From the NCBI RefSeq assembly GCF_900039485.1, contig NZ_LN999833.1:186001-250000 (forward strand): 64,000 bases of DNA, in the 5' to 3' direction. Numbering within the stretch: the first letter of the stretch is position 1; each line of letters opens with the position of its first letter. Source of the DNA: Candidatus Doolittlea endobia. GTDB lineage: Bacteria > Pseudomonadota > Gammaproteobacteria > Enterobacterales > Enterobacteriaceae. The position numbers and the translations under genes were made by a program. This document shows positions 1 through 64,000 of this stretch, one piece after another. Under the pieces are notes generated by a model. It ran no database searches. It saw only the letters and a program-made list of their open reading frames with translations, and had not been told where the DNA came from.

Positions 1-1703
<1,703 letters not shown>

Positions 1704-2042
1704 AGACAGTTTCTGCAATCCCGTTTCAGAAATGACCGTAAGAGTTTCAGCAGTCTCCTGGTCGTTTCCCGCCGACGCGGAATCTGATAAAAAGAAGGAG
1801 GTGCTGTTATAAGAAGCAAGGCGAAGAAGCTGTGCTTATCCTCAGGATATAAAAGAGCAATTGAGCGTTACTACTTTACTACCTTAATCACCTCCGTATA
1901 CACTCACACGTTTTATAGTCTATAGTATAGGTGAGGCTTTCAACGCTTTTGTATTATTGTTACAATATAAAACAGTGATAGCAATCCATTCCTTAAACAA
2001 GCAGAAGAACAAAAATAGGACTTGTAATGCCTGGCGTTCCTG
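1704..2042. other. Non-coding spacer between priA and rsmA
   Basis: This spacer separates the convergent ends of priA and rsmA. I see no convincing gene. In enterobacteria apaG and apaH follow rsmA and cytR and ftsN follow priA; no readable apaG was found on the minus strand. A lysine-rich stretch near 1780-1860 vaguely recalls FtsN but is too weak to call. No clear terminator was seen. Confidence 0.5.
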
Positions 2043-2861
2043 TTAATTTTGTGAAATAGAGCGTTTCGCTAGTACGTTGGCTAAGCAGCAATAATGCTCA
2101 ACGCTCACATTTTCCGCACGCAGTGTTGCGTCGATGCCTTGCTCTTCCATTTGTTGCGCACTAAAAAGATTATCTAGGCTATTACGCAACGTCTTACGGC
2201 GTTGATTAAACGCCAGTCTGGTCAACATGGCGAGTTTACTCAGATCTTTCACTGGGAATGGCAACGTGGTATAAGGAACCAGCCGTACCACTGCTGATTT
2301 TATTTTTGGTACCGGTCGAAATGAAATAGGCGGGACTTCCAGTACCGGGATGATCTGGCAGTAATACTGGGCCATGACGCTTAACCTGCCGTAGGTCTTG
2401 CTATTTGGACCGGCCACTAATCGGTTGACCACCTCCTTCTGCAGCATGAAATGCATATCGTGTATGGCATTAGTATACCTGAAAAGGTGAAACATGAGCG
2501 ATGTAGAGATGTTATATGGCAAATTACCAAAGATCCGCAATAGCTGTCTCCGTTCAGCAGACAGAGCTGCAAAATCGACCATCATTGCATCCTTTTGCAT
2601 AATATTTACCTTAGACTGTAAAAAAGGATGTCTGCTTAGACGGAAGGCTAGATCGCGATCTAGTTCGATAACAGTTATTTCACCAACGCGTTCCACTACC
2701 GGCTGAGTTAGAGCGCCGAGACCCGGCCCGATTTCTACTATTGCTTGACCTGGCTTCGGATATATAGCGGCAACAACAGCCTCAATGATTGAGCTGTCAT
2801 GTAGAAAGTTCTGGCCGAAACGTTTTCGTGCTAAATATCCTTGGTATACGAGGTTATTCAT
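2043..2861 (-). CDS. rsmA: 16S rRNA dimethyladenosine transferase RsmA (KsgA)
   Basis: RsmA uses S-adenosylmethionine to dimethylate two adjacent adenines near the 3' end of 16S rRNA during 30S maturation. At 272 residues it is the normal length. The SAM-binding loop GPGLGALT (about residues 45-52) and the catalytic NLPYNIST motif (about 113-120) are intact, and the N-terminus [13 protein letters not shown] is canonical. It is the last gene of the lptD-surA-pdxA-rsmA cluster; the gene before it, pdxA, is dead, so rsmA must now be transcribed through about 1 kb of remnant or from a new promoter. It is widely kept in reduced genomes. Confidence 0.97.
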
Positions 2862-2869
2862 TATAATGC

Positions 2870-3842
2870 TTTATCATATCAATGGAAAAATTAAGTGCCG
2901 CTTTAATACTCCCTGCTCCCGCCTGACCTGATCCGGTTAAGCCCAGCGCGGTACCATGATCGACAGAAATACGAATACAGGGAGAACCCAAGAATAAAAT
3001 TAACCGCCCGGTCGAATTCTTGATACTTTAACCGAAAGACCCTGATCGTGATACATCGCTAGCACCACGTCTGCCTTCTGCAAAGATTTCGATTGAATAA
3101 GATATCAGCGAGCAGAGAACCAACGAGATTATAACCTTTAGCGCGTAGCGTATCCATGGCTGGCGATATCACCTCAATTTCTTCACGGCCCATATGTCCA
3201 CCCTCGCCAGCATGGGGATTCAACCCACAAACGTAAATGCACAGCTGCGCGATGCCGAATAGCTGCTGCAGATTCTGGACCAGAATCGTTATAACGTCAT
3301 CGAGGGACCGTCGAGCGACCGTTTTAGGAGCTGCTAGTAGCGGTAAGTGGGTGGTGGCGTGCATGACACGCAGTCAGTGACCAACGTCATGACGACGCGA
3401 TTACTTCCGTTGCGCCGAGCGAAATATTCAGTAGTATTACCGCTATGCCGTTGTCGTTAATGACGACCTTATGCGCTGAACCTGTGAGTAATGCTGAAAA
3501 TGCAGCGTGAAGGCAGTCCATCATAAAAGCTCGGGCTAGCGTTTCGATCACGTAATAACTATTGGTGTTATTCAGCTGCCGCGACGACTGGTGCAGAGGT
3601 CACAATAGCTAGCACCGTTAGTTCGCCGGATCGCTGCGTGGTGACCGGTTGTTCAGGCCGATAGAGGTTACAGTTTCAACGGCAGCAAGCTGTTTTGCCC
3701 GCATCGTCAACAACGCGGGATCACAGCACAAATAACTAATTCTGCTGGCTACGTCTGTTGGCTAGTTCAGCGACCGACAAGATCCGGACCACTCCCGGCG
3801 AATTCGCCGGGAGTGATAACAATGCGTTGATTTACTGTCCAT
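2870..3842 (-). pseudogene. pdxA: Remnant of pdxA (4-hydroxythreonine-4-phosphate dehydrogenase)
   Basis: PdxA oxidises 4-phosphohydroxythreonine in vitamin B6 synthesis. Pieces are readable in order but in different frames: an N-terminal RIVITPGEFAG segment near 3785-3815, a central block in the 101-codon frame 3364-3059 containing [15 protein letters not shown], and a C-terminal DHGTALG-like piece near 2960. Several frameshifts and stops separate them, so no protein can be made. Its position between surA and rsmA is the enterobacterial one, which supports the assignment. The de novo DXP-dependent B6 route is therefore broken here. Confidence 0.9.
3790..3815. repeat. Perfect 26-bp palindrome inside the pdxA remnant
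   Basis: The two halves, CACTCCCGGCGAA and its exact reverse complement, meet at 3802/3803 and could form an 11-bp stem with an AATT loop. It lies 16 bases downstream of the surA stop but has no following T-run. It falls exactly on the codons for the PdxA N-terminal ITPGEPAG motif, so it is probably ancestral coding sequence made more symmetrical by point mutation. Confidence 0.7.
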
Positions 3843-5127
3843 GGCTATCAAATATTTTCACGTAAGCGGAGGCGCGCTGTTCCTGCATCCAAGTTTCCGC
3901 CTCTTCAGAGAACTTGCGGTTAAATAACAGTCGGTAGGCGCGATCTTTTTGGACTTTGTCGGTATAGTCCGCTTGGCGGGTGTCGATAAGCTGAATTAGA
4001 TGCCAGCCGAAAGAAGAGTGCACTGGCGTACTAATCTCCCCTTTCTTCAGGTGTATTAGCGCGTCGCGGAACGCTGGATCGAAGGCATTATTCGAAATCC
4101 AACCAAGATCGCCGCCCTGATTTGCCGAGTCAGAATCTTCGGACAGCTGTTTGGCGGCGGCAGCGAAGCTGATATCTCCTTTCTTAATTTGTGTAGCGAT
4201 ATCTTCTAACTTAGCATATGTTTGCTGGTTATTCATCATGACCGAAGTACGTAGTAAAATATGGCGTGCATGAACTTCCTTGACTATCACTTTCTGATCG
4301 CCTCCGCGGACGTCGTTAACTTTTAGAATATGAAAGCCAACTCCGGAACGAATTGGGCCGATAATCTTACCTTTCAGAGTACTCTGTAGGCATGTTGCAA
4401 ACAGAGATGGCAGTTCTTTCAATTTTCTCCATCCCATTTCCCCGCCTTTCAACGCCTGAGTATCACCGGAATAAGTCATTACCAACCTGCTGAAGTCGGC
4501 GCCGTTTTTGCTTTGCGCAATAATTGAGGTGGCTAGCGTTTCCGCTTTGTCCAGCTGATCCTGCGTCGAGTGTTCTGGTAACGGAATGAAGATATGGCTG
4601 AGATTAAATTCTGCGCCGTTGCTGGCCTGGATAGTAATCTGTTGCGCAAGAGACTTGATTTCCTGTGGCAAAATAGTAATGCGGCGGCTGACTTCTCTGT
4701 TACGTACTTCGGCAATCAACATCTCTTTTCGGATTTGTGCTCGATAGGCATGATCATCCATACCATCATAGGCCAAGCGGTTGCGAAGCTGATCGAATGG
4801 CATATGGTTTTGGTCGACGATATTATCGATGACCTGATCCAGCTGCTCGTCGCTGATAGTAATGTTATCTTGCTCAGCCAGTTGCAAAATAATGCTATCC
4901 ATAATTAGCAGATTGAGGATCTGTCGGCGTAGTGTCGCGCTGTCCGGCAACTGTTGGTTAGCTTTTTGAGCGCTGTGTCTCACAATAGACAACATATTGT
5001 TCACTTCGCTTTCCAAAACAATGGAATTGTTCACCACGGCGGCAATTTTGTCCACAATCTGCGGTGCCGCGAGCACGCCCTTAGCGCACAGGACGATGCC
5101 AAGGATACATGCTCTCCAATTTTTCAT
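3832..5127 (-). CDS. surA: Periplasmic chaperone and peptidyl-prolyl isomerase SurA
   Basis: SurA escorts unfolded outer-membrane proteins, including LptD, through the periplasm. The 431-residue product has the family length. An N-terminal signal peptide (about residues 1-20, ending VLAAPQ) is followed by the chaperone N-domain and two parvulin-type domains, starting near residues 170 ([10 protein letters not shown]) and 285 ([11 protein letters not shown]), then the C-terminal helix. It lies 66 bases downstream of lptD in the same direction, as in enterobacteria. Keeping surA next to lptD fits a cell that still builds an asymmetric outer membrane. Confidence 0.97.
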
Positions 5128-5192
5128 AATGATTCCAGATATATCAACTGTATATGAGGGTTAAGTTCAATGTTTACGTCGAGACTGTAACT

Positions 5193-7547
5193 CTAAAATA
5201 TCCGCTGATAGGGCAATATACTGGAGGCTAGCATCATCTTGTTCGCACCCAAATTATAATTGTTGCTCAAACCGCGTAACTCAATATTAAGCGACACTTT
5301 ATTGTTGTACTGGCTTAAGTTGCCCGTTTTGTTCCAGTCGGTCATCTTCCGTTCATAGCCCACGTTGATAGACCAGCAGCAAGTGTTATATTGTAAAGCG
5401 ACAAGTTGGTCTCTCGGCTGATTTGCTTTCGTGTCATAATGATACGCCCCAATCAGCGACCAACGGTCTGCAAACGACCAACTTCCGATTACTCCCACTT
5501 GCGAAATACCATGCTGAAAGCTGCGACGGTTTTTTATATCAAATAACATCTGCGTAATATATGACTGACTTGCGTAACGGTAATTTAATTGTAAAATGTG
5601 GTTTTCATCTCTTTTGTACTCAAGTACCGTATTACACAACGCAACGCTGCTAAGCCTAGATTCATATTGCAGGCTGCCGCGAATCCTCCACTGATTGCTG
5701 ATACGCCAGTCGCTATCCCCTGCCAATACCACGATGCCAGTATTATTATAATCATTCCAGTCGCCTGTAATATCACCGGTACGGGGCCGCAAAAAGTAGT
5801 AGATTTGACCCACGGAAGCGTTAAATCGTTCTACGTGTTGATCATCATAAATACGGGTAGTGATACCTCCCGCTAATTGGTTAGAAGAGGAGATGCGGTC
5901 CAGACCACTGTAAATTCGATCGCGGAATAAAGCAGTATAGTCAGTTTGCAAGACGGTGGAGTCATAAACGCCGATATCGTTTTGGTTTCGATAAGGCACA
6001 AATAGATACTGCAGGCGCGGTTCCAGTGTCTGCGTGTAGTTCGGTGCATAATCTATATCACGCTCGAACAACATCTTGCCTTCAGTCTTGAACTGCGGCA
6101 ATACGCGGTTTACCGCGCTTTTCAGATAACGGCGTGTATCTGTGCTGACATTGTTCCTGTCAATATTTTTTTGCTGATAATACGTTGCCATTAGTTTAGT
6201 TTCAGTATTGAAACTACTCCAACGGTTCACTAGCGGAAAGTAAAGCGTAGGTTCGATGTGTAATCGGATCGCTTCAGGGGAACTGTTGTGAATATTGGTA
6301 AATTTAGCCGCTTGACTGAATATTTTGAAATTAAACGGACCAACATCGTTTTTATAGTAAGTTACATCAAGTTGAGGAACAACACGATAAGCGTTACTAC
6401 TATTAGTATTAAAGACCTGGAACTGTTTATACGACAAGGCGGCTTCCCAGTTCTTGTCGGCATAGCTGAAACAGAATTTCTGCGTAGCGTAACCGTCGGT
6501 GGTGTTACCGTATTTGGAATCTAAATCATTAAAGTAGTAAAAATCACTGACTTTAGTATAATCAAAGTTGAAACGCCACACCTTATTCAGGATTCCATTA
6601 TGGCGCCAGTAGAACACCCAACGATCACGATCACCGTCGATCGCTTGTTTGTTTTTGTGCAACCGATCTTTAAGAAGCCAGTCAAATGCCACCAGTCCCT
6701 CCCCAGGAGTGGTGAGGTAGCGGAGCTCGGTCTGAATCTGGATACCGTGTTGACTCATGTAATTCGACGTGATCGTGGCGTCATAATTCGGCGCCAGATT
6801 TAGGTAATATGGCGCAATAAACTCGAATCCATTATTGCTACCGTATTTGGCATGAGGAATAAGAAAGCCGGCATGGCGTTTGTTGCCGACCGGAATTGTT
6901 AAATATGGGCTGTAAAATACCGGTACGTTGCTGATTTTAAAGTATGCGTTCCAAATTTCAGCGACTTCCTTTTTGCGGTCGTGAATAATCTCTGATCCCA
7001 TAATACTCCAACTATCGTCCCCGGGTAAACACGACGTGAAACTGCCGTTTTCCAATACCGTATAACGGTTATTTCCGCGCTGTTTCATGTTATCGGCGTT
7101 GCCGCGGCCTTGCCGTCCAACCATCTGGTAATTACCCTGATAGACGTCAGTGTCTTTAGTATTAAGATTGGACCAGGCTTTTGGTCCCTGCAGCTTGATC
7201 GAATTACTGAAATAATTGACATGTCCTGTAGCAGTGACGGTACGCAGCGATGTGTTGTTCTGCGCCTGGAATTGCGTGAGCTGCACTTCATCTGCAGTGA
7301 GAGTGCTGTTGCCTTGTTTAATATCTACGTTGCCACTAAAGAACATATATTCGGGATAATTAGCTACAACTTTATCAGCCTGGATATGCACCGGAAATGA
7401 ATTAGCATCGCCGATGATCAGAGGTTTAGTATAGGCCGGTACGCTCAATAGACATTGACCCACTAGATCGGGAAACGCTTGTCGGCTATAAAGAGCGGAT
7501 CCAATAAGGCTGGTTAAAAATATGAGTAAACATTTTTTTATGAGCAT
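5193..7547 (-). CDS. lptD: LPS-assembly outer-membrane protein LptD
   Basis: LptD forms the outer-membrane barrel that, with LptE, inserts lipopolysaccharide into the outer leaflet. The reading frame is open from 7598, but I place the start at the ATG at 7547 because the signal peptide MLIKKCLLIFLTSLIG begins there. The N-terminal OstA/LptA-like domain is followed by the large beta-barrel. All four cysteines that form the maturation disulfides are present: one in GQCLLSVP, one in SFTSCLPGD and the adjacent pair in YNTCCWS near the C-terminus. At 784 residues it equals the E. coli length. The dead djlA is divergent upstream. Confidence 0.97.
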   Translation of the reverse strand: MLIKKCLLIFLTSLIGSALYSRQAFPDLVGQCLLSVPAYTKPLIIGDANSFPVHIQADKVVANYPEYMFFSGNVDIKQGNSTLTADEVQLTQFQAQNNTSLRTVTATGHVNYFSNSIKLQGPKAWSNLNTKDTDVYQGNYQMVGRQGRGNADNMKQRGNNRYTVLENGSFTSCLPGDDSWSIMGSEIIHDRKKEVAEIWNAYFKISNVPVFYSPYLTIPVGNKRHAGFLIPHAKYGSNNGFEFIAPYYLNLAPNYDATITSNYMSQHGIQIQTELRYLTTPGEGLVAFDWLLKDRLHKNKQAIDGDRDRWVFYWRHNGILNKVWRFNFDYTKVSDFYYFNDLDSKYGNTTDGYATQKFCFSYADKNWEAALSYKQFQVFNTNSSNAYRVVPQLDVTYYKNDVGPFNFKIFSQAAKFTNIHNSSPEAIRLHIEPTLYFPLVNRWSSFNTETKLMATYYQQKNIDRNNVSTDTRRYLKSAVNRVLPQFKTEGKMLFERDIDYAPNYTQTLEPRLQYLFVPYRNQNDIGVYDSTVLQTDYTALFRDRIYSGLDRISSSNQLAGGITTRIYDDQHVERFNASVGQIYYFLRPRTGDITGDWNDYNNTGIVVLAGDSDWRISNQWRIRGSLQYESRLSSVALCNTVLEYKRDENHILQLNYRYASQSYITQMLFDIKNRRSFQHGISQVGVIGSWSFADRWSLIGAYHYDTKANQPRDQLVALQYNTCCWSINVGYERKMTDWNKTGNLSQYNNKVSLNIELRGLSNNYNLGANKMMLASSILPYQRIF

Positions 7548-7694
7548 TTTAGATGTCCAGTCATCCAAAGTTCGTCTCGGCAAACGGGCAGAAAGCATAT
7601 CGCTTGCTAGCGTGCGCCAATGCTAAATTCTGCCGTTTCTTCTCGCGCCGTTAGGCTTAGCATGAAATGGTAAGTATGATGAATTGAGGAGTAT

Positions 7695-8478
7695 ATGCGT
7701 TATTGGGGTAAGTTGTTAGGCGTTATTTTGGCTATCTTGGTGAGCGGCGGTTTGTTGAGCGTGATTCTAGGGCTATTAATAGGCCATATAGTAGACAAAG
7801 CACGGGTCGCCCCGTGACAGGTTCTAGTTATTTTTTAGGTCAACAAACCAGGAAAAACGTTTTTTCCGTACCACATTGCAGGTGATGGGTCATTTAATTA
7901 AATCTAAAGGACGGGTTACTGCGGTAGATATCGTGAGCGCCAACAGGCTGATGACACAGATGCAGCTTAGTGATGCGCTAACAAGCGCCGCGCAGGAGCG
8001 CATTTCGCACAGGTAAAGAACGCGATTTTTCACTACGCAATCGGTTGCGTGAGTTTCGAAAGATCTGCTTTGGTCGTTTCGACCTTATTCGTATGTTTTT
8101 AGAAATTCAGATCCAGACCGTTTTCATCGATGGATTTCTGCATCCTAACGAACGGCAGGTGTTATACATTATCGCTGAAGAGTTAAGCATCAGCCGTAAG
8201 CCAGTTCAAACAGTTTCTCAGCATGATAGAGGGATACGCGTTGTTTGCCGGACAGCAGGAATCTTATCATAGCGGATATCGTCAGACCGACTTTAGAAGA
8301 CGCTTGCAAAGTGCTCGGCGTTAGCCCACAGGGCGATGGCCCTACGGTGAAGCGCACCTATCGCAAACTGATAAGCGAGCATCATCCCGACAAACTAGTA
8401 GCAACAGGCTTACCACCAGAGACGATGGAGATTGCCAAGCAGAGAGCTCAGGCGATTCAGCAAGCCTTGATTTGCTGA
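7695..8478 (+). pseudogene. djlA: Remnant of djlA (membrane-anchored J-domain co-chaperone)
   Basis: The start is still good: a GAGGA ribosome site, an ATG at 7695 and an intact first transmembrane segment (residues 1-33 or so, ending GLLIGHIVDKAR), but a stop follows near 7816. The middle TerB-like region is readable from about 8045 ([14 protein letters not shown]) and the J domain with its HPD triad (SEHHPDKL) near 8370-8400, each in a different frame. The C-terminus stops early at QQALIC. DjlA normally stimulates DnaK in the rcs envelope response. Placement next to lptD is the enterobacterial order. Confidence 0.9.
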
Positions 8479-8900
8479 GCGAGAGAAAGGATTTCGCTAA
8501 GTAGCGTACATGCTGGCAAATAGTTAACCGTAGATGCAGACATTGTAGTTTTGCGCGGCTTGTGCTTGCGAAACTTTCACTACAGCTTTAAATCCGCCTT
8601 AATATTGACCACCATAACGTACGTATCCTGAAAGATATAAGGGTATATAGACAGGAGAATTATGAGGGATGAGCAAGAAGTCTTTCATGGTGTCAACGCA
8701 GCACATAGCCTGTGATGCTGATTCCAGCTAGAAGATACGCCGGCAGCGTGCATTGTCGTTGTCTATATCATCCAATGACTATATTTACTTATTACATGAT
8801 GAGTCCAACAAAACTTTATTTGGAAGTCAGGCAAAAAGATTATACTTGATATTCCTCTTTTTTAGATCGTCGAGTTAGTTAGCTGAGTTAGGAGAAGCGG
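8479..8900. other. Non-coding spacer upstream of glyA
   Basis: No gene could be identified in these 420 bases. A GGAG-preceded ATG near 8661 opens only about 19 codons. The last bases before glyA hold its ribosome-binding site (TTAGGAGAAG). The glyA promoter presumably lies here but no confident -35/-10 pair was picked out. Confidence 0.5.
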
Positions 8901-10154
8901 ATGTTAAAACGTGATATGAATATTGCGGATTATGATGCCGAATTGTGGCAAGCAATGGAGCAAGAAGTAGTACGCCAAGAAGAGCATATTGAACTAATTG
9001 CATCTGAAAACTACACTAGTCCGCGTGTTATGCAAGCGCAGGGTTCACAACTAACGAATAAGTATGCTGAAGGCTACCCTGGTAAGCGCTACTACGGCGG
9101 ATGCAGATATGTCGATATAGTAGAGCAATTAGCTATCGATCGTGCCAAAACTCTGTTTGGCGCCGATTATGTCAACGTCCAACCTCACTCTGGCTCCCAG
9201 GCCAACTTCGCAGTTTATACTACATTATTACAGCCGGGCGATGTGATATTGGGTATGCACTTGACACACGGCGGCCATTTAACTCATGGTTCTTCAGTTA
9301 ACTTCTCTGGCAAACTGTATAATGTTATTTCTTACGGCGTTGATGAGAGCGGTTATCTTGATTATGACCAGTTAGCTGAGATAGCGAAAACTCATAAGCC
9401 AAAAATGATCATCGGCGGTTCTTCAGCTTACGCTGGCATAGTGGACTGGGCAAGGATGCGACAAATTGCCGATAGCATCAGTGCTTATCTGTTTGTAGAT
9501 ATGGCACACGTGGCAGGTCTTATTGCTGTTGGCGTGCATCCAAATCCGATTCCTCATGCCCATGTTGTGACTACAACCACCCACAAAACACTGGCCGGAC
9601 CACGCGGTGGCTTAATCTTGGCCAAAGGCGGTAGCGAAAAACTATATAAAAAACTGAATTCTGCCGTATTCCCAGGCACTCAAGGTGGCCCATTGATGCA
9701 TGTGATTGCCGCTAAGGCAGTTGCGCTAAAAGAAGCGATGGAGCCAGCATTTAAAACCTATCAGAAGCAGGTAACTAAAAACGCTAAAGCCATGGTAGAG
9801 GTTTTTTTGTCACGCGGTTTTAAAGTCATCTCTAGAGCTACCGAAAATCACCTCTTCCTGCTGGATTTGGTGGATAAGAATTTGACCGGAAAAGAAGCAG
9901 ATGTGGCTCTTGGCCGTGCTAATATTACCGTTAATAAAAACAGCATTCCTAATGATCCGAATAGCCCATTCGTCACCTCCGGAGTGCGTATCGGTACACC
10001 GGCGGTGACGCGTCGCGGGTTTATCGAGGCTGATGTGCGAGATTTAGCGGGCTGGATGTGCGACATATTAGACAATATTCATGACGATGCCATGATCGAG
10101 CGTACGAAGAAAAAAGTTCTGGATATCTGTATCCAGTATCCTGTCTACACGTAA
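8901..10154 (+). CDS. glyA: Serine hydroxymethyltransferase
   Basis: GlyA is the PLP enzyme that converts serine and tetrahydrofolate to glycine and 5,10-methylene-THF, the main cytosolic source of one-carbon units. The 417-residue length matches the family. The PLP-binding lysine sits in [14 protein letters not shown] (about residues 225-238), and the N-terminal [10 protein letters not shown] folate/PLP-site motif is intact. A strong TTAGGAGAAG ribosome site precedes the ATG. The gene stands alone between degraded segments. Because folP is dead in this same window, the tetrahydrofolate it needs, and the one needed by fmt, must come from outside or from folate salvage. Confidence 0.98.
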
Positions 10155-10439
10155 TGATCAAGCAGGGCCAGTTTTTTTGGCTGGATCTCTACTCTGTCAA
10201 TTGGCGCGGCGGTAAGAGCCAGTAGCATTTGATATTTAGCGTCAACGGCATTAACTTTTATTTTAGTTTGCGCTGCCTTGTCGAGACATTAGATAAGTGA
10301 TAACAGCATCTGATTGAGTCTGATGCGTCGGTGTAGTCAGGATCGGCAAAATGAGGATACCGTGATTTCCTACACATGCTTTTAAAAGTGACCCAGATTA
10401 CTGATAGTAGTGTATGATCTAATAATTTTCTCATGCACC

Positions 10440-10690
10440 ATTGCAATGGTTATTCGACATCGGGAGCTCAACATTGCATCTTCAAACTGTATTTGAAACA
10501 TTACAATGTTATTTTCGCTTATGCATAAAACTACCATTAATGTGGTAATCCATAATTTTAGATGCAGAGGACAATGCACGAATATCAAGCACTAACATAA
10601 GCTTCTTACTCGTAAAACTATTTTCTTTTTAGAATTAAAACGATGGATGACAAAATCATTGGATTATACATGTTTACCAGTAATTTGAGT
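10440..10690. repeat. Dispersed repeat R1, copy 1
   Basis: Both conserved blocks of the family are present. Block 2 is inverted (about 10470-10520, ACTGTATTTGAAACATTACA) and closely matches 52930-52975. Block 1 is direct (10600-10690, with CTCGTAAAACTATTTTC, GATGACAAAATCATT and a decayed form of the ATCAGTAAATCTGAGTCA end). The block arrangement differs from the copy at 47.7 kb, suggesting rearrangement. Confidence 0.5.
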
Positions 10691-11186
10691 CACGATGGAG
10701 CTTAATCGCTGATGTTGCTTTGTCAATAAACAGCACGTACTGACGTTATGTATCAGTAATATAGATGATCTTTGTGTACTTGCCAGAGATGGCGCTCTTA
10801 TTGCTCACTTCAATAAAAACACGTCACAGCGAGTTGATTCGACAAAACCCTAAGGTTAGCAGGAACATTACACAACGTTAGAAAACAGTGTCGTTCATCA
10901 AAGGTGCACCGTACTTCAGTATCATCATCTGTCTGGAGAGTGAGGAAGAACGACTGGCGAGTCATTACTACTATCATTGCATTTCCCCTGAGCAAAACAA
11001 TATCTTCTCGGCTTTAGTAACTGGATCTCCTGGAGTTACAAATGCGACAATACGCTGAGATTTGACAAGAAATTACGTTGGCAACGGGAAACATCCTTTA
11101 CCATCTGCAACTGGATTAATATATTGTATCGCGCTGCTGCTTTTCAGCACCTGCTAGAAGCAATGACTGAAGCATGGAATGTATAT

Positions 11187-11265
11187 GAAAACTATGCGAC
11201 TATCTTTTCTATTTTTGTTTGCCTAAAAAAAGAATAACCAATGCCATCTTTAATTTCTAACGATA
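11187..11265 (+). repeat. Dispersed repeat R2, copy 1
   Basis: This copy contains the core AAAAAGAATAACCAATGCC followed by a T-rich tail. The same core recurs at 44125-44190 on this strand and inverted at 24221-24290 and 27171-27240. All four lie in dead DNA. Confidence 0.55.
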
Positions 11266-11399
11266 ATCTATTGTATTTTTAGTTCATCTCGGCCGGTCTA
11301 AAAATCCCACGCCACTAGCAGCCACGAGAACAACTACATCCGCACCCTATCATAATGCTAGTAGTCACATTAGCCATCATTAAGTTTCAGGCAACCCGT

Positions 11400-12310
11400 C
11401 TTTGCTTAAGGAGAAAGGCTCGATCTTGGATTTCCATGTGCCCGTTTCACGATTTACCCAAAATACTATTTTGGGTAGTATAGCCCCTTATGCTCGATTT
11501 TTCATGGCATCATCGGTAATGATAGCAGCTGGTCCGCTTCTGATAAAAGTGCAGCATTTGCTGTGGAGGTGGCGTCCACTAGAAGTGGCAATCATGACCT
11601 TATTGCTATTATTGCTATTTATTCTGCTAGTATCGATTCAGATAAGCACGATTATTGATAATAGTGCTTTCTAGTTACCTGGGCTACATAGACTTAGCGG
11701 CTAACTTTGCCAGATCTTATCTGTCTGCAGGATGTAGACTAAAAACTTTATCTCCTATAATAATCGCTGATTTCCGGCGATAGCACATTTGTAAAATGAA
11801 CACAGTCCAACCCTCTGCCAACTGGTTTGTTTGATTAGATAGTTAACTTAAGCAATCTCTCTACACCGCGGATTAATGATTTTATTCAGTTTCTTACTAT
11901 ATTTGCAATCTTGGGATGACAATGCGGCATTTTGCCATATGTTTAAGCACAGAACGTGGCGACGCATTGGTTCTGCTGGCAGTGCAAGCTATTCTGACGG
12001 TCGCGTTGTGCAGTACTGACCAAGATTGTGCAATCTGTGTTGGGTGAAATCAGTCTAGCGATCACCGACATTCTATTGGCGACTGCCTGATCGTAATCAT
12101 GTTTATATTATGTTCATCTATTTAGGATGGATTTTATTGGTATGGTGTGTGTAAATAATATTATCCTACGAGCAATATTCATCTATATAGTGGTCAATGT
12201 GCCGATGCTATTAGTGTTGTTTGGCGTATTAGGGGCTTACCAGCTTTCAGAAAGACCGTCTTTACCTCCCGGTACTATAAAAGCAGATACTTTCAACTAT
12301 GATTTTCTTT
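11400..12310 (+). pseudogene. ydiK: Remnant of ydiK (AI-2E family transporter)
   Basis: YdiK is a polytopic inner-membrane protein of the AI-2E exporter/PerM family with no settled substrate. Readable pieces follow the family order: an N-terminal membrane block at 11402-11674 (matching the PLLIKVQHLLW and MTLLLLLLFI region), a middle RHFAICLSTERGD piece near 11927-11990, the VNNIILRAIFIYIV...LVLFGVLG block at 12127-12240, and a frameshifted tail after it. Stops and frameshifts lie between the blocks and a large central part is missing. No other member of its usual neighbourhood is visible. Confidence 0.75.
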
Positions 12311-12519
12311 AAAACTAATAATAAAAAATGAGAAATCAGCCTTACAAGATCTTAGTCGCGCGTGAATAATAACGACAACGCTCACGATGACTAAAATAGC
12401 AAACTCGGAGTAGAAGTGTCGAAGAGCTAGGGCTACTGGCGTAAACTTATAGCGCAGCAGATCTACGATGCCGGCATTATAAGTTTATTATGTACCTAGT
12501 TCGCTATACTGTTGGCGTA

Positions 12520-13677
12520 TTAAGGTGCAATTTTACGCAGATGCGTAATAGCCATTCGAGTTTTCTTGATAGCATATTCTATTTCTTCAGAAGTGGTAAA
12601 ACGTCCTAAAGAGAAACGGATAGAGCTGTGGTTAAGCTCTTCATCCAGCCCCATCGCGCGCAGTACATAGGACGGCTCAAGGCTGGCAGAAGTACAAGCA
12701 GATCCTGTTGACACCGCCAGATCTTTCAGGGTCATAATAAGCGATTCGCCGTTAACATCGCGAAAGCTAACGTTCAGCATCGTCGCTACGCTCTGTTCCA
12801 GACAGCCATTCACAGTCACCCCACTGATCCGTTGTAGTCCTTCCCACAAACGATCACGCAAAGCTCGCAAACGCGGAATTTCTTTTGCTATCGTCTTCGC
12901 CGCAAGATGATAAGCTTCTCCCATCCCGACAATTTGATGTACCGGCAGCGTCCCGGAACGCATACCTCGCTCATGGCCGCCACCATGAATTTGTGCTTCG
13001 ATTCGCACACGCGGCGTACGTCGAACGAACAGGCCACCAATGCCCTTTGGTCCGTATACTTTATGTCCGCTAAATGACATCAGATCAACCGGCAATGTTT
13101 TAAGATTGATAGGTAATTTCCCGACGCTTTGAGTAGCGTCTACATGGAACAGCACCCCACGGGTACGACACAGAGCACCGAATGCCTCGATATCTTGAAT
13201 CACGCCGGTTTCATTATTGACATGCATTAACGACACTAGAATCGTATCATCACGAATTGCAGCATCCAATTGCTGTGAAGTGAAAACGCCGTTCGCCGCC
13301 GGTATTAGCCTTGTAACCGTGAAACCTTCTTGTTCTAATTGCAAACAGGTATCTAATATTGCTTTATGCTCAGTCACGGCGGTGATAATATGGCGACCTT
13401 TGGCTCGATTAGCATGAGCCGCCCCTTTAATAGCCAGATTATCGGACTCGGTGGCGCCAGAAGTGAAAATAATTTCTCGATGGTCAGCGCCCACCAGAGC
13501 AGCGATATAATTACGGGCAATATCGACGGCTTCCTCTGCTTGCCAACCATAACGATGAGATCGAGAAGATGGATTACCGAAAATACCATCGATTCTAAGA
13601 TGATGCATCATCTTGTCTGCTACTTGTGGATCGACCGGCGTAGTAGAAGAGTAATCAAGATAAATCGGTAATTTCAT
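12520..13677 (-). CDS. iscS: Cysteine desulfurase IscS with a shortened C-terminus
   Basis: IscS takes sulfur from cysteine for Fe-S cluster assembly and tRNA thiolation. The PLP lysine is in [10 protein letters not shown] and the persulfide cysteine in [15 protein letters not shown] (about residue 328). The protein is 385 residues, about 19 shorter than E. coli IscS: it stops after LRKIAP, and the following DNA still resembles the missing tail codons (…NSIEWAHH). That tail takes part in docking IscU. No iscU follows and the upstream iscR is dead, so the surviving role may be tRNA thiolation or a partner encoded elsewhere. The catalytic core looks functional. Confidence 0.93.
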
Positions 13678-13704
13678 GCAGCGTTAACTCCCATTATGCT
13701 TAAG

Positions 13705-14096
13705 CGCATAGGTTGATGTTTAATCATTTCCTTTTTCCAGCTGTTAGCAAGATGACGACGGGTATTGTTGTCTTGGCGATCGGCGATCGTTACGGATCTC
13801 TCTTATTGCTAACTAGTTCTGCGAGAATATTCTCGAAAAACTCGCTAATGTTGCATGTAACTTTCTTTATCTTGGCAGCGTGTGGTGTCCACAGATTCAT
13901 CCACAGCTGTAAGAATCGCGCCGACGAAAATCAGCAGTTCATGTTTGCGCAGATGGGAAAACAGTTGTTTTAAATAGGCAAGCGAAATACCTTGGTGCTC
14001 GAAAATTTCAGCGAATAGAACAAGTCTCTTACCAAAATGGAGAGCGACATTTAGCATTGCGCTAACTATGTAGCGGCCTTTAGAAGTTAGTCTCAT
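13705..14096 (-). pseudogene. iscR: Remnant of iscR (Fe-S cluster regulator)
   Basis: IscR is the [2Fe-2S] repressor of the isc operon. The start [15 protein letters not shown] and the recognition-helix region [17 protein letters not shown] are readable, but the wing region is deleted, joining HELLIFVG to [14 protein letters not shown], and the frame then stops near 13845. Two of the three cluster cysteines are gone. A decayed tail resembling NILAELV and DRQDNNT continues to about 13710. It sits directly upstream of iscS as in the isc operon, so iscS has lost its autoregulator. Confidence 0.9.
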
Positions 14097-14102
14097 AATC
14101 AA

Positions 14103-14629
14103 AACACCGGTAAAATGACGCAGTCAAAAGTCTACCATCATTCCTGATTAAAATAATAACTATTTAACTAAGTAATTGACTCAATGATTACACGCAGAGG
14201 CACCAATCCCTCACAGAGTCGTAGCCATCAACTAATCGATCATAAATACTAATTATTGGTTTCAGAGTAATTGCAAGATATTGATTTTAACTGAGATCTA
14301 CTGATAACAATATATAGTTATATACTAATGATTTATCATACTAATTTAAATAATTTTACAAATAAAACATTTGATGTGAGTACACAAATTCAAGTATTAG
14401 TCAAAAGACTAGCGTTAGGAGCTGTAACAGCTGGCTGATACACTACCATATCAGCGGCCGTTGTATTGGCGTTAATGATCTTGCACATATAGCGCCTGCT
14501 AGACAGACTGGATTCATTTTTCAAATAGGATGACTCCGCAATGCTTTTGCTTTGGTAGTTGATCGAACTATGGGTGTTTTTGCTTTGCATCGATAGTAGA
14601 GACAGATCACTCATCTCTACAGGTAAGGA
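14103..14629. other. Spacer between iscR remnant and fmt, with one small uncertain ORF
   Basis: In enterobacteria rsmB and trkA follow fmt; neither is readable here. A 74-codon serine-rich open frame lies on the minus strand at 14614-14390, only 15 bases after the fmt stop and with a GTAGAG sequence before its ATG. I do not recognise the protein and it may be a chance frame. The 14140-14380 part is AT-rich with no recognisable content. Confidence 0.3.
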
Positions 14630-15580
14630 TTAATCCAAAATGGTACCGGGAATAAACCATTCACGGCGTGAATTGAGCAAGCTTTGAATCGACATTGCTT
14701 TTTTACCCGCAGGCTGCAACTGTGTCAGCGTCAATACGCCATCGCCGGTAGCAACGTGAATACCAGCTCTGTCCACAGTTAATATCGTGCCAGGCGCATG
14801 TGAAGACATCTGTCCTTCATCGGCGCTCCCGGCCCAGATTTTTATCGATTGTCCTGCTAATGAGAAATAACTTATAGGCCACGGATTGAAAGCACGGATA
14901 CAGCGCTCAAGCTGAGCTGCGGGCAACTGCCAATCGAGTCGAGCTTCTTCTTTGCTGAGCTTTTTGGCATAGGTCGCAAGGGCATCGTCTTGCTGTTCTG
15001 TGACGACGCGACCTGCAGCGATCTGCGTGAGCGTAAATAAAAGAGCCTCAGACCCAATTTTCGCCAGTTTGGCATACAGCGAAGCACTGGTATCGTTAGG
15101 CTGAATTGTGCAGACGACTTTATGCAGCACATCGCCAGTGTCAAGTCCAGCATCCATCTGCATAATCGTTACACCTGTGCGATCGTCGCCGGCCAATACT
15201 GCTCGCTGAATGGGTGCTGCTCCACGCCAACGTGGCAATAACGACCCGTGCACATTGATACAACCGAGCCTAGGCAGCGCCAACACGGCCTGAGGAAGAA
15301 TCATACTGTAAGCCACTACCACCATGATATCTGCATTTAGCTCCGCTACGCTCCATTCCCCCGCAGCTGTGCATAATGAAGCTGGCTGAAATACAGGCAA
15401 GTTATGCCACTTAGCCAATTTTTTTACCGGGCTAGGTGTCAAGTGGTTGCCACGACCTGCGGGCCGATCCGGCTGGGTGAAAACCCCGACTACCTGCTGT
15501 TTGGCACGCATCAACGCATCCAAATGATGCGCTGCAAAATCCGGCGTACCAGCGAAGATGATACGTAAAGAATCGTACAT
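14630..15580 (-). CDS. fmt: Methionyl-tRNA formyltransferase
   Basis: Fmt formylates initiator Met-tRNA using 10-formyl-THF. I start it at the ATG at 15580 ([15 protein letters not shown]), matching the family, rather than at the in-frame ATG six codons earlier. The formyltransferase domain shows [15 protein letters not shown] with the catalytic Asn/His neighbourhood and GLDTGD with the catalytic Asp. The C-terminal tRNA-binding domain ends [11 protein letters not shown]. At 316 residues it is full length. It follows def by 22 bases, so the def-fmt pair is intact while the rest of the operon is gone. Confidence 0.97.
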
Positions 15581-15602
15581 GATATTTCCTAATAGCATTG
15601 GC

Positions 15603-16118
15603 TTACTTTCTTGTCCTCAAGTTTATACGAGCCAGTTTTTCCATTTTTTGATGAATGTGATAACGTTTCATCGGCGAAAGATAATCAATAAACAGTTTAC
15701 CCAATAGGTGATCCATCTCGTGTTGGATGCAGATCGCCAGCAAATTGTTTGCTTCTAGCTCGACATTATTACCGTCGCGATCCAGCGCCCGTACTTTTAC
15801 GTTTTCGGCCCGCGGTACGAAGCCACGTTGATCAGGAATTGACAAACATCCTTCATTAATACCTGTTTCACCGCTTTTCTCCAATAATTCTGGGTTAATT
15901 AACACCAGACGCTGATCGCGGCTTTTCGAGATATCGATTACAATGATTTGCTGATGGATATCGACTTGAGTAGCAACTAAACCAATACCCTCTTCGGTGT
16001 ACATAGTCTCAAACATATCATCTACAATGCGGCGGATGATGTCATTAACACTGACGACGGGTTTAGCGACTTTGCGGAGTCGCTTATCAGGATAATGAAG
16101 TATCTTCAATAATGACAT
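15603..16118 (-). CDS. def: Peptide deformylase
   Basis: Def removes the formyl group from new proteins, completing the cycle that fmt opens. All three metallo-deformylase motifs are present: GIGLVATQV (motif 1, about residues 44-52), EGCLSIP (motif 2, metal-ligand cysteine) and QHEMDHLLG (motif 3, HEXXH). The length of 171 residues is normal. The start [21 protein letters not shown] is canonical. def is first in the pair def-fmt. The divergent dprA gene found upstream in enterobacteria was not recognisable. Confidence 0.98.
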
Positions 16119-16935
16119 AGTTATTTAAATCTGAATCTAAGTATTAATTCGACATTCAGCCTTATTCTAGACGTTTTCAGCACTGATTAACAGCATTGGA
16201 CAAAAAATGTCCGGACGTTGCTACAGAAAAAGGTGCTCAATCGTTGTTAAAGACAGTCTTAACTCCGCGGTAGCATCAGCGCTATCAATATATTATCTGC
16301 CAGACTTAGTAATAATCATGTCGACGACGTTACAGAAATTAGGCCTTGTTGGACTCCACTAGTCTGTAGTAATTAAATATACTTATCGGATAGAAAAGCA
16401 TAACTTTAAATTATTACCTAAAAAGAGATGACAGGTATGATTCAGTCAATCATCATCAAATTTTTCCAGTGGCAACGTGCTTTGGAATTCAAAATACTGT
16501 ACTAAGTAAACAATCTGTTATCTTTTCGACACCACTCCATTATTTTTTTTAGCAGGAAGCCAGGGCTTCGTGTTAACAGATATACTGATAAAATTATTTT
16601 TTATTTTAAAAGAATATTATACCCTTACGTCTTATGACAACCGCCATAAGTAGTAGGTAAAATTGAGATTTGCTAAAAAAGGACATTCTTTGTCAAACAT
16701 TCAGGTTCTTTTCGCTGCGATCTAGGATGCAATCTTGTGACAACAGCAGATATGCAAACAGATATCAAGCAAACGATGATCCATTCTGCACGCTGCGATA
16801 GAATACATATTACAATATAGCTTCTGTCCTGAAAACGATTCGAGATTCTTTGCTTTGCAATTGGTGAGCAGTGAAACGTGTGTCGCGTCAAGATGACTAT
16901 TATTTAGCAAAAAGAATTTATTTAGAGGTATAATC
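16119..16935. other. Eroded stretch between def and greA
   Basis: About 820 bases with no supported gene; short minus-strand frames at 16673-16937 overlap each other and resemble nothing known. It contains an R1 repeat copy (16373-16465). The immediate upstream of greA (TTTAGAGGTATAATC) carries the ribosome site. Confidence 0.5.
16373..16465 (+). repeat. Dispersed repeat R1, copy 2 (left half)
   Basis: The stretch CTTATCGGATAGAAAAGCAT plus the following AACTTTAAATTATTACC matches the left part of the 24.4 kb copy (CACTGGATAGTGCAGTATAA plus CTTTAATTACGTGC). It is followed by a decayed GATGACAGGTATGATTCAG end. Confidence 0.4.
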
Positions 16936-17412
16936 ATGAATCAGATTCCTATGACATTACGCGGCGCTAAAAAATTGCGGGAAGAGTTTGAATATCTTAA
17001 AAACGTCCGCCGACCCGCAATTATACAGTCTATCACTGAAGCCCGTGAACACGGTGATTTAAAAGAAAACGCTGAGTATTGTGCCGCCCGAGAACAACAA
17101 GGGTTCTGTGAAGGCCGCATTCAGGCAATCGAAGCTAAACTATCCAATGCTCAGGTAATTGATGTGACCAAACTGGTTCCAGGCGGTCGCGTCATTTTCG
17201 GCGCAACAGTCAGTGTAAAAAACTTAGATAGTGAAGAAACACAAACCTATCATATAGTTGGCGATGATGAAGCTAATTTCAAAAAAAACCTAATTTCTAT
17301 TAATTCGCCGATTGCCCGCGGCCTAGTAGGCAAAGAAAAAGGGGATAGCGTGGTCATCAAAACACCAGGTGGCAAGGTAGAATACGAAATTCTCAAAGTT
17401 GAGTATCTATAA
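16936..17412 (+). CDS. greA: Transcript cleavage factor GreA
   Basis: GreA enters the RNA polymerase secondary channel and stimulates cleavage of backtracked transcripts. The 158-residue product has the N-terminal coiled coil with the acidic tip region ([13 protein letters not shown], about residues 36-48, with the two catalytic acidic residues) and the C-terminal FKBP-like domain ending [16 protein letters not shown] precedes the ATG. The neighbouring yhbY is dead and rlmE follows, which is the enterobacterial order. Confidence 0.98.
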
Positions 17413-17530
17413 GCCTCCAATCAACATTTTAGCCGATCACCGTCCGTTTTTACTTACAAAAGATACCGTCGGTTTTGTAAAGAAAGGCCTCGGTTAACCA
17501 TTTGTCTGTGGATCGGAGAGCCTGATGTTA

Positions 17531-17750
17531 TCAGGACAACATCATTTTCCGCTCTGCAGTCATCCGGTACAACGCTAAATTCAGCGTTTTAATCTCATGT
17601 GCTTTTTTCAGAAATTATCACCTTGATAAGCTCATGATGTTGCAGCACCTGTTCAATGTTTACTAATACACCTTTAGTCAGGCCTTTATTGCCTAGCATG
17701 GCAACACGCTTCATCGAATCAGCCTGCCTTTTAAGGCATCATTTTTATTT
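17531..17750 (-). pseudogene. yhbY: Remnant of yhbY (ribosome-associated CRM-domain protein)
   Basis: YhbY binds pre-50S ribosomal particles. On the minus strand MLGNKGLTKGVLVNIEQ and LQHHELIKVIISEK are clear, with the GLTKGV loop characteristic of CRM domains. The frame then shifts and jumps by an internal deletion of some 25 codons to a tail reading LALYRMTAERKMML and a stop at 17531. The N-terminal segment before it is also out of frame. Position between greA and rlmE on the opposite strand is as expected. Confidence 0.85.
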
Positions 17751-17897
17751 ATTATTCAAATTTATGTGTGTTTTTACTTAGGTTAGGATTAAAATCGGTA
17801 TATTCTATCACCATCTCGTAGATGGTGCCAAAGTGGTATTTGCGATTTGGTGCGTTGGAGGCCAGTTCTTTTTACCGCTATAGAGGATTATTGCAAG

Positions 17898-18542
17898 ATG
17901 GCGAAAAAGCGTTCCGCAAGCTCTAGTCATTGGCTACAGGAACATTTGAACGATAAATACGTTCAGCAGGCACAAAAAAAAAGACTGCGTTCCCGTGCCT
18001 GGTTTAAACTTGATGAAATACAGCAGAGCGACAAGCTATTCTATCCCGGGATGACTGTGGTAGATCTGGGCGCAGCGCCAGGCGGTTGGTCGCAGTACGT
18101 CGCTGCATACATCGGCGGAAAAGGGCGTATCATCGCCTGTGATATCCTGCCGATGAACCCGATGGTAGGTGTTGAGTTTCTCCAAGGAGATTTTCGTGAC
18201 CCCTTGACGCTTCAAGTTCTGCTTGAGCGCATAGGCCAGAAAAAGGTGCAAGTAGTATTGTCCGATATGGCGCCAAATATGAGCGGAACACCAGCAGTCG
18301 ACGTTCCAAAATCTATGTATCTCGTCAAGCTGGCATTGGATATGTGCCGGGATATCCTAGCACCAGGCGGAAGTTTCCTAGTTAAAGTTTTTCAGGGAGA
18401 AGGTTTTGACAAATACCTGCGAGAACTTCGCTCTCTATTTATGAAAGTAAAGATCCGCAAGCCAAACGCTTCTCGGGCTCGTTCTCGCGAAGTGTATATT
18501 GTGGCGACAGGGCGCAAATTTATACCCTACGCTAATTGTTAA
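17898..18542 (+). CDS. rlmE: 23S rRNA 2'-O-methyltransferase RlmE (FtsJ/RrmJ)
   Basis: RlmE methylates U2552 in the A-loop of 23S rRNA, a late step in 50S maturation. The frame is open from 17847, but the start is the ATG at 17898 ([17 protein letters not shown]), which aligns with the family and is preceded by TAGAGGA. The SAM motif [14 protein letters not shown] and the catalytic K-D-K-E residues (in AWFKLDE, LSDMAPN, LVKVFQG and SREVYIVA) are all present. At 214 residues it is full length. ftsH follows after 26 bases, keeping the rlmE-ftsH operon. Confidence 0.98.
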
Positions 18543-18568
18543 CACTGTTGTAATATGAGGTTAATCCT

Positions 18569-20494
18569 TTGAGTGACATGGCGAAGAATTTGCTTCTCTG
18601 GTTAGTTATTGCAATCGTACTGATGTCGGTATTCCAAAGCTTCGGGCTCAGGGAGTCCAATGGACGTAAAGTAGATTATTCTACTTTTATGTCTGAGGTA
18701 ACGCATGATCAGGTTAGGGCAGCGCATATTAACGGTCGTGAAATCAGCGTTACAAAAAAAGATAGTAACCGCTATACTACCTATATTCCGGTTAACGACC
18801 CTAAGCTACTCGATATTCTTTTGACTAAAAACGTCAAAGTCGTGGGTGAGCCACCAAAGGAACCCAGCCTACTGGCTTCTATCTTTATCTCCTGGTTTCC
18901 GATGCTGTTGTTGATTGGGATCTGGATATTCTTTATGCGTCAGATGCAAGGTGGTGGAGGAAAAGGCGCGATGTCGTTTGGCAAAAGCAAGGCGCGGATG
19001 TTGACGGAAGATCAGATTAAGACAACGTTCGCCGATGTTGCCGGTTGTGATGAAGCCAAAGAAGAAGTTAGTGAACTAATAGATTATCTGCGCGAACCGA
19101 GCCGTTTTCAAAAACTGGGCGGAAAGATCCCGAAAGGTGTGCTAATGGTAGGGCCTCCTGGAACCGGTAAAACGCTGCTGGCAAAAGCGATTGCTGGGGA
19201 AGCTAAAGTACCCTTCTTTACTATTTCCGGCTCTGACTTCGTAGAAATGTTCGTCGGCGTCGGCGCCTCTCGCGTGCGCGACATGTTTGAGCAAGCAAAA
19301 AAAGCGGCGCCTTGCATTATTTTTATCGATGAAATTGATGCCGTCGGGCGTCAGCGCGGCGCAGGCCTCGGTGGCGGTCATGACGAGCGCGAACAAACTT
19401 TAAATCAAATGCTAGTGGAAATGGATGGGTTTGAGGGCAACGAGGGCGTTATCGTCATTGCCGCGACCAACCGTCCCGACGTACTTGACCCAGCGCTATT
19501 ACGTCCTGGCCGATTTGACCGTCAAGTCGTGGTCGGTCTACCCGATGTTCGCGGCCGCGAACAGATTCTGACAGTGCACATGCGTCGTGTACCGCTGGCG
19601 GCCAATATGGATGCGTCGGTGATTGCACGCGGGACCCCCGGGTTCTCCGGGGCCGATTTGGCTAATCTAGTGAATGAAGCAGCGTTGTTCGCCGCCCGCA
19701 GCAGCAAGCGTGAAGTTTCTATGGTGGAATTTGAGAAGGCTAAGGACAAAATTATGATGGGCGCAGAACGCCGTTCGATGGTGATGACTGAGTCACAGAA
19801 AGAGTCTACCGCTTACCACGAGGCCGGTCATGCAATTATCGGCCGCTTATTGCCGGAGCATGATCCTGTACATAAAGTGACGATTATCCCACGCGGTCGT
19901 GCTTTAGGGGTAACTTTCTTCCTGCCGGAAGATGATGCCATTAGCGTCAGCCGCCAGAAATTAGAAAGCCAAATATCCACTCTGTATGGTGGCCGACTGG
20001 CCGAGGAAATCATCTATGGTCCGGAAAAAGTGTCTACCGGAGCGTCTAACGATATCAAAGTAGCTACTTCTATTGCCCGCAACATGGTAACCCAGTGGGG
20101 GTTTTCCGAAAAGCTCGGTCCTCTTCTGTACACGGAAACAGAGGGAGAGGTGTTCCTTGGTCGTTCAATGGCCAGGCCAAAGCATATGTCCGATGAAACG
20201 GCACGTATTATCGATCAGGAAGTGAAATCCCTAATTGAACGCAACTATCTCCGTGCTCGCGCGTTGCTGACGGAAAATATAGATATCTTGCATGCCATGA
20301 AGGATGCGTTGATGCAATATGAAACTATCGATGCGCTGCAGATCGACGATCTGATGAGTCGCAAAGCGGTTTGTCCACCAGTAGACTGGAACAATACCAT
20401 TTCCGGGAATAACGACGACGACAGGACGCCTCGAGCGCCGACTTACATAGAGGAACCGAGCACTCCAAATCCAAGTGATACCATATCGAAATAA
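18569..20494 (+). CDS. ftsH: ATP-dependent zinc metalloprotease FtsH
   Basis: FtsH is the membrane-anchored AAA+ protease that degrades LpxC, misassembled SecY and other targets. Two transmembrane segments (about residues 6-26 and 100-122) flank the periplasmic domain. The AAA module shows GPPGTGKT, the Walker B box IIFIDEIDA and a second region of homology ending RPGRFDR. The protease site HEAGH (about residues 417-421) and the third zinc ligand region TGASNDIK follow. TTG at 18569 and ATG at 18578 are alternative starts in the same frame. The C-terminal tail is diverged. Its usual downstream genes folP and glmM are dead. Confidence 0.98.
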
Positions 20495-20619
20495 TACGAT
20501 AACTTCTAATGGTTTCCTGGATTAAGAATTTGGCGGACACTCCCCTCGCTAGACAACACGTTGGGCTTTTCTCGCTTAAATGCTAAAATAGCTGCAAGCT
20601 GTGTGTACAGAATTAAGGT

Positions 20620-21395
20620 AGCGCCATAACGCAACTTATTGCGCAAAAGCGCACCCTTTGCCTATGGGTATCGCGCGTCATTATTGGGATCCGAAATGTA
20701 ATCCCAGATTCATTTTCCGACGATGGTGACGTTTGTCCGACGCTATCGATCATGCCGCCGAGATTCTAGCAGCCGGTGCGGATTTGATCGATATTGTTGA
20801 TGCCTCTCTGAACGCTTAGAGCCGGTAATAACGACGTTAGCGGACCGCTTTTATAGTTTTACTGCAGACGCTTCCAAGGCGCTAGTGATGTGTGAAAATG
20901 CAACGGCCGAGACCCATTTGATCAATAATATCCGCTCGCTTAGTTAGCCGGGTGCCTTGAACGCCGTAGCCGCCAGCCAGCTTTCCATTTGTCTAATGCA
21001 TATGCAAGGTGAAAATCCGCATTATTAGAATGTGCTGTTAGAGGTAAAGGTTTTTCATACATCAAATGTCACGCTGTGAAACTGCCGGAATCACCAAAAT
21101 TGACTGTTGCTTGACCCATGGCTTTGATTTCAGAAAAACTTTGGTACATAATGCCACTTCCTGTTCAGGTTGGGTGATTTGCATCATCTTGGCCTGCCGC
21201 TGTTAGTGGGGATGTCGCGTAAATCAATGAGAATTATTAGGTCTTCCAGAAAAACAGCGGGTTTCAGGCAGTGTCGCATGTGCGGTTATCGCCGTGCTAC
21301 AGGGGCGCAGATTCTTCGGGTGCATGACGTTAGTCAAACTATATAAGCAATGCGCATGGTGGAAGCCACGTTTGCAGAGAAGGGGATTTATTTAA
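20620..21395 (+). pseudogene. folP: Remnant of folP (dihydropteroate synthase)
   Basis: FolP condenses pABA with the pterin pyrophosphate in folate synthesis. Readable pieces in order are IIGIRNVIPDSFSDDG near 20690-20740, an ILAAGADLIDI piece near 20770, the LINDIRSL and ICLMHMQGE region near 20920-21020, and LGLPLLVGMSRKSM, ILRVHDVSQT near 21190-21340, with stops and shifts between. It lies after ftsH and before glmM as in enterobacteria. Folate cannot be made by this copy although glyA and fmt still need it. Confidence 0.9.
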
Positions 21396-22446
21396 AATAA
21401 ATAATCATTATCTGCACCGAAAGCGATAGACTTATCACACTGGATTGTATACTTAAGCGCGTCTGAGCTACCGAAAGGTACTGGCTCGCCACGGCTTGCA
21501 TAGGTAACCGTGATTTTCGTTGTGTTTACCGGCTCGATGCCGACTCTCTAGCTATTGCTTATTGAACCCGTACTTTTCGCGCCGAGGCCGGTATTATGAT
21601 CTCCGCTTCATATAATTCGTTTTATGATAACGGCATTACGTTCTTTCTATCGACAGCACGAAACTACCCAAAAGCTATTGAAGCAGGGCTTTCGCTGACC
21701 TGTGCTGAATCAGCGGATCTAGGAAAAGTTAGCTGCATAGTCGATGTAGTCTCTCGGATACCATCCGAGACGAAATGCATATCAATCAGGAATGAGATAC
21801 TCTCGCCTGCTGCAAGGTAGAGTCCTGGCATGTCGCTACTTGTGACGGTAATCGGAGTTATATCGATCATTTAGATCAGAAAGTAAATAATGATCAGATT
21901 CCGCATGTTATCGCACGTGGAGCCCTGTACAAGGGCCAGCCGTTTGGCGGCATAGTTAGCACGCTAATGAAGCATTATGGGGTTAACGCTAATACTGAAG
22001 CAATTAAAGGTGCCTTTTATACGCGTTCTTTTCGGCGACCGCGATGTGCTGGATGCAAGAACAAGCTGTGCATTAATACTAAAGACTTTTGGCACATTAT
22101 CTTGCTTGACAAGATGATCACAGGAGACGGTATTATTTCCAGGCTATAAGTATTATCAGCGATAGTCGATAATCATATGAATCTGCATGATCTGTGCAAT
22201 GGTGTGCATCTGTTACCACAGATCCTAATTCAATGTATGTTTTTCTGGCAACAGATTCTCTATTGGCGTCGACTGTAAACAGTCTAGCAACGCAATTAAA
22301 CAGAAACTCGCCAGATGCGGCTGAGTTCTTCTTTATAAATTAGGCACTGAACCTCTCTTGTCCGAGTCAAGGTAGAAGGAGAAAACACCGAGCATGTTAG
22401 CCGACTAGCGCATTATATCGCTGATGCAGTGAAAGCTGTGAGCTGA
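21396..22446 (+). pseudogene. glmM: Remnant of glmM (phosphoglucosamine mutase)
   Basis: GlmM makes glucosamine-1-phosphate, the precursor of UDP-GlcNAc for peptidoglycan and LPS. The active-site serine region survives as [16 protein letters not shown] (from 21596), followed by [12 protein letters not shown], a GDQIPHVIARGALYKGQPFG block near 21890-21950, HIILLDKMITGDGI near 22095-22135, HMNLHDLCNG near 22175 and the terminal IADAVKAVS with a stop at about 22446. The metal-binding DGDGDR loop is not readable and many frameshifts and stops intervene. Usually essential, so its loss is notable. Confidence 0.9.
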
Positions 22447-23267
22447 GATGCGAACATGTGCTAACTCTATGGTAATTGTGGTCAGCGCAATTCATATGAT
22501 GGCTGCAAGTATGGCGTGCATGATTATATCATCATTCTATGGCTTATACATCACTTGTCAGTGTATGGGGATAACAAGATCGGAGCCATACATCGATCGT
22601 GTAAAAAACTATGTTAAATTTACTGAGCAATGTTGTATTGCTCCAAAAATAAACAAAGGCTCATGTTCTTATGAGATTTTAAACATACAACAGCTACTAA
22701 TGAGTGGCCTTGTGGCGTACATTAAATCATTTTCACAACAGATAATAACTGTAACGTTAAATGTTATTGGCAATCTGCTTTGGTGTTATGTTTCAAAATG
22801 CGCTATCACAGTATTGAGGATAATTTCTAATACTTGTACCGTATCTCTACATCTGGCACTATGCATTGCAGCTGGTATACCGTCTGATTAAGCGCCTTGA
22901 TTCGACTGCGTTAAAATGAAAGGCACGATCCTCTATATATATTAAAATAGGAAATTAAGCAGTGGCAGAGCCGATTTGCCAAAAGAGAATCTTTCTTTTT
23001 AGCAAGCACTTGGATTCGATTTATTGTGATCTAGACGCCATCTTGTAACACTAACACAGTTAGTTGTATTCTCTTGCTCCCACCCAATAACAGTCGTTAA
23101 AAGATCTCTTTATAGATACACACTAATTTGCTGCGAAAATGTACGATATCATTATAATGCCTGACCCCAATGGCAAATCAGCACCGAAATGTCAGCAAAA
23201 GATAACTAATTGAGTTATCTACTTAATAATGTAAATTAAATGTAAATTAAATGGAGGTTGTCGCACA
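22447..23267. other. Spacer between glmM remnant and aroQ, with an unrecognised open frame
   Basis: A plus-strand frame of 147 codons (22448-22891) opens directly at the end of the glmM remnant. Its predicted product is unusually rich in Cys and Met, has no ribosome-binding site that I can see, and matches nothing I know (it is not SecG, the usual neighbour). I treat it as probably fortuitous. The remaining sequence to 23267 holds the aroQ ribosome site (GGAGG at about 23252) and nothing else identifiable. Confidence 0.3.
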
Positions 23268-23720
23268 ATGGCCAATAAGTTCCATATTTTGCTTCTCAAC
23301 GGGCCGAACCTGAATTTGCTCGGCGTCCGTGAACCGGACAAGTATGGTCATACAATGCTTGCCGATATTATTGCAGATCTAAGCGAGCTAGCTAGTAGCT
23401 TGGGAGCAGAACTCAGCCATTATCAGTCCAATGCAGAGCATATGCTGATTGACCGGATTCATCAGACCAGGGGCAATACTGATTTTATTGTTATTAACCC
23501 AGCGGCGCTTACGCATACCAGCGTCGCCCTGCGTGACGCCCTGTTAGGGGTAAATATACCGTTCATCGAGATTCACCTTTCCAATGTACATGCGCGGGAA
23601 CCTTTCCGTCATCACTCTTACCTTTCCGATATTGCGGTTGGTGTGATATGCGGTTTCGGCGCCGATGGGTATCACTTTGCTGTACAGACAGCGATCAAAC
23701 GCCTGTCTACATCCAATTAA
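23268..23720 (+). CDS. aroQ: Type II 3-dehydroquinate dehydratase
   Basis: AroQ dehydrates 3-dehydroquinate to 3-dehydroshikimate in the shikimate pathway to chorismate. At 150 residues it is full length. The [17 protein letters not shown] motif with the catalytic Tyr of the lid, the [16 protein letters not shown] block and the [17 protein letters not shown] block with the catalytic His are all present. GGAGG sits 11 bases before the ATG. It forms a pair with accB 20 bases downstream. Keeping it while folP is dead suggests chorismate goes to aromatic amino acids rather than to folate. Confidence 0.97.
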
Positions 23721-23740
23721 TTAGAGTATAGAATCCACTA

Positions 23741-24199
23741 ATGGATATTCGTAAGATCAAGAAACTAATTGAACTGGTTGAAACATCCGGTATTTCTGAG
23801 TTGGAAATTTCTAAAGGTGAAGAAACGGTTCGTATTAATCGTGCTACAACGCAACAGGCTTATCCGATGATGCAAGCTTATATTCCTGCGGTGCAGCAAC
23901 ACGCAGTACCGGACGCTACCGCGCCAGTTGCAAAGGAAACCGCTGCCGTGTCCGCGACCATGCGTGGACACCTTGTACGTTCACCGATAGTGGGAACGTT
24001 TTACTGCACCCCAAGCCCAGATGCGAAACCTTGCGTTGAGGTCGGTCAAAAGGTTAACGTTGGTGACACTCTTTGTATCGTTGAAGCGATGAAAATCATG
24101 AATCAAATTGAATCGGACAAAGCCGGCGTAGTGAAAGCTATCCTGCTAGACGACGGTCAACCTGTTGAATTCGACGAGCCGTTGGTTGTCATTGAATAA
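23741..24199 (+). CDS. accB: Biotin carboxyl carrier protein of acetyl-CoA carboxylase
   Basis: AccB carries the biotin that shuttles carboxyl groups between AccC and AccAD in the first step of fatty-acid synthesis. The N-terminal assembly region [20 protein letters not shown] is followed by a short Ala/Pro linker and the biotinyl domain, with the target lysine in the motif EAMKIMNQ (about residue 118). The second Met of the usual AMKM is Ile here. Length 152 is normal. accC, which normally follows directly, is absent; the next 470 bases show no trace of it. Confidence 0.97.
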
Positions 24200-24220
24200 C
24201 AAAACACTAAATACTAAAGG

Positions 24221-24290
24221 CCGTCGTCGCGATTTCAAACCAGACATTGGTTATTCTTTTTGTAGAAATAACTATATTTTGTAGATTAGA
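24221..24290 (-). repeat. Dispersed repeat R2, copy 2
   Basis: The reverse complement contains AAAAAGAATAACCAATGTC, matching the core at 11.2 kb and 44.1 kb, with a similar tail (AAATCGCGACGA) to the copy at 27.2 kb (CAATCGTAACGA). Confidence 0.55.
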
Positions 24291-24375
24291 TTAAATTACT
24301 TATTATGCTCAATATAAGATATTCTCTATCTTGTGATGACTGGCTCTATGACTACAAGTCTTGTGAGAGTTAACT

Positions 24376-24547
24376 AACCATGTAGTAAGCAAAATATATT
24401 CACTGGATAGTGCAGTATAACTTTAATTACGTGCTTACATTAGATATCTTGCTTGCAAAACTATGCACTTTCAAAATCAACACGATACATGGCAAAATCA
24501 TTATGTGATGTACGCCATACGCTACTTTCATAAAATCAGAGTCACTC
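24376..24547 (+). repeat. Dispersed repeat R1, copy 3 (most complete left half)
   Basis: In order: CCATGTAGTAAGCAAAATAT, CACTGGATAGTGCAG, CTTTAATTACGTGCTTA, CTTGCTTGCAAAACTATGCA, CTTTCAAAATCAACACGA, GGCAAAATCATTATGTGATG and AAAATCAGAGTCAC. The order and spacing agree with the copies at 44.4 and 47.7 kb and, inverted, 40.4 kb. Confidence 0.6.
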
Positions 24548-24677
24548 CTTTCACCAAAGCTCTTGTCAACATACTAGGCTGACTTTATCGCTAAGTTAGC
24601 AGATGCAGCACCCTCTAATGCTGTGTACAATAAAAACTGCCATCTTGCTCTTTTAACTTCAGTTGACTTATTTTAAA

Positions 24678-25301
24678 ATGACTCAAGGTATGCTTTATAT
24701 CGTTTCCGCTCCAAGCGGTACAGGAAAATCAAGCCTGATTCAGGCATTGCTAAAAACTAAGCCGTTTCATGACACTCGTTTGTCGATTTCTCACACCACT
24801 CGTGCCATGCGTCCCGGAGAAGTAAACGGTCAGCATTATTTTTTCATACCGCTAGCGGAATTTAAGCACATGATTGCTAAGGACGCCTTGCTCGAATACG
24901 CTCGCGTATTTGACAATTATTATGGCACCTCACGCGAAGCTATTCAGCGGGTTCTAGTTACCGGTGTCGATGTTTTTCTTGACATCGATTGGCAAGGGGC
25001 ACAGCAAATCCGAGCTAAAATGTCAGACACGCGCAGCATCTTTATTTTACCGCCCTCTATGGAAGAGCTGAATCGCAGAATACGTAATCGCTGTCAAGAC
25101 AGCGAAGAAGTGATCGGTCGGAGAATGGCGCAGGCGGTAGCTGAAATGACCCGCTTTTCGGAGTATGATTATTTAATCATCAATAACGACTTCAATCAGG
25201 CCTTGCTTGATCTGCAAGCTATCATCCGGGCTGAACGGTTGCGCCTTAAGCGTCAGAAATTAAGGCATGACGCATTGATCAATAAATTATTAGCAGACTG
25301 A
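24678..25301 (+). CDS. gmk: Guanylate kinase
   Basis: Gmk phosphorylates GMP to GDP with ATP. The start is placed at the ATG at 24678 ([19 protein letters not shown]) rather than the in-frame TTG 15 bases earlier. The P-loop [10 protein letters not shown] lies at about residues 10-19, the GMP-binding region is readable ([19 protein letters not shown]), and [15 protein letters not shown] follows. At 207 residues it is full length. It heads the gmk-rpoZ-spoT cluster, the enterobacterial arrangement. Confidence 0.98.
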
Positions 25302-25349
25302 TGCAACTTTCGTTATGATGTTCAGTCATTTATGTGGAGTAGCTTATAT

Positions 25350-25625
25350 ATGGCACGTGTAACCGTACAAGACGCCGTCGAGAAAATAGGTAACCGTTTT
25401 GACCTTGTACTAGTCGCTGCGCGTCGCGCGCGTCAAATGCAGGTTGACGATAGAGATCCACTAGTAACGGAAGAAAACGATAAATACACTGTCATCGCTC
25501 TGCGTGAAATAGAGGAGGGCCTAGTTACCAGCCTGATCCTAGACTTACAGGATCGTCAAGAACAGCGAGAGCTGGAAGTCAATGAAATTCAAATGGCGAC
25601 CTCGATCGCTGAAAGCCATCGCTAA
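25350..25625 (+). CDS. rpoZ: RNA polymerase omega subunit
   Basis: Omega helps assemble and stabilise RNA polymerase by clamping the beta-prime subunit, and in E. coli forms part of a ppGpp site. The start is the ATG at 25350 ([20 protein letters not shown]), six codons inside the longest frame. The first 60 residues are nearly identical to E. coli; the tail is more diverged. Length 91 is normal. It is 48 bases after gmk and 20 bases before spoT. Confidence 0.98.
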
Positions 25626-25645
25626 CAACAGGTTATTACCCTACC

Positions 25646-26872
25646 TTGTCTCTGTTTGAAAGTCTAAACCTATTGATTCAGCGTTCTCTGCCCGAGGATC
25701 AGATAAAACTCCTTCGACAAGCTTATCTTGTCGCTCGTGATGCCCACGAGGGGCAGACTCGTTCCAGTGGTGAGCCTTACATCACTCATCCGGTGGCGGT
25801 TGCCTGCATTTTAGCCGAAATGCGTCTCGATCACGAAACGCTAATGGCGGCGCTGTTGCATGACGTTATCGAAGATACCCCAGCTACTTATCAGGACATG
25901 AAACAGCTGTTCGGCACAAGCGTCGCCGGGCTAGTGGAAGGAGTATCTAAGCTGGACAAGTTTCAATTCCTCGACAAGCAAGAAGCCCAAGCGGAAAACT
26001 TCCGTAAAATGCTCATGGCGATGGTGCAAGATATCCGCGTTGTGCTGATAAAGCTTGCCGACCGTACTCACAATATGCGTACACTAGGTGCCCTACGACC
26101 AGATAAACGCCGCCGTATCGCGCGAGAAACGCTTGAAATCTACAGCCTATTAGCCCATAGGCTAGGGATTCATCACCTGAAGATCGAACTAGAAGAACTG
26201 GGATTTAAAGCTCTGTATCCTAATCGATACCGTGTCATTAAAGAAGTAGTCAAAACGGTCCGCGGTAACCGCAAGGAAATGATCCAGAAAATACTCACTG
26301 AAATAGAGGATTGTTTAACTGAAGTGGGCATTTCCTGTCGCGTCAGCGGACGAGAAAAACATCTTTACTCTATTTATTGCGAAATGCATTTAAAAGAACA
26401 GCGTTTGCGCTCTATCATGGATATTTACGCTTTTCAGGTGATCGTTAGCGATGTGGATACCTGTTACCGAGTGCTGGGGAAAATACATAGCTTATATAAA
26501 CCTCGTCCAGGACGAGTCAAGGATTATATTGCAATTCCCAAAGCTAACGGTTATCAATCGTTACACACCTCAATGATAGGTCCACACGGCGTGCCGATTA
26601 AAGTGCAGATTCGTACCGAGAACATGGACCAAATAGCGGAAATAGGGATAACAGCCCATCTGACGTATAAAGAGCATGGCTTAATCGGTACTACGGTGCA
26701 AATTTGCGCTCAGCGCTGGATGCAAAATCTTCTTGAGCTTCAGAAGAATGCCGTTAGCTCGTTTGAATTTATTGAAAGCGTTAAGTCTGATCTCTTTCTC
26801 GACGAAATTTACGTTTTTACCCCGAACAGCTCTACCCGATTTCTCAATCGCTCATCAAAGGCTAGGCTGTAG
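25646..26872 (+). CDS. spoT: Truncated (p)ppGpp hydrolase/synthetase SpoT
   Basis: SpoT makes and destroys the alarmone (p)ppGpp. The start is a TTG at 25646 (LFESLNLLIQRSLPEDQ aligns with the family start). The HD hydrolase domain is intact with HDVIEDT (about residues 72-78), and the synthetase region with YKPRPGRVKDYIAIPKANGY (about 290-309) is also intact. The protein ends at residue 408 instead of about 702: after FTPN the frame shifts and a stop follows. It therefore lacks the TGS, helical and ACT domains that sense starvation. It could be a constitutive two-domain enzyme or a gene early in decay; the uniform conservation of the first 390 codons favours a functional product. Confidence 0.85.
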   Translation: MSLFESLNLLIQRSLPEDQIKLLRQAYLVARDAHEGQTRSSGEPYITHPVAVACILAEMRLDHETLMAALLHDVIEDTPATYQDMKQLFGTSVAGLVEGVSKLDKFQFLDKQEAQAENFRKMLMAMVQDIRVVLIKLADRTHNMRTLGALRPDKRRRIARETLEIYSLLAHRLGIHHLKIELEELGFKALYPNRYRVIKEVVKTVRGNRKEMIQKILTEIEDCLTEVGISCRVSGREKHLYSIYCEMHLKEQRLRSIMDIYAFQVIVSDVDTCYRVLGKIHSLYKPRPGRVKDYIAIPKANGYQSLHTSMIGPHGVPIKVQIRTENMDQIAEIGITAHLTYKEHGLIGTTVQICAQRWMQNLLELQKNAVSSFEFIESVKSDLFLDEIYVFTPNSSTRFLNRSSKARL

Positions 26873-27015
26873 AAATCATTATCGCTCCGGCGTACAGACA
26901 GCCTAACTCCACATGGTTGAATTTTGTTGTAAGCTCTAAGGCACGCGTCAAAATTTGCCAGATGTTGAAAACTCTCAAGCCAGAAGAGCTCATCAGTTTC
27001 AACCGGTATTGATAA
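26835..27015 (+). pseudogene. spoT: Decayed 3' part of spoT
   Basis: Just past the premature stop, another frame reads YPISQSLIKG, a stop, then VEIIIAPAYRQPNSTWLN and VVSSKARVKICQMLKTLK, which is the end of the TGS domain and the start of the helical domain of SpoT. About 40 codons between FTPN and YPIS are missing, and that deletion caused the frameshift. Nothing of the remaining 200 codons is readable, and trmH and recG, the usual next genes, are not seen. Confidence 0.85.
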
Positions 27016-27692
27016 CGTCATTAAACCAACTTCACCTCTACAACCTGCGCGCACTGTTAATCGAAATCAAAATGGCCTGACCGTACAAAACGCCCAATAA
27101 CACTGATATTTAGTCATCAGTATCTTATATATTAATCGTGGTGCCTGTTATTATCTTCAAACGGCTATATTGAGTAACAGTCGTTACGATTGAAAAACAA
27201 GCATTGGTTGTTCTTTTTGAAGATAGCAGTTCAACAACATGGCGTTATAGCGTTTTATAAAGATTACTAACAAACTTTCGCCGATACACTCTGTGTTTTC
27301 AGAGTGGAAATAAGTTACGTCGCTTATTCTTCGACTTATTTGTTGCATATTGTACGTATGAAAGCTAGGTACTATTTGCTATCAAACACCCTTTTGTAAC
27401 TCTAATTTTATTGTTTCACTTACAACTCCTGTACTATATTGTCTCTGTAAAATTCAGGGTACATTATTTTAAAACTACGCTGTCGTTGCCAGATTATAAG
27501 CATTTCATCCATCATGGTCTAAGAACTCGATAATATAAAAGGTATCCTGCGGTAGGCATTGCCGGTAACTTGTTCACTTCACAGCAGAACAGTGAATCTC
27601 CATAGAACAAATAGAGGAGAAGGCAATAATGTAGTAGGCAGACCGCTAAAGCAATACAGACACAACTAGTAGTAATGCTAAGCTAGGAATGA
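27016..27692. other. Spacer between spoT remnant and tRNA-Arg
   Basis: About 680 bases of AT-rich sequence with no recognisable gene. It carries an inverted R2 repeat copy (27171-27240). No terminator for the tRNA genes was found on the minus strand. Confidence 0.5.
27171..27240 (-). repeat. Dispersed repeat R2, copy 3
   Basis: The reverse complement reads AAAAAGAACAACCAATGCT followed by TGTTTTTCAATCGTAACGA. The core agrees with the copy at 44.1 kb in 17 of 19 positions or better by eye. Confidence 0.55.
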
Positions 27693-27766
27693 CGCATCCG
27701 AGAGGATTCGAACCTCCGACCGCTCGGTTCGTAGCCGAGTACTCTATCCAGCTGAGCTACGGATGC
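27693..27766 (-). tRNA. tRNA-Arg (anticodon ACG)
   Basis: On the minus strand a full cloverleaf can be folded: acceptor GCATCCG with CGGATGC, D-arm GCTC/GAGT with loop AGCTGGATA, anticodon stem CTCGG/CCGAG with loop CTACGAA (anticodon ACG, read as ICG after deamination), and T-arm with GGTTCGAATC. The T stem has a G-U pair at its end. The discriminator is G and is followed by TCA, so the CCA end is not encoded. It sits beside tRNA-Ser as in the enterobacterial serV-argV cluster. Confidence 0.97.
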
Positions 27767-27777
27767 AGTATAAATGA

Positions 27778-27866
27778 CGGCGAGGGAGGGATTCGAACCC
27801 TCGACACAGCTTTTACCGTATACTCCCTTAGCAGGGGAGCGCCTTTAGCCTCTCGGCCACCTCGCC
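27778..27866 (-). tRNA. serV: tRNA-Ser (anticodon GCT)
   Basis: On the minus strand: acceptor GGCGAGG with CCTCGCC, anticodon stem CTCCC or CCCT/AGGG with loop CTGCTAA (anticodon GCT, for AGC/AGU), the long serine variable arm (TATACGGTAAAAGCTGTGT region) and T-loop GGTTCGAATCC. The discriminator is G, followed by TCA rather than CCA, the same change as in the neighbouring tRNA-Arg. The order alaS, csrA, serV, argV is the enterobacterial one. Confidence 0.97.
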
Positions 27867-28092
27867 TACGAGCTGTTGTCGAATCTTATCAATATTACGC
27901 TGCGTACGACGTACATGGTACTTTCTAGGTTTAATAAGTCAAATCCTTTTACATTCCGATAAGAAATTGTGCAATTCTCATGTAATTATCGCAGATAAGT
28001 AAAATAATAGGCCGCCTCTTTAAGATTAAGAGAAAATAAAATTAAGGAATGATAGAGTTTTGCCTTACCCAAAAGAAAGCACTGAACAAGGA

Positions 28093-28227
28093 TCAGTAAG
28101 GAGTCTGTTTTGACTTCTTAGTTTGAATGCGCTGGTATATTTCTTCGCGGTGCATAGAAACTTCTTTAGGCACATTAACATCGACAATCATAAAAGTCTC
28201 ACCAACTCGATGAGTCAGAATAAGTAT
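28093..28227 (-). pseudogene. csrA: csrA with a 17-codon internal deletion and an ATA start
   Basis: CsrA is the small RNA-binding regulator of carbon storage and motility. The frame from 28227 is uninterrupted and reads [14 protein letters not shown], then directly [18 protein letters not shown] and ends KKSKQTPY. Compared with the 61-residue protein, exactly the 17 codons for the GDEVTVTVLGVKGNQVR segment are missing, removing the central beta strands. The usual ATG is ATA, and the AGGAG-type ribosome site is eroded to AAGAAG. The RNA-contacting Arg in MHREEI remains. Probably dead, though no stop or frameshift is present. Confidence 0.85.
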
Positions 28228-28428
28228 TCTTCGCTTCTTGAAAAATTAAAAGAGTCAGACCTTTTAGTTTCCCACCATCATTCATAGCCATCCAGTAATA
28301 CATGCGCAATATTTAGGCTCTGCCTGGTATAAGTTCAGTTGATATCAGCAGTTTCGCGCCTAACCCTTTCTAGGGAAACTACCCCATTGACTTAATAGCA
28401 AGTTGCATTATTAATTATTAAATTGCAT

Positions 28429-31065
28429 TTATTCTACTCGGAACTTTGCGGTTAGCATCGAATCTACGCTTGCTAGCGCGGCCGGCAGAGCCGCAATATT
28501 GTTACCACCCGCTTGCGCTAGATCGGGTCGTCCGCCACCTTCTCCCCCTAATTGCTGTGCGAGATGAACAACGATATCACCCGCTTTAACCCGATTGGTT
28601 AAATCCTGAGTTACACCAGCTATCAGGCTGACTTTCCCATTCATTACCACGGCGAGAATAATAACCGCCGATTTTAATTGATTCTTCAGATCGTTTACCA
28701 TGATGCGCAGCGTTTTCAGTTCAACGCAGTCTAACTGACTTACTAGAACCTTGACTCCATTGATATCGCGCACCTTGTGAGCGAGTGAGGCGCTTTCTTG
28801 TACTGCCATTTTGTTTTTTAATTGCTGAAGGTTTTTTTCTAGCTGTCTGGAACGTTCCTTCAGCGTCCGTACTTTGTCAACCAGCGTTTGATGATTACCT
28901 TTTACCAACTGAGCTATATGCTGAACCAGGTCGCTTTGCTGATGTAACGACGCTATCGCCTCTTCACCAGTGACCGCTTCAATGCGGCGGATTCCGGCGG
29001 AAATACTGGATTCGGCAATGATACGAAACAGACCGATATCGCCAGTACGGACAGCGTGGGTGCCACCACACAATTCGGTAGAGAAATCCCCTATCCTCAG
29101 GACCCTAACTTGCGCATCGTATTTCTCACCGAATAGCGCTATAGCTCCTTTTTTTCGGGCGTCTTTCAGCGACATGATGTCGGTTTGGATAGACAAATTA
29201 CGCCGAATCTGCTCATTGAGAATTTTTTCTATCCTACGCAGCTGTTCGAGTTTCATAGCTTGACTATGAGAGAAATCGAAACGCAGGTATCGATCGTTTA
29301 CCAGCGATCCTTTCTGTCTGATATGTTCACCAAACATCTGACGCAACGTCGCATGCAGCAAATGGGTAGCGGAATGATTCAGACAAATGCGTTCACGGCG
29401 TGCACTATCTACCTGTGCGGTAACCTGCGAGTGCAGTTTTAGTTCACCATAGCTAAGCTTGCCCTTATGCCCGAAGGCCTTGCCGTATTTTTGCGTATCC
29501 GACACTTCGAACACTCCAGAGGCCGATTTCAATACACCACGATCACCTACCTGACCACCTGATTCACTATAAAACGGCGTCTCGTCGAGCACGACTACTG
29601 CCTCTTCTTTTGAGCGAATAACGTCGACAGGTTGGTTATTACGGAACAGGGCGGTTACCCATCCTTGATGCTCAAGATGTTTATAACCGAAGAAACGGGT
29701 AACTTCATCCACACGCAGCAAACTATTATAGTCAGTGTTAAAACAGCTCGATTCACGAGCACGTTTACGCTGCGCATCCATAGCACATTCAAAACCTGCC
29801 TTATCGACGCGCAAGTTGCGTTCGCGACAAATGTCGGCGGTCAAATCCAACGGGAAACCGTAAGTATCGTAAAGACGGAAAGCAGTTTCACCGTCAAGCG
29901 TTTCTCCAGTCAGTTTGAGCAGCTTATCATTCAGCAGTGCCAGACCGCATTCTAACGTTTTGACGAACTTTTCTTCTTCGGCGCGCAACACTTGTTCTAC
30001 CATTGTCTTCTGTAGCTGCAGCCCGCTAGCGGCGTTACCCATCACGTCGATGAGCGGCGCGACTAGCTTGTAGAAAAAGGTGTCTTTAGCGCCTACCATA
30101 TGACCATGGCGAATCGCACGACGGATAATACGTCGCAGAACATATCCCCTGCCCTCGTTAGAGGGCAGGACGCCATCACTAATCAGGAAAGCACAAGAAC
30201 GTATATGATCAGCGATAACCCGTAGCGATTTGCTATCGGGATTACTGGCGCCCGTTGCTTCTATCGCAGAAGCGATAAGGGTCTTGAATAAGTCGATATC
30301 GTAGTTTGAGTTGACATGTTGTAATATCGCCGAAATACGCTCCAGCCCCATACCAGTATCTATTGAGGGTTTCGGAAGAGGTAGCAGGGTGCCGTCAGCC
30401 TGGCGGTTAAACTGCATAAACACCAGGTTCCAGATTTCAATATAGCGATCACCATTTTCTTTCGAGCTTCCCGGAGCCCCCCCCCAAATATGTTCACCGT
30501 GGTCGTAAAAGATTTCCGAGCACGGACCACAGGGTCCAGTATCGCCCATTTGCCAGAAGTTATCGGAAGCATAGGCGCTGCCTTTATTATCGCCGATTCG
30601 GATAATGCGCTCGGCAGGGACTCCAACTTCGTTAGCCCAAATGTTGTAGGCCTCATCATCGGTGGTATACACTGTAACCCAAAGCTTTTCTTTAGGCAGG
30701 TTAAACCAGTTTTGCCCGATCAACAATTCCCAGGCAAACCAAATAGCGTCATGTTTAAAATAGTCGCCAAAGCTGAAATTCCCAAGCATTTCAAAGAAGG
30801 TATGGTGACGCCCCGTGTAACCTACATTTTTTAAATCATTATGTTTCCCGCCTGCGCGTACACAGCGTTGTGACGTGGCGGCAGACCAATGGGAACGGTT
30901 ATCCAAACCTAGGAATACATCCTTGAACTGGTTCATGCCGGCGTTAGTAAACAGCAACGTTGGATCATCATCAGGCACCAACGAACTACTCGCTACCACT
31001 TGATGTCCCTTGCTATAGAAAAAATCGAGAAACGCTTGACGGATCTCAGCGGTGCTTTTGTTCAT
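28429..31065 (-). CDS. alaS: Alanyl-tRNA synthetase
   Basis: AlaS charges tRNA-Ala and edits mischarged serine and glycine. I start it at the ATG at 31065 ([16 protein letters not shown]), preceded by CGGGA, not at the ATG seven codons upstream. At 878 residues it is full length. Visible are the class II aminoacylation core ([25 protein letters not shown]), the editing-domain zinc ligands NHSATH and CGGTH, and the C-terminal C-Ala domain with [15 protein letters not shown]. The csrA remnant follows. No defect is seen. Confidence 0.98.
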
Positions 31066-31482
31066 AGTTGTCCCGGAATTATGCAAAAGATTGAATTTTG
31101 CACAGAATAGCGTAATTGTAAGATCTTTTAGTAGCGTTCAGGATCATAAAAGATAGCATTTTCTTTGGTGCGCAGTAGTAAGGGCTATTTATCAATTTGT
31201 ATAAATAGAACGGATTTTTATTATCAGTCATTTTTCTGATAAACAGTGTATAGTTATGAGACATAATGTTTAGATGGTTTAGAACAAAAAATTCACCGAG
31301 GCTATAGAAATGTCAACATTGTCAGGCAAATCCAAACATGACTAATGAGTAGATAGAGCGCATAGCTTGGACATACCACATTAAACGTCCAAAAATATGA
31401 CTTAAACCTGCTTTTCCTAAAAGCAGAACGTTCCGCTATGGTGTACCATGATAGATAAACGGATACGCTCTTCTTATTAAGG
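31066..31482. other. Spacer between lysS and alaS
   Basis: About 420 AT-rich bases. recX and recA lie upstream of alaS in enterobacteria but neither can be read here. No feature beyond the alaS leader was identified. Confidence 0.5.
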
Positions 31483-33006
31483 CTATTTTTCAGGGCGCAA
31501 TGCCGGGAACAGAATTACGTCGCGTATAGTATGCTTATTAGTTAATAGCATTATCAGGCGATCAATACCAATTCCCAATCCAGCAGTTGGCGGCAAGCCG
31601 TGCTCAAGTGCAGTGATATAGTCATTGTCATAGAACATCGCTTCATTGTCGCCGCCGTCTTTGGCTTCAGCTTGCTCGACAAAGCGCGCTGCCTGATCTT
31701 CAGCATCGTTAAGTTCTGAAAAACCGTTTCCGATTTCACACCCGCCGATAAAAAATTCAAAACGATCGGTAAAAAATGGATTATCATCATTGCGGCGCGC
31801 CATCGGCGATACTTCCGCCGGGTAAGCGGTGATGAAAGTAGGTTGAATGAGATAATTTTCCGTTGTCTCTTCAAAAATCTCGGCCTGAACTCGTCCAAGT
31901 CCCCAGTTTTTGTCAACCTTGATGCCCAATGACGAGGCCATAAAAGTGGCGGAAGCTATATCGTCCAGCATTTCCGGATGGGTTCCTGGACAATAATAGC
32001 AGATAGCTTCTTTCATAGTCATTTTAGTAAACGGCTTGCCGAAATCAAAAATTTGATCGCCATAACGTACTATACTGCTGCCGAGTACCCGTTGCGTCAA
32101 GGTTCGTAATAACAGTTCCACTAGAAGAATTAAATCACAGTAGTCCGCATAAGCCATATAAAGTTCCATCATAGTGAACTCGGGATTATGATGTGGTGAT
32201 AAGCCTTCATTGCGAAAATTGCGATTGATTTCAAATACCCGTTCAAATCCTCCTACTACCAGCCGTTTCAAATGCAGCTCCGGCGCGATACGCAGATACA
32301 TGTCGATATTCAGAGCATTATGATGAGTGATAAACGGACGCGCGGCAGCAGCACCAGGGATAGTCTGCATCATCGGTGTTTCCACTTCCATAAAATCGTT
32401 AGCCATCATAAAACGGCGAATCTCCGTTATAATGCGCGAACGTGCTTTAAATGTTTGGCGTGATTCATCATTGGTGATTAAATCAAGATAACGCTGGCGA
32501 TAGCGGGTTTCCTGATCGGCCAAGCCGTGAAATTTATCCGGCAGAGGACGGATCGCTTTAGTCAATAGACGAATTTCGCTACAGTGGACCGACAACTCGC
32601 CGGTATGGGTTTTAAATAATTTTCCGCGTGCGCCTAGAATGTCGCCGAGATCCCATTTTTTAAACTGCTCGTTATATTGCGTTTCTGGCAAAGCGTCTCG
32701 GGTAACATACAACTGGATCTTCCCACCCACGTCCTGTAAAGTAACAAAGGAGGCTTTACCCATAATACGGCGGGTCATCATACGACCGGCAATGCGGACC
32801 TCACTGTTCAGCGATTCTAGTTCTTCATTGCTTTTCTCTCCGTAGCGAGCGTGCAACTGATCGCACACAGCATCCCGTCGGAAATCGTTGGGGAAAGCAA
32901 TACCCTGCTGACGCAATTGGCAAAGTTTTTCCCGACGAGAGCGCAGTTCGTTATTCATATGCAGCGTCTGAGAAGTACTGTCCTGTAAGTATAATTCCAA
33001 CATCAT
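31483..33006 (-). CDS. lysS: Lysyl-tRNA synthetase (class II)
   Basis: LysS charges tRNA-Lys. The N-terminal OB-fold anticodon-binding domain ([17 protein letters not shown]) is followed by the class II catalytic core with motif 2 ([20 protein letters not shown]) and motif 3 ([12 protein letters not shown]). The length of 507 residues is normal. The frame starts at ATG 33006, which overlaps the prfB stop in an ATGA, implying translational coupling; in E. coli the two genes are a few bases apart. Residues 1-15 are unlike the family and a slightly later start is possible. Confidence 0.97.
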
Positions 33007-34100
33007 AGCCCTGCTTTAAGACTAGCTTCAATAAATTTGTCCAGATTACCATCTAGCATTGATTGGGTGTTACGCGTTTCCATACCAGTACGCAGATCCT
33101 TGATGCGAGAATCGTCTAACACGTATGATCGGATCTGATTTCCCCAGACAATATCGGATTTAGTATCTTCTAGCGCTTGCTTTTCTGCGTTCTTTTTCTG
33201 CAGCTCAAATTCATATAGCTTAGCTTTTAGCTGTTTTATAGCCTGATCTTTATTTTTATGCTGCGAGCGATCGTTCTGACATTGTGTGACGATATTAGTC
33301 GGCAAATGGGTAATCCGCACTGCGGATTCAGTTCGATTAACGTGCTGGCCGCCGGCGCCAGAGGCGCGATAAACATCAATGCGCAGATCCGATGGATTGA
33401 TATCAATATCGATATCATCGCTTACTGCCGGGTAAACGAAAGCAGAGCTAAACGAAGTGTGACGCCGGCCGCCAGAGTTAAAGGGACTCTTTCGTACCAG
33501 GCGATGTACTCCTGTTTCAGTTCGTAGCCAGCCATAAGCATAGTCGCCGGTGACCTTGATAGTCACCGATTTGATGCCGGCTACTTCCCCTGCGGACTCT
33601 TCGATAATTTCAGTTTTGAAACCGCGCGATTCCGCCCAGCGCAAATACATTCTGAGCAGTATGCTGGCCCAATCCTGCGCTTCAGTACCACCGGATCCGG
33701 CCTGGATATCAACATAGCAATCGGCGCTGTCGTATTCACCGGAGAACATACGGCGAAACTCGAGATGATTCAGCTTATCTTCCAGGCTGTTTAAATCTGC
33801 CTGAGTTTCGAGGAAAGTCTCTTCGTCGTCCTCTTCTACCGCTAGTTCTAACAAGCCGGTAATATCTTCCAAGCGCTGGGTTAGCTGATCGATGATTTTA
33901 ACAATCGCTTCCAGCGACGAGCGCTCTTTTCCTAGCACCTGCGCGCGTTCAGGTTCATGCCAGAGGTCGTGCTGTTCCAGCTCAGCGTTTACTTCTTCAA
34001 GACGTTCTTTTTTAATATCGTAGCCAAAATATCCCCTCAGAACGACTATCCTTTCCGACAGGTCTTGAATACGGTTTTTAACCGGATTAATTTCAAACAT
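33003..34100 (-). CDS. prfB: Peptide chain release factor 2, without programmed frameshift
   Basis: RF2 terminates translation at UGA and UAA. The whole 365-residue protein is read in a single frame. At codons 22-26, where enterobacteria have RGY-L with CTT TGA C and must shift +1, this gene reads AGG GGA TAT TTT GGC TAC, so the in-frame UGA and the slippery CTT are gone. The upstream SD-like AGGGG that stimulates the shift is still there as a fossil. The tripeptide anticodon region (SPF in [14 protein letters not shown]) and the catalytic GGQ ([13 protein letters not shown]) are intact. It lies between recJ and lysS as in E. coli. Confidence 0.97.
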
Positions 34101-34217
34101 GGATTCATGTGCTCATTGACAAGAAGAAATACGTGCTAGTCCCTATTGGATTGCAATGGACCCTCGCTACAGAAAGTAGTAACTCATTACCATCGGATTG
34201 ACAACGGAAACATTCGG

Positions 34218-35960
34218 TTACAGCGGACAAATATACTGTATTAAAAGCTGCAGGGAACGATGAGCGTGAAATTCTTTTACTTCCAGCTTATAGGCTAGCT
34301 CAACGGTATGTACGCTATTGTCAGGCCACAGACGTGAATCGATATTGAAAGCGACACCATCTAGCATAGGACCTCCTGTTACAGGTTTAAGTAACAGTTT
34401 CAGGTGTTTCTTGCCTACCAAATGCTGCTCGAGCACGCGAAACCGTCCATCAAATAGCGGATCCGGAAACCCCTGCCCCCAGGGACCGCCGTCACGCAGT
34501 AGCTCAGCAGTGGTCAGTGATAACTCCTGACCGGTCAGCTCACCGTCTGACAAAATTACTCCTTCGAGCATTTCTGGATAGACCCACTCACTTACTAATC
34601 TAGCGAAACGCTTTCGAAAATGATCAAACTGCGCCAGTTCAAGCGTCAAGCCTGCCGCCATAGCGTGGCCACCAAATTTCTGTATCATACCGGGATACAA
34701 GGTGTCTAGGCGATCAAGCAGATCCCGCATGTGTAAACCGGCCACCGATCGTCCCGATCCTTTCAGGATGCCATTACCTGCAGGTGCAAAGGCAATAACT
34801 GGACGGTGAAACCGTTCTTTGATCCGCGATGCTAGAATGCCTATTACTCCCTGATGCCATTGTTCATGATAGATAGCTAACCCGAAAGGCATCGCGTGCT
34901 TATCAGATACCATTGACTGGCATAATGCTACCGCTGCCGTTTCCATTTCTTGTTCAATTTCACGCCGGGTTTGATTGAGGACATCAAGCTTCGCTGCCAG
35001 CTTGCGTGCTTGAGGAAAATTATCGCTCAGTAATAATGCAACTCCAACCGACATATCGTCCAATCGACCAGCAGCGTTGAGTCGCGGTCCAAACGTAAAA
35101 CCCAAGTCGCTGGCGCACAACCTAGTAATATCTCGGTTCGCCACCTCCGCCAAGGCGCGAATACCGGGACGGCAATGGCCAGAGCGAATACGACTTAATC
35201 CTTGATGCACCAAAATACGGTTATTAGCGTCTAACGGCACCATGTCTGCTACCGTACCCAACGCCACCAAATCTAGGAGTTCAGCTAGTTTTGGAGCTTT
35301 TATGCCCCGTTGTATGAACCAACTACTCCTGCTAAGCCGAGCGCGCAGCGCCAGCAGTAGATAAAACACTACTCCTACGCCAGCCAAGGACTTCGAAGCG
35401 AAGGTGCAATTACGCAAATTTGGATTAACAATAGCGTCAGCCGCCGGTAAGATATCGCCAGGCAAATGATGATCGGTGATAAGCACCTGGATACCTTTTT
35501 CGTGTGCTAAGGTAACAGCAGCATGGGAAGAGATGCCATTATCTACAGTTAAGATAAGCTGCGCATCACGCGCCGCCGCCTGCTCCACTATCTTTTGGCT
35601 AAGTCCGTAGCCATTCTCAAAACGATTCGGTACCAAGAATTCTATCTTCTGCGCGCCCATTTTTCGCAACGCCACCATCGTAAGCGCGGTGCTGGTCGCG
35701 CCGTCTGCGTCGAAGTCGCCGATTACAATTATTCTACGTTGATCTTCTAAAGCGCGGACCAGCAGATCCACCGCTTTTTCAATGCCTGCCAGAGAATGAT
35801 AAGTCAGCAACCCGCGCGTGCCCCGTTCTAGTTCACCGACCTCACAGACGCCGCGTTGCACATACAATCGTTTCAACAATGGCTTGAGATTTGCCTTAAC
35901 CAGCACAGCACTATCGCCAAGTGGGCGTCGACGCAATGCTGTTGTTGTATTCGATTCCAT
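34218..35960 (-). CDS. recJ: Single-stranded-DNA exonuclease RecJ
   Basis: RecJ degrades single-stranded DNA 5' to 3' in RecF-type recombination and mismatch repair. At 580 residues it is full length. The DHH phosphoesterase motifs are present: IGDFDADGATST (about residues 80-91), the second Asp motif TVDNGISSH, and TDHHLPGD. The DHHA1 domain carries FGGHAMAAGL (about residues 415-425), and an OB-fold follows. It is first of recJ-prfB-lysS. Its usual upstream gene dsbC is only a remnant. It is one of few recombination genes visible here. Confidence 0.97.
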   Translation of the reverse strand: MESNTTTALRRRPLGDSAVLVKANLKPLLKRLYVQRGVCEVGELERGTRGLLTYHSLAGIEKAVDLLVRALEDQRRIIVIGDFDADGATSTALTMVALRKMGAQKIEFLVPNRFENGYGLSQKIVEQAAARDAQLILTVDNGISSHAAVTLAHEKGIQVLITDHHLPGDILPAADAIVNPNLRNCTFASKSLAGVGVVFYLLLALRARLSRSSWFIQRGIKAPKLAELLDLVALGTVADMVPLDANNRILVHQGLSRIRSGHCRPGIRALAEVANRDITRLCASDLGFTFGPRLNAAGRLDDMSVGVALLLSDNFPQARKLAAKLDVLNQTRREIEQEMETAAVALCQSMVSDKHAMPFGLAIYHEQWHQGVIGILASRIKERFHRPVIAFAPAGNGILKGSGRSVAGLHMRDLLDRLDTLYPGMIQKFGGHAMAAGLTLELAQFDHFRKRFARLVSEWVYPEMLEGVILSDGELTGQELSLTTAELLRDGGPWGQGFPDPLFDGRFRVLEQHLVGKKHLKLLLKPVTGGPMLDGVAFNIDSRLWPDNSVHTVELAYKLEVKEFHAHRSLQLLIQYICPL

Positions 35961-36129
35961 ATTAACAGACCGTTGCCTGACCTAATCCTGTCTGATCTAA
36001 GATGATGGCCAGTCCTTTTGGTGTTGATAGTCAGGTATGAGAGTGATGTCGTTTAATAACAACGATTGCGTACTCTGGATGAAAAATCAAGTGTATAGTG
36101 TTTGTCTGATATTAATATCGTAGTCAGCA

Positions 36130-36400
36130 ACCGAAACGTTGCAACCTTTTATCTCCCTGTTAAAGGCATCCTTGAGATTGATGCTGCGCTACACCGAGCG
36201 ATACCATTCTTCTCCGTTTGGGAGTTCAGTCTTTGACACAAGAACTTCAAATAGCAAGTACTGATCTCTAGTATGTTGTACAACTTGTGGTGACAACTAC
36301 GGCGATAAATATCAACGTTGCGTGGGTAAAAAACGGTTTCAACCTGGTGACCGGAATCGACTACATGTCGATTCCGTACGCGATGAGGCAAAATAGGGAA
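36130..36400 (-). pseudogene. dsbC: Possible remnant of dsbC (periplasmic disulfide isomerase)
   Basis: Directly upstream of recJ, where enterobacteria have dsbC, the minus strand reads a piece resembling the CXXC active-site region (VDIYRRSCHHKLYN compared with the family's DITCGYCHKLHEQ), with the first active-site cysteine lost. In another frame it continues with RYLLFEVLVSKTELPNGEEW and KDAFN-like sequence in the expected order. The similarity is short and patchy and the call rests partly on position. No xerD or fldB could be read further upstream. Confidence 0.5.
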
Positions 36401-37609
36401 GACTTGATGTTGTGATTGAGAACCAGCACTATACAGGATAGCAAGTCATAGTTCACATTTTAATCCTTTGTTTAAACACCTTGTCAGAGTCAAACACATA
36501 CATTTGAAAGTCAACTTAATCCCCGTCAAGTGCGGGGATGATACTTTTGATAATCACCTTTAATTCAACAACGCGATATAAATCTACGGTAGTAAGAGCA
36601 TGCTGTATTCCAGGCATGATTACATTACGCTCGGATTCAGAAATAGCTTCGTAAAACATGGGAAGAGAGCCGTTCGCCGTTAGTACCTTAGAATGGCATA
36701 ATATTTAATGCGATGCAAGAATATCTCTTAGTAAGACTTTCAATAGACCAATCCAGTTAACTCAGATATCTGTAGATGGAGCACTTCTAATTGTTATTTT
36801 GTCGTGCAGTTCGACAAAGTATTGAGACAGATGCTACGATGATATTTCTGTCGACACGATATTATTTCTAAATCGAGCATTTTCAGGTATCCGCCGCATT
36901 GAAGTGATTACCGGTGAAAACGCTTCTCATTGTTGCTAGAATCTCCTTTCCTGCTAGGAAAGGTCGCTTGTCAGTCATCTCAGACTTGCTCTAGATGATT
37001 CATAGTCAAATCGCTAATTTTTTAGAAATAAAACGACAAAATAACTACCGATTTTACTACAAAAATACAAGAAATACTATCACAACTTCGATCGTGAAGC
37101 AAATTTAATAATTAAAGTATATCGCTGTTTACCATTTGATAATTTATTATGCATTATTTCATGAGAAACAGCCGTTTCTTATAGGATCATAAGTAAAATT
37201 AGCGAGAATTGTTCTTATTACGTATATAAACCATTACTTGTTTGCTTAGAAAAAGATATCGATCTCAGCATTAGGACTTATGCTATCGGAAGCTTGATTT
37301 AGCATAATTTTTATCGACGATAGTCTTGTATGTGTAGCGTCTCGATAAAAAATTATTTTAAATGTAACGTGAACTCCTAATGCCGAATGATTACTATATC
37401 AAACACCATAAACTTCGTTATAACGACAATCTTTGCCATATGTCTTTAAAAGATGTATGCAATTACTCTCGATCATTTCAGCATAATTAACGTATTTCTC
37501 GCACGGAGAAGATTTAATGCAGATATCTCCTTAGGACACGGTCCGTCATTATTATCAGCATTAGTTTAATGTTAACAACTTAAATTAATATTTATGAGGT
37601 TTTATATTT
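36401..37609. other. Long eroded stretch between dsbC remnant and fldA
   Basis: About 1.2 kb without a supported gene. One piece, 36880-36935 on the plus strand, reads SGIRRIEVITGEN, like part of AlaS (see findings). Otherwise the sequence is AT-rich with no recognisable frames. The fldA ribosome site (TATGAGG) lies at its end. Confidence 0.5.
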
Positions 37610-38125
37610 ATGGCGCGTATAGGCATTTTTTTTGGTAGTGACACCGGTAATACCGAAAATCTTGCTAAGATGATCCAGAAGCAGCTGGGCACTGATATTG
37701 CTGATGTTTTTGACATCGCCAAAAGTAATAAAGAAGATCTGGAACAGTACAACCGTCTTCTACTGGGTAGTCCAACGTGGTATTACGGAGAAGCACAGTG
37801 CGACTGGGATGATTTTTCCCCCACGCTAAAAGCCATTGATTTTAACGAAAAAATAGTTGCACTGTTTGGTTGTGGTGACCAGGAGGACTACGCGGAATAT
37901 TTCTGCGACGCAATGGGTTTCTTGCGAGATATTATAGCACTTAACGGCGCTACGCTGGTTGGTTGTTGGCCTACTACTGGTTATTATTTCGAAGCGTCGA
38001 AAGGACTTGCCGACGACGATCACTTTATTGGTCTAGCTATTGATGAAGACCGGCAACCAGAGCTGACTGCCAGTCGCGTTGATAGGTGGGTCAAACAAAT
38101 TAGCGCAGAAATGAATCTGAGTTAG
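37610..38125 (+). CDS. fldA: Flavodoxin 1
   Basis: FldA is a small FMN electron carrier that reduces enzymes such as IspG and IspH and radical-SAM enzymes. The FMN phosphate loop FFGSDTGNTEN is at residues 7-17, and the flavin-stacking loops SPTWYYGEAQCDW (about 57-69) and GCGDQEDYAEYFCDA (about 88-102) are intact. The length of 171 residues is slightly short of E. coli (176). TGAGG precedes the ATG. A related single-domain flavodoxin, yqcA, is encoded 7 kb away. fur, its usual neighbour, is absent. Confidence 0.96.
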   Translation: MARIGIFFGSDTGNTENLAKMIQKQLGTDIADVFDIAKSNKEDLEQYNRLLLGSPTWYYGEAQCDWDDFSPTLKAIDFNEKIVALFGCGDQEDYAEYFCDAMGFLRDIIALNGATLVGCWPTTGYYFEASKGLADDDHFIGLAIDEDRQPELTASRVDRWVKQISAEMNLS

Positions 38126-38149
38126 CAATTCTCTGTTGAATCATTTATG

Positions 38150-38265
38150 ACCATATCGATAATATCCTCGTATGCTTAAGTGCCTCGGTTTGCTTTTAAA
38201 ATCAGAGAAAATGAATGATAAAATCATTATCACTATCAGTAAAGCTGGGTCACAACAGCAAACTG
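38150..38265 (+). repeat. Dispersed repeat R1, copy 4
   Basis: In order: CTTAAGTGCCTC, TTGCTTTTAAAATCAGAG, GAATGATAAAATCATTAT and CTATCAGTAAAGCTGGGTCA. This is block 1 of the family. It lies immediately upstream of sppA and extends an open frame in front of that gene, which explains the false long start. Confidence 0.55.
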
Positions 38266-38333
38266 AAACGTTCTTAGAGCGCATCCAAAGAATATATTAT
38301 GATTTTGGACTGCGTTGTTTTATTGGAGATCTC

Positions 38334-40187
38334 ATGTGCATATTGTGGCGAATTACTTCCATACCATTCAAATGGTGTTGGCGTTTATTAAATTTTATCC
38401 GTGAATTTATCCTTAACGTATTTTTACTAGTCCTTATTAGTATTATCGTCGGGATTTATTTACAAATGCGTCACACGTCTCCAATGTTAGCAAAAGGCGC
38501 GTTAGTGATAGATCTGACTGGCACGGTGGTAGATAAGCCGGCTATGAATCATAAATTCCGTCAGTTTGGACGCGAATTGCTCTGGGCTTCTAGCAACCGG
38601 TTGCAAGAAAATTCGCTGTTTAAGATAGTAGATACCTTTCGCCAAGCGAAAGGCGACGCTAATATCACCGGTCTAGTTTTGTCTTTGAAAAATTTTGCCG
38701 GTGCCGACCAAGCTTCTCTTGAGTATATTGGCAAAGCGCTGCGTGAATTCCGTGATAGCGGTAAACCTATTTATGCAATCGGAGATAAATATAGTCAGGC
38801 ACAATATTATCTTGCTAGCTATGCTAACAAGATCTATCTCACCCCGCAGGGTGGAGTGGATTTGCACGGCATAGCAACGAACAACTTCTATTATAAGAGC
38901 TTACTCGACAAACTAAAAGTTAACAGCCACATCTTCCGTGTCGGGAACTATAAATCCGCTGTCGAACCTTTTTTGCTCAATAATATGTCCGACGATGCCC
39001 GCAAAGCCGATAGCAGGTGGGTAGGTCAACTTTGGCAATATTATTTGATGACAGTGGCAAGTAATCGAAAAACCACGCCGGAGAAATTGTTTCCAGGCGC
39101 CCAGAAAATCCTGGAGGGCTTACGCGTGGTTAATGGCAATACTGCACAATTCGCGCTTAATAACAAATGGGTGGATGAAGTCGCGTCTCGTGCGGAGATT
39201 GACGCAGCCATGACTAAGGCGTTTGGCTGGAACAAGCACGAAAAGGCATTTAATGGCATTAGTATATATAATTATCAGCCCGTAACGCTGAAGCAGCATG
39301 GCGGTCAAATCGCCGTTATTTTAGCTAATGGATCCATTATCGACGGTCTGGAAACACCGGGGTCAGTTGGAGGCGACACCACTGCTGACCAAATCCGCGA
39401 CGCGCGCATAGATCCCGACATCAAAGCTATTGTGTTCAGGGTGAACAGCCCTGGCGGAAGCGTTACTGCTTCCGAGGTCATTCGTTCCGAGTTGGCTTCC
39501 GCGCGCGCCGCAGGTAAGCCGGTAGTAATTTCCATGGGTGGAATGGCAGCGTCGGGCGGTTATTGGGTGTCCACTCCTGCGAATTATATTATCGCTAGCG
39601 CCAGCACTTTGACTGGGTCTATCGGTATTTTCGGGGTGGTTAACACCGTAGAGAACTCTCTCGACAGCATCGGCGTGCATACCGATGGCGTCGCCACTTC
39701 ACCGCTGGCAGATGTTTCGTTCAGCAAAATGATGCCGACGGAATTCTCGCAGATGATGCAACTTAGAGTAGAAAGCGGTTATGGTAACTTTATCACATTG
39801 GTCGCACAATCTCGTCACAAGGCTCCAGAGGAAATAGATAAAATCGGTCAAGGTCACGTTTGGATTGGTAACGATGCAGTTCAAAACGGGCTGGTCGATC
39901 AGGTGGGTGATTTCGACGACGCCGTCAGGAAAGCTGCTGAACTGGCGCAGTTAAAGGAATACCAATTAAAATGGTATCTAAATGAACCGAGCCTATGGGC
40001 TTTATTACATACGCAGACCAGCTCCTTGATATATGCTTTGCTTCCTCAGTTTATTCGATCCTGGCTGCCTGCGCCGGTCACCCAGGTAGTAGAAAGGTTA
40101 AAGATAGATGTCGGTTTGGACTTTCACTGGAACGATCCGCAAAATTGTTATGCCTTTTGCTTGTCCTGCAAGCAAATCTTGCGCTAA
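38334..40187 (+). CDS. sppA: Signal peptide peptidase SppA (protease IV)
   Basis: SppA is an inner-membrane serine protease that digests released signal peptides. The frame is open from 38172, but I start it at ATG 38334 (MCILWRITSIPFKWCWRLLN), preceded by TTGGAGA and matching the family start; the earlier codons belong to a repeat. A transmembrane anchor (about residues 24-44) is followed by two tandem peptidase S49 domains. The catalytic Lys lies in FRVGNYKSAVEPF and the nucleophile Ser in SMGGMAASGGYW. At 617 residues it is full length. Retention in a reduced genome is uncommon. Confidence 0.96.
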   Translation: MCILWRITSIPFKWCWRLLNFIREFILNVFLLVLISIIVGIYLQMRHTSPMLAKGALVIDLTGTVVDKPAMNHKFRQFGRELLWASSNRLQENSLFKIVDTFRQAKGDANITGLVLSLKNFAGADQASLEYIGKALREFRDSGKPIYAIGDKYSQAQYYLASYANKIYLTPQGGVDLHGIATNNFYYKSLLDKLKVNSHIFRVGNYKSAVEPFLLNNMSDDARKADSRWVGQLWQYYLMTVASNRKTTPEKLFPGAQKILEGLRVVNGNTAQFALNNKWVDEVASRAEIDAAMTKAFGWNKHEKAFNGISIYNYQPVTLKQHGGQIAVILANGSIIDGLETPGSVGGDTTADQIRDARIDPDIKAIVFRVNSPGGSVTASEVIRSELASARAAGKPVVISMGGMAASGGYWVSTPANYIIASASTLTGSIGIFGVVNTVENSLDSIGVHTDGVATSPLADVSFSKMMPTEFSQMMQLRVESGYGNFITLVAQSRHKAPEEIDKIGQGHVWIGNDAVQNGLVDQVGDFDDAVRKAAELAQLKEYQLKWYLNEPSLWALLHTQTSSLIYALLPQFIRSWLPAPVTQVVERLKIDVGLDFHWNDPQNCYAFCLSCKQILR

Positions 40188-40350
40188 AAGTTAGCATCAC
40201 AAAATAAAAAATCGAGAAATGTTTAGTTGCAAATTATGATCGCAATTCACCTAAAATCACATATCAGGCATGTATCTACTTGCCCCTTGTTTTTACCTTA
40301 CAACAATCCCTCAAACGTTTATCCATAACCGATCTAATATTTCGATGTGG

Positions 40351-40455
40351 TCGTGACTTAGAATATGTATAATTTTGATTTTGAAAACAAATGGTTATGT
40401 AATTTAAGTTATGTCGCTCTATCCGGTGAATATATTTTGCGTACAATATAACTAG
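40351..40455 (-). repeat. Dispersed repeat R1, copy 5 (inverted)
   Basis: TTGATTTTGAAAACAAATGG, TAATTTAAGTTATG and CTATCCGGTGAATATATTTT are the reverse complement of the corresponding parts of the 24.4 kb copy; the last element differs from it at only one or two positions. Confidence 0.6.
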
Positions 40456-40679
40456 TTAAGTCTAACAAGACCCTATAAACGAGCCATTCGTTAGTCACGT
40501 CGTTTTCTTAAGCATAAAACAGCCAACAGAACTATCTTTATTACACGCATCAAACCATTATTCGTCTTCTCATAGTACATAATAATTGCGTTATCAAGCG
40601 TTATGTTATCTGTAAGTCGACTTAAAACGCACCGCTTACATCCAAAACCATTTATTTCGATAATGGTATGATGTATGTT

Positions 40680-40740
40680 TGGTTGAACGTTGCGATAACG
40701 GAAATAAAGCTGAAATATTTTAAATGCAGCTTACTGATAA
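40680..40740 (+). repeat. Dispersed repeat R1, block 2
   Basis: AAAGCTGAAATATTTTAAAT followed by GCAGCTTACTGAT matches 47975-48012 and, inverted, 52925-52975 and 10470-10520. Confidence 0.5.
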
Positions 40741-41101
40741 TATAGGGTCAAGTCCTCATAGTTTTCCCCTAGCTGAAAAGACTTGCTACCTGATGACGGT
40801 TATTATTATGGTTAATGAAACTCATGTAGAAATTTATTTTTCTAGCACCGAAGCTGAGTTAGAACACATAGCACTCAGAGCAATTTAAACATTTGATACT
40901 GTTGATGACTTCAGACTAGCTAAAGCGCTTCACTTTAGATGATTTTCTAGACAAAATCCAAACTATGCCAAGCCCTTCCTGTCTAGCATTCATTTTCTTA
41001 AGCTGGTAACGCTCCGTACACCACTCACGAACGGCATTTCCAAGCTAGTGTAAAATCAAACTGCAAATTATTGGATGATGACGTTTCATTCAGGAGGCAG
41101 T

Positions 41102-41365
41102 ATGGAAAAATCAACGCTGTTGTTATTAGTATTCTGGTTACAATATTTGCTGTGATTGAGTAAAACAATGCGCACAATTTGATGCGCGTCTAGAGTGGCG
41201 TTATGGCGCAAAAAACAAAAATGCGCACAACGACAAGTTGTTTCAGAACATCGGACAAGCAGCTATCGAAGAACGTTCACGTAATGAGATTGGCATAAGC
41301 CAGGTGGAAGCTCTTTTGTTATCTGGTATTAGAAGAGGCGAAGCGACAAGCCGGTAGCGCAGCAA
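41102..41365 (+). pseudogene. ftsB: Remnant of ftsB (cell-division protein)
   Basis: FtsB is the small membrane coiled-coil protein of the FtsQLB divisome complex. A good AGGAGG ribosome site and ATG at 41102 start MEKSTLLLLVFWLQYLL, the transmembrane segment, but a stop follows at once. In another frame the leucine-zipper end is readable (NDKLFQNIGQAAIEERSRNEIG). ispD and ispF, the usual next genes, are not present. The assignment rests on two separate blocks in the right order. Confidence 0.8.
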
Positions 41366-41525
41366 CACCAAATAACTACAGTCGGCCGGTATCATTAGTC
41401 GCATATAAACCATCCCTCTAAAATAATATCTCACCATTATCTAACACGTTATTGACACGCTACTGTACTTGCGCCCCTGAAGCTATATAGTTCAGAAAAT
41501 CGTCGACTTAAGGAGAGACGCAGCC

Positions 41526-43520
41526 TTATTTTAACAATAAACGCGCTTTTTTTAGTACATTCTCTTTAGTAAAGCCTAAGAGTTGAAATAATTCTTCTGC
41601 GGGTGCCGATTTACCAAAGGTAGTCATACCGATGATCTGTCCATCAAGGCCAACGTATTTATACCAGTAATCAGCTATGCCCGCTTCGATAGCAACTCGA
41701 GCCGTCACCGCTTTCGGCAGCACTGATTCGCGGTAAGTATCGTCCTGCGCATCAAAAACGTCGACAGAGGGTAGGGATACGACACGTACTTTATGGCCTT
41801 CAGCCTGCAAGTCCTCATAAGCGGCTATCGCCAACTCCACTTCCGAACCGGTTGCTATGAAAATCAGTTCTGGCTGACCTGCACAATCTTTCAACACATA
41901 TCCGCCACGGGCGATGTCTTTTATCTGCTTCGCCGTGCGATCTAGTTGCACTAAATTTTGACGCGATAAAATAAGCGCAGTAGGACCATCATAGCGCTCG
42001 ATGGCTGCTTTCCAGGCAACCGCTGTTTCTACCTGATCGCAGGGACGCCAATTGCTCATATTTGGTGTCATACGCAGGCTGGCCAACTGCTCGACCGGCT
42101 GATGAGTTGGGCCGTCTTCACCCAGACCAATAGAATCGTGGGTATACAGCATAATATGGCGCGCTTTCATAAGCGCCGCCATACGCACCGCGTTACGCGC
42201 ATATTCGACAAACACCAGAAAGGTCGCGGTATAGGGGACAAAACCACCGTGATGGGCAATGCCGTTACCGATAGCCGTCATGCCAAATTCGCGTACGCCG
42301 TAATGGATATAATTACCGGCTGGATCGTCAGTAACGGACGTTGATTTCGACCAGATTGTCAAATTACTAGGCGTTAGGTCCGCCGAGCCTCCTAAGAACT
42401 CCGGCATCATAGGACCAAAAGCGTCCAACACGTTCTGCGAGGCTTTACGACTGGCAATCTCCTCCGGCTTGGCCTGGAACAATTCAATAATTTTCTGGCT
42501 TTCCACTTGCCAATTCATCGGTAGCTCACCGTTCATACGGCGCTTGAACTCGCACGCTAGTTCTGGGAACGCTTGTTTATAGGCGGTGAATTTATCATCC
42601 CAGGCCGATTCTTTCTGATTCCCTGCCTCTTTTGCATCCCAATCTTGGTAAACTTCTGTTGGGATAACGAAAGGTGGTTCGTTCCAGCCAAGAATTTTTC
42701 GTGTAGCGGAAATTTCATCATTACCTAAAGGCGCGCCGTGAGCGGCTTGGGTGCCGGCTTTGGTCGGCGCACCGAACGCGATAACAGTTTTACAGATCAG
42801 AAGAGACGGTTTATCGATTACGGCGCGAGCTTTGTCGATAGCAGATTTAACAGAATCGCTATCGTGGCCTTCTACGCCACGTACAACGTGCCAACCATAG
42901 GCTTCAAAACGGGAAGCGGTATCATCGGTGAACCAACCCTCAACGTTGCCATCAATGGAGATGCCGTTATCGTCGTAAAACGCCACCAGTTTGCCTAACT
43001 TCATCGTGCCGGCTAGCGAGCAAACTTCGTGGGAAATACCTTCCATCATGCATCCGTCGCCGAGGAACACATAGGTATAGTGATTAACAATTTCATAGCT
43101 AGGACGGTTAAACTGCGCCGCTAACGTACGCTCGCCAATCGCTAGACCAACAGCGTTGGCTATTCCTTGGCCAAGCGGTCCAGTAGTGGTTTCCACACCT
43201 TCAGTGTGACCGAATTCCGGATGTCCAGGGGTTTTAGAATGCAGTTGCCGGAAGTTTTTCAATTCTTCTATCGGTAAATCATAACCAGTGAGATGCAACA
43301 AGCTGTAGAGTAGCATTGAGCCATGGCCGTTCGACAGAATAAATCGATCACGATCGACCCATTTTGGATTGGACGGATTATGATTCATGTAATCTCGCCA
43401 CAGAACTTCAGCGATATCTGCCATGCCCATTGGCGCACCTGGATGTCCGGAATTGGCTTTTTGCACGGCATCCATGCTTAACACGCGTATAGCGTTGGCA
43501 AGTGATTTTCTTGATCTCAT
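41526..43520 (-). CDS. tktA: Transketolase
   Basis: Transketolase moves two-carbon units between sugar phosphates with thiamine diphosphate and provides erythrose-4-phosphate for the shikimate pathway. The 664-residue protein has the ThDP-binding motif [19 protein letters not shown]...[11 protein letters not shown] (about residues 153-190), the pyrimidine-domain glutamate region ([14 protein letters not shown]) and the substrate His region [16 protein letters not shown]. No defect is seen. It sits alone between eroded spacers. Together with aroQ it suggests a working aromatic route. Confidence 0.98.
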
Positions 43521-44124
43521 TTAATTCTCCAAAGATTACAGTATCCCACAAAAAATCTTCCAGACTTTGTTAGTCAGCCGAGCGAATTGGTGTGGTCAAT
43601 TAGGTCACGGTCATCGCATCCTAGTTATTATTTTCTAGTATACTTAGTATAAAGTAACTAGTTTGCAGGCTTTGTCATACACATGCCGCGATTGAAGGAG
43701 AGGCGCTCTCCATTGGTAGAGGCGTTCCTTTTAAAGAATCACACAAAAGTAACGATTGTGTTGCATAAGATATAATAAAAATACTTTGTCTTCTTATGCG
43801 CCATTATGGCGTACTTGTAAATAGCTACACTTGGTGCAGGAATTTGCCACGCGCTTCGTTGCAATTAATCATCACTCAGAGCTTATAACAGAGGATAAAC
43901 CATATCACTCGGTGTGGTACAACGCTTACGATATCAGTAGACTGCATCTTTGTGGAAATTATAAACAATGTATGACCGTCGCTAAACCACTATTGGTTTT
44001 AGCCCTGACTGTATGTTATCTATCTTTTTTTCAGCAGACGGCATTTGATGTCAACGTTATTAGAAGTAGTCCAGCTTGATTTGTGTTATCTAATGGTATA
44101 ATTGCCATCGATATAGCAATGAAT

Positions 44125-44190
44125 ATTTATGGAGACTATCGATTTACTTTTAAAAAAGAACAACCAATGCCAGTCTTTGACTCGTGATGG
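44125..44190 (+). repeat. Dispersed repeat R2, copy 4
   Basis: AAAAAAGAACAACCAATGCC with the following CAGTCTTTGACTCG tail, in the same orientation as the copy at 11.2 kb. Both are preceded by an ACTATC element. Confidence 0.55.
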
Positions 44191-44375
44191 CGAGTCTTAG
44201 GCTTTATTCTGAAGTTATTAAGGCACTTATGCGCGTCACAAGGGTATTTATTTCTGGCTGTTTAATGATTATGCTTACATAAGAAAGCAAGTTTTTACTC
44301 ATGTTTTTGTAGCGAGACATGTATAGATGCTACAGTACTCTTTTGATCAAAAGGGAATCTTTGTCAAGCAATCAA

Positions 44376-44535
44376 TCATATAATAAGTACGACACATCGA
44401 ATAGAACAACATCACCTGAATTTACGTCACTATAGAAAACGTTTATTTATACAACCAAAGCTTGATATCGATCCATTACAAGATCATAAAGATTAAATAT
44501 GATCATAAATTATTATCATAAAGTATGAGTTGCAC
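44376..44535 (+). repeat. Dispersed repeat R1, copy 6
   Basis: CATATAATAAGTACGAC, CGAATAGAACAACATCACC, GAATTTACGTCACTATAG and the TATTATCATAAAGTATGAGT end follow the same order and spacing as the copies at 24.4 and 47.7 kb, though more diverged. Confidence 0.45.
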
Positions 44536-44927
44536 CGGCACAAACTATTATCAGGTGCTAACGCACTCAGAAAGGCCAGTCGTCGCTATCCGATATTTAA
44601 TTTAATCACTATAGCCTTCTGCCCTTCTTTCATCAGAAGATCTATTCGCAAGTAATAAGGTCATCCTATTGGTGATATCCCGCCACAAACATGGTTTCGC
44701 CTCCGTTTTTAGGGACAACAAGCTGTCTTGCACACTTGTCGAGCACGATTGCCTACGTATCACTTATTATTGGATGTCTGCTAGGGAGAATAGCTGACAA
44801 ACTATTGATGAGATGCGCCCGTCTAACTCAACCTTTCCATGTATGTAAAAAGGTTGAGCTTACTTAGTTTTCTGGTCAGGATAAGACTTTTGATTATATG
44901 ATGTAGGTTAGGGGAGTCATAAGTGGT

Positions 44928-45371
44928 ATGGCGCAGATAAGTATTTTTGTTGGTACAGTATACGGTAACGCATTACAGATCGCTGAAGCAGTAAAATCAG
45001 TTTTGACAGAGCAGGGCCATCAGGTAATATTATTTCAAGATGGTGATTTTCAGTGGAAGGCGCATGCCGAACGAGTAATCCTTATTATTACTTCCACTAC
45101 CGGAAAAGGGAGATTACCGGATAATATCGTACCATTATTCCAGAAGATGAAGGATAAGCTGTTGTATCAACCAGCGCTGCACTATGGTATTATCGCGTTG
45201 GGCGACAGCAGTTATAATACATTTTGCAACGCAGGGCACGTTTTTGACCTGCTATTACAGGAGCAGGGGGCCACGCGGGTGGGCGCTTTGTTAGAGATCG
45301 ATGCTATAGAACGTCCTGAGCCCAAAACGTTTGCTTGTCAATGGGCGAGAGAGTGGGGCGCATTGTTATAA
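44928..45371 (+). CDS. yqcA: Flavodoxin-like protein YqcA
   Basis: YqcA is a short single-domain flavodoxin of the MioC/CPR-like type; its redox partner is not established. The FMN phosphate loop has the YqcA form GTVYGNALQ (residues 8-16), and the flavin-stacking loops are STTGKGRLPDN (about 57-67) and LGDSSYNTFCNAG (about 91-103). At 147 residues it matches the family. TruC (yqcB), its usual operon partner, is not present. In E. coli it may be fldA's distant functional relative; keeping two flavodoxins in such a small gene set is notable. Confidence 0.9.
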   Translation: MAQISIFVGTVYGNALQIAEAVKSVLTEQGHQVILFQDGDFQWKAHAERVILIITSTTGKGRLPDNIVPLFQKMKDKLLYQPALHYGIIALGDSSYNTFCNAGHVFDLLLQEQGATRVGALLEIDAIERPEPKTFACQWAREWGALL

Positions 45372-45412
45372 TGCGTTCTCACATGTATTGTGATAACGAC
45401 AGTAGGCTGGCG

Positions 45413-45470
45413 CCTCTCCTTGCATTAGGAGAGGGATATTGAGGAGAAACTTGGCGCCGACAACGTCGGC
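45413..45470. repeat. Two adjacent perfect hairpins downstream of yqcA
   Basis: CCTCTCCT and AGGAGAGG form a perfect 8-bp stem with loop TGCATT (45413-45434); GCCGAC and GTCGGC form a 6-bp stem with loop AAC (45456-45470). They start 42 bases after the yqcA stop and could end its transcript, but neither is followed by a T-run. Confidence 0.5.
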
Positions 45471-45635
45471 ACTCCTTACAATTCTCTGACGCGTGCTAGT
45501 TCAACCGGGTCACTTTTCGATATAGCCAATTTTATTAGGCACCATGTTTTCCAGATAGCGCAAATCATCCAATATCTTATTTCCAAATCTACTTTGATCA
45601 ATAAATTTAATGCAGCTATAATGTATCTTATAGAC

Positions 45636-45795
45636 GTTGTGATTCAGATTTGCTGATAATAATGTGCATTCATATACTATCCAATAAAAACATATGACTC
45701 GTAAAAGCATTGGCTTGTTAAAATTAGGATAGATGCATGATAAGATCATTATATGATATATAACCATATACTATTATCAGTAAATCTGAATCATG
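45636..45795. repeat. Dispersed repeat R1, copy 7, with inverted ends
   Basis: The right end has CTATTATCAGTAAATCTGAA plus TCATG (about 45768-45793), and the left end (about 45640-45665) is its near-exact reverse complement, GATTCAGATTTGCTGATAAT. Between them are CTCGTAAAAGCATTGGC and GCATGATAAGATCATTATAT of block 1. The whole could fold as one long hairpin. Confidence 0.6.
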
Positions 45796-45835
45796 CTTGA
45801 ATCTCATAATCTTGTAATGATAATTTCTAGTACAT

Positions 45836-47368
45836 CTAGACCGAGCGTGCGAAGTGACGTAGTCGGAATCCCATCAGCCACAGTGTAGCGAAATAAACTA
45901 TCCCTCCCACCGCAACTACACCCATAAGGCGTAGAAGCCGCCAGAACATACTGCCTTGTGCCCAGTCGGGCATTATCATTAAAAGCCCGACAAGCGCTGC
46001 CGCCATAACAATAACTGCTAGTAACAACCGACAGCAAAATCCCATCCATCCCGGCTGCGGTTCAAACAGTTTTTGTCGGCGTAATTGCCAATACAAGAGC
46101 GCGGCATTAAGACAGGCTGCTAGACCTATGGATAGCGATAAGCCGGCATGTTTTAGCGTACCAACAAAAGCCAAGTTCATTAATTGCGTTATGAGAAGCG
46201 TAATCATCGCTATACGTACCGGAGTTTTGATGTCTTGTCTGGAGTAAAACCCTGGCGCAAGTACTTTGACCAAAATCAAACCAACTAAGCCCACTGAATA
46301 AGCTATTAAAGCTCGTTGCGTCATCAAAGCGTCAAAGGCAGAGAACTTGCCGTATTGGAATAGCGCGACGGTCAATGGATGCGCTAAAATTCCTAGTGCT
46401 ACAGCACTAGGAAACGCCAGCATGAAGCATAAGCGTAACCCCCAGTCCAGTAAATGAGAGTGCTCAGCGTAATTCCCGCGTGTAAAGCTACGCGATAATA
46501 AAGGCAATAAAATAGTTCCTATCGCCATACCGAGCACACCGGATGGAAACTCCATCAAACGATCGGCATAATACATCCACGACACCGAGCCGGAAGCTAA
46601 AAAAGAAGCAAAAATAGTATTGATAATAATGGAGATTTGGCTGACGGATACACCGAGGAGAGCCGGTCCCATTTGCCGCAGTACGCGCCAAACACCGGCG
46701 TCATGGCACTGTAGTCTAGGAAAGACCAACATGCCAATTTTCTTCAGGTGAGACAGCTGATATCCCAGTTGCAGGATGCCACCGGTCACTACGGCCCAGG
46801 CCAGCGCCATAATAGGTGGATGGAAGAGTGATGCTGCTAACAACGCGAAACCTATCATGCTAACATTGAATAACGTCGGTGCGAATGCCGGTGCAGAGAA
46901 GCAGTTCCAAGTATTCAGAACCGCTCCAACTAGAGAAGTGAGAGAAATCAGAAAAATATAGGGAAATGTGACACGTAACAGCGCTGTAGTCAAAACAAAT
47001 TTCTCTGGCATACCGGTAAATCCCGGTGCAGTAATTGTCACGATCCAGGGTGCAGCCAACATACCTGTTATGGTGATCAGCGCCAGAACCAACATGAGTA
47101 AGCCTGCAACATAAGTGACAAACACGCGTGTAACTACATCACCTTTCAGGCTCTTGTATTCCGCTAAAATAGGAACAAACGCTTGTGAAAAAGCTCCTTC
47201 GGCGAAGATGCGCCGCAATAGATTGGGAATTTTGAAAGCCACGCAAAAAGCGTCACTTTCCATGCCCGCGCCAAACACTCTCGCAACGATGGTGTCGCGA
47301 ATAAACCCTAGAACGCGGGAAAAAAGTGCCATGGAACTGACCGCTGCCAGTGTTTTTAATAAATTCAT
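45836..47368 (-). CDS. murJ: Lipid II flippase MurJ (MviN)
   Basis: MurJ flips the peptidoglycan precursor lipid II across the inner membrane. The protein is 510 residues, as in E. coli, and mostly hydrophobic, consistent with 14 transmembrane helices. The N-terminal [25 protein letters not shown] and the [29 protein letters not shown] block carry the conserved arginines of the central cavity. No frame damage is seen. Its retention argues that some peptidoglycan is still made, in apparent conflict with the dead glmM 24 kb away. Flagellar genes usually near it are absent. Confidence 0.96.
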
Positions 47369-48044
47369 GGTGTTAGTTTCCGTCTGGACGGTGTCGAAGG
47401 TTCTGTACTGTCCGGCAAATACTGAACATTATGAGTCTGCTTTGATTTCCCCCTGCCTGATAAACACCACTATCTCGTCTTCACCATTTCTGAGGTGTAA
47501 AGTGTCTCTTTCTCCGAGACTGTAATAAGTCAACCGGCGTTGCTATTTCGTTTTTAATACATTAAAAGGAAACTTAAGAACAACTCTCGTGAGTAGCTGT
47601 CGTTGCGAGCAATACAGGTATTAATGGTTTTTAAACTAAAACAACAGAAATTATTAAGAGCGTTAAGCAAATTCAACATAGCTTTTGCATGATAGATGCA
47701 GAGATTTTGATAGAGTTTTGTTGAACTTAAATAATCATGTAGTCAGCAAACACTTACTCAGCGGATAGAACGGCGGCATCAATTGACTTTATGTGCTCAT
47801 AGCAAACGTCTTTCTCGTAAAACCATTTACTTTTCAAAATCGAAAGCAATGCATGACGAGATAGGATGTTATCAGCAAATCTAAGTCATGGCTCAGTACT
47901 TGTACGATATCCTTATATTAAGTGTATTGTCATATCAATTATAGTCTAGTTTATGTAAGTATGTTCGACTGGTATAGCAGGTGGAATATTTTCAAATATA
48001 GCTTACTGATGCAGCGTTAAGATCCTAACGCTGCATAGCGAACA
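47369..48044. other. Spacer between murJ and maoP, largely an R1 repeat
   Basis: No gene is seen. The right half is the longest R1 repeat copy in the window (47734-48013). Confidence 0.55.
47734..48013 (+). repeat. Dispersed repeat R1, copy 8 (longest, both blocks)
   Basis: Block 1: TCATGTAGTCAGCAAACAC, GCGGATAGAACGGCGG, TTTCTCGTAAAACCATTTAC, TTTTCAAAATCG, TGTTATCAGCAAATCTAAG plus TCATGG. Block 2 follows in the same orientation at 47975-48012: GGAATATTTTCAAATATAGC plus TTACTGATGCAGCGTTAAG. This copy suggests a unit of about 280 bases. Confidence 0.6.
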
Positions 48045-48383
48045 TCAATCTTCGGTGTCTGTGTAGTCCTCTACCACATCCATCTGTGGCTTACCGCCGG
48101 TAAGGGTATGAAAACGCTTGGGACGGCGAGTATATTCTGTATACTTAAACCAAACTTTCTCATGTTCATTGAGAGGGGCAAGTTTGCCGTGACATACCGC
48201 AACAAACTGTCGTTCATCTTCTGTTATAGGCTCCCGTTTCCCACTGTTTAAATCATTATAAGCATTGCCGCAACGCTCTAACAATTGCGCTTCTCGAATG
48301 CTGAAGCAGCCATGCCTAGAGAAACCGCGAGGATAGTTTTTATGATCAAAATAACGATTAGTAGTAAAAAAACTGTCTGCCAT
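48045..48383 (-). CDS. maoP: Macrodomain Ori organisation protein MaoP (YifE)
   Basis: In E. coli MaoP acts with a short DNA site, maoS, to shape the Ori macrodomain of the chromosome. I start it at ATG 48383 ([20 protein letters not shown]), eight codons inside the open frame. The family signature [21 protein letters not shown] and the end [12 protein letters not shown]...DYTDTED are intact. At 112 residues it has the family length. It is divergent from hdfR with 113 bases between, exactly as in enterobacteria. Why a reduced genome should keep it is unknown. Confidence 0.95.
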
Positions 48384-48496
48384 CTTTTCCGTCTTTACAT
48401 CAGCCACATTGTTTATGACGCGGAGTATTAGTTAGGCTTGACTTTCTGTAAAACAAAAACATTTAATCATTACGATAATTTTTTTTTGAGAACGTA

Positions 48497-49318
48497 GTGG
48501 ATACGGAATTATTAAAAACATTTCTGGAAGTAAGTCGTACTCGACACTTTGGGCGTGCGGCGGAAGGGCTTTATCTGACACAATCGGCGGTAAGTTTTCG
48601 TATCCGCCAATTGGAAACGCAGCTCGGTGTTAGTCTCTTCACCCGCCACAGAAATAATATTCGCTTGACTGCGGCGGGAGAACGCTTGTTGCCCTATGCT
48701 AAAAATCTGATAGTCACTTGGTTAGTCGCCAAGAAGGAAGTGACGCGCTCATTGCAACATAATCCGCTGTCCATCGGCGCCAGTGCCTCACTGTGGGAAG
48801 CGTGGCTGGGGAACTGGCTGAAAAACCTTTACCAACAATGGCCAGATTTACAGTTGGAAGCACGCGTTGCTGTGCGTCAAGGGCTGATAAAAGAGTTGCA
48901 CGAACGTCAATTAGATTTGCTAATTACTACCGAAGCGCCAAAAATGGAAGAATTAGCTAGTCAGCAGCTAGGCTGTTTCTCATTAACGCTATTTACTGAT
49001 GTCAACAGCGTGTCGATGAGCGACAGACGTCCCTATATTCAGCTTGAATGGGGCGCCGATTTTCATGTACATGAAAATCGGCTTCAGTTAAACCAGCAGG
49101 CGCCGCTCGTTACCACAACTTCAGCGCAATTAACGCGTCAATTATTGCAAGTTACTACCGCCTGTGCCTTTCTGCCTAGTCATTGGGTCCAATCTTTCGA
49201 AGATTTGCGAGCTGTCAACGACGCCCTGTCGATAGTCTGTCCACTATATGCGGTGTGGTTACAAAACAGCGATCAGAATCCGCTGATTAGACAGCTCTTA
49301 AAAACTACTGTTCTATAA
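48497..49318 (+). CDS. hdfR: LysR-family transcriptional regulator HdfR
   Basis: HdfR is a LysR-type regulator that represses flhDC, and so flagella, in E. coli. The start is GTG at 48497. The winged-helix domain (residues 1-60, [20 protein letters not shown] and [13 protein letters not shown]) is nearly identical to E. coli, while the ligand-binding part is more diverged but unbroken to 273 residues. The divergent pairing with maoP is ancestral. No flagellar genes are visible, so its surviving target is unknown; autoregulation or control of maoP is possible. Confidence 0.95.
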
Positions 49319-50689
49319 AGGTTCTCGGCGCTTTGCATTGGTTAACGCGATTTCTCTTATTGTCGTGGATTCCGACTTCTACTACGGTATCGTTTGCACG
49401 ACGCGTTAGTTAGAGAATGTTTACTCATTTCTGTAATCTGATAAAACTGAACAATAGGATTCTGATGACAATCTTAAATGTTTGCTTAGAAACATAACGC
49501 CTAATAACGTGTCGAAGCCGCTTGTCAACAATGTACCTCAATGACCACCCGAAATAGCATCTAGTTCCTGGTCGATAATTTCCGCAGTATAGCTTGTTAT
49601 ATATAGAAATACGATATAAATCATCGTTGTATCTAGGCAACCACCAAGCATAATAACCAGCAGAGCCGTACTGCGATGTAAAAGAGAAGGGCCGGCTCGT
49701 GTGAAACGGTCAAATTCATGCTGTGCAGGAAAAACATATTATCTGAGTAATAAGAAGTGCTGACAGATGTAACACATTCTGAATAATCCAACTAATCAGT
49801 GCGCACCACAATACTCGTTTGAGATTACAGTGCTGCCTATGCGACACATTATAAAACAGATAGAAGTTAGTTAGCTCGGCGCCAAAGCGCTGACTGATAC
49901 CACTTGTCTTGTTGATCGCGATAAGCTTGGTTTTTCTTCTGCGACACGATATAGGATGAATAGCGTTCTCGTGAACATATACTAGAGCATCTTGTTGGAT
50001 GCATGATTAGCATGGTGCATTTTTGCTTTGCCGAAGAGCTAATTTTTTAATACTGATAAGGCAGGTTTCATCGTAGAATCGCATCACTCCTGGCTTGTCG
50101 CTAATATCGAAGAAGAAAAACCCGACACAATGGAGTTACCTGAGGTATATGTGATCTGGCACGGAGTGAATTAACCGGTATGATAATGACATTGAAAGAC
50201 CTGCTTCTAGCTTAACAATGATATACAAGGGAAACAAAAAAGGACTATTCAATCCGCTAGATACCTGGTTTGACTGCTAATATATAGCGATGCTAGTGCT
50301 CGATGGACTCTAATTGAAATCACTGTACTATCAAGAAGTGACACAACAGGGTTATGCTGACTACCGGACAAGCGGATAATTTAGTGTAAAATGGTCATTG
50401 TCTCGAAGAGCACCATATTGTTGGCAAAGCAGCGGTAAAAGCTATTTATCAAGGCGTTCCATTAGAATACTATCGATAACGCGATTACAAGATTTTAGCT
50501 TCGACAATGAGTTTATCCGGTCCTTGCGTTAGCTGCTGTTGTACCTGCACAACATAAAGCGAAAAGTGGTGTACCGATGGAGCAGATTATGGGGATTAGC
50601 GCGGTTCTCCAGCCTAGCCGAATTCTGTCTCTAGAAGGCTACTTTTGTAAGTGCTATCAATCAGCTAAACATAGCTATAACTTTTTATA
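49319..50689. other. Eroded DNA downstream of hdfR
   Basis: About 1.4 kb with no assigned gene. Short plus-strand stretches look like decayed coding sequence (for example a HHIVGKAAVKAIYQGVPLEYY piece near 50410-50480) but I could not match them to a family. The ubiB remnant may reach into its right edge. Confidence 0.4.
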
Positions 50690-52000
50690 CAAGGGACAAA
50701 CTCGTTAATTTTTCACTAAAAGACTAGATAGTTGTATTTCCAGCCAATAATCTAAATCTCTCATTAGCGCAGTTACGTGATTAAAAACGTGCCGATGAGA
50801 GCAGAAACGTAGTGCTAACGCTAAACAGAAAACGGGACTGACTTTATCGCGCATAATAAATCCGCGCTTCTACCGTCAAGCGACAATAAAAAATACTGCT
50901 TGAAGCCGTTGTAAACAAGTGCGCCTAATTCAGACAACTTTTTCTACGGTTTTTCAAAATAGGCACGCAGACACTGCAAATAGTACACTCGAAATCTTCG
51001 ATATTAGTATCCGACAGCACATAGCCGAAGTTCACGTGCAGATCTGCTACCTTGCAGTAATCGCGGTCGAAAACACAATAAAGTTTTTAGTCAGATAGCG
51101 CTTATTTTCTTCATTAAGCGCTTCCGCAGCCGATACCAATACTTGGATTTGAAACTAACAAAAATATTTTATGAGTGCATATCGGTGTAAAAACCATCAC
51201 GAAAAACCTAAGTCAAAAAACCTATACCTGCGCTTCCTAGTAGCTTCCATATTGGTTTCCTGCTTCTCCAGCGTGACTACATCATTGATAGGTATGCCAT
51301 AGATGCGCTTTAATGATCATCAAAGTTTCGCTGCAGTAGCAATTTGGGCAAACCTCTGTTACTATAACATCAAACTATCAGAAAAATTACGTCGCAACTG
51401 CGTGATATTTTGTCGCTTCATGCAATAAATTTAACTCATTAAGCAATCTTTTTATATTTTAGTGCGATTTCGACAGACTACAGACGTCGACTATCCGGGA
51501 AAAATGCGGTATACAACTAGTCAACTTTTACATTAAACGTATATCAGCTTTAATTATCAGATAAACATCCTAGCGGATCGCTTTGATCATTACCTCTTGG
51601 CTATTTTTTAGCCGAACAGTATGCACTTGCACAATCGAGGCGAAAACTAGCGGTTTCTGTTAGAAATTGTCGAATTAGGTTGCTTGCGGGTACGGCTCCC
51701 TATAGAACGCTCGATATGCGAGCCCTGCACCCGTCTTGCAGCATTACTAGCTCATCAGCGATGAGCGCCGAGAAAAGATCAAGGCGAGTAAAAAGCATCT
51801 GCCTGAACTTGACCCATATCAGCCCTATCTTCTGCAAGACTAAAGATTCTCCTAGCAAGCGGCGTGGCTGTGCGACAGCCATAACAGCAAATTACATCCT
51901 ATCTGTAGCGGAAGAGTCAACCGCGTTTTCGGGATACACTAATCCGGCTTGTAGATAAGCATGATACGAATAATCAAATAAAAGTGGCGAATATCATCTG
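50690..52000 (-). pseudogene. ubiB: Remnant of ubiB (ubiquinone biosynthesis accessory kinase-like protein)
   Basis: UbiB is an ABC1/ADCK-family protein needed for coenzyme Q synthesis. Pieces are readable in family order but in different frames: DIRHFYLIIRIML near 51990, [20 protein letters not shown] and [19 protein letters not shown] (51882-51700), RIYGIPINDVVTLEKQETNM near 51300-51240, and [15 protein letters not shown] followed by [20 protein letters not shown] (51120-50950). The end below about 50915 is uncertain. It follows ubiE and ubiJ remnants, the enterobacterial operon order. Confidence 0.88.
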
Positions 52001-52004
52001 CTGG

Positions 52005-52440
52005 CCTCCATCAAGCAGGTTACTATAACTTCGCCTGGACCGGATGACCTTATCTATTGACCGATAACCATACCTGCTCTAGCGCTGAGGGCGCTAGACG
52101 CCATTCATCGGTTATTTTCTACGTCACCTCTACGTCACCTGCCTTTGGCTAGTGCTCAACAACCACAATGTGTTGGTTAGCAAACACACTAGACCAGTTA
52201 ACTAACACTTTCAGAAGTGCTGTCCCAATCTAAGAAGCCGACAGTTCAGCCACATCACATTTAGAATATCCGCTAGCACAGCGACACTTAGGACGCTTTA
52301 CTTCATTATCTACGCCAACTTTTGACATTTTTATATCGCCTGTAATATATAGCAAGATGGGTGCATATCGTGCAATCCACCGCATTATCCTAGACGTTGA
52401 GTACATATACATGATGCTGGCTGAATACTAAAATGGTCGA
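52005..52440 (-). pseudogene. ubiJ: Remnant of ubiJ (ubiquinone biosynthesis accessory factor)
   Basis: UbiJ carries an SCP2 lipid-binding domain and helps the Ubi complex. The N-terminal half is missing. Readable are APILLYITGDI near 52370 and ITDEWRLAPSALEQVWLSVN near 52115-52055, with frameshifts between. An 11-bp tandem duplication (CTACGTCACCT twice, 52119-52140) just upstream of the last block explains one frameshift. Position between ubiE and ubiB supports the call. Confidence 0.75.
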
Positions 52441-52464
52441 CGTTTCCTATTCGGCTAATTCAAA

Positions 52465-52835
52465 TTGTAAAATTTTGCCTTTCAAGCGTAACAGAGCAGA
52501 TATGCATGATTTTAATAAAGCAGGCGTTCAAGCACAACTTCTAGAATCATTGCTTTAAATGTGTCCTGTTCTAGGTGGTTGTAGATGAACTTCGCCAGAC
52601 AGCGATAGCTTTAGCAGTAGCATCTAGGGTTACCATGTCAGCGATGCGCGAAAGATCGCCGGTGATGCCTGTCGCGTAAATAGCATTTCTTCAATGACGC
52701 ATGTCATTAATCTCTATCATAACACGTCGCTTTCCTGCAGCGGGTATTTCTTGCTGCCGAAAAGACCGATCACCGAATCTGCGCTTCGCCGGATAAGACT
52801 ACTATGTTCTTCAGGTAATTTGTGCAGTATTTTAA
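52465..52835 (-). pseudogene. ubiE: Remnant of ubiE (ubiquinone/menaquinone C-methyltransferase)
   Basis: UbiE methylates the quinone ring precursor. The minus strand reads ADSVIGLFGSKKYPLQESDVL near 52800-52720 (family AD.V..VF.SVA.KYD region), an ITGDL-like piece of the SAM site, RIADMV, then YRCLAKFIYNHLEQDTFKAM near 52610-52530, with an internal deletion joining the SAM site to the C-terminal part. Frameshifts and stops are present throughout. Confidence 0.75.
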
Positions 52836-53234
52836 ATCTTAAGAGCATGGGTCTGAGTTGTAACTGCTTATTATCCTTTGTAATACTCATGTTGTAATAA
52901 TCACGAAGCATCGAGAACTCAACGCTACACCAGCAAGCTGTATTTAAACATTTCAGCTTCATTTTCGCTGTTAGAACATTGAATCTGTAGAGATACAGAG
53001 AACTATCTTCAATATAGCAACGAATGCTTTTACTGTACTTTAATGACTTGCCCAATTTGAAAAACAAAAGATTTTACGAGCAAGATTCTGATGTGGAAAC
53101 ATAAATTGAAGTTACGATATAATATTTACTAAATATATTTTTACTACACGACTAAATCATAGTTCATTCCAATTCGCACTATCGTGTACTTCAAGCCAAA
53201 CAAGAATGACGGTTTATTAGCACAAGCAGGCGAC
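52836..53234. other. Spacer between pyrC and ubiE remnants
   Basis: No gene is seen; most of it is an inverted R1 repeat copy (52925-53095). Confidence 0.5.
52925..53095 (-). repeat. Dispersed repeat R1, copy 9 (inverted)
   Basis: Block 2 inverted (AGCTGTATTTAAACATTTCA plus GCTTCATTTTCGCTG, 52937-52972) is followed by the inverted start of block 1 (AAAAACAAAAGATTTTACGA plus GCAAG, about 53060-53086). The order is that of the 47.7 kb copy read on the other strand, with the middle shortened. Confidence 0.55.
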
Positions 53235-54265
53235 ACGCGAGATGGGTGGATAATCGTTTTCGTTCAATTGAGTGCCTTTTAGCAAGAAACGGGATTAGCG
53301 TTTCGTCGTTATCGCCCGTCATAGGAATAGCTGCGGGTTGTTGATGGGATTCACGGCGCAGGATAATAAAATCATCGTTAAGCGACAAGCTGTAAAAGTA
53401 CGGATCATTTAGCAAACGAAAAACTTCAAAATGTGACGTATATTTTTCAAACATCGTTGCGTATGACGGTAGAACGGCGAAGGCATGAAATACCCCAGCG
53501 TAACTGCAGTGCACTTCCTAAGTCCGCGAGTATGAAGGACGGGTTAGCACCGAGGAACAAACGGTCACAACCAATGGGCACCGCCGCACGCAATGCATGC
53601 TGATATATTGTGTTTCAAAATAGGAAAGCAATAAAGATGCGGACGTACGCTTCCCACTAGCATATAGTTAGGATTGAACATAAGATGTTACGGAGTAGAA
53701 GTAGCGGCTAAAGACTTATCACCGATTAGTACATAATTGGTAGCTTCTGTAGTAGTGATGTACTCAAATACGATTTTCAGCGCCGGAAATTGACTGGCAT
53801 AGGCGCCATAGCTTTTCAATAAAGTGCGACTCCCGAAAAAATATTAACGTCTATCACTGTGAATCCTCTATGAATAAGAAGCGGCAGACAGATGGTCTGC
53901 ATGGCATTAATAAAGGATAAACATTGATTATACCATGTTGAATGTTGCTTGTGGCATTGACTGGATACAGTTTATTGGCGGTAACATTTTATGGTGATAT
54001 ATCCATTAATTAGTGTTTGTTTGTCTAACAAATCTGTCAAATAGAAGGTCGTCATACCGGAAGCGAAACTAAAATACGTTCGCGATAGGTTATCACCTGG
54101 GAGAGAGCGTCGTATAATGGGCGGTCAAATTTGAAACAATAATCGCTCGGCCAAAATAGCAGTTAGTGTAAAGTAGCACTGTGCGCAACACGTTATTGTT
54201 TCGCAAATGAATGTGCCAATCGTCCGGATGACAAATTTTCAGTATTTCAGGTTATGTGATCATAG
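53235..54265 (-). pseudogene. pyrC: Remnant of pyrC (dihydroorotase)
   Basis: PyrC closes the dihydroorotate ring in pyrimidine synthesis. Nearly the whole length is readable in pieces: LKICHPDDWHIHLR with the metal-binding His-x-His (near 54250-54210), FGRAIIVSNLT, NKLYPVNAT near 53975-53950, KIVFEHITTTEATNYVLI near 53790-53735, [20 protein letters not shown] near 53690-53630, and a 3' open frame 53514-53191 with PSYATMFEKYTSHFEVFRLL and DNDETLIPFLAKRHS. Many frameshifts and stops separate them. It looks like a relatively recent loss, since so much is still legible. Confidence 0.93.
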
Positions 54266-54375
54266 GGTTGCTCTCCTATTAAACGAAGCATGTCGTTGTG
54301 CATTGTTCCATTATAATCAAGTATAAAATAATCGACGTTATTACATTAAGATCTTGGCAAATCACGACCACACTG

Positions 54376-54408
54376 GAGAAATAAAAGACCCGCTATCTCA
54401 CGCGGGTC
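54376..54408 (-). terminator. Rho-independent terminator of rne
   Basis: On the minus strand GACCCGC and GCGGGTC form a 7-bp GC-rich stem around loop GTGAGATA or its inner part, followed directly by TTTTATTTCT. It begins 14 bases after the rne stop. It is the clearest intrinsic terminator in the window. Confidence 0.85.
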
Positions 54409-54421
54409 TGAGAGTGGAGAC

Positions 54422-57400
54422 TTATAACGGATCCGGTTTATCCGGACGGGTTTTTAATACAGTTGCCTGATGGTCTGCGGTGTGATTTCCAGCAGTGCCA
54501 CGATCGTTGAAACAGTAGTCCGACTGTTTCCAGCTGCTAGCCGGTAACAGAGAGGCCTTATAGGCCGGCGCAGGTGCTTTGGTTATCGGTGCGCTGGCGT
54601 GATGCTTAAAGCGCGTATTAGGGGTTTTCGGCGTGTGAAGTGAAACGCTTTTGACTGCAGTGCAAAGTGCAGTTTGTCCGATTTGGAGAAATGTAGCATC
54701 AGAACATGTAGTGGCTTCCACCGTTTTTTCAAGATGTCGCGCCTCATCTGTTGATGCCGGCGCCAAGCTAGCAAAGCGTTCTTCTTTGTATGAAGCGACA
54801 GGCTGAGATAACGCGGCGGAACACACCTGCGCTTCAACTCTCAGATTAACCGGCAAGTGATCCAGTGCATCCCCATTGTTAGGTTGAGAGAGATCTACAG
54901 CCATCGGCACCATTACGTTACTATCGAAGGTCAACTCGGATTGCACAGGCCGTCGTTGTGCTACTTGATGATCTTCTGTAGCAATAACCACCTGCGGCAC
55001 CTCATTGCTGACCGTCGTCGGTCTGCCTGATTTCCTTGCGGAAAATGCCGTCTGTAGTTGCTGTTCATCAATAGCGACTACTTCTGTAATCTGGGGAATA
55101 CCAGTTGTATCGGCAAACACGTCTTTTTCAATCCGATCGATGGCTGTGACAGGATAACTAATCCACACTTTACCAGAGGCTATTTCCGGCGATACGACCG
55201 CGCTAGTAAGCGGTACAGGCGACGAGAGTGGACAACATCTATCGCGGTAACGGCGACGGCGCTGGCTGTTTACACGCAGATATCGTGGGGAACGCCGTGC
55301 ACGGGTGGGCAAAAACGCCTCACTGTTACGTCCAGAATTAGCATTGCTGGTATTAAGCGATATGCCATTTTTGTCTTGCAGGACGTCGTTACAATCATTA
55401 TTGTCCTGATTTTCTATCGCTGTATTAAACGCGGCAGTAGCGCTTTCTACGGAGGCAGTCTGTGCGGTGGTAGAAAGGATGGGCCGCTCGTCGCCGTGAA
55501 TTTTATGATTTAATACGCGACACTGACGGCGTAGCCGAACTTGGATCGTCTTATTGCCTTCGTCATAGGTGTTACTGCCGTTTGAAGCTATCGCGGGAGC
55601 AGGTTGCGCTTTGATTTCCTGCTCTTCAGGTCGATCCTGACATGATTCGCGACGTGGGTAGAGTTGCGCTTTTTGTGGCTTTTCTTTGACAAGATCACTT
55701 ACTATGCCTGTTTCACGTAGAGTCTGTGAATATTTGCGGCGCGGACCGTCACGTCTATCACGGCAGTCACGGCGGCCCCTCTGTCGGAGTTGATTGCAAC
55801 GATTCTGACTTTCCTGATGATGCGTGGTTCCCGCTTCAACCGGTGTCTCCATAACTACCGCATCGGCAGCTTCAGTTTCCTGTTGTAGCGCAGGCGTGAA
55901 GAGAGATTTAAAACCGTCAACTAGACGACCGAACAGGCTACGCGATGTGCTGGCGCTTGCTGTGCTGAAGGTAGGCGCTGTCGGCATACGATTCGCATCA
56001 GCCGTAGCGGGTTTTTCGCTAATCAACGGTGAATTATGTATTACAAATGCCGACAACGCCGGCTGTTCAGAATGTTTACGATCAGAGGAAGGCTCCTCTG
56101 AGGATTGGGTCATTTCTGCTTCATGCAACTGCGGCAACAAATAACTTAAAGTAAGAACCTCTTCACCTTTTCGAACACGCAGAACTGCATAATGCGGGGT
56201 TTGCATTTGATGATTCGGTACAATAATCGCCCGGACGCCGCCTTGACGCTTTTCAATGGCGTTAACAGCTGCGCGTTTTTCGTTCAGCAAATAAGAGGCG
56301 ATAGGTACTGGCACAATAGCATGCACTTCATGTGTGTTATCTTTTAGCGCTTCTTCTTCAATCAGCCGAAGTATAGAGAGAGAAAGGGATGCATTATCGC
56401 GAATGGCGCCGGTACCGCCGCAGCGGGGACAAACGTGATGGGTTGATTCACCCAATGACGGACTCAGTCTCTGACGGGATAGCTCTAGTAAGCCGAAGCG
56501 AGAAATGCGCCCAATTTGGATGCGAGCACGGTCTTGACGAACCGATTCTCGCAAGCAATTTTCCACCTCGCGTTGGTGGCGCACTGGCGTCATATCGATA
56601 AAATCAATGACAACTAAACCGCCCAAATCTCGCAGACGCAGCTGACGGGCGATTTCATTCGCCGCTTGCAGGTTGGTATTGAAAGCAGTTTCTTCAATAT
56701 CACCACCGCGGGTTGAGCGCGCGGAGTTGATATCAATGGAAGTCAACGCCTCGGTAGTATCGATGATAATGGAGCCACCGGAAGGCAGGCGCACTTCACG
56801 TTGAAAGGCAGATTCAATCTGTGATTCGATCTGGTAATGGCTGAACAAAGGAATTTCTCCTCTGTAAAGCTTAATTTTACTAGTAAAATCAGGGCGACCT
56901 AATGAAACAATGTGCTCTTTTGCTAGATCTAGCACTTTAGGATTATCGATCAGAATTTCGCCGATATCCGGCCGCAAATAATCTCGGAAAGCACGGACAA
57001 TAACATTGCTTTCCTGATGGATCAAGAATGGCGCTGGGCGTTCTTCAGCGGCCTTTTTAATAGCTTGCCAATGTTTGCAACGGAAAGTTAGATCCCATTG
57101 AAGCGCCTCAGCCGACTTTCCGACACCGGCGGTGCGAACGATAAGTCCCATGCCATCTGGAAGATTAAGGGAGGACAAGACTTCTTTCAGCTCGATGCGA
57201 TCATCGCCTTCTATACGGCGTGATATTCCGCCCACTCGCGGATTATTCGGCATTAGCACCAGATAACTACCGGCTAGACTGATAAATGTAGTTAGTGCCG
57301 CACCTTTATTCCCTCGTTCTTCTTTATCAACCTGTACGATAACTTCCTGGCTTTCTCGAAGTACGTCCCTGATATTTGGTCTAGCGTAAGTAGAATATTG

Positions 57401-57640
57401 AGGTGGAAAGTATTCGCTAGAAATTTCTTTAAGAGGAAGGAAACCATGGCGTTCTGCGCCATAATCCACAAACGCTGCTTCCAGGCTGGGTTCAATACGG
57501 ATGATTTTACCCTTATAAATATTGGCTTTTTTTTGTTCATGGCCAGGGCTTTCGATATCTAGGTCATACAGTCTCTGGCCCTCTACCAGAGCGACACGCA
57601 ACTCTTCCTGTTGAGTTGCGTTAATTAACATTCTTTTCAT
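54422..57640 (-). CDS. rne: Ribonuclease E
   Basis: RNase E starts mRNA decay and processes rRNA and tRNA at the inner membrane. The 1072-residue protein is full length. In the catalytic half are the S1 domain ([18 protein letters not shown], about residues 43-60), the two Mg-binding Asp in [14 protein letters not shown] and [12 protein letters not shown] (about 303 and 346), and the Zn-link CPRCGGTG (about 404-411). In the scaffold half are the amphipathic membrane helix ([14 protein letters not shown], about 570-583), Arg-rich RNA-binding stretches, and a C-terminal PNPase-docking end ([11 protein letters not shown]). Keeping the degradosome scaffold intact is unusual for a reduced genome. 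Confidence 0.98.
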
Positions 57641-58079
57641 TGTAACATACTCATTTTATGCATTAGCATGCAGCGCTGTGGCAAACGTACGGTCAATCAT
57701 AGACAGACTCATGACTTGGCGCAAAGCCGTTAACCTTACAGTTATCGCTTGCTAAGGGAGGCATGATTGCGATAGTTTGTCCCATGTCTGCAGCTCGCTA
57801 ACTGCTAGATAGCTATTACGTTTTGCCCACTGCCGCGTTTAGGATCAACCAAATTCGAAATTCCTTAATGACGCGTCTTAGACGCGAAAATATGGAAAGT
57901 AAACGTATTATTCCACTGCTGATACGCATATAGCAATATGACTTTAGCCATCGATAAGATGGTTTTTAAAGAACAGCGCAACGAGTTCACCGGACTAAAG
58001 ACCTTTTACCGATGAAACTATAGTTAAGCACAGAAAAAGAAGTAGCGCTATGCTATCAACATATTTAGGGTTTAGGCTC
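57641..58079. other. Divergent leader region between rne and rluC
   Basis: A 440-base gap without coding capacity. In E. coli the rne gene has a long 5' untranslated region through which RNase E controls its own mRNA, and the gap here is long enough to hold one. I could not identify the specific hairpins by eye. The promoters of both genes should lie here. Confidence 0.45.
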
Positions 58080-59048
58080 ATGGATAAAAATAATCCAAGC
58101 GTACATTTTATCACTGTATCTACAAACGAAACCGATCAGCGGATTGATAATTTTTTACGTACGCACCTTAAAGGGACGCCGAAAAGCATAATTTATCGCA
58201 TCGTGCGTACAGGTAAAGTACGCGTCAATAAGAAAAGGGTAAAACCGAAATACAAACTGCAAAACGATGATATAGTGCGTATTCCTCCGGTACGATGTTC
58301 TAACGAAGAACGCCAGCCTATATCTTCCGGAGGGGCTAAAGTTGCTACCTTAAATAAGGCTGTTCTTTACGAAGACGATTATTTATTGATTCTGAACAAG
58401 CCGGCCGGCACAGCAGTACATGGAGGCAGCAGTATCAGCTTCGGTGTTATTGAAGGTTTACGCGCGTTACGCCAAGATGCACGTTTTCTAGAATTAGTTC
58501 ACCGTTTGGATAAAGACACCTCCGGCGTACTGTTGGTGGCCAAAAAGCAGTCGGCGCTGCGTGCGTTGCATGAGCAATTGCGTGCTAAAGAAATGCAAAA
58601 GGATTATCTAGCATTGGTACGCAATCAATGGCAGTCCCATTGTAAAATGGTTACGGCACCGTTGTTAAAAAATATTTTCTCCAGCGGTGAGCGCATTGTA
58701 CGGGTGAACAGCGATGGCAAACCATCGGAAACCCGTTTTAAGATCGAGGAACGGTTTACTTTAGCCACTTTGGTTCGTGCTTGTCCGATAACCGGGCGCA
58801 CCCACCAAATCCGTGTTCATGCCCAACATGCCGGTCATCCAATTGCGTTCGACGATCGTTATGGTGATAACGCGTTCGATCAGCAACTAAAAGGCTGTGG
58901 TCTAAACCGCCTGTTTCTGCACGCAGCCGAGCTGCGGTTCGACCATCCAAATAGTGGCGAAACGTTACGGATAGAAGCGCCGCTGGATGAGTCGTTGCGC
59001 CAGTGCTTGTTGTATTTGCGCGACAATTATAGGTTTGTCGGCAGTTAG
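58080..59048 (+). CDS. rluC: 23S rRNA pseudouridine synthase RluC
   Basis: RluC makes pseudouridine at three positions of 23S rRNA (955, 2504 and 2580 in E. coli). I start it at ATG 58080 (MDKNNPSVHFITV), ten codons inside the open frame, by alignment to the family. An S4 RNA-binding domain (QRIDNFLRTHLKGTPKSIIYR, about residues 21-41) precedes the RluA-type catalytic domain with the active Asp in HRLDKDTSG (about 142-150) and RTHQIRVHAQHAGHPI. At 322 residues it is full length. Its divergent pairing with rne is the enterobacterial arrangement. Confidence 0.97.
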   Translation: MDKNNPSVHFITVSTNETDQRIDNFLRTHLKGTPKSIIYRIVRTGKVRVNKKRVKPKYKLQNDDIVRIPPVRCSNEERQPISSGGAKVATLNKAVLYEDDYLLILNKPAGTAVHGGSSISFGVIEGLRALRQDARFLELVHRLDKDTSGVLLVAKKQSALRALHEQLRAKEMQKDYLALVRNQWQSHCKMVTAPLLKNIFSSGERIVRVNSDGKPSETRFKIEERFTLATLVRACPITGRTHQIRVHAQHAGHPIAFDDRYGDNAFDQQLKGCGLNRLFLHAAELRFDHPNSGETLRIEAPLDESLRQCLLYLRDNYRFVGS

Positions 59049-59059
59049 CGCTTACCGAC

Positions 59060-59250
59060 GTAACAGATTTATTCCTGACGCTATATGTTACAAACCACCA
59101 ATAAAGGCGACACGCTTAATGTGCATTGGAGCTCTGCCCTCTATCGTAAAGAAGCGCGTGATCCTCAATCATCATTTAACTGAAAATCAAACGGAGCGCG
59201 TAAGAAACAAAGGAACGATTTTATACGTCGTTACATTTAAAACTCTGCGA
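59060..59250 (-). pseudogene. yceF: Possible remnant of yceF (Maf-family nucleotide pyrophosphatase)
   Basis: On the minus strand a piece reading EGRAPMHIKRVAFIGGL resembles the conserved C-terminal EGRDPNTLVGLPLIAL region of the Maf-like protein that sits between rluC and yceD on this strand in enterobacteria. Only this block is readable, so the call is weak and leans on position. Confidence 0.35.
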
Positions 59251-59298
59251 TGCTAAGATAAAGCAAGTGCAAATACCCTCTTGACTCCCGCTCCCGTT

Positions 59299-59711
59299 AT
59301 AAAAAAAATCAAATGCCCGTGACCATTGATGCACTATATGCCGCTTTAAAAACCTGTACTATCTTGGTATCCATGCATCTGAGTGAGTAGAATGTGTCGT
59401 TGAATTCCTAGTCAGCGTGAAGATGATAGTGCCTTTCGTTGATGAGCAGTTGTGCAGACGTAAGGATAATCTGTGCTAGCAGTATTGCAATCAGTCGTTC
59501 GCATATTAGGTATATACGATATGTTTAGTCCAGTCATTAGCGATGAATGGGCTGAAGAATTGTCGGAAACGTATGAAGCAATCTACATCAATATATTATT
59601 TCATTGCATATCGCGTCAGTACGTTATCTTGAATACTGTAGGTATTTTCAACGAAATATAGAGGAAAAACCTAACCTATTTGCTATATTAGCCAGTTTAA
59701 AACATAAGTAA
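59299..59711 (+). pseudogene. yceD: Remnant of yceD (DUF177, 23S rRNA accumulation protein)
   Basis: The start codon is ATA (KKIKCPVTIDALYAALK follows), then stops and frameshifts occur. A frame from 59473 reads FSPVISDEWAEELSETYEAI, matching the central region, and the last codons [16 protein letters not shown] are in yet another frame ending at 59711. The block order matches YceD, and the gene lies directly before rpmF as in enterobacteria. Two Cys of the usual CxxC region are not readable. Confidence 0.85.
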
Positions 59712-59725
59712 TCGAGGGCAGGCCC

Positions 59726-59917
59726 ATGGCCGTACAAAAAAACAAACCTACCCGCTCAAAACGGGGCATGCGTCGTTCTCACGACGCACTGACTACTGCC
59801 ATTGTATCAGTAGACAAAATTTCCGGTGAAATCCACCTGCGTCACCACATCACCGCCGGCGGTTTCTACCGCGGTCGTAAAATTATCGCTAAAAGTTTTA
59901 GGGCGATAGCTTCTTGA
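59726..59917 (+). CDS. rpmF: 50S ribosomal protein L32
   Basis: L32 is a small protein of the large ribosomal subunit. [20 protein letters not shown] through [20 protein letters not shown] covers the full family sequence. The usual stop after IAK is absent and the frame runs six codons further (SFRAIAS), into the start of the plsX remnant, giving 63 instead of 57 residues. The extension should be harmless but shows the stop codon has been lost. AGGGCAGGCCC precedes the ATG. It begins the rpmF-fab operon. Confidence 0.96.
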
Positions 59918-60845
59918 GACGCCTCACATTTGCATTACCTGCTATAGGAAGCGGCTTCAATCCCGCCGTGACGGCGTCTACAGCCTTGCTGATATTGATC
60001 TCATATCCGCAATTTGCACTGCCTTTTTTCGACAGTCCCACTGTAATACATCTTTTATTAATAACAACTAATCCGTTCTGCTTAAGTGATGCACGGTTAT
60101 TCCCAATACATCGATTATTACTAGTGATACTAAAGCATCGAAGGTCGTGCTCAGTTCTGCATCAGTGCCGTCAATACTGGCGTAAGAATCTGGCGCTAAA
60201 CCCTATGAACGGTATTGAACAGACGGTGCTGATGTGGTTTTACTTCATTATAAGCAGGGCGAAACAGGCTGCTGGTTTTGGGTTCAACGTCGCTTGCGAT
60301 ACTGGAGAAACTTTCCGTGACAGGCGCGGTGATGGCCAAGCAAGGGGTTACCTAATCTGCGTCTGGTATTGTTGAGTATTGGCGAGGAAAGGAGTCTCGA
60401 TCTATTTCAACATGTGACGACGCTTTTACTGAATATTTCGTCGGTTGGTTATGTCAACTATTCTAAAGCTAACACATTATTAATGGAGAACAGATAGCCT
60501 AATCTGTGACAACTTTGTTGATAACGTTACATTAAAAATCATGGAATGAGATAAGAGCTTTCTATCATTGTTAGAATCTTCTTAGAAAGCGGCAGGCAGG
60601 GCTATCTGATGCAATGGGTCAAGCGATGGGCAAACAGTCGCTTGATGCGTTAATTCGTGCAGTTGAATCCCAACCTATATGATAGCGCTTGCCTGATAGG
60701 TTTGCGCAGACTGTTTTCAACAGTCACATTGAAACCAACTAGTGTGCGTTACCAACGATATTGAACAGGCAATGCAAGCGGTGAAGTGGCGAATCCCGGA
60801 GCGGATAGCCGCACGCCTGGATGCGGTACTACTCAAGAGTGATTA
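59914..60845 (+). pseudogene. plsX: Remnant of plsX (phosphate acyltransferase)
   Basis: PlsX makes acyl-phosphate from acyl-ACP for phospholipid synthesis by PlsY. The frame begins [19 protein letters not shown] (family LTLALDVMGGDFGPSV), followed by SYPQFALPFF and STVIHLLL-like pieces. Later frames give YERY.TDGADVVL, the LRLVLLSIGEE block near 60350-60390, VGYVNYSKANTLLMEN near 60440-60490 and IEQAMQAVKWRIPERIAARL just before fabH. More than ten stops or frameshifts are present. It lies between rpmF and fabH as expected. Confidence 0.9.
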
Positions 60846-60852
60846 AGCGTAC

Positions 60853-61806
60853 ATGTTTACAAAGATGCTCGGCACCGGGAGCTATCTTCCGGCAAATATT
60901 AGGTCTAACGCCGACCTGGAAAAAATGATGGATACGTCTGATGAGTGGATCGTTACCCGCACCGGTATTCGCGAACGCCGTATCGCTAGAGCCGATGAAA
61001 CTGTTTCCAGTATGGGGCGCGTTGCTGCTGTACAAGCGCTGACTATGGCCGGCATTGCAGCGGATAAAGTTGGTATGATAATCGTTGCCACCACATCGTC
61101 AAGTCATGCTTTTCCAAGTTCAGCTTGCCAGATTCAGCGCGAACTAAGTATTAATGATTGCATCGCTTTCGATTTAGCAGCAGCCTGCGCCGGTTTCGCT
61201 TACGCGCTAAGCGTGGCGGACAACTACATTAAGAACGGCGCAGTCAAATATGCGCTGGTGGTCGGCTCTGATGCGTTGAGCCATACCTTAGATCCTAAGG
61301 ATCGCGGAACGTTGATTTTATTTGGCGATGGCGCGGGTGCACTGGTGATCGGGCCTTCCGCTGAGCCGGGCATCATCTCCACACACCTGCACGCTGATGG
61401 CCGCTATGGCGATTTGCTAACGCTGCCGTACCATAATCGTCTCGATCCAGCCGCGTCCGCTTACCTGAGCATGTCAGGCAATGAAGTATTTAAAATAGCG
61501 GTGACAGAACTGGCAGATATTGCTGATGAAACGCTCAGCGCCAATGGGCTAGACCACAGTGAACTGGACTGGCTAGTTCCTCATCAGGCTAATCTCCGTA
61601 TTATAACTGCTACCGCTAAACGCATAGGAATGGGTATGGAGAAAGTGGTCGTGACCCTTGACAGGCACGGTAATACTTCGGCCGCTTCTGTTCCGCTGGC
61701 GCTGGACGAAGCAGTGCGCGATGGCCGCATTCAACCGGGACATCTAGTGTTACTTGAAGCATTTGGTGGTGGTTTCACCTGGGGTTCAGCGCTACTACGG
61801 TTTTAA
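60853..61806 (+). CDS. fabH: 3-oxoacyl-ACP synthase III
   Basis: FabH condenses acetyl-CoA with malonyl-ACP to start fatty-acid synthesis. The Cys-His-Asn triad is intact: Cys in [13 protein letters not shown] (about residue 112), His in [11 protein letters not shown] (about 244) and Asn in [15 protein letters not shown] (about 274). At 317 residues it is full length. It starts 8 bases after the plsX remnant and is followed by fabD after 16 bases. Confidence 0.98.
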
Positions 61807-61822
61807 TCGACAGGAAGAAAAA

Positions 61823-62770
61823 ATGACTATTTTCGCTATGGTATTTCCGGGACAAGGTTCCCAAACGGTAGGCATGTTAACAGAGCTAGCGGTAGATTAC
61901 GAGGTAATAGAGGCAACATTCTCCGAAGCGTCTTCCGTCTTAGGTTATGATTTATGGAAAGTGGTGCAGCAAGGTCCGACTGAAGTACTAAACCAAACCT
62001 GGGTGACACAGCCGGCGTTACTAGCATCATCGATAGCTATTTGGCGGATCTGGCAGCAGAAAGGCGGGCGAGCTCCGGCACTTATGGCTGGCCATAGTCT
62101 TGGCGAATATTCCGCATTGGTATGTGCAGGTAGTCTAGATTTTTCTGCGGCAATTGCGCTAGTGGCGCTGCGCGGCAAACTAATGCATGATGCAGTACCA
62201 TCCGGTACTGGTGCGATGTCTGCTATTATCGGTCTAGATAACGAAGCCATCGTTGCCGCCTGTAAACAAGCGGCCAAAGGACAAGTAGTGTCGCCGGTTA
62301 ATTTTAATTCACCGGGGCAAGTGGTTATCGCCGGACATAAAGAAGCAGTGGAGCGTGCCGGTCTGGTTTGTAAGGAAATAGGGGCTAAGCGCACTTTGCC
62401 ACTGCAGATCAGCGTACCATCCCATTGTTTATTGATGAAACCTGCTGCGGAAAAATTGGCGAAAACACTAGAAACGGTAAGATTCTCCGGATTGCAAATT
62501 CCGGTGATTAATAATGTAGATGTGCGCGCGGAGCAACAGCCGACGGCCATCCGTCAGGCGCTGGTGCGTCAACTGTACAGCCCGGTGCGCTGGTCTGAAA
62601 GTGTAGAATATCTTGCATCCCAGGGCGTAGAGATATTGCTAGAAATCGGTCCAGGTCAAGTACTAACTAACCTAACTAAACGAATAAACGGCAACCTATC
62701 TGGAGTGGCGGTAAATGATGTCGCTTCTCTGGCTGTTGCGATCGAAGACTACAATTGGAGTTACAGATGA
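61823..62770 (+). CDS. fabD: Malonyl-CoA:ACP transacylase
   Basis: FabD moves the malonyl group from CoA to ACP. The open frame extends back into fabH, but ATG 61823 (MTIFAMVFPGQGSQTVGML) is the family start and follows AGGAAGA. The nucleophile Ser is in GHSLGEYSALVCAG (about residues 91-104) and the catalytic His in SVPSHCLLMKPAA (about 201). The 315-residue product is a few residues longer than E. coli at its C-terminus. Its stop overlaps the fabG start (ATGA). Confidence 0.98.
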   Translation: MTIFAMVFPGQGSQTVGMLTELAVDYEVIEATFSEASSVLGYDLWKVVQQGPTEVLNQTWVTQPALLASSIAIWRIWQQKGGRAPALMAGHSLGEYSALVCAGSLDFSAAIALVALRGKLMHDAVPSGTGAMSAIIGLDNEAIVAACKQAAKGQVVSPVNFNSPGQVVIAGHKEAVERAGLVCKEIGAKRTLPLQISVPSHCLLMKPAAEKLAKTLETVRFSGLQIPVINNVDVRAEQQPTAIRQALVRQLYSPVRWSESVEYLASQGVEILLEIGPGQVLTNLTKRINGNLSGVAVNDVASLAVAIEDYNWSYR

Positions 62771-63510
62771 ATTTAATGACTTTAAAAGGTAAAATCGCCC
62801 TGGTGACTGGTGCTAGTCGTGGCATCGGCCGTGCAATCTCAGAAACGCTCGCAGATCGAGGGGCAACAGTAATTGGTACTGCAACCAGTAAATTGGGTGC
62901 TGCAACCATCAGCGCTTATCTAGGCGACAGCGGCAAAGGCATGAAATTGGATGTTACTAACAACAATTCAATCGATGCTGTGTTAGAAAAAATACACGCA
63001 GAATTTGGTGATACAGATATTTTAGTGAATAATGTAGGTATTGCAAGTGATAATTTGTTGATGCGTATGAAAGAAGACGAATGGCAGTCTATTCTTGACA
63101 CTAATCTGACCTCCGTATTCCGCATGTCAAAAGCGATAATGAGGGGAATGATGAAAAAGCACTACGGCAGAATAATTACCATTGGTTCTATTGTAGGGTC
63201 CATGGGTAACGCCGGGCAGACAAATTATGCTGCCGCTAAGGCGGGCTTAGTGGGTTTTAGTAAATCGTTAGCTCGTGAGGTTGCTTCGCGTGGTATTACC
63301 GTCAATGTGGTAGCGCCGGGATTTATCGAAACCGATATGACCGAAGCGTTGACAGATGAGCACCGTGCGAGCATTTTGTCTCAGATTCCGGCGAATCGTC
63401 TTGGTTGTCCAAAAGACATTGCCAGTGCTGTCGCTTTTTTCGCTTCTGAAGAGACAACATATATTACCGGCGAAACGATACATGTCAATGGTGGCATGTA
63501 TATGCTATAA
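62767..63510 (+). CDS. fabG: 3-oxoacyl-ACP reductase
   Basis: FabG reduces 3-oxoacyl-ACP with NADPH in the elongation cycle. It is a short-chain dehydrogenase: the cofactor loop is TGASRGIGRAI (about residues 15-25), and the catalytic Ser, Tyr and Lys are in TIGSIVGSMGNAGQTNYAAAK. The NNAG motif reads NNVG here, an unusual but conservative change. ATG 62767 overlaps the fabD stop; a second ATG at 62776 is possible. At 247 residues it is full length. Confidence 0.98.
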   Translation: MNLMTLKGKIALVTGASRGIGRAISETLADRGATVIGTATSKLGAATISAYLGDSGKGMKLDVTNNNSIDAVLEKIHAEFGDTDILVNNVGIASDNLLMRMKEDEWQSILDTNLTSVFRMSKAIMRGMMKKHYGRIITIGSIVGSMGNAGQTNYAAAKAGLVGFSKSLAREVASRGITVNVVAPGFIETDMTEALTDEHRASILSQIPANRLGCPKDIASAVAFFASEETTYITGETIHVNGGMYML

Positions 63511-63661
63511 AAGTATGAAAATCATTTGCGTTATTTGTGGTAAAAGCCGCAGAATGGCATAAAATCGTGGTGCAGCTAGTCGGGTTTGAGTTGCGTCATT
63601 TCAGATTTATATACCACGAAAATCATCGCGTAAGCGAGTTTTGATAGGAAAATATACGAGT

Positions 63662-63895
63662 ATGAGCACTATCGAAGAGAGCGTTAAAGCAATCATCGCC
63701 GAGCAGTTGGGCGTCAAGAAAGAAGAAGTCGTTAATAATGCTTCTTTTGTTGACGACCTCGGAGCTGATTCTCTTGACACCGTTGAGTTAGTTATGGCGC
63801 TGGAAGAAAAGTTCGATACTGAAATTCCGGACGAGGAAGCTGAAAAAATCACTACTGTTCAAGCAGCAATTGATTTCATCCGAAAAAACCGATAG
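63662..63895 (+). CDS. acpP: Acyl carrier protein
   Basis: AcpP carries growing acyl chains on a phosphopantetheine arm attached to the Ser in [13 protein letters not shown] (residue 37 or so). The 77-residue product is almost identical to E. coli over helices I-III; only the last residues differ. The start is ATG 63662, preceded by a 150-base gap from fabG where the usual separate acpP promoter lies. fabF, normally next, is not recognisable in the last 105 bases of the window. Confidence 0.98.
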
Positions 63896-64000
63896 TAAGC
63901 GAACATGTTTGCATCGCTATTGTTATTTGAGTACGTTTGACGAAAATTAACCAGCAATGAGAAGAGCATCCTCTCTTGAGGAGCATCCAAGGTGGGTAGT

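Follow-up and report, generated by a model that had tools for sequence, protein, structure and literature searches.

The mealybug Planococcus citri and its symbiont Moranella endobia reportedly share a mosaic peptidoglycan pathway of insect and bacterial enzymes, as is said to have been described by Husnik in 2013 and by Bublitz in 2019. In the part of a review cited here, the GlmS, GlmM and GlmU steps in P. citri are reported as host-encoded, and the way in which the insect enzymes reach the Moranella cytosol is given as undetermined (PMC7154730). According to the sections cited from two further reports, the insect carries acquired murA-F and ddlB (PMC5664097), lipid IVA synthesis is said to persist in Moranella, and in Tremblaya princeps, the other partner in this system, every murein and LPS gene has been lost (PMC3620526). 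A survey of obligate intracellular bacteria, in the portion cited, describes the generation of UDP-GlcNAc as problematic and suggests novel importers; some bacteria with intermediate peptidoglycan are given there as having no GlmM, and all Rickettsiaceae as having neither GlmM nor GlmS (PMC5814848). For Rickettsia, the cited part of another study describes a retained GlmU uridyltransferase domain and predicts import of GlcNAc-1-P (PMC5615194).

The DNA analysed here (the window; 64,000 nucleotides) corresponds to C1:186001-250000 of the genome of Candidatus Doolittlea endobia, which comprises 846,562 bases in 2 contigs and is 99.91% complete. The coordinates of the features discussed are collected in Table 1. 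The glmM gene of the window had been described as dead in the initial annotation, and this was confirmed: it consists of two recognisable pieces in different frames, with 7 in-frame stops and frame-breaking gaps. With tblastn, piece 1 (frame 2) corresponded to residues 83-157 of E. coli GlmM (53% identity, E 2e-17) and piece 2 (frame 1) to residues 243-445 (36% identity, E 1.5e-25). The same two pieces were recovered with TIGR01455 (68 and 42 bits), so that the best score stayed at 68 bits, and a single full-length open frame above the curated cut-off of 447.55 was not found. In a global DNA alignment with the best of 10 enterobacterial glmM genes, 698 of 1022 bases were identical, and the score was 168.8 versus a maximum of 5.1 among 20 shuffles; the alignment held 39 gaps (30 not divisible by three), a count that varies with the chosen penalties. 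Judged from the DNA, the region is a true relic of glmM, and a chance match is ruled out. Compared with a working gene, the relic is short by about 280 bases, which argues that the loss of glmM is not very recent. An assembly gap or a sequencing error is an unlikely cause of the broken gene, given the completeness of the genome and its assembly into two contigs, the number of stops and gaps, and the decay of the adjoining folP.

The gene order rlmE-ftsH-folP-glmM matches that of E. coli. The folP relic carries 6 to 7 stops, and its main piece is 42% identical to E. coli FolP. No match to secG was found beside the glmM relic with tblastn at E<=1. An open frame of 147 aa lies directly after the relic, roughly at the position of secG in E. 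coli; it matched no NCBIfam or Pfam family and, from its sequence, is probably a chance frame. In a tree of 23 FtsH sequences (22 of the 80 loci and the window), the window fell on an unresolved fork and received no placement.

Table 1. Coordinates of the features discussed; positions refer to the window unless a contig (C1) or another locus (L) is named.
Feature	Position	Strand	Description
surA	3832..5127	-	intact (431 aa); NF008038 703.9 bits, cut-off 394
lptD	5193..7598	-	intact (801 aa); NF002997 1148 bits, cut-off 683
iscS	12520-13677	-	385 aa
rlmE	17847..18542	+	intact; 83% identity to E. coli
ftsH	18569..20494	+	intact (641 aa); 88% identity to E. coli, 638/644 residues aligned
folP relic	20680..21390	+	pseudogene for dihydropteroate synthase, flanked by ftsH and the glmM relic
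glmM relic	21396..22446	+	pseudogene for phosphoglucosamine mutase; piece 1 at 21551-21757, piece 2 at 21844-22440
Open frame	22448-22891	+	147 aa; probably a chance frame
spoT frame	25646-26872	+	408 aa
prfB	33003-34100	-	release factor 2; 365 aa
murJ	45836..47368	-	intact (510 aa); TIGR01695 512.2 bits, cut-off 235.55
PBP2-type protein	C1:63396-64406 (domain)		complete, 634 aa
PBP1B-type protein	C1:767152-767871 (domain)		complete, 810 aa
ftsI and ftsW relics	L093 8355-9443, 14774-15294 (C1:120354-121442, 126773-127293)		septal wall synthesis pair
GHL10 frame	L095 6884-8227		open; glycosyl hydrolase
Isolated mutase gap loci	L059 7226-8820; L110; L111; L112 with L115; L113; L114		glmS and glmU kept, no full-length glmM
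glmM, Arsenophonus of Aleurodicus floccissimus	L074 7976-9307		intact
glmM relic, Arsenophonus of Aleurodicus dispersus	L079 7969-8567		10 stops

Three other genes of the window were observed in altered form. The prfB gene is a single frame and lacks a stop near codon 26, so that the programmed frameshift of E. coli prfB appears to be lost. The SpoT model has 702 residues, of which the spoT frame covers 1-395, and the frames downstream, as judged by eye, are full of stops; the catalytic half encoded by the remaining frame may still work. The iscS gene is short by about 20 residues at the C-terminal end when compared with IscS models.

The other enzymes of the route that contains GlmM were sought in the whole genome, and in the genome search for glmU, glmS, lpx and mur genes, proposed in the initial annotation, glmU and glmS were not found, and the examined mur and lpx genes were open. 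For GlmU, no copy was found in the whole genome at E<=1, and the four weak matches were all other proteins, namely a KdsB-like cytidylyltransferase, LpxD (two matches) and LpxA. The uridyltransferase half of the GlmU model matched solely this cytidylyltransferase (251 aa, Pfam PF02348; named KdsB by inference), and a truncated GlmU with the uridyltransferase domain, as expected for GlcNAc-1-P import of the Rickettsia type, was not found in the genome. For GlmS, likewise, no copy was found in the whole genome at E<=1; the one weak match (C1:19742) was the isomerase domain of KdsD. When the whole genome was searched at E<=10 for other phosphohexomutases with PF02878 (domain I), which matched 14 of 14 control genomes, only the glmM relic was detected. 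From the genome sequence, no working copy of any of the three enzymes leading from fructose-6-phosphate to UDP-GlcNAc was thus found; a symbiont without glmS, glmM and glmU is likewise the pattern of the mealybug mosaic type, in which UDP-GlcNAc is supplied by the host.

The later envelope genes present another picture. The direct users of UDP-GlcNAc are MurA, MurG and LpxA, all of which take it in the cytoplasm; MurJ and LptD do not use it themselves. All three users are intact (MurA, 583.9 bits, cut-off 392.7; MurG, 356.2 bits, cut-off 250.25; LpxA, 343.6 bits, cut-off 231.05), and the mealybug mosaic type is also one in which the symbiont keeps its UDP-GlcNAc-using enzymes (MurA or MurG, and LpxA). 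Also intact are murC, murD, murE, murF, mraY, lpxC, lpxD, lpxB, fabZ, bamA, lptB, kdsD, ftsA and ftsZ, and lptA has 172 of 185 residues aligned with no stop. An apparent stop in lptC in the tblastn alignment proved, from the reading frames, to be the terminal stop. Two penicillin-binding proteins, typed by their domains, are complete: one of the PBP2 type with PBP-dimer and transpeptidase domains, and one of the PBP1B type with transglycosylase, UB2H and transpeptidase domains. Near the kdsB-like gene, an open frame for a GHL10 glycosyl hydrolase was observed, which we take to resemble the E. coli peptidoglycan hydrolase DigH. As had been noted initially, lptD, surA and murJ are intact, all scoring above the NCBIfam cut-offs with nearly the whole model covered. 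The accompanying expectation, that loss of glmM should starve MurJ and LptD of substrates, was framed narrowly, given that neither protein is a direct user and that the GlmS, GlmM and GlmU steps are all gone.

Eleven of the Mur, MraY and Lpx genes (murA, C, D, E, F, G, mraY, lpxA, B, C, D) were compared with those of E. coli. None contained a stop, and third codon positions held 0.54-0.74 of the differences, versus 0.48 in both the glmM relic (7 stops) and the folP relic (6 stops in this comparison). The share was 0.51-0.52 in the relics of ftsI, ftsW and kdsC, and 0.50, 0.54 and 0.56 in the open lptC, murF and murE, respectively. This measure therefore divides relics from open genes weakly, and the argument rests mainly on the stops.

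GlmM above the cut-off was found in 100 of 118 genomes, that of Doolittlea included, and 18 were without it. GlmU, murA and lpxA were searched in 28 genomes, that is, in the 18 without full-length GlmM (among them G028, a poor genome with 49% completeness) and in 10 with glmM as controls. All 10 controls had glmU and murA above the cut-off, and 8 had lpxA. Among the 18, glmU was above the cut-off in 5 (G018, G021, G039, G055 and G066), murA in 9 and lpxA in 6. The pattern of the window genome (G000), in which full-length glmM and glmU are missing and murA and lpxA are kept, was shared with G005 only (2 of 18), so it is uncommon, but not unique. Two of the 18 (G030 and G058) had murA without glmU and lpxA, and one (G063) had lpxA without glmU and murA. 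In the five relatives with glmU but no full-length glmM, a full-length glmS adjoins glmU; it is for such an isolated gap at the mutase step that a replacement mutase would be a reasonable idea. One of the five, G066, is apparently Sodalis sp. CWE (L059), in which an intact folP lies about 570 bases from secG, with no match to glmM there. In another, G018, glmM is broken up into a pair of overlapping frames with no stops and, from its sequence, may still work.

The glmM gene was also inspected at 9 of the 80 named loci, mostly of symbionts. It was intact at five (L029, L041, L045, L060 and L074) and not found at the locus in three (L059, L067 and L069). The Arsenophonus of Aleurodicus dispersus (L079) has a glmM relic and an intact folP, and the Arsenophonus of A. 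floccissimus has an intact glmM (L074); these two symbionts of Aleurodicus whiteflies form a natural pair for studying the loss of glmM.

When set beside the described systems, the Doolittlea genome resembles the P. citri and Moranella pair, as far as the cited sections describe it, in that the GlmS, GlmM and GlmU steps, there assigned to the insect, are gone from a symbiont which keeps later envelope steps. It differs in that the insect P. citri holds murA-F and ddlB, whereas in Doolittlea the symbiont itself has retained murA, C, D, E and F, so that, of the steps checked, mainly the beginning at UDP-GlcNAc is missing. The failure to find ddlB in the division cluster would fit a host copy, by analogy with P. 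citri. With the Rickettsiaceae, in the cited parts of the two studies, Doolittlea shares the absence of GlmS and GlmM, the retention of Mur and Lpx genes, and also the loss of kdsC (PMC5615194, PMC5814848). Unlike Rickettsia, which is described as keeping a GlmU domain, the Doolittlea genome shows no part of GlmU, and so UDP-GlcNAc itself or the enzymes would have to enter, rather than GlcNAc-1-P. Genome reduction has likewise reached several different stages among the enterobacterial symbionts of stink bugs; however, in the cited portion of that report, the glm genes are present in all of these genomes, and lipid A synthesis is what those of less than 1 Mb have lost, which is another order of loss (PMC8032781).

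This reduced enterobacterial symbiont probably no longer makes UDP-GlcNAc, and its host is inferred to be an insect. Insects synthesise UDP-GlcNAc for chitin. By elimination and from the published precedent, we consider it probable that UDP-GlcNAc, or the enzymes synthesising it, comes from the host. Three options had been offered in the initial annotation (a replacement mutase, supply from the host or a partner bacterium, and envelope genes next to decay), and supply from outside is the best supported of them, with the host favoured and the partner as a rival. In the mechanism that we propose as the simplest, the hexosamine pathway of the host cell, which produces UDP-GlcNAc for chitin and glycoproteins, would be the source, and finished UDP-GlcNAc would reach the symbiont cytoplasm from that cell; entry would be through a putative transporter, not described so far, or host enzymes would act inside the symbiont. 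Since MurA, MurG and LpxA need UDP-GlcNAc in the cytoplasm and no GlmU domain was found, UDP-GlcNAc would have to be either imported as such or made inside by host enzymes. That intact UDP-GlcNAc crosses the inner membrane via a bacterial transporter of an undescribed kind is put forward tentatively, on the grounds that no part of GlmS or GlmU was found and GlmM is dead, yet three UDP-GlcNAc-dependent enzymes are kept.

The explanation next in likelihood, although it is an unlikely one, is that the remaining Mur and Lpx genes are next to decay, with the loss of glmS, glmM and glmU as a first step and UDP-GlcNAc no longer used. Decay is indeed partial. The relics of ftsI and ftsW (3 stops each) sit in a cluster with intact mur genes, kdsC is a relic with 2 stops, no significant match to ddlB or ftsQ was found in the division cluster, mraZ and ftsL left weak traces only there, and rpoN and rapZ are also relics. 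From the state of ftsI, ftsW, kdsC, ddlB and ftsQ, the users of UDP-GlcNAc could also be disappearing, and the third-position bias of murF and murE is little above that of the ftsI, ftsW and kdsC relics. Against this reading, the eleven Mur, MraY and Lpx genes are free of stops, versus 2 to 7 in glmM, folP, ftsI, ftsW and kdsC, the two penicillin-binding proteins are complete, and the users survive even though the loss of glmM is not very recent. The initial suggestion of imminent decay is therefore borne out for part of the division and envelope genes and not for the Mur, MraY and Lpx genes compared.

We see a slim chance that a bacterial partner in the same host, and not the insect, supplies UDP-GlcNAc. 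A precedent for such complementation is the aphid Ceratovacuna japonica, in which, according to the cited part of the report, Arsenophonus keeps glmMSU and mur genes lost by Buchnera (PMC9672956); if the host of Doolittlea is a mealybug, however, the known partner Tremblaya princeps is, in the excerpt cited, without murein or LPS genes (PMC3620526). Substitution for GlmM inside the symbiont by another enzyme, be it a phosphohexomutase or an unrelated mutase, is very improbable. Mutases can substitute for one another, as indicated by PgcA of Bacillus subtilis, which moonlights as a phosphoglucosamine mutase in the cited portion of one study (PMC6797236), and the five relatives with glmS and glmU but no full-length glmM would be natural places for such an enzyme. 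In Doolittlea, the suggestion of a replacement mutase or a second glmM elsewhere in the genome found no support in the PF02878 search, and with glmS and glmU also not found, a mutase alone restores nothing. As far as the genome sequence can tell, replacement by the known mutase families is largely refuted here, leaving room for an enzyme of unrelated fold.

Host supply of UDP-GlcNAc, the reading that we prefer, is already reported for one mealybug symbiosis, and the twist here is that much of the Mur route (murA, C-G and mraY) is still bacterial. With murA, C, D, E, F, G and mraY still in the symbiont, the gap is narrowed, among the steps checked, to the supply of UDP-GlcNAc, and the Doolittlea genome may show the situation more cleanly than Moranella does. 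As a speculation, this points to an order of loss in which the sugar supply precedes the mur genes. If UDP-GlcNAc itself enters, a bacterial import route for a nucleotide sugar must exist, and the host would control the sugar with which peptidoglycan and lipid A both begin.
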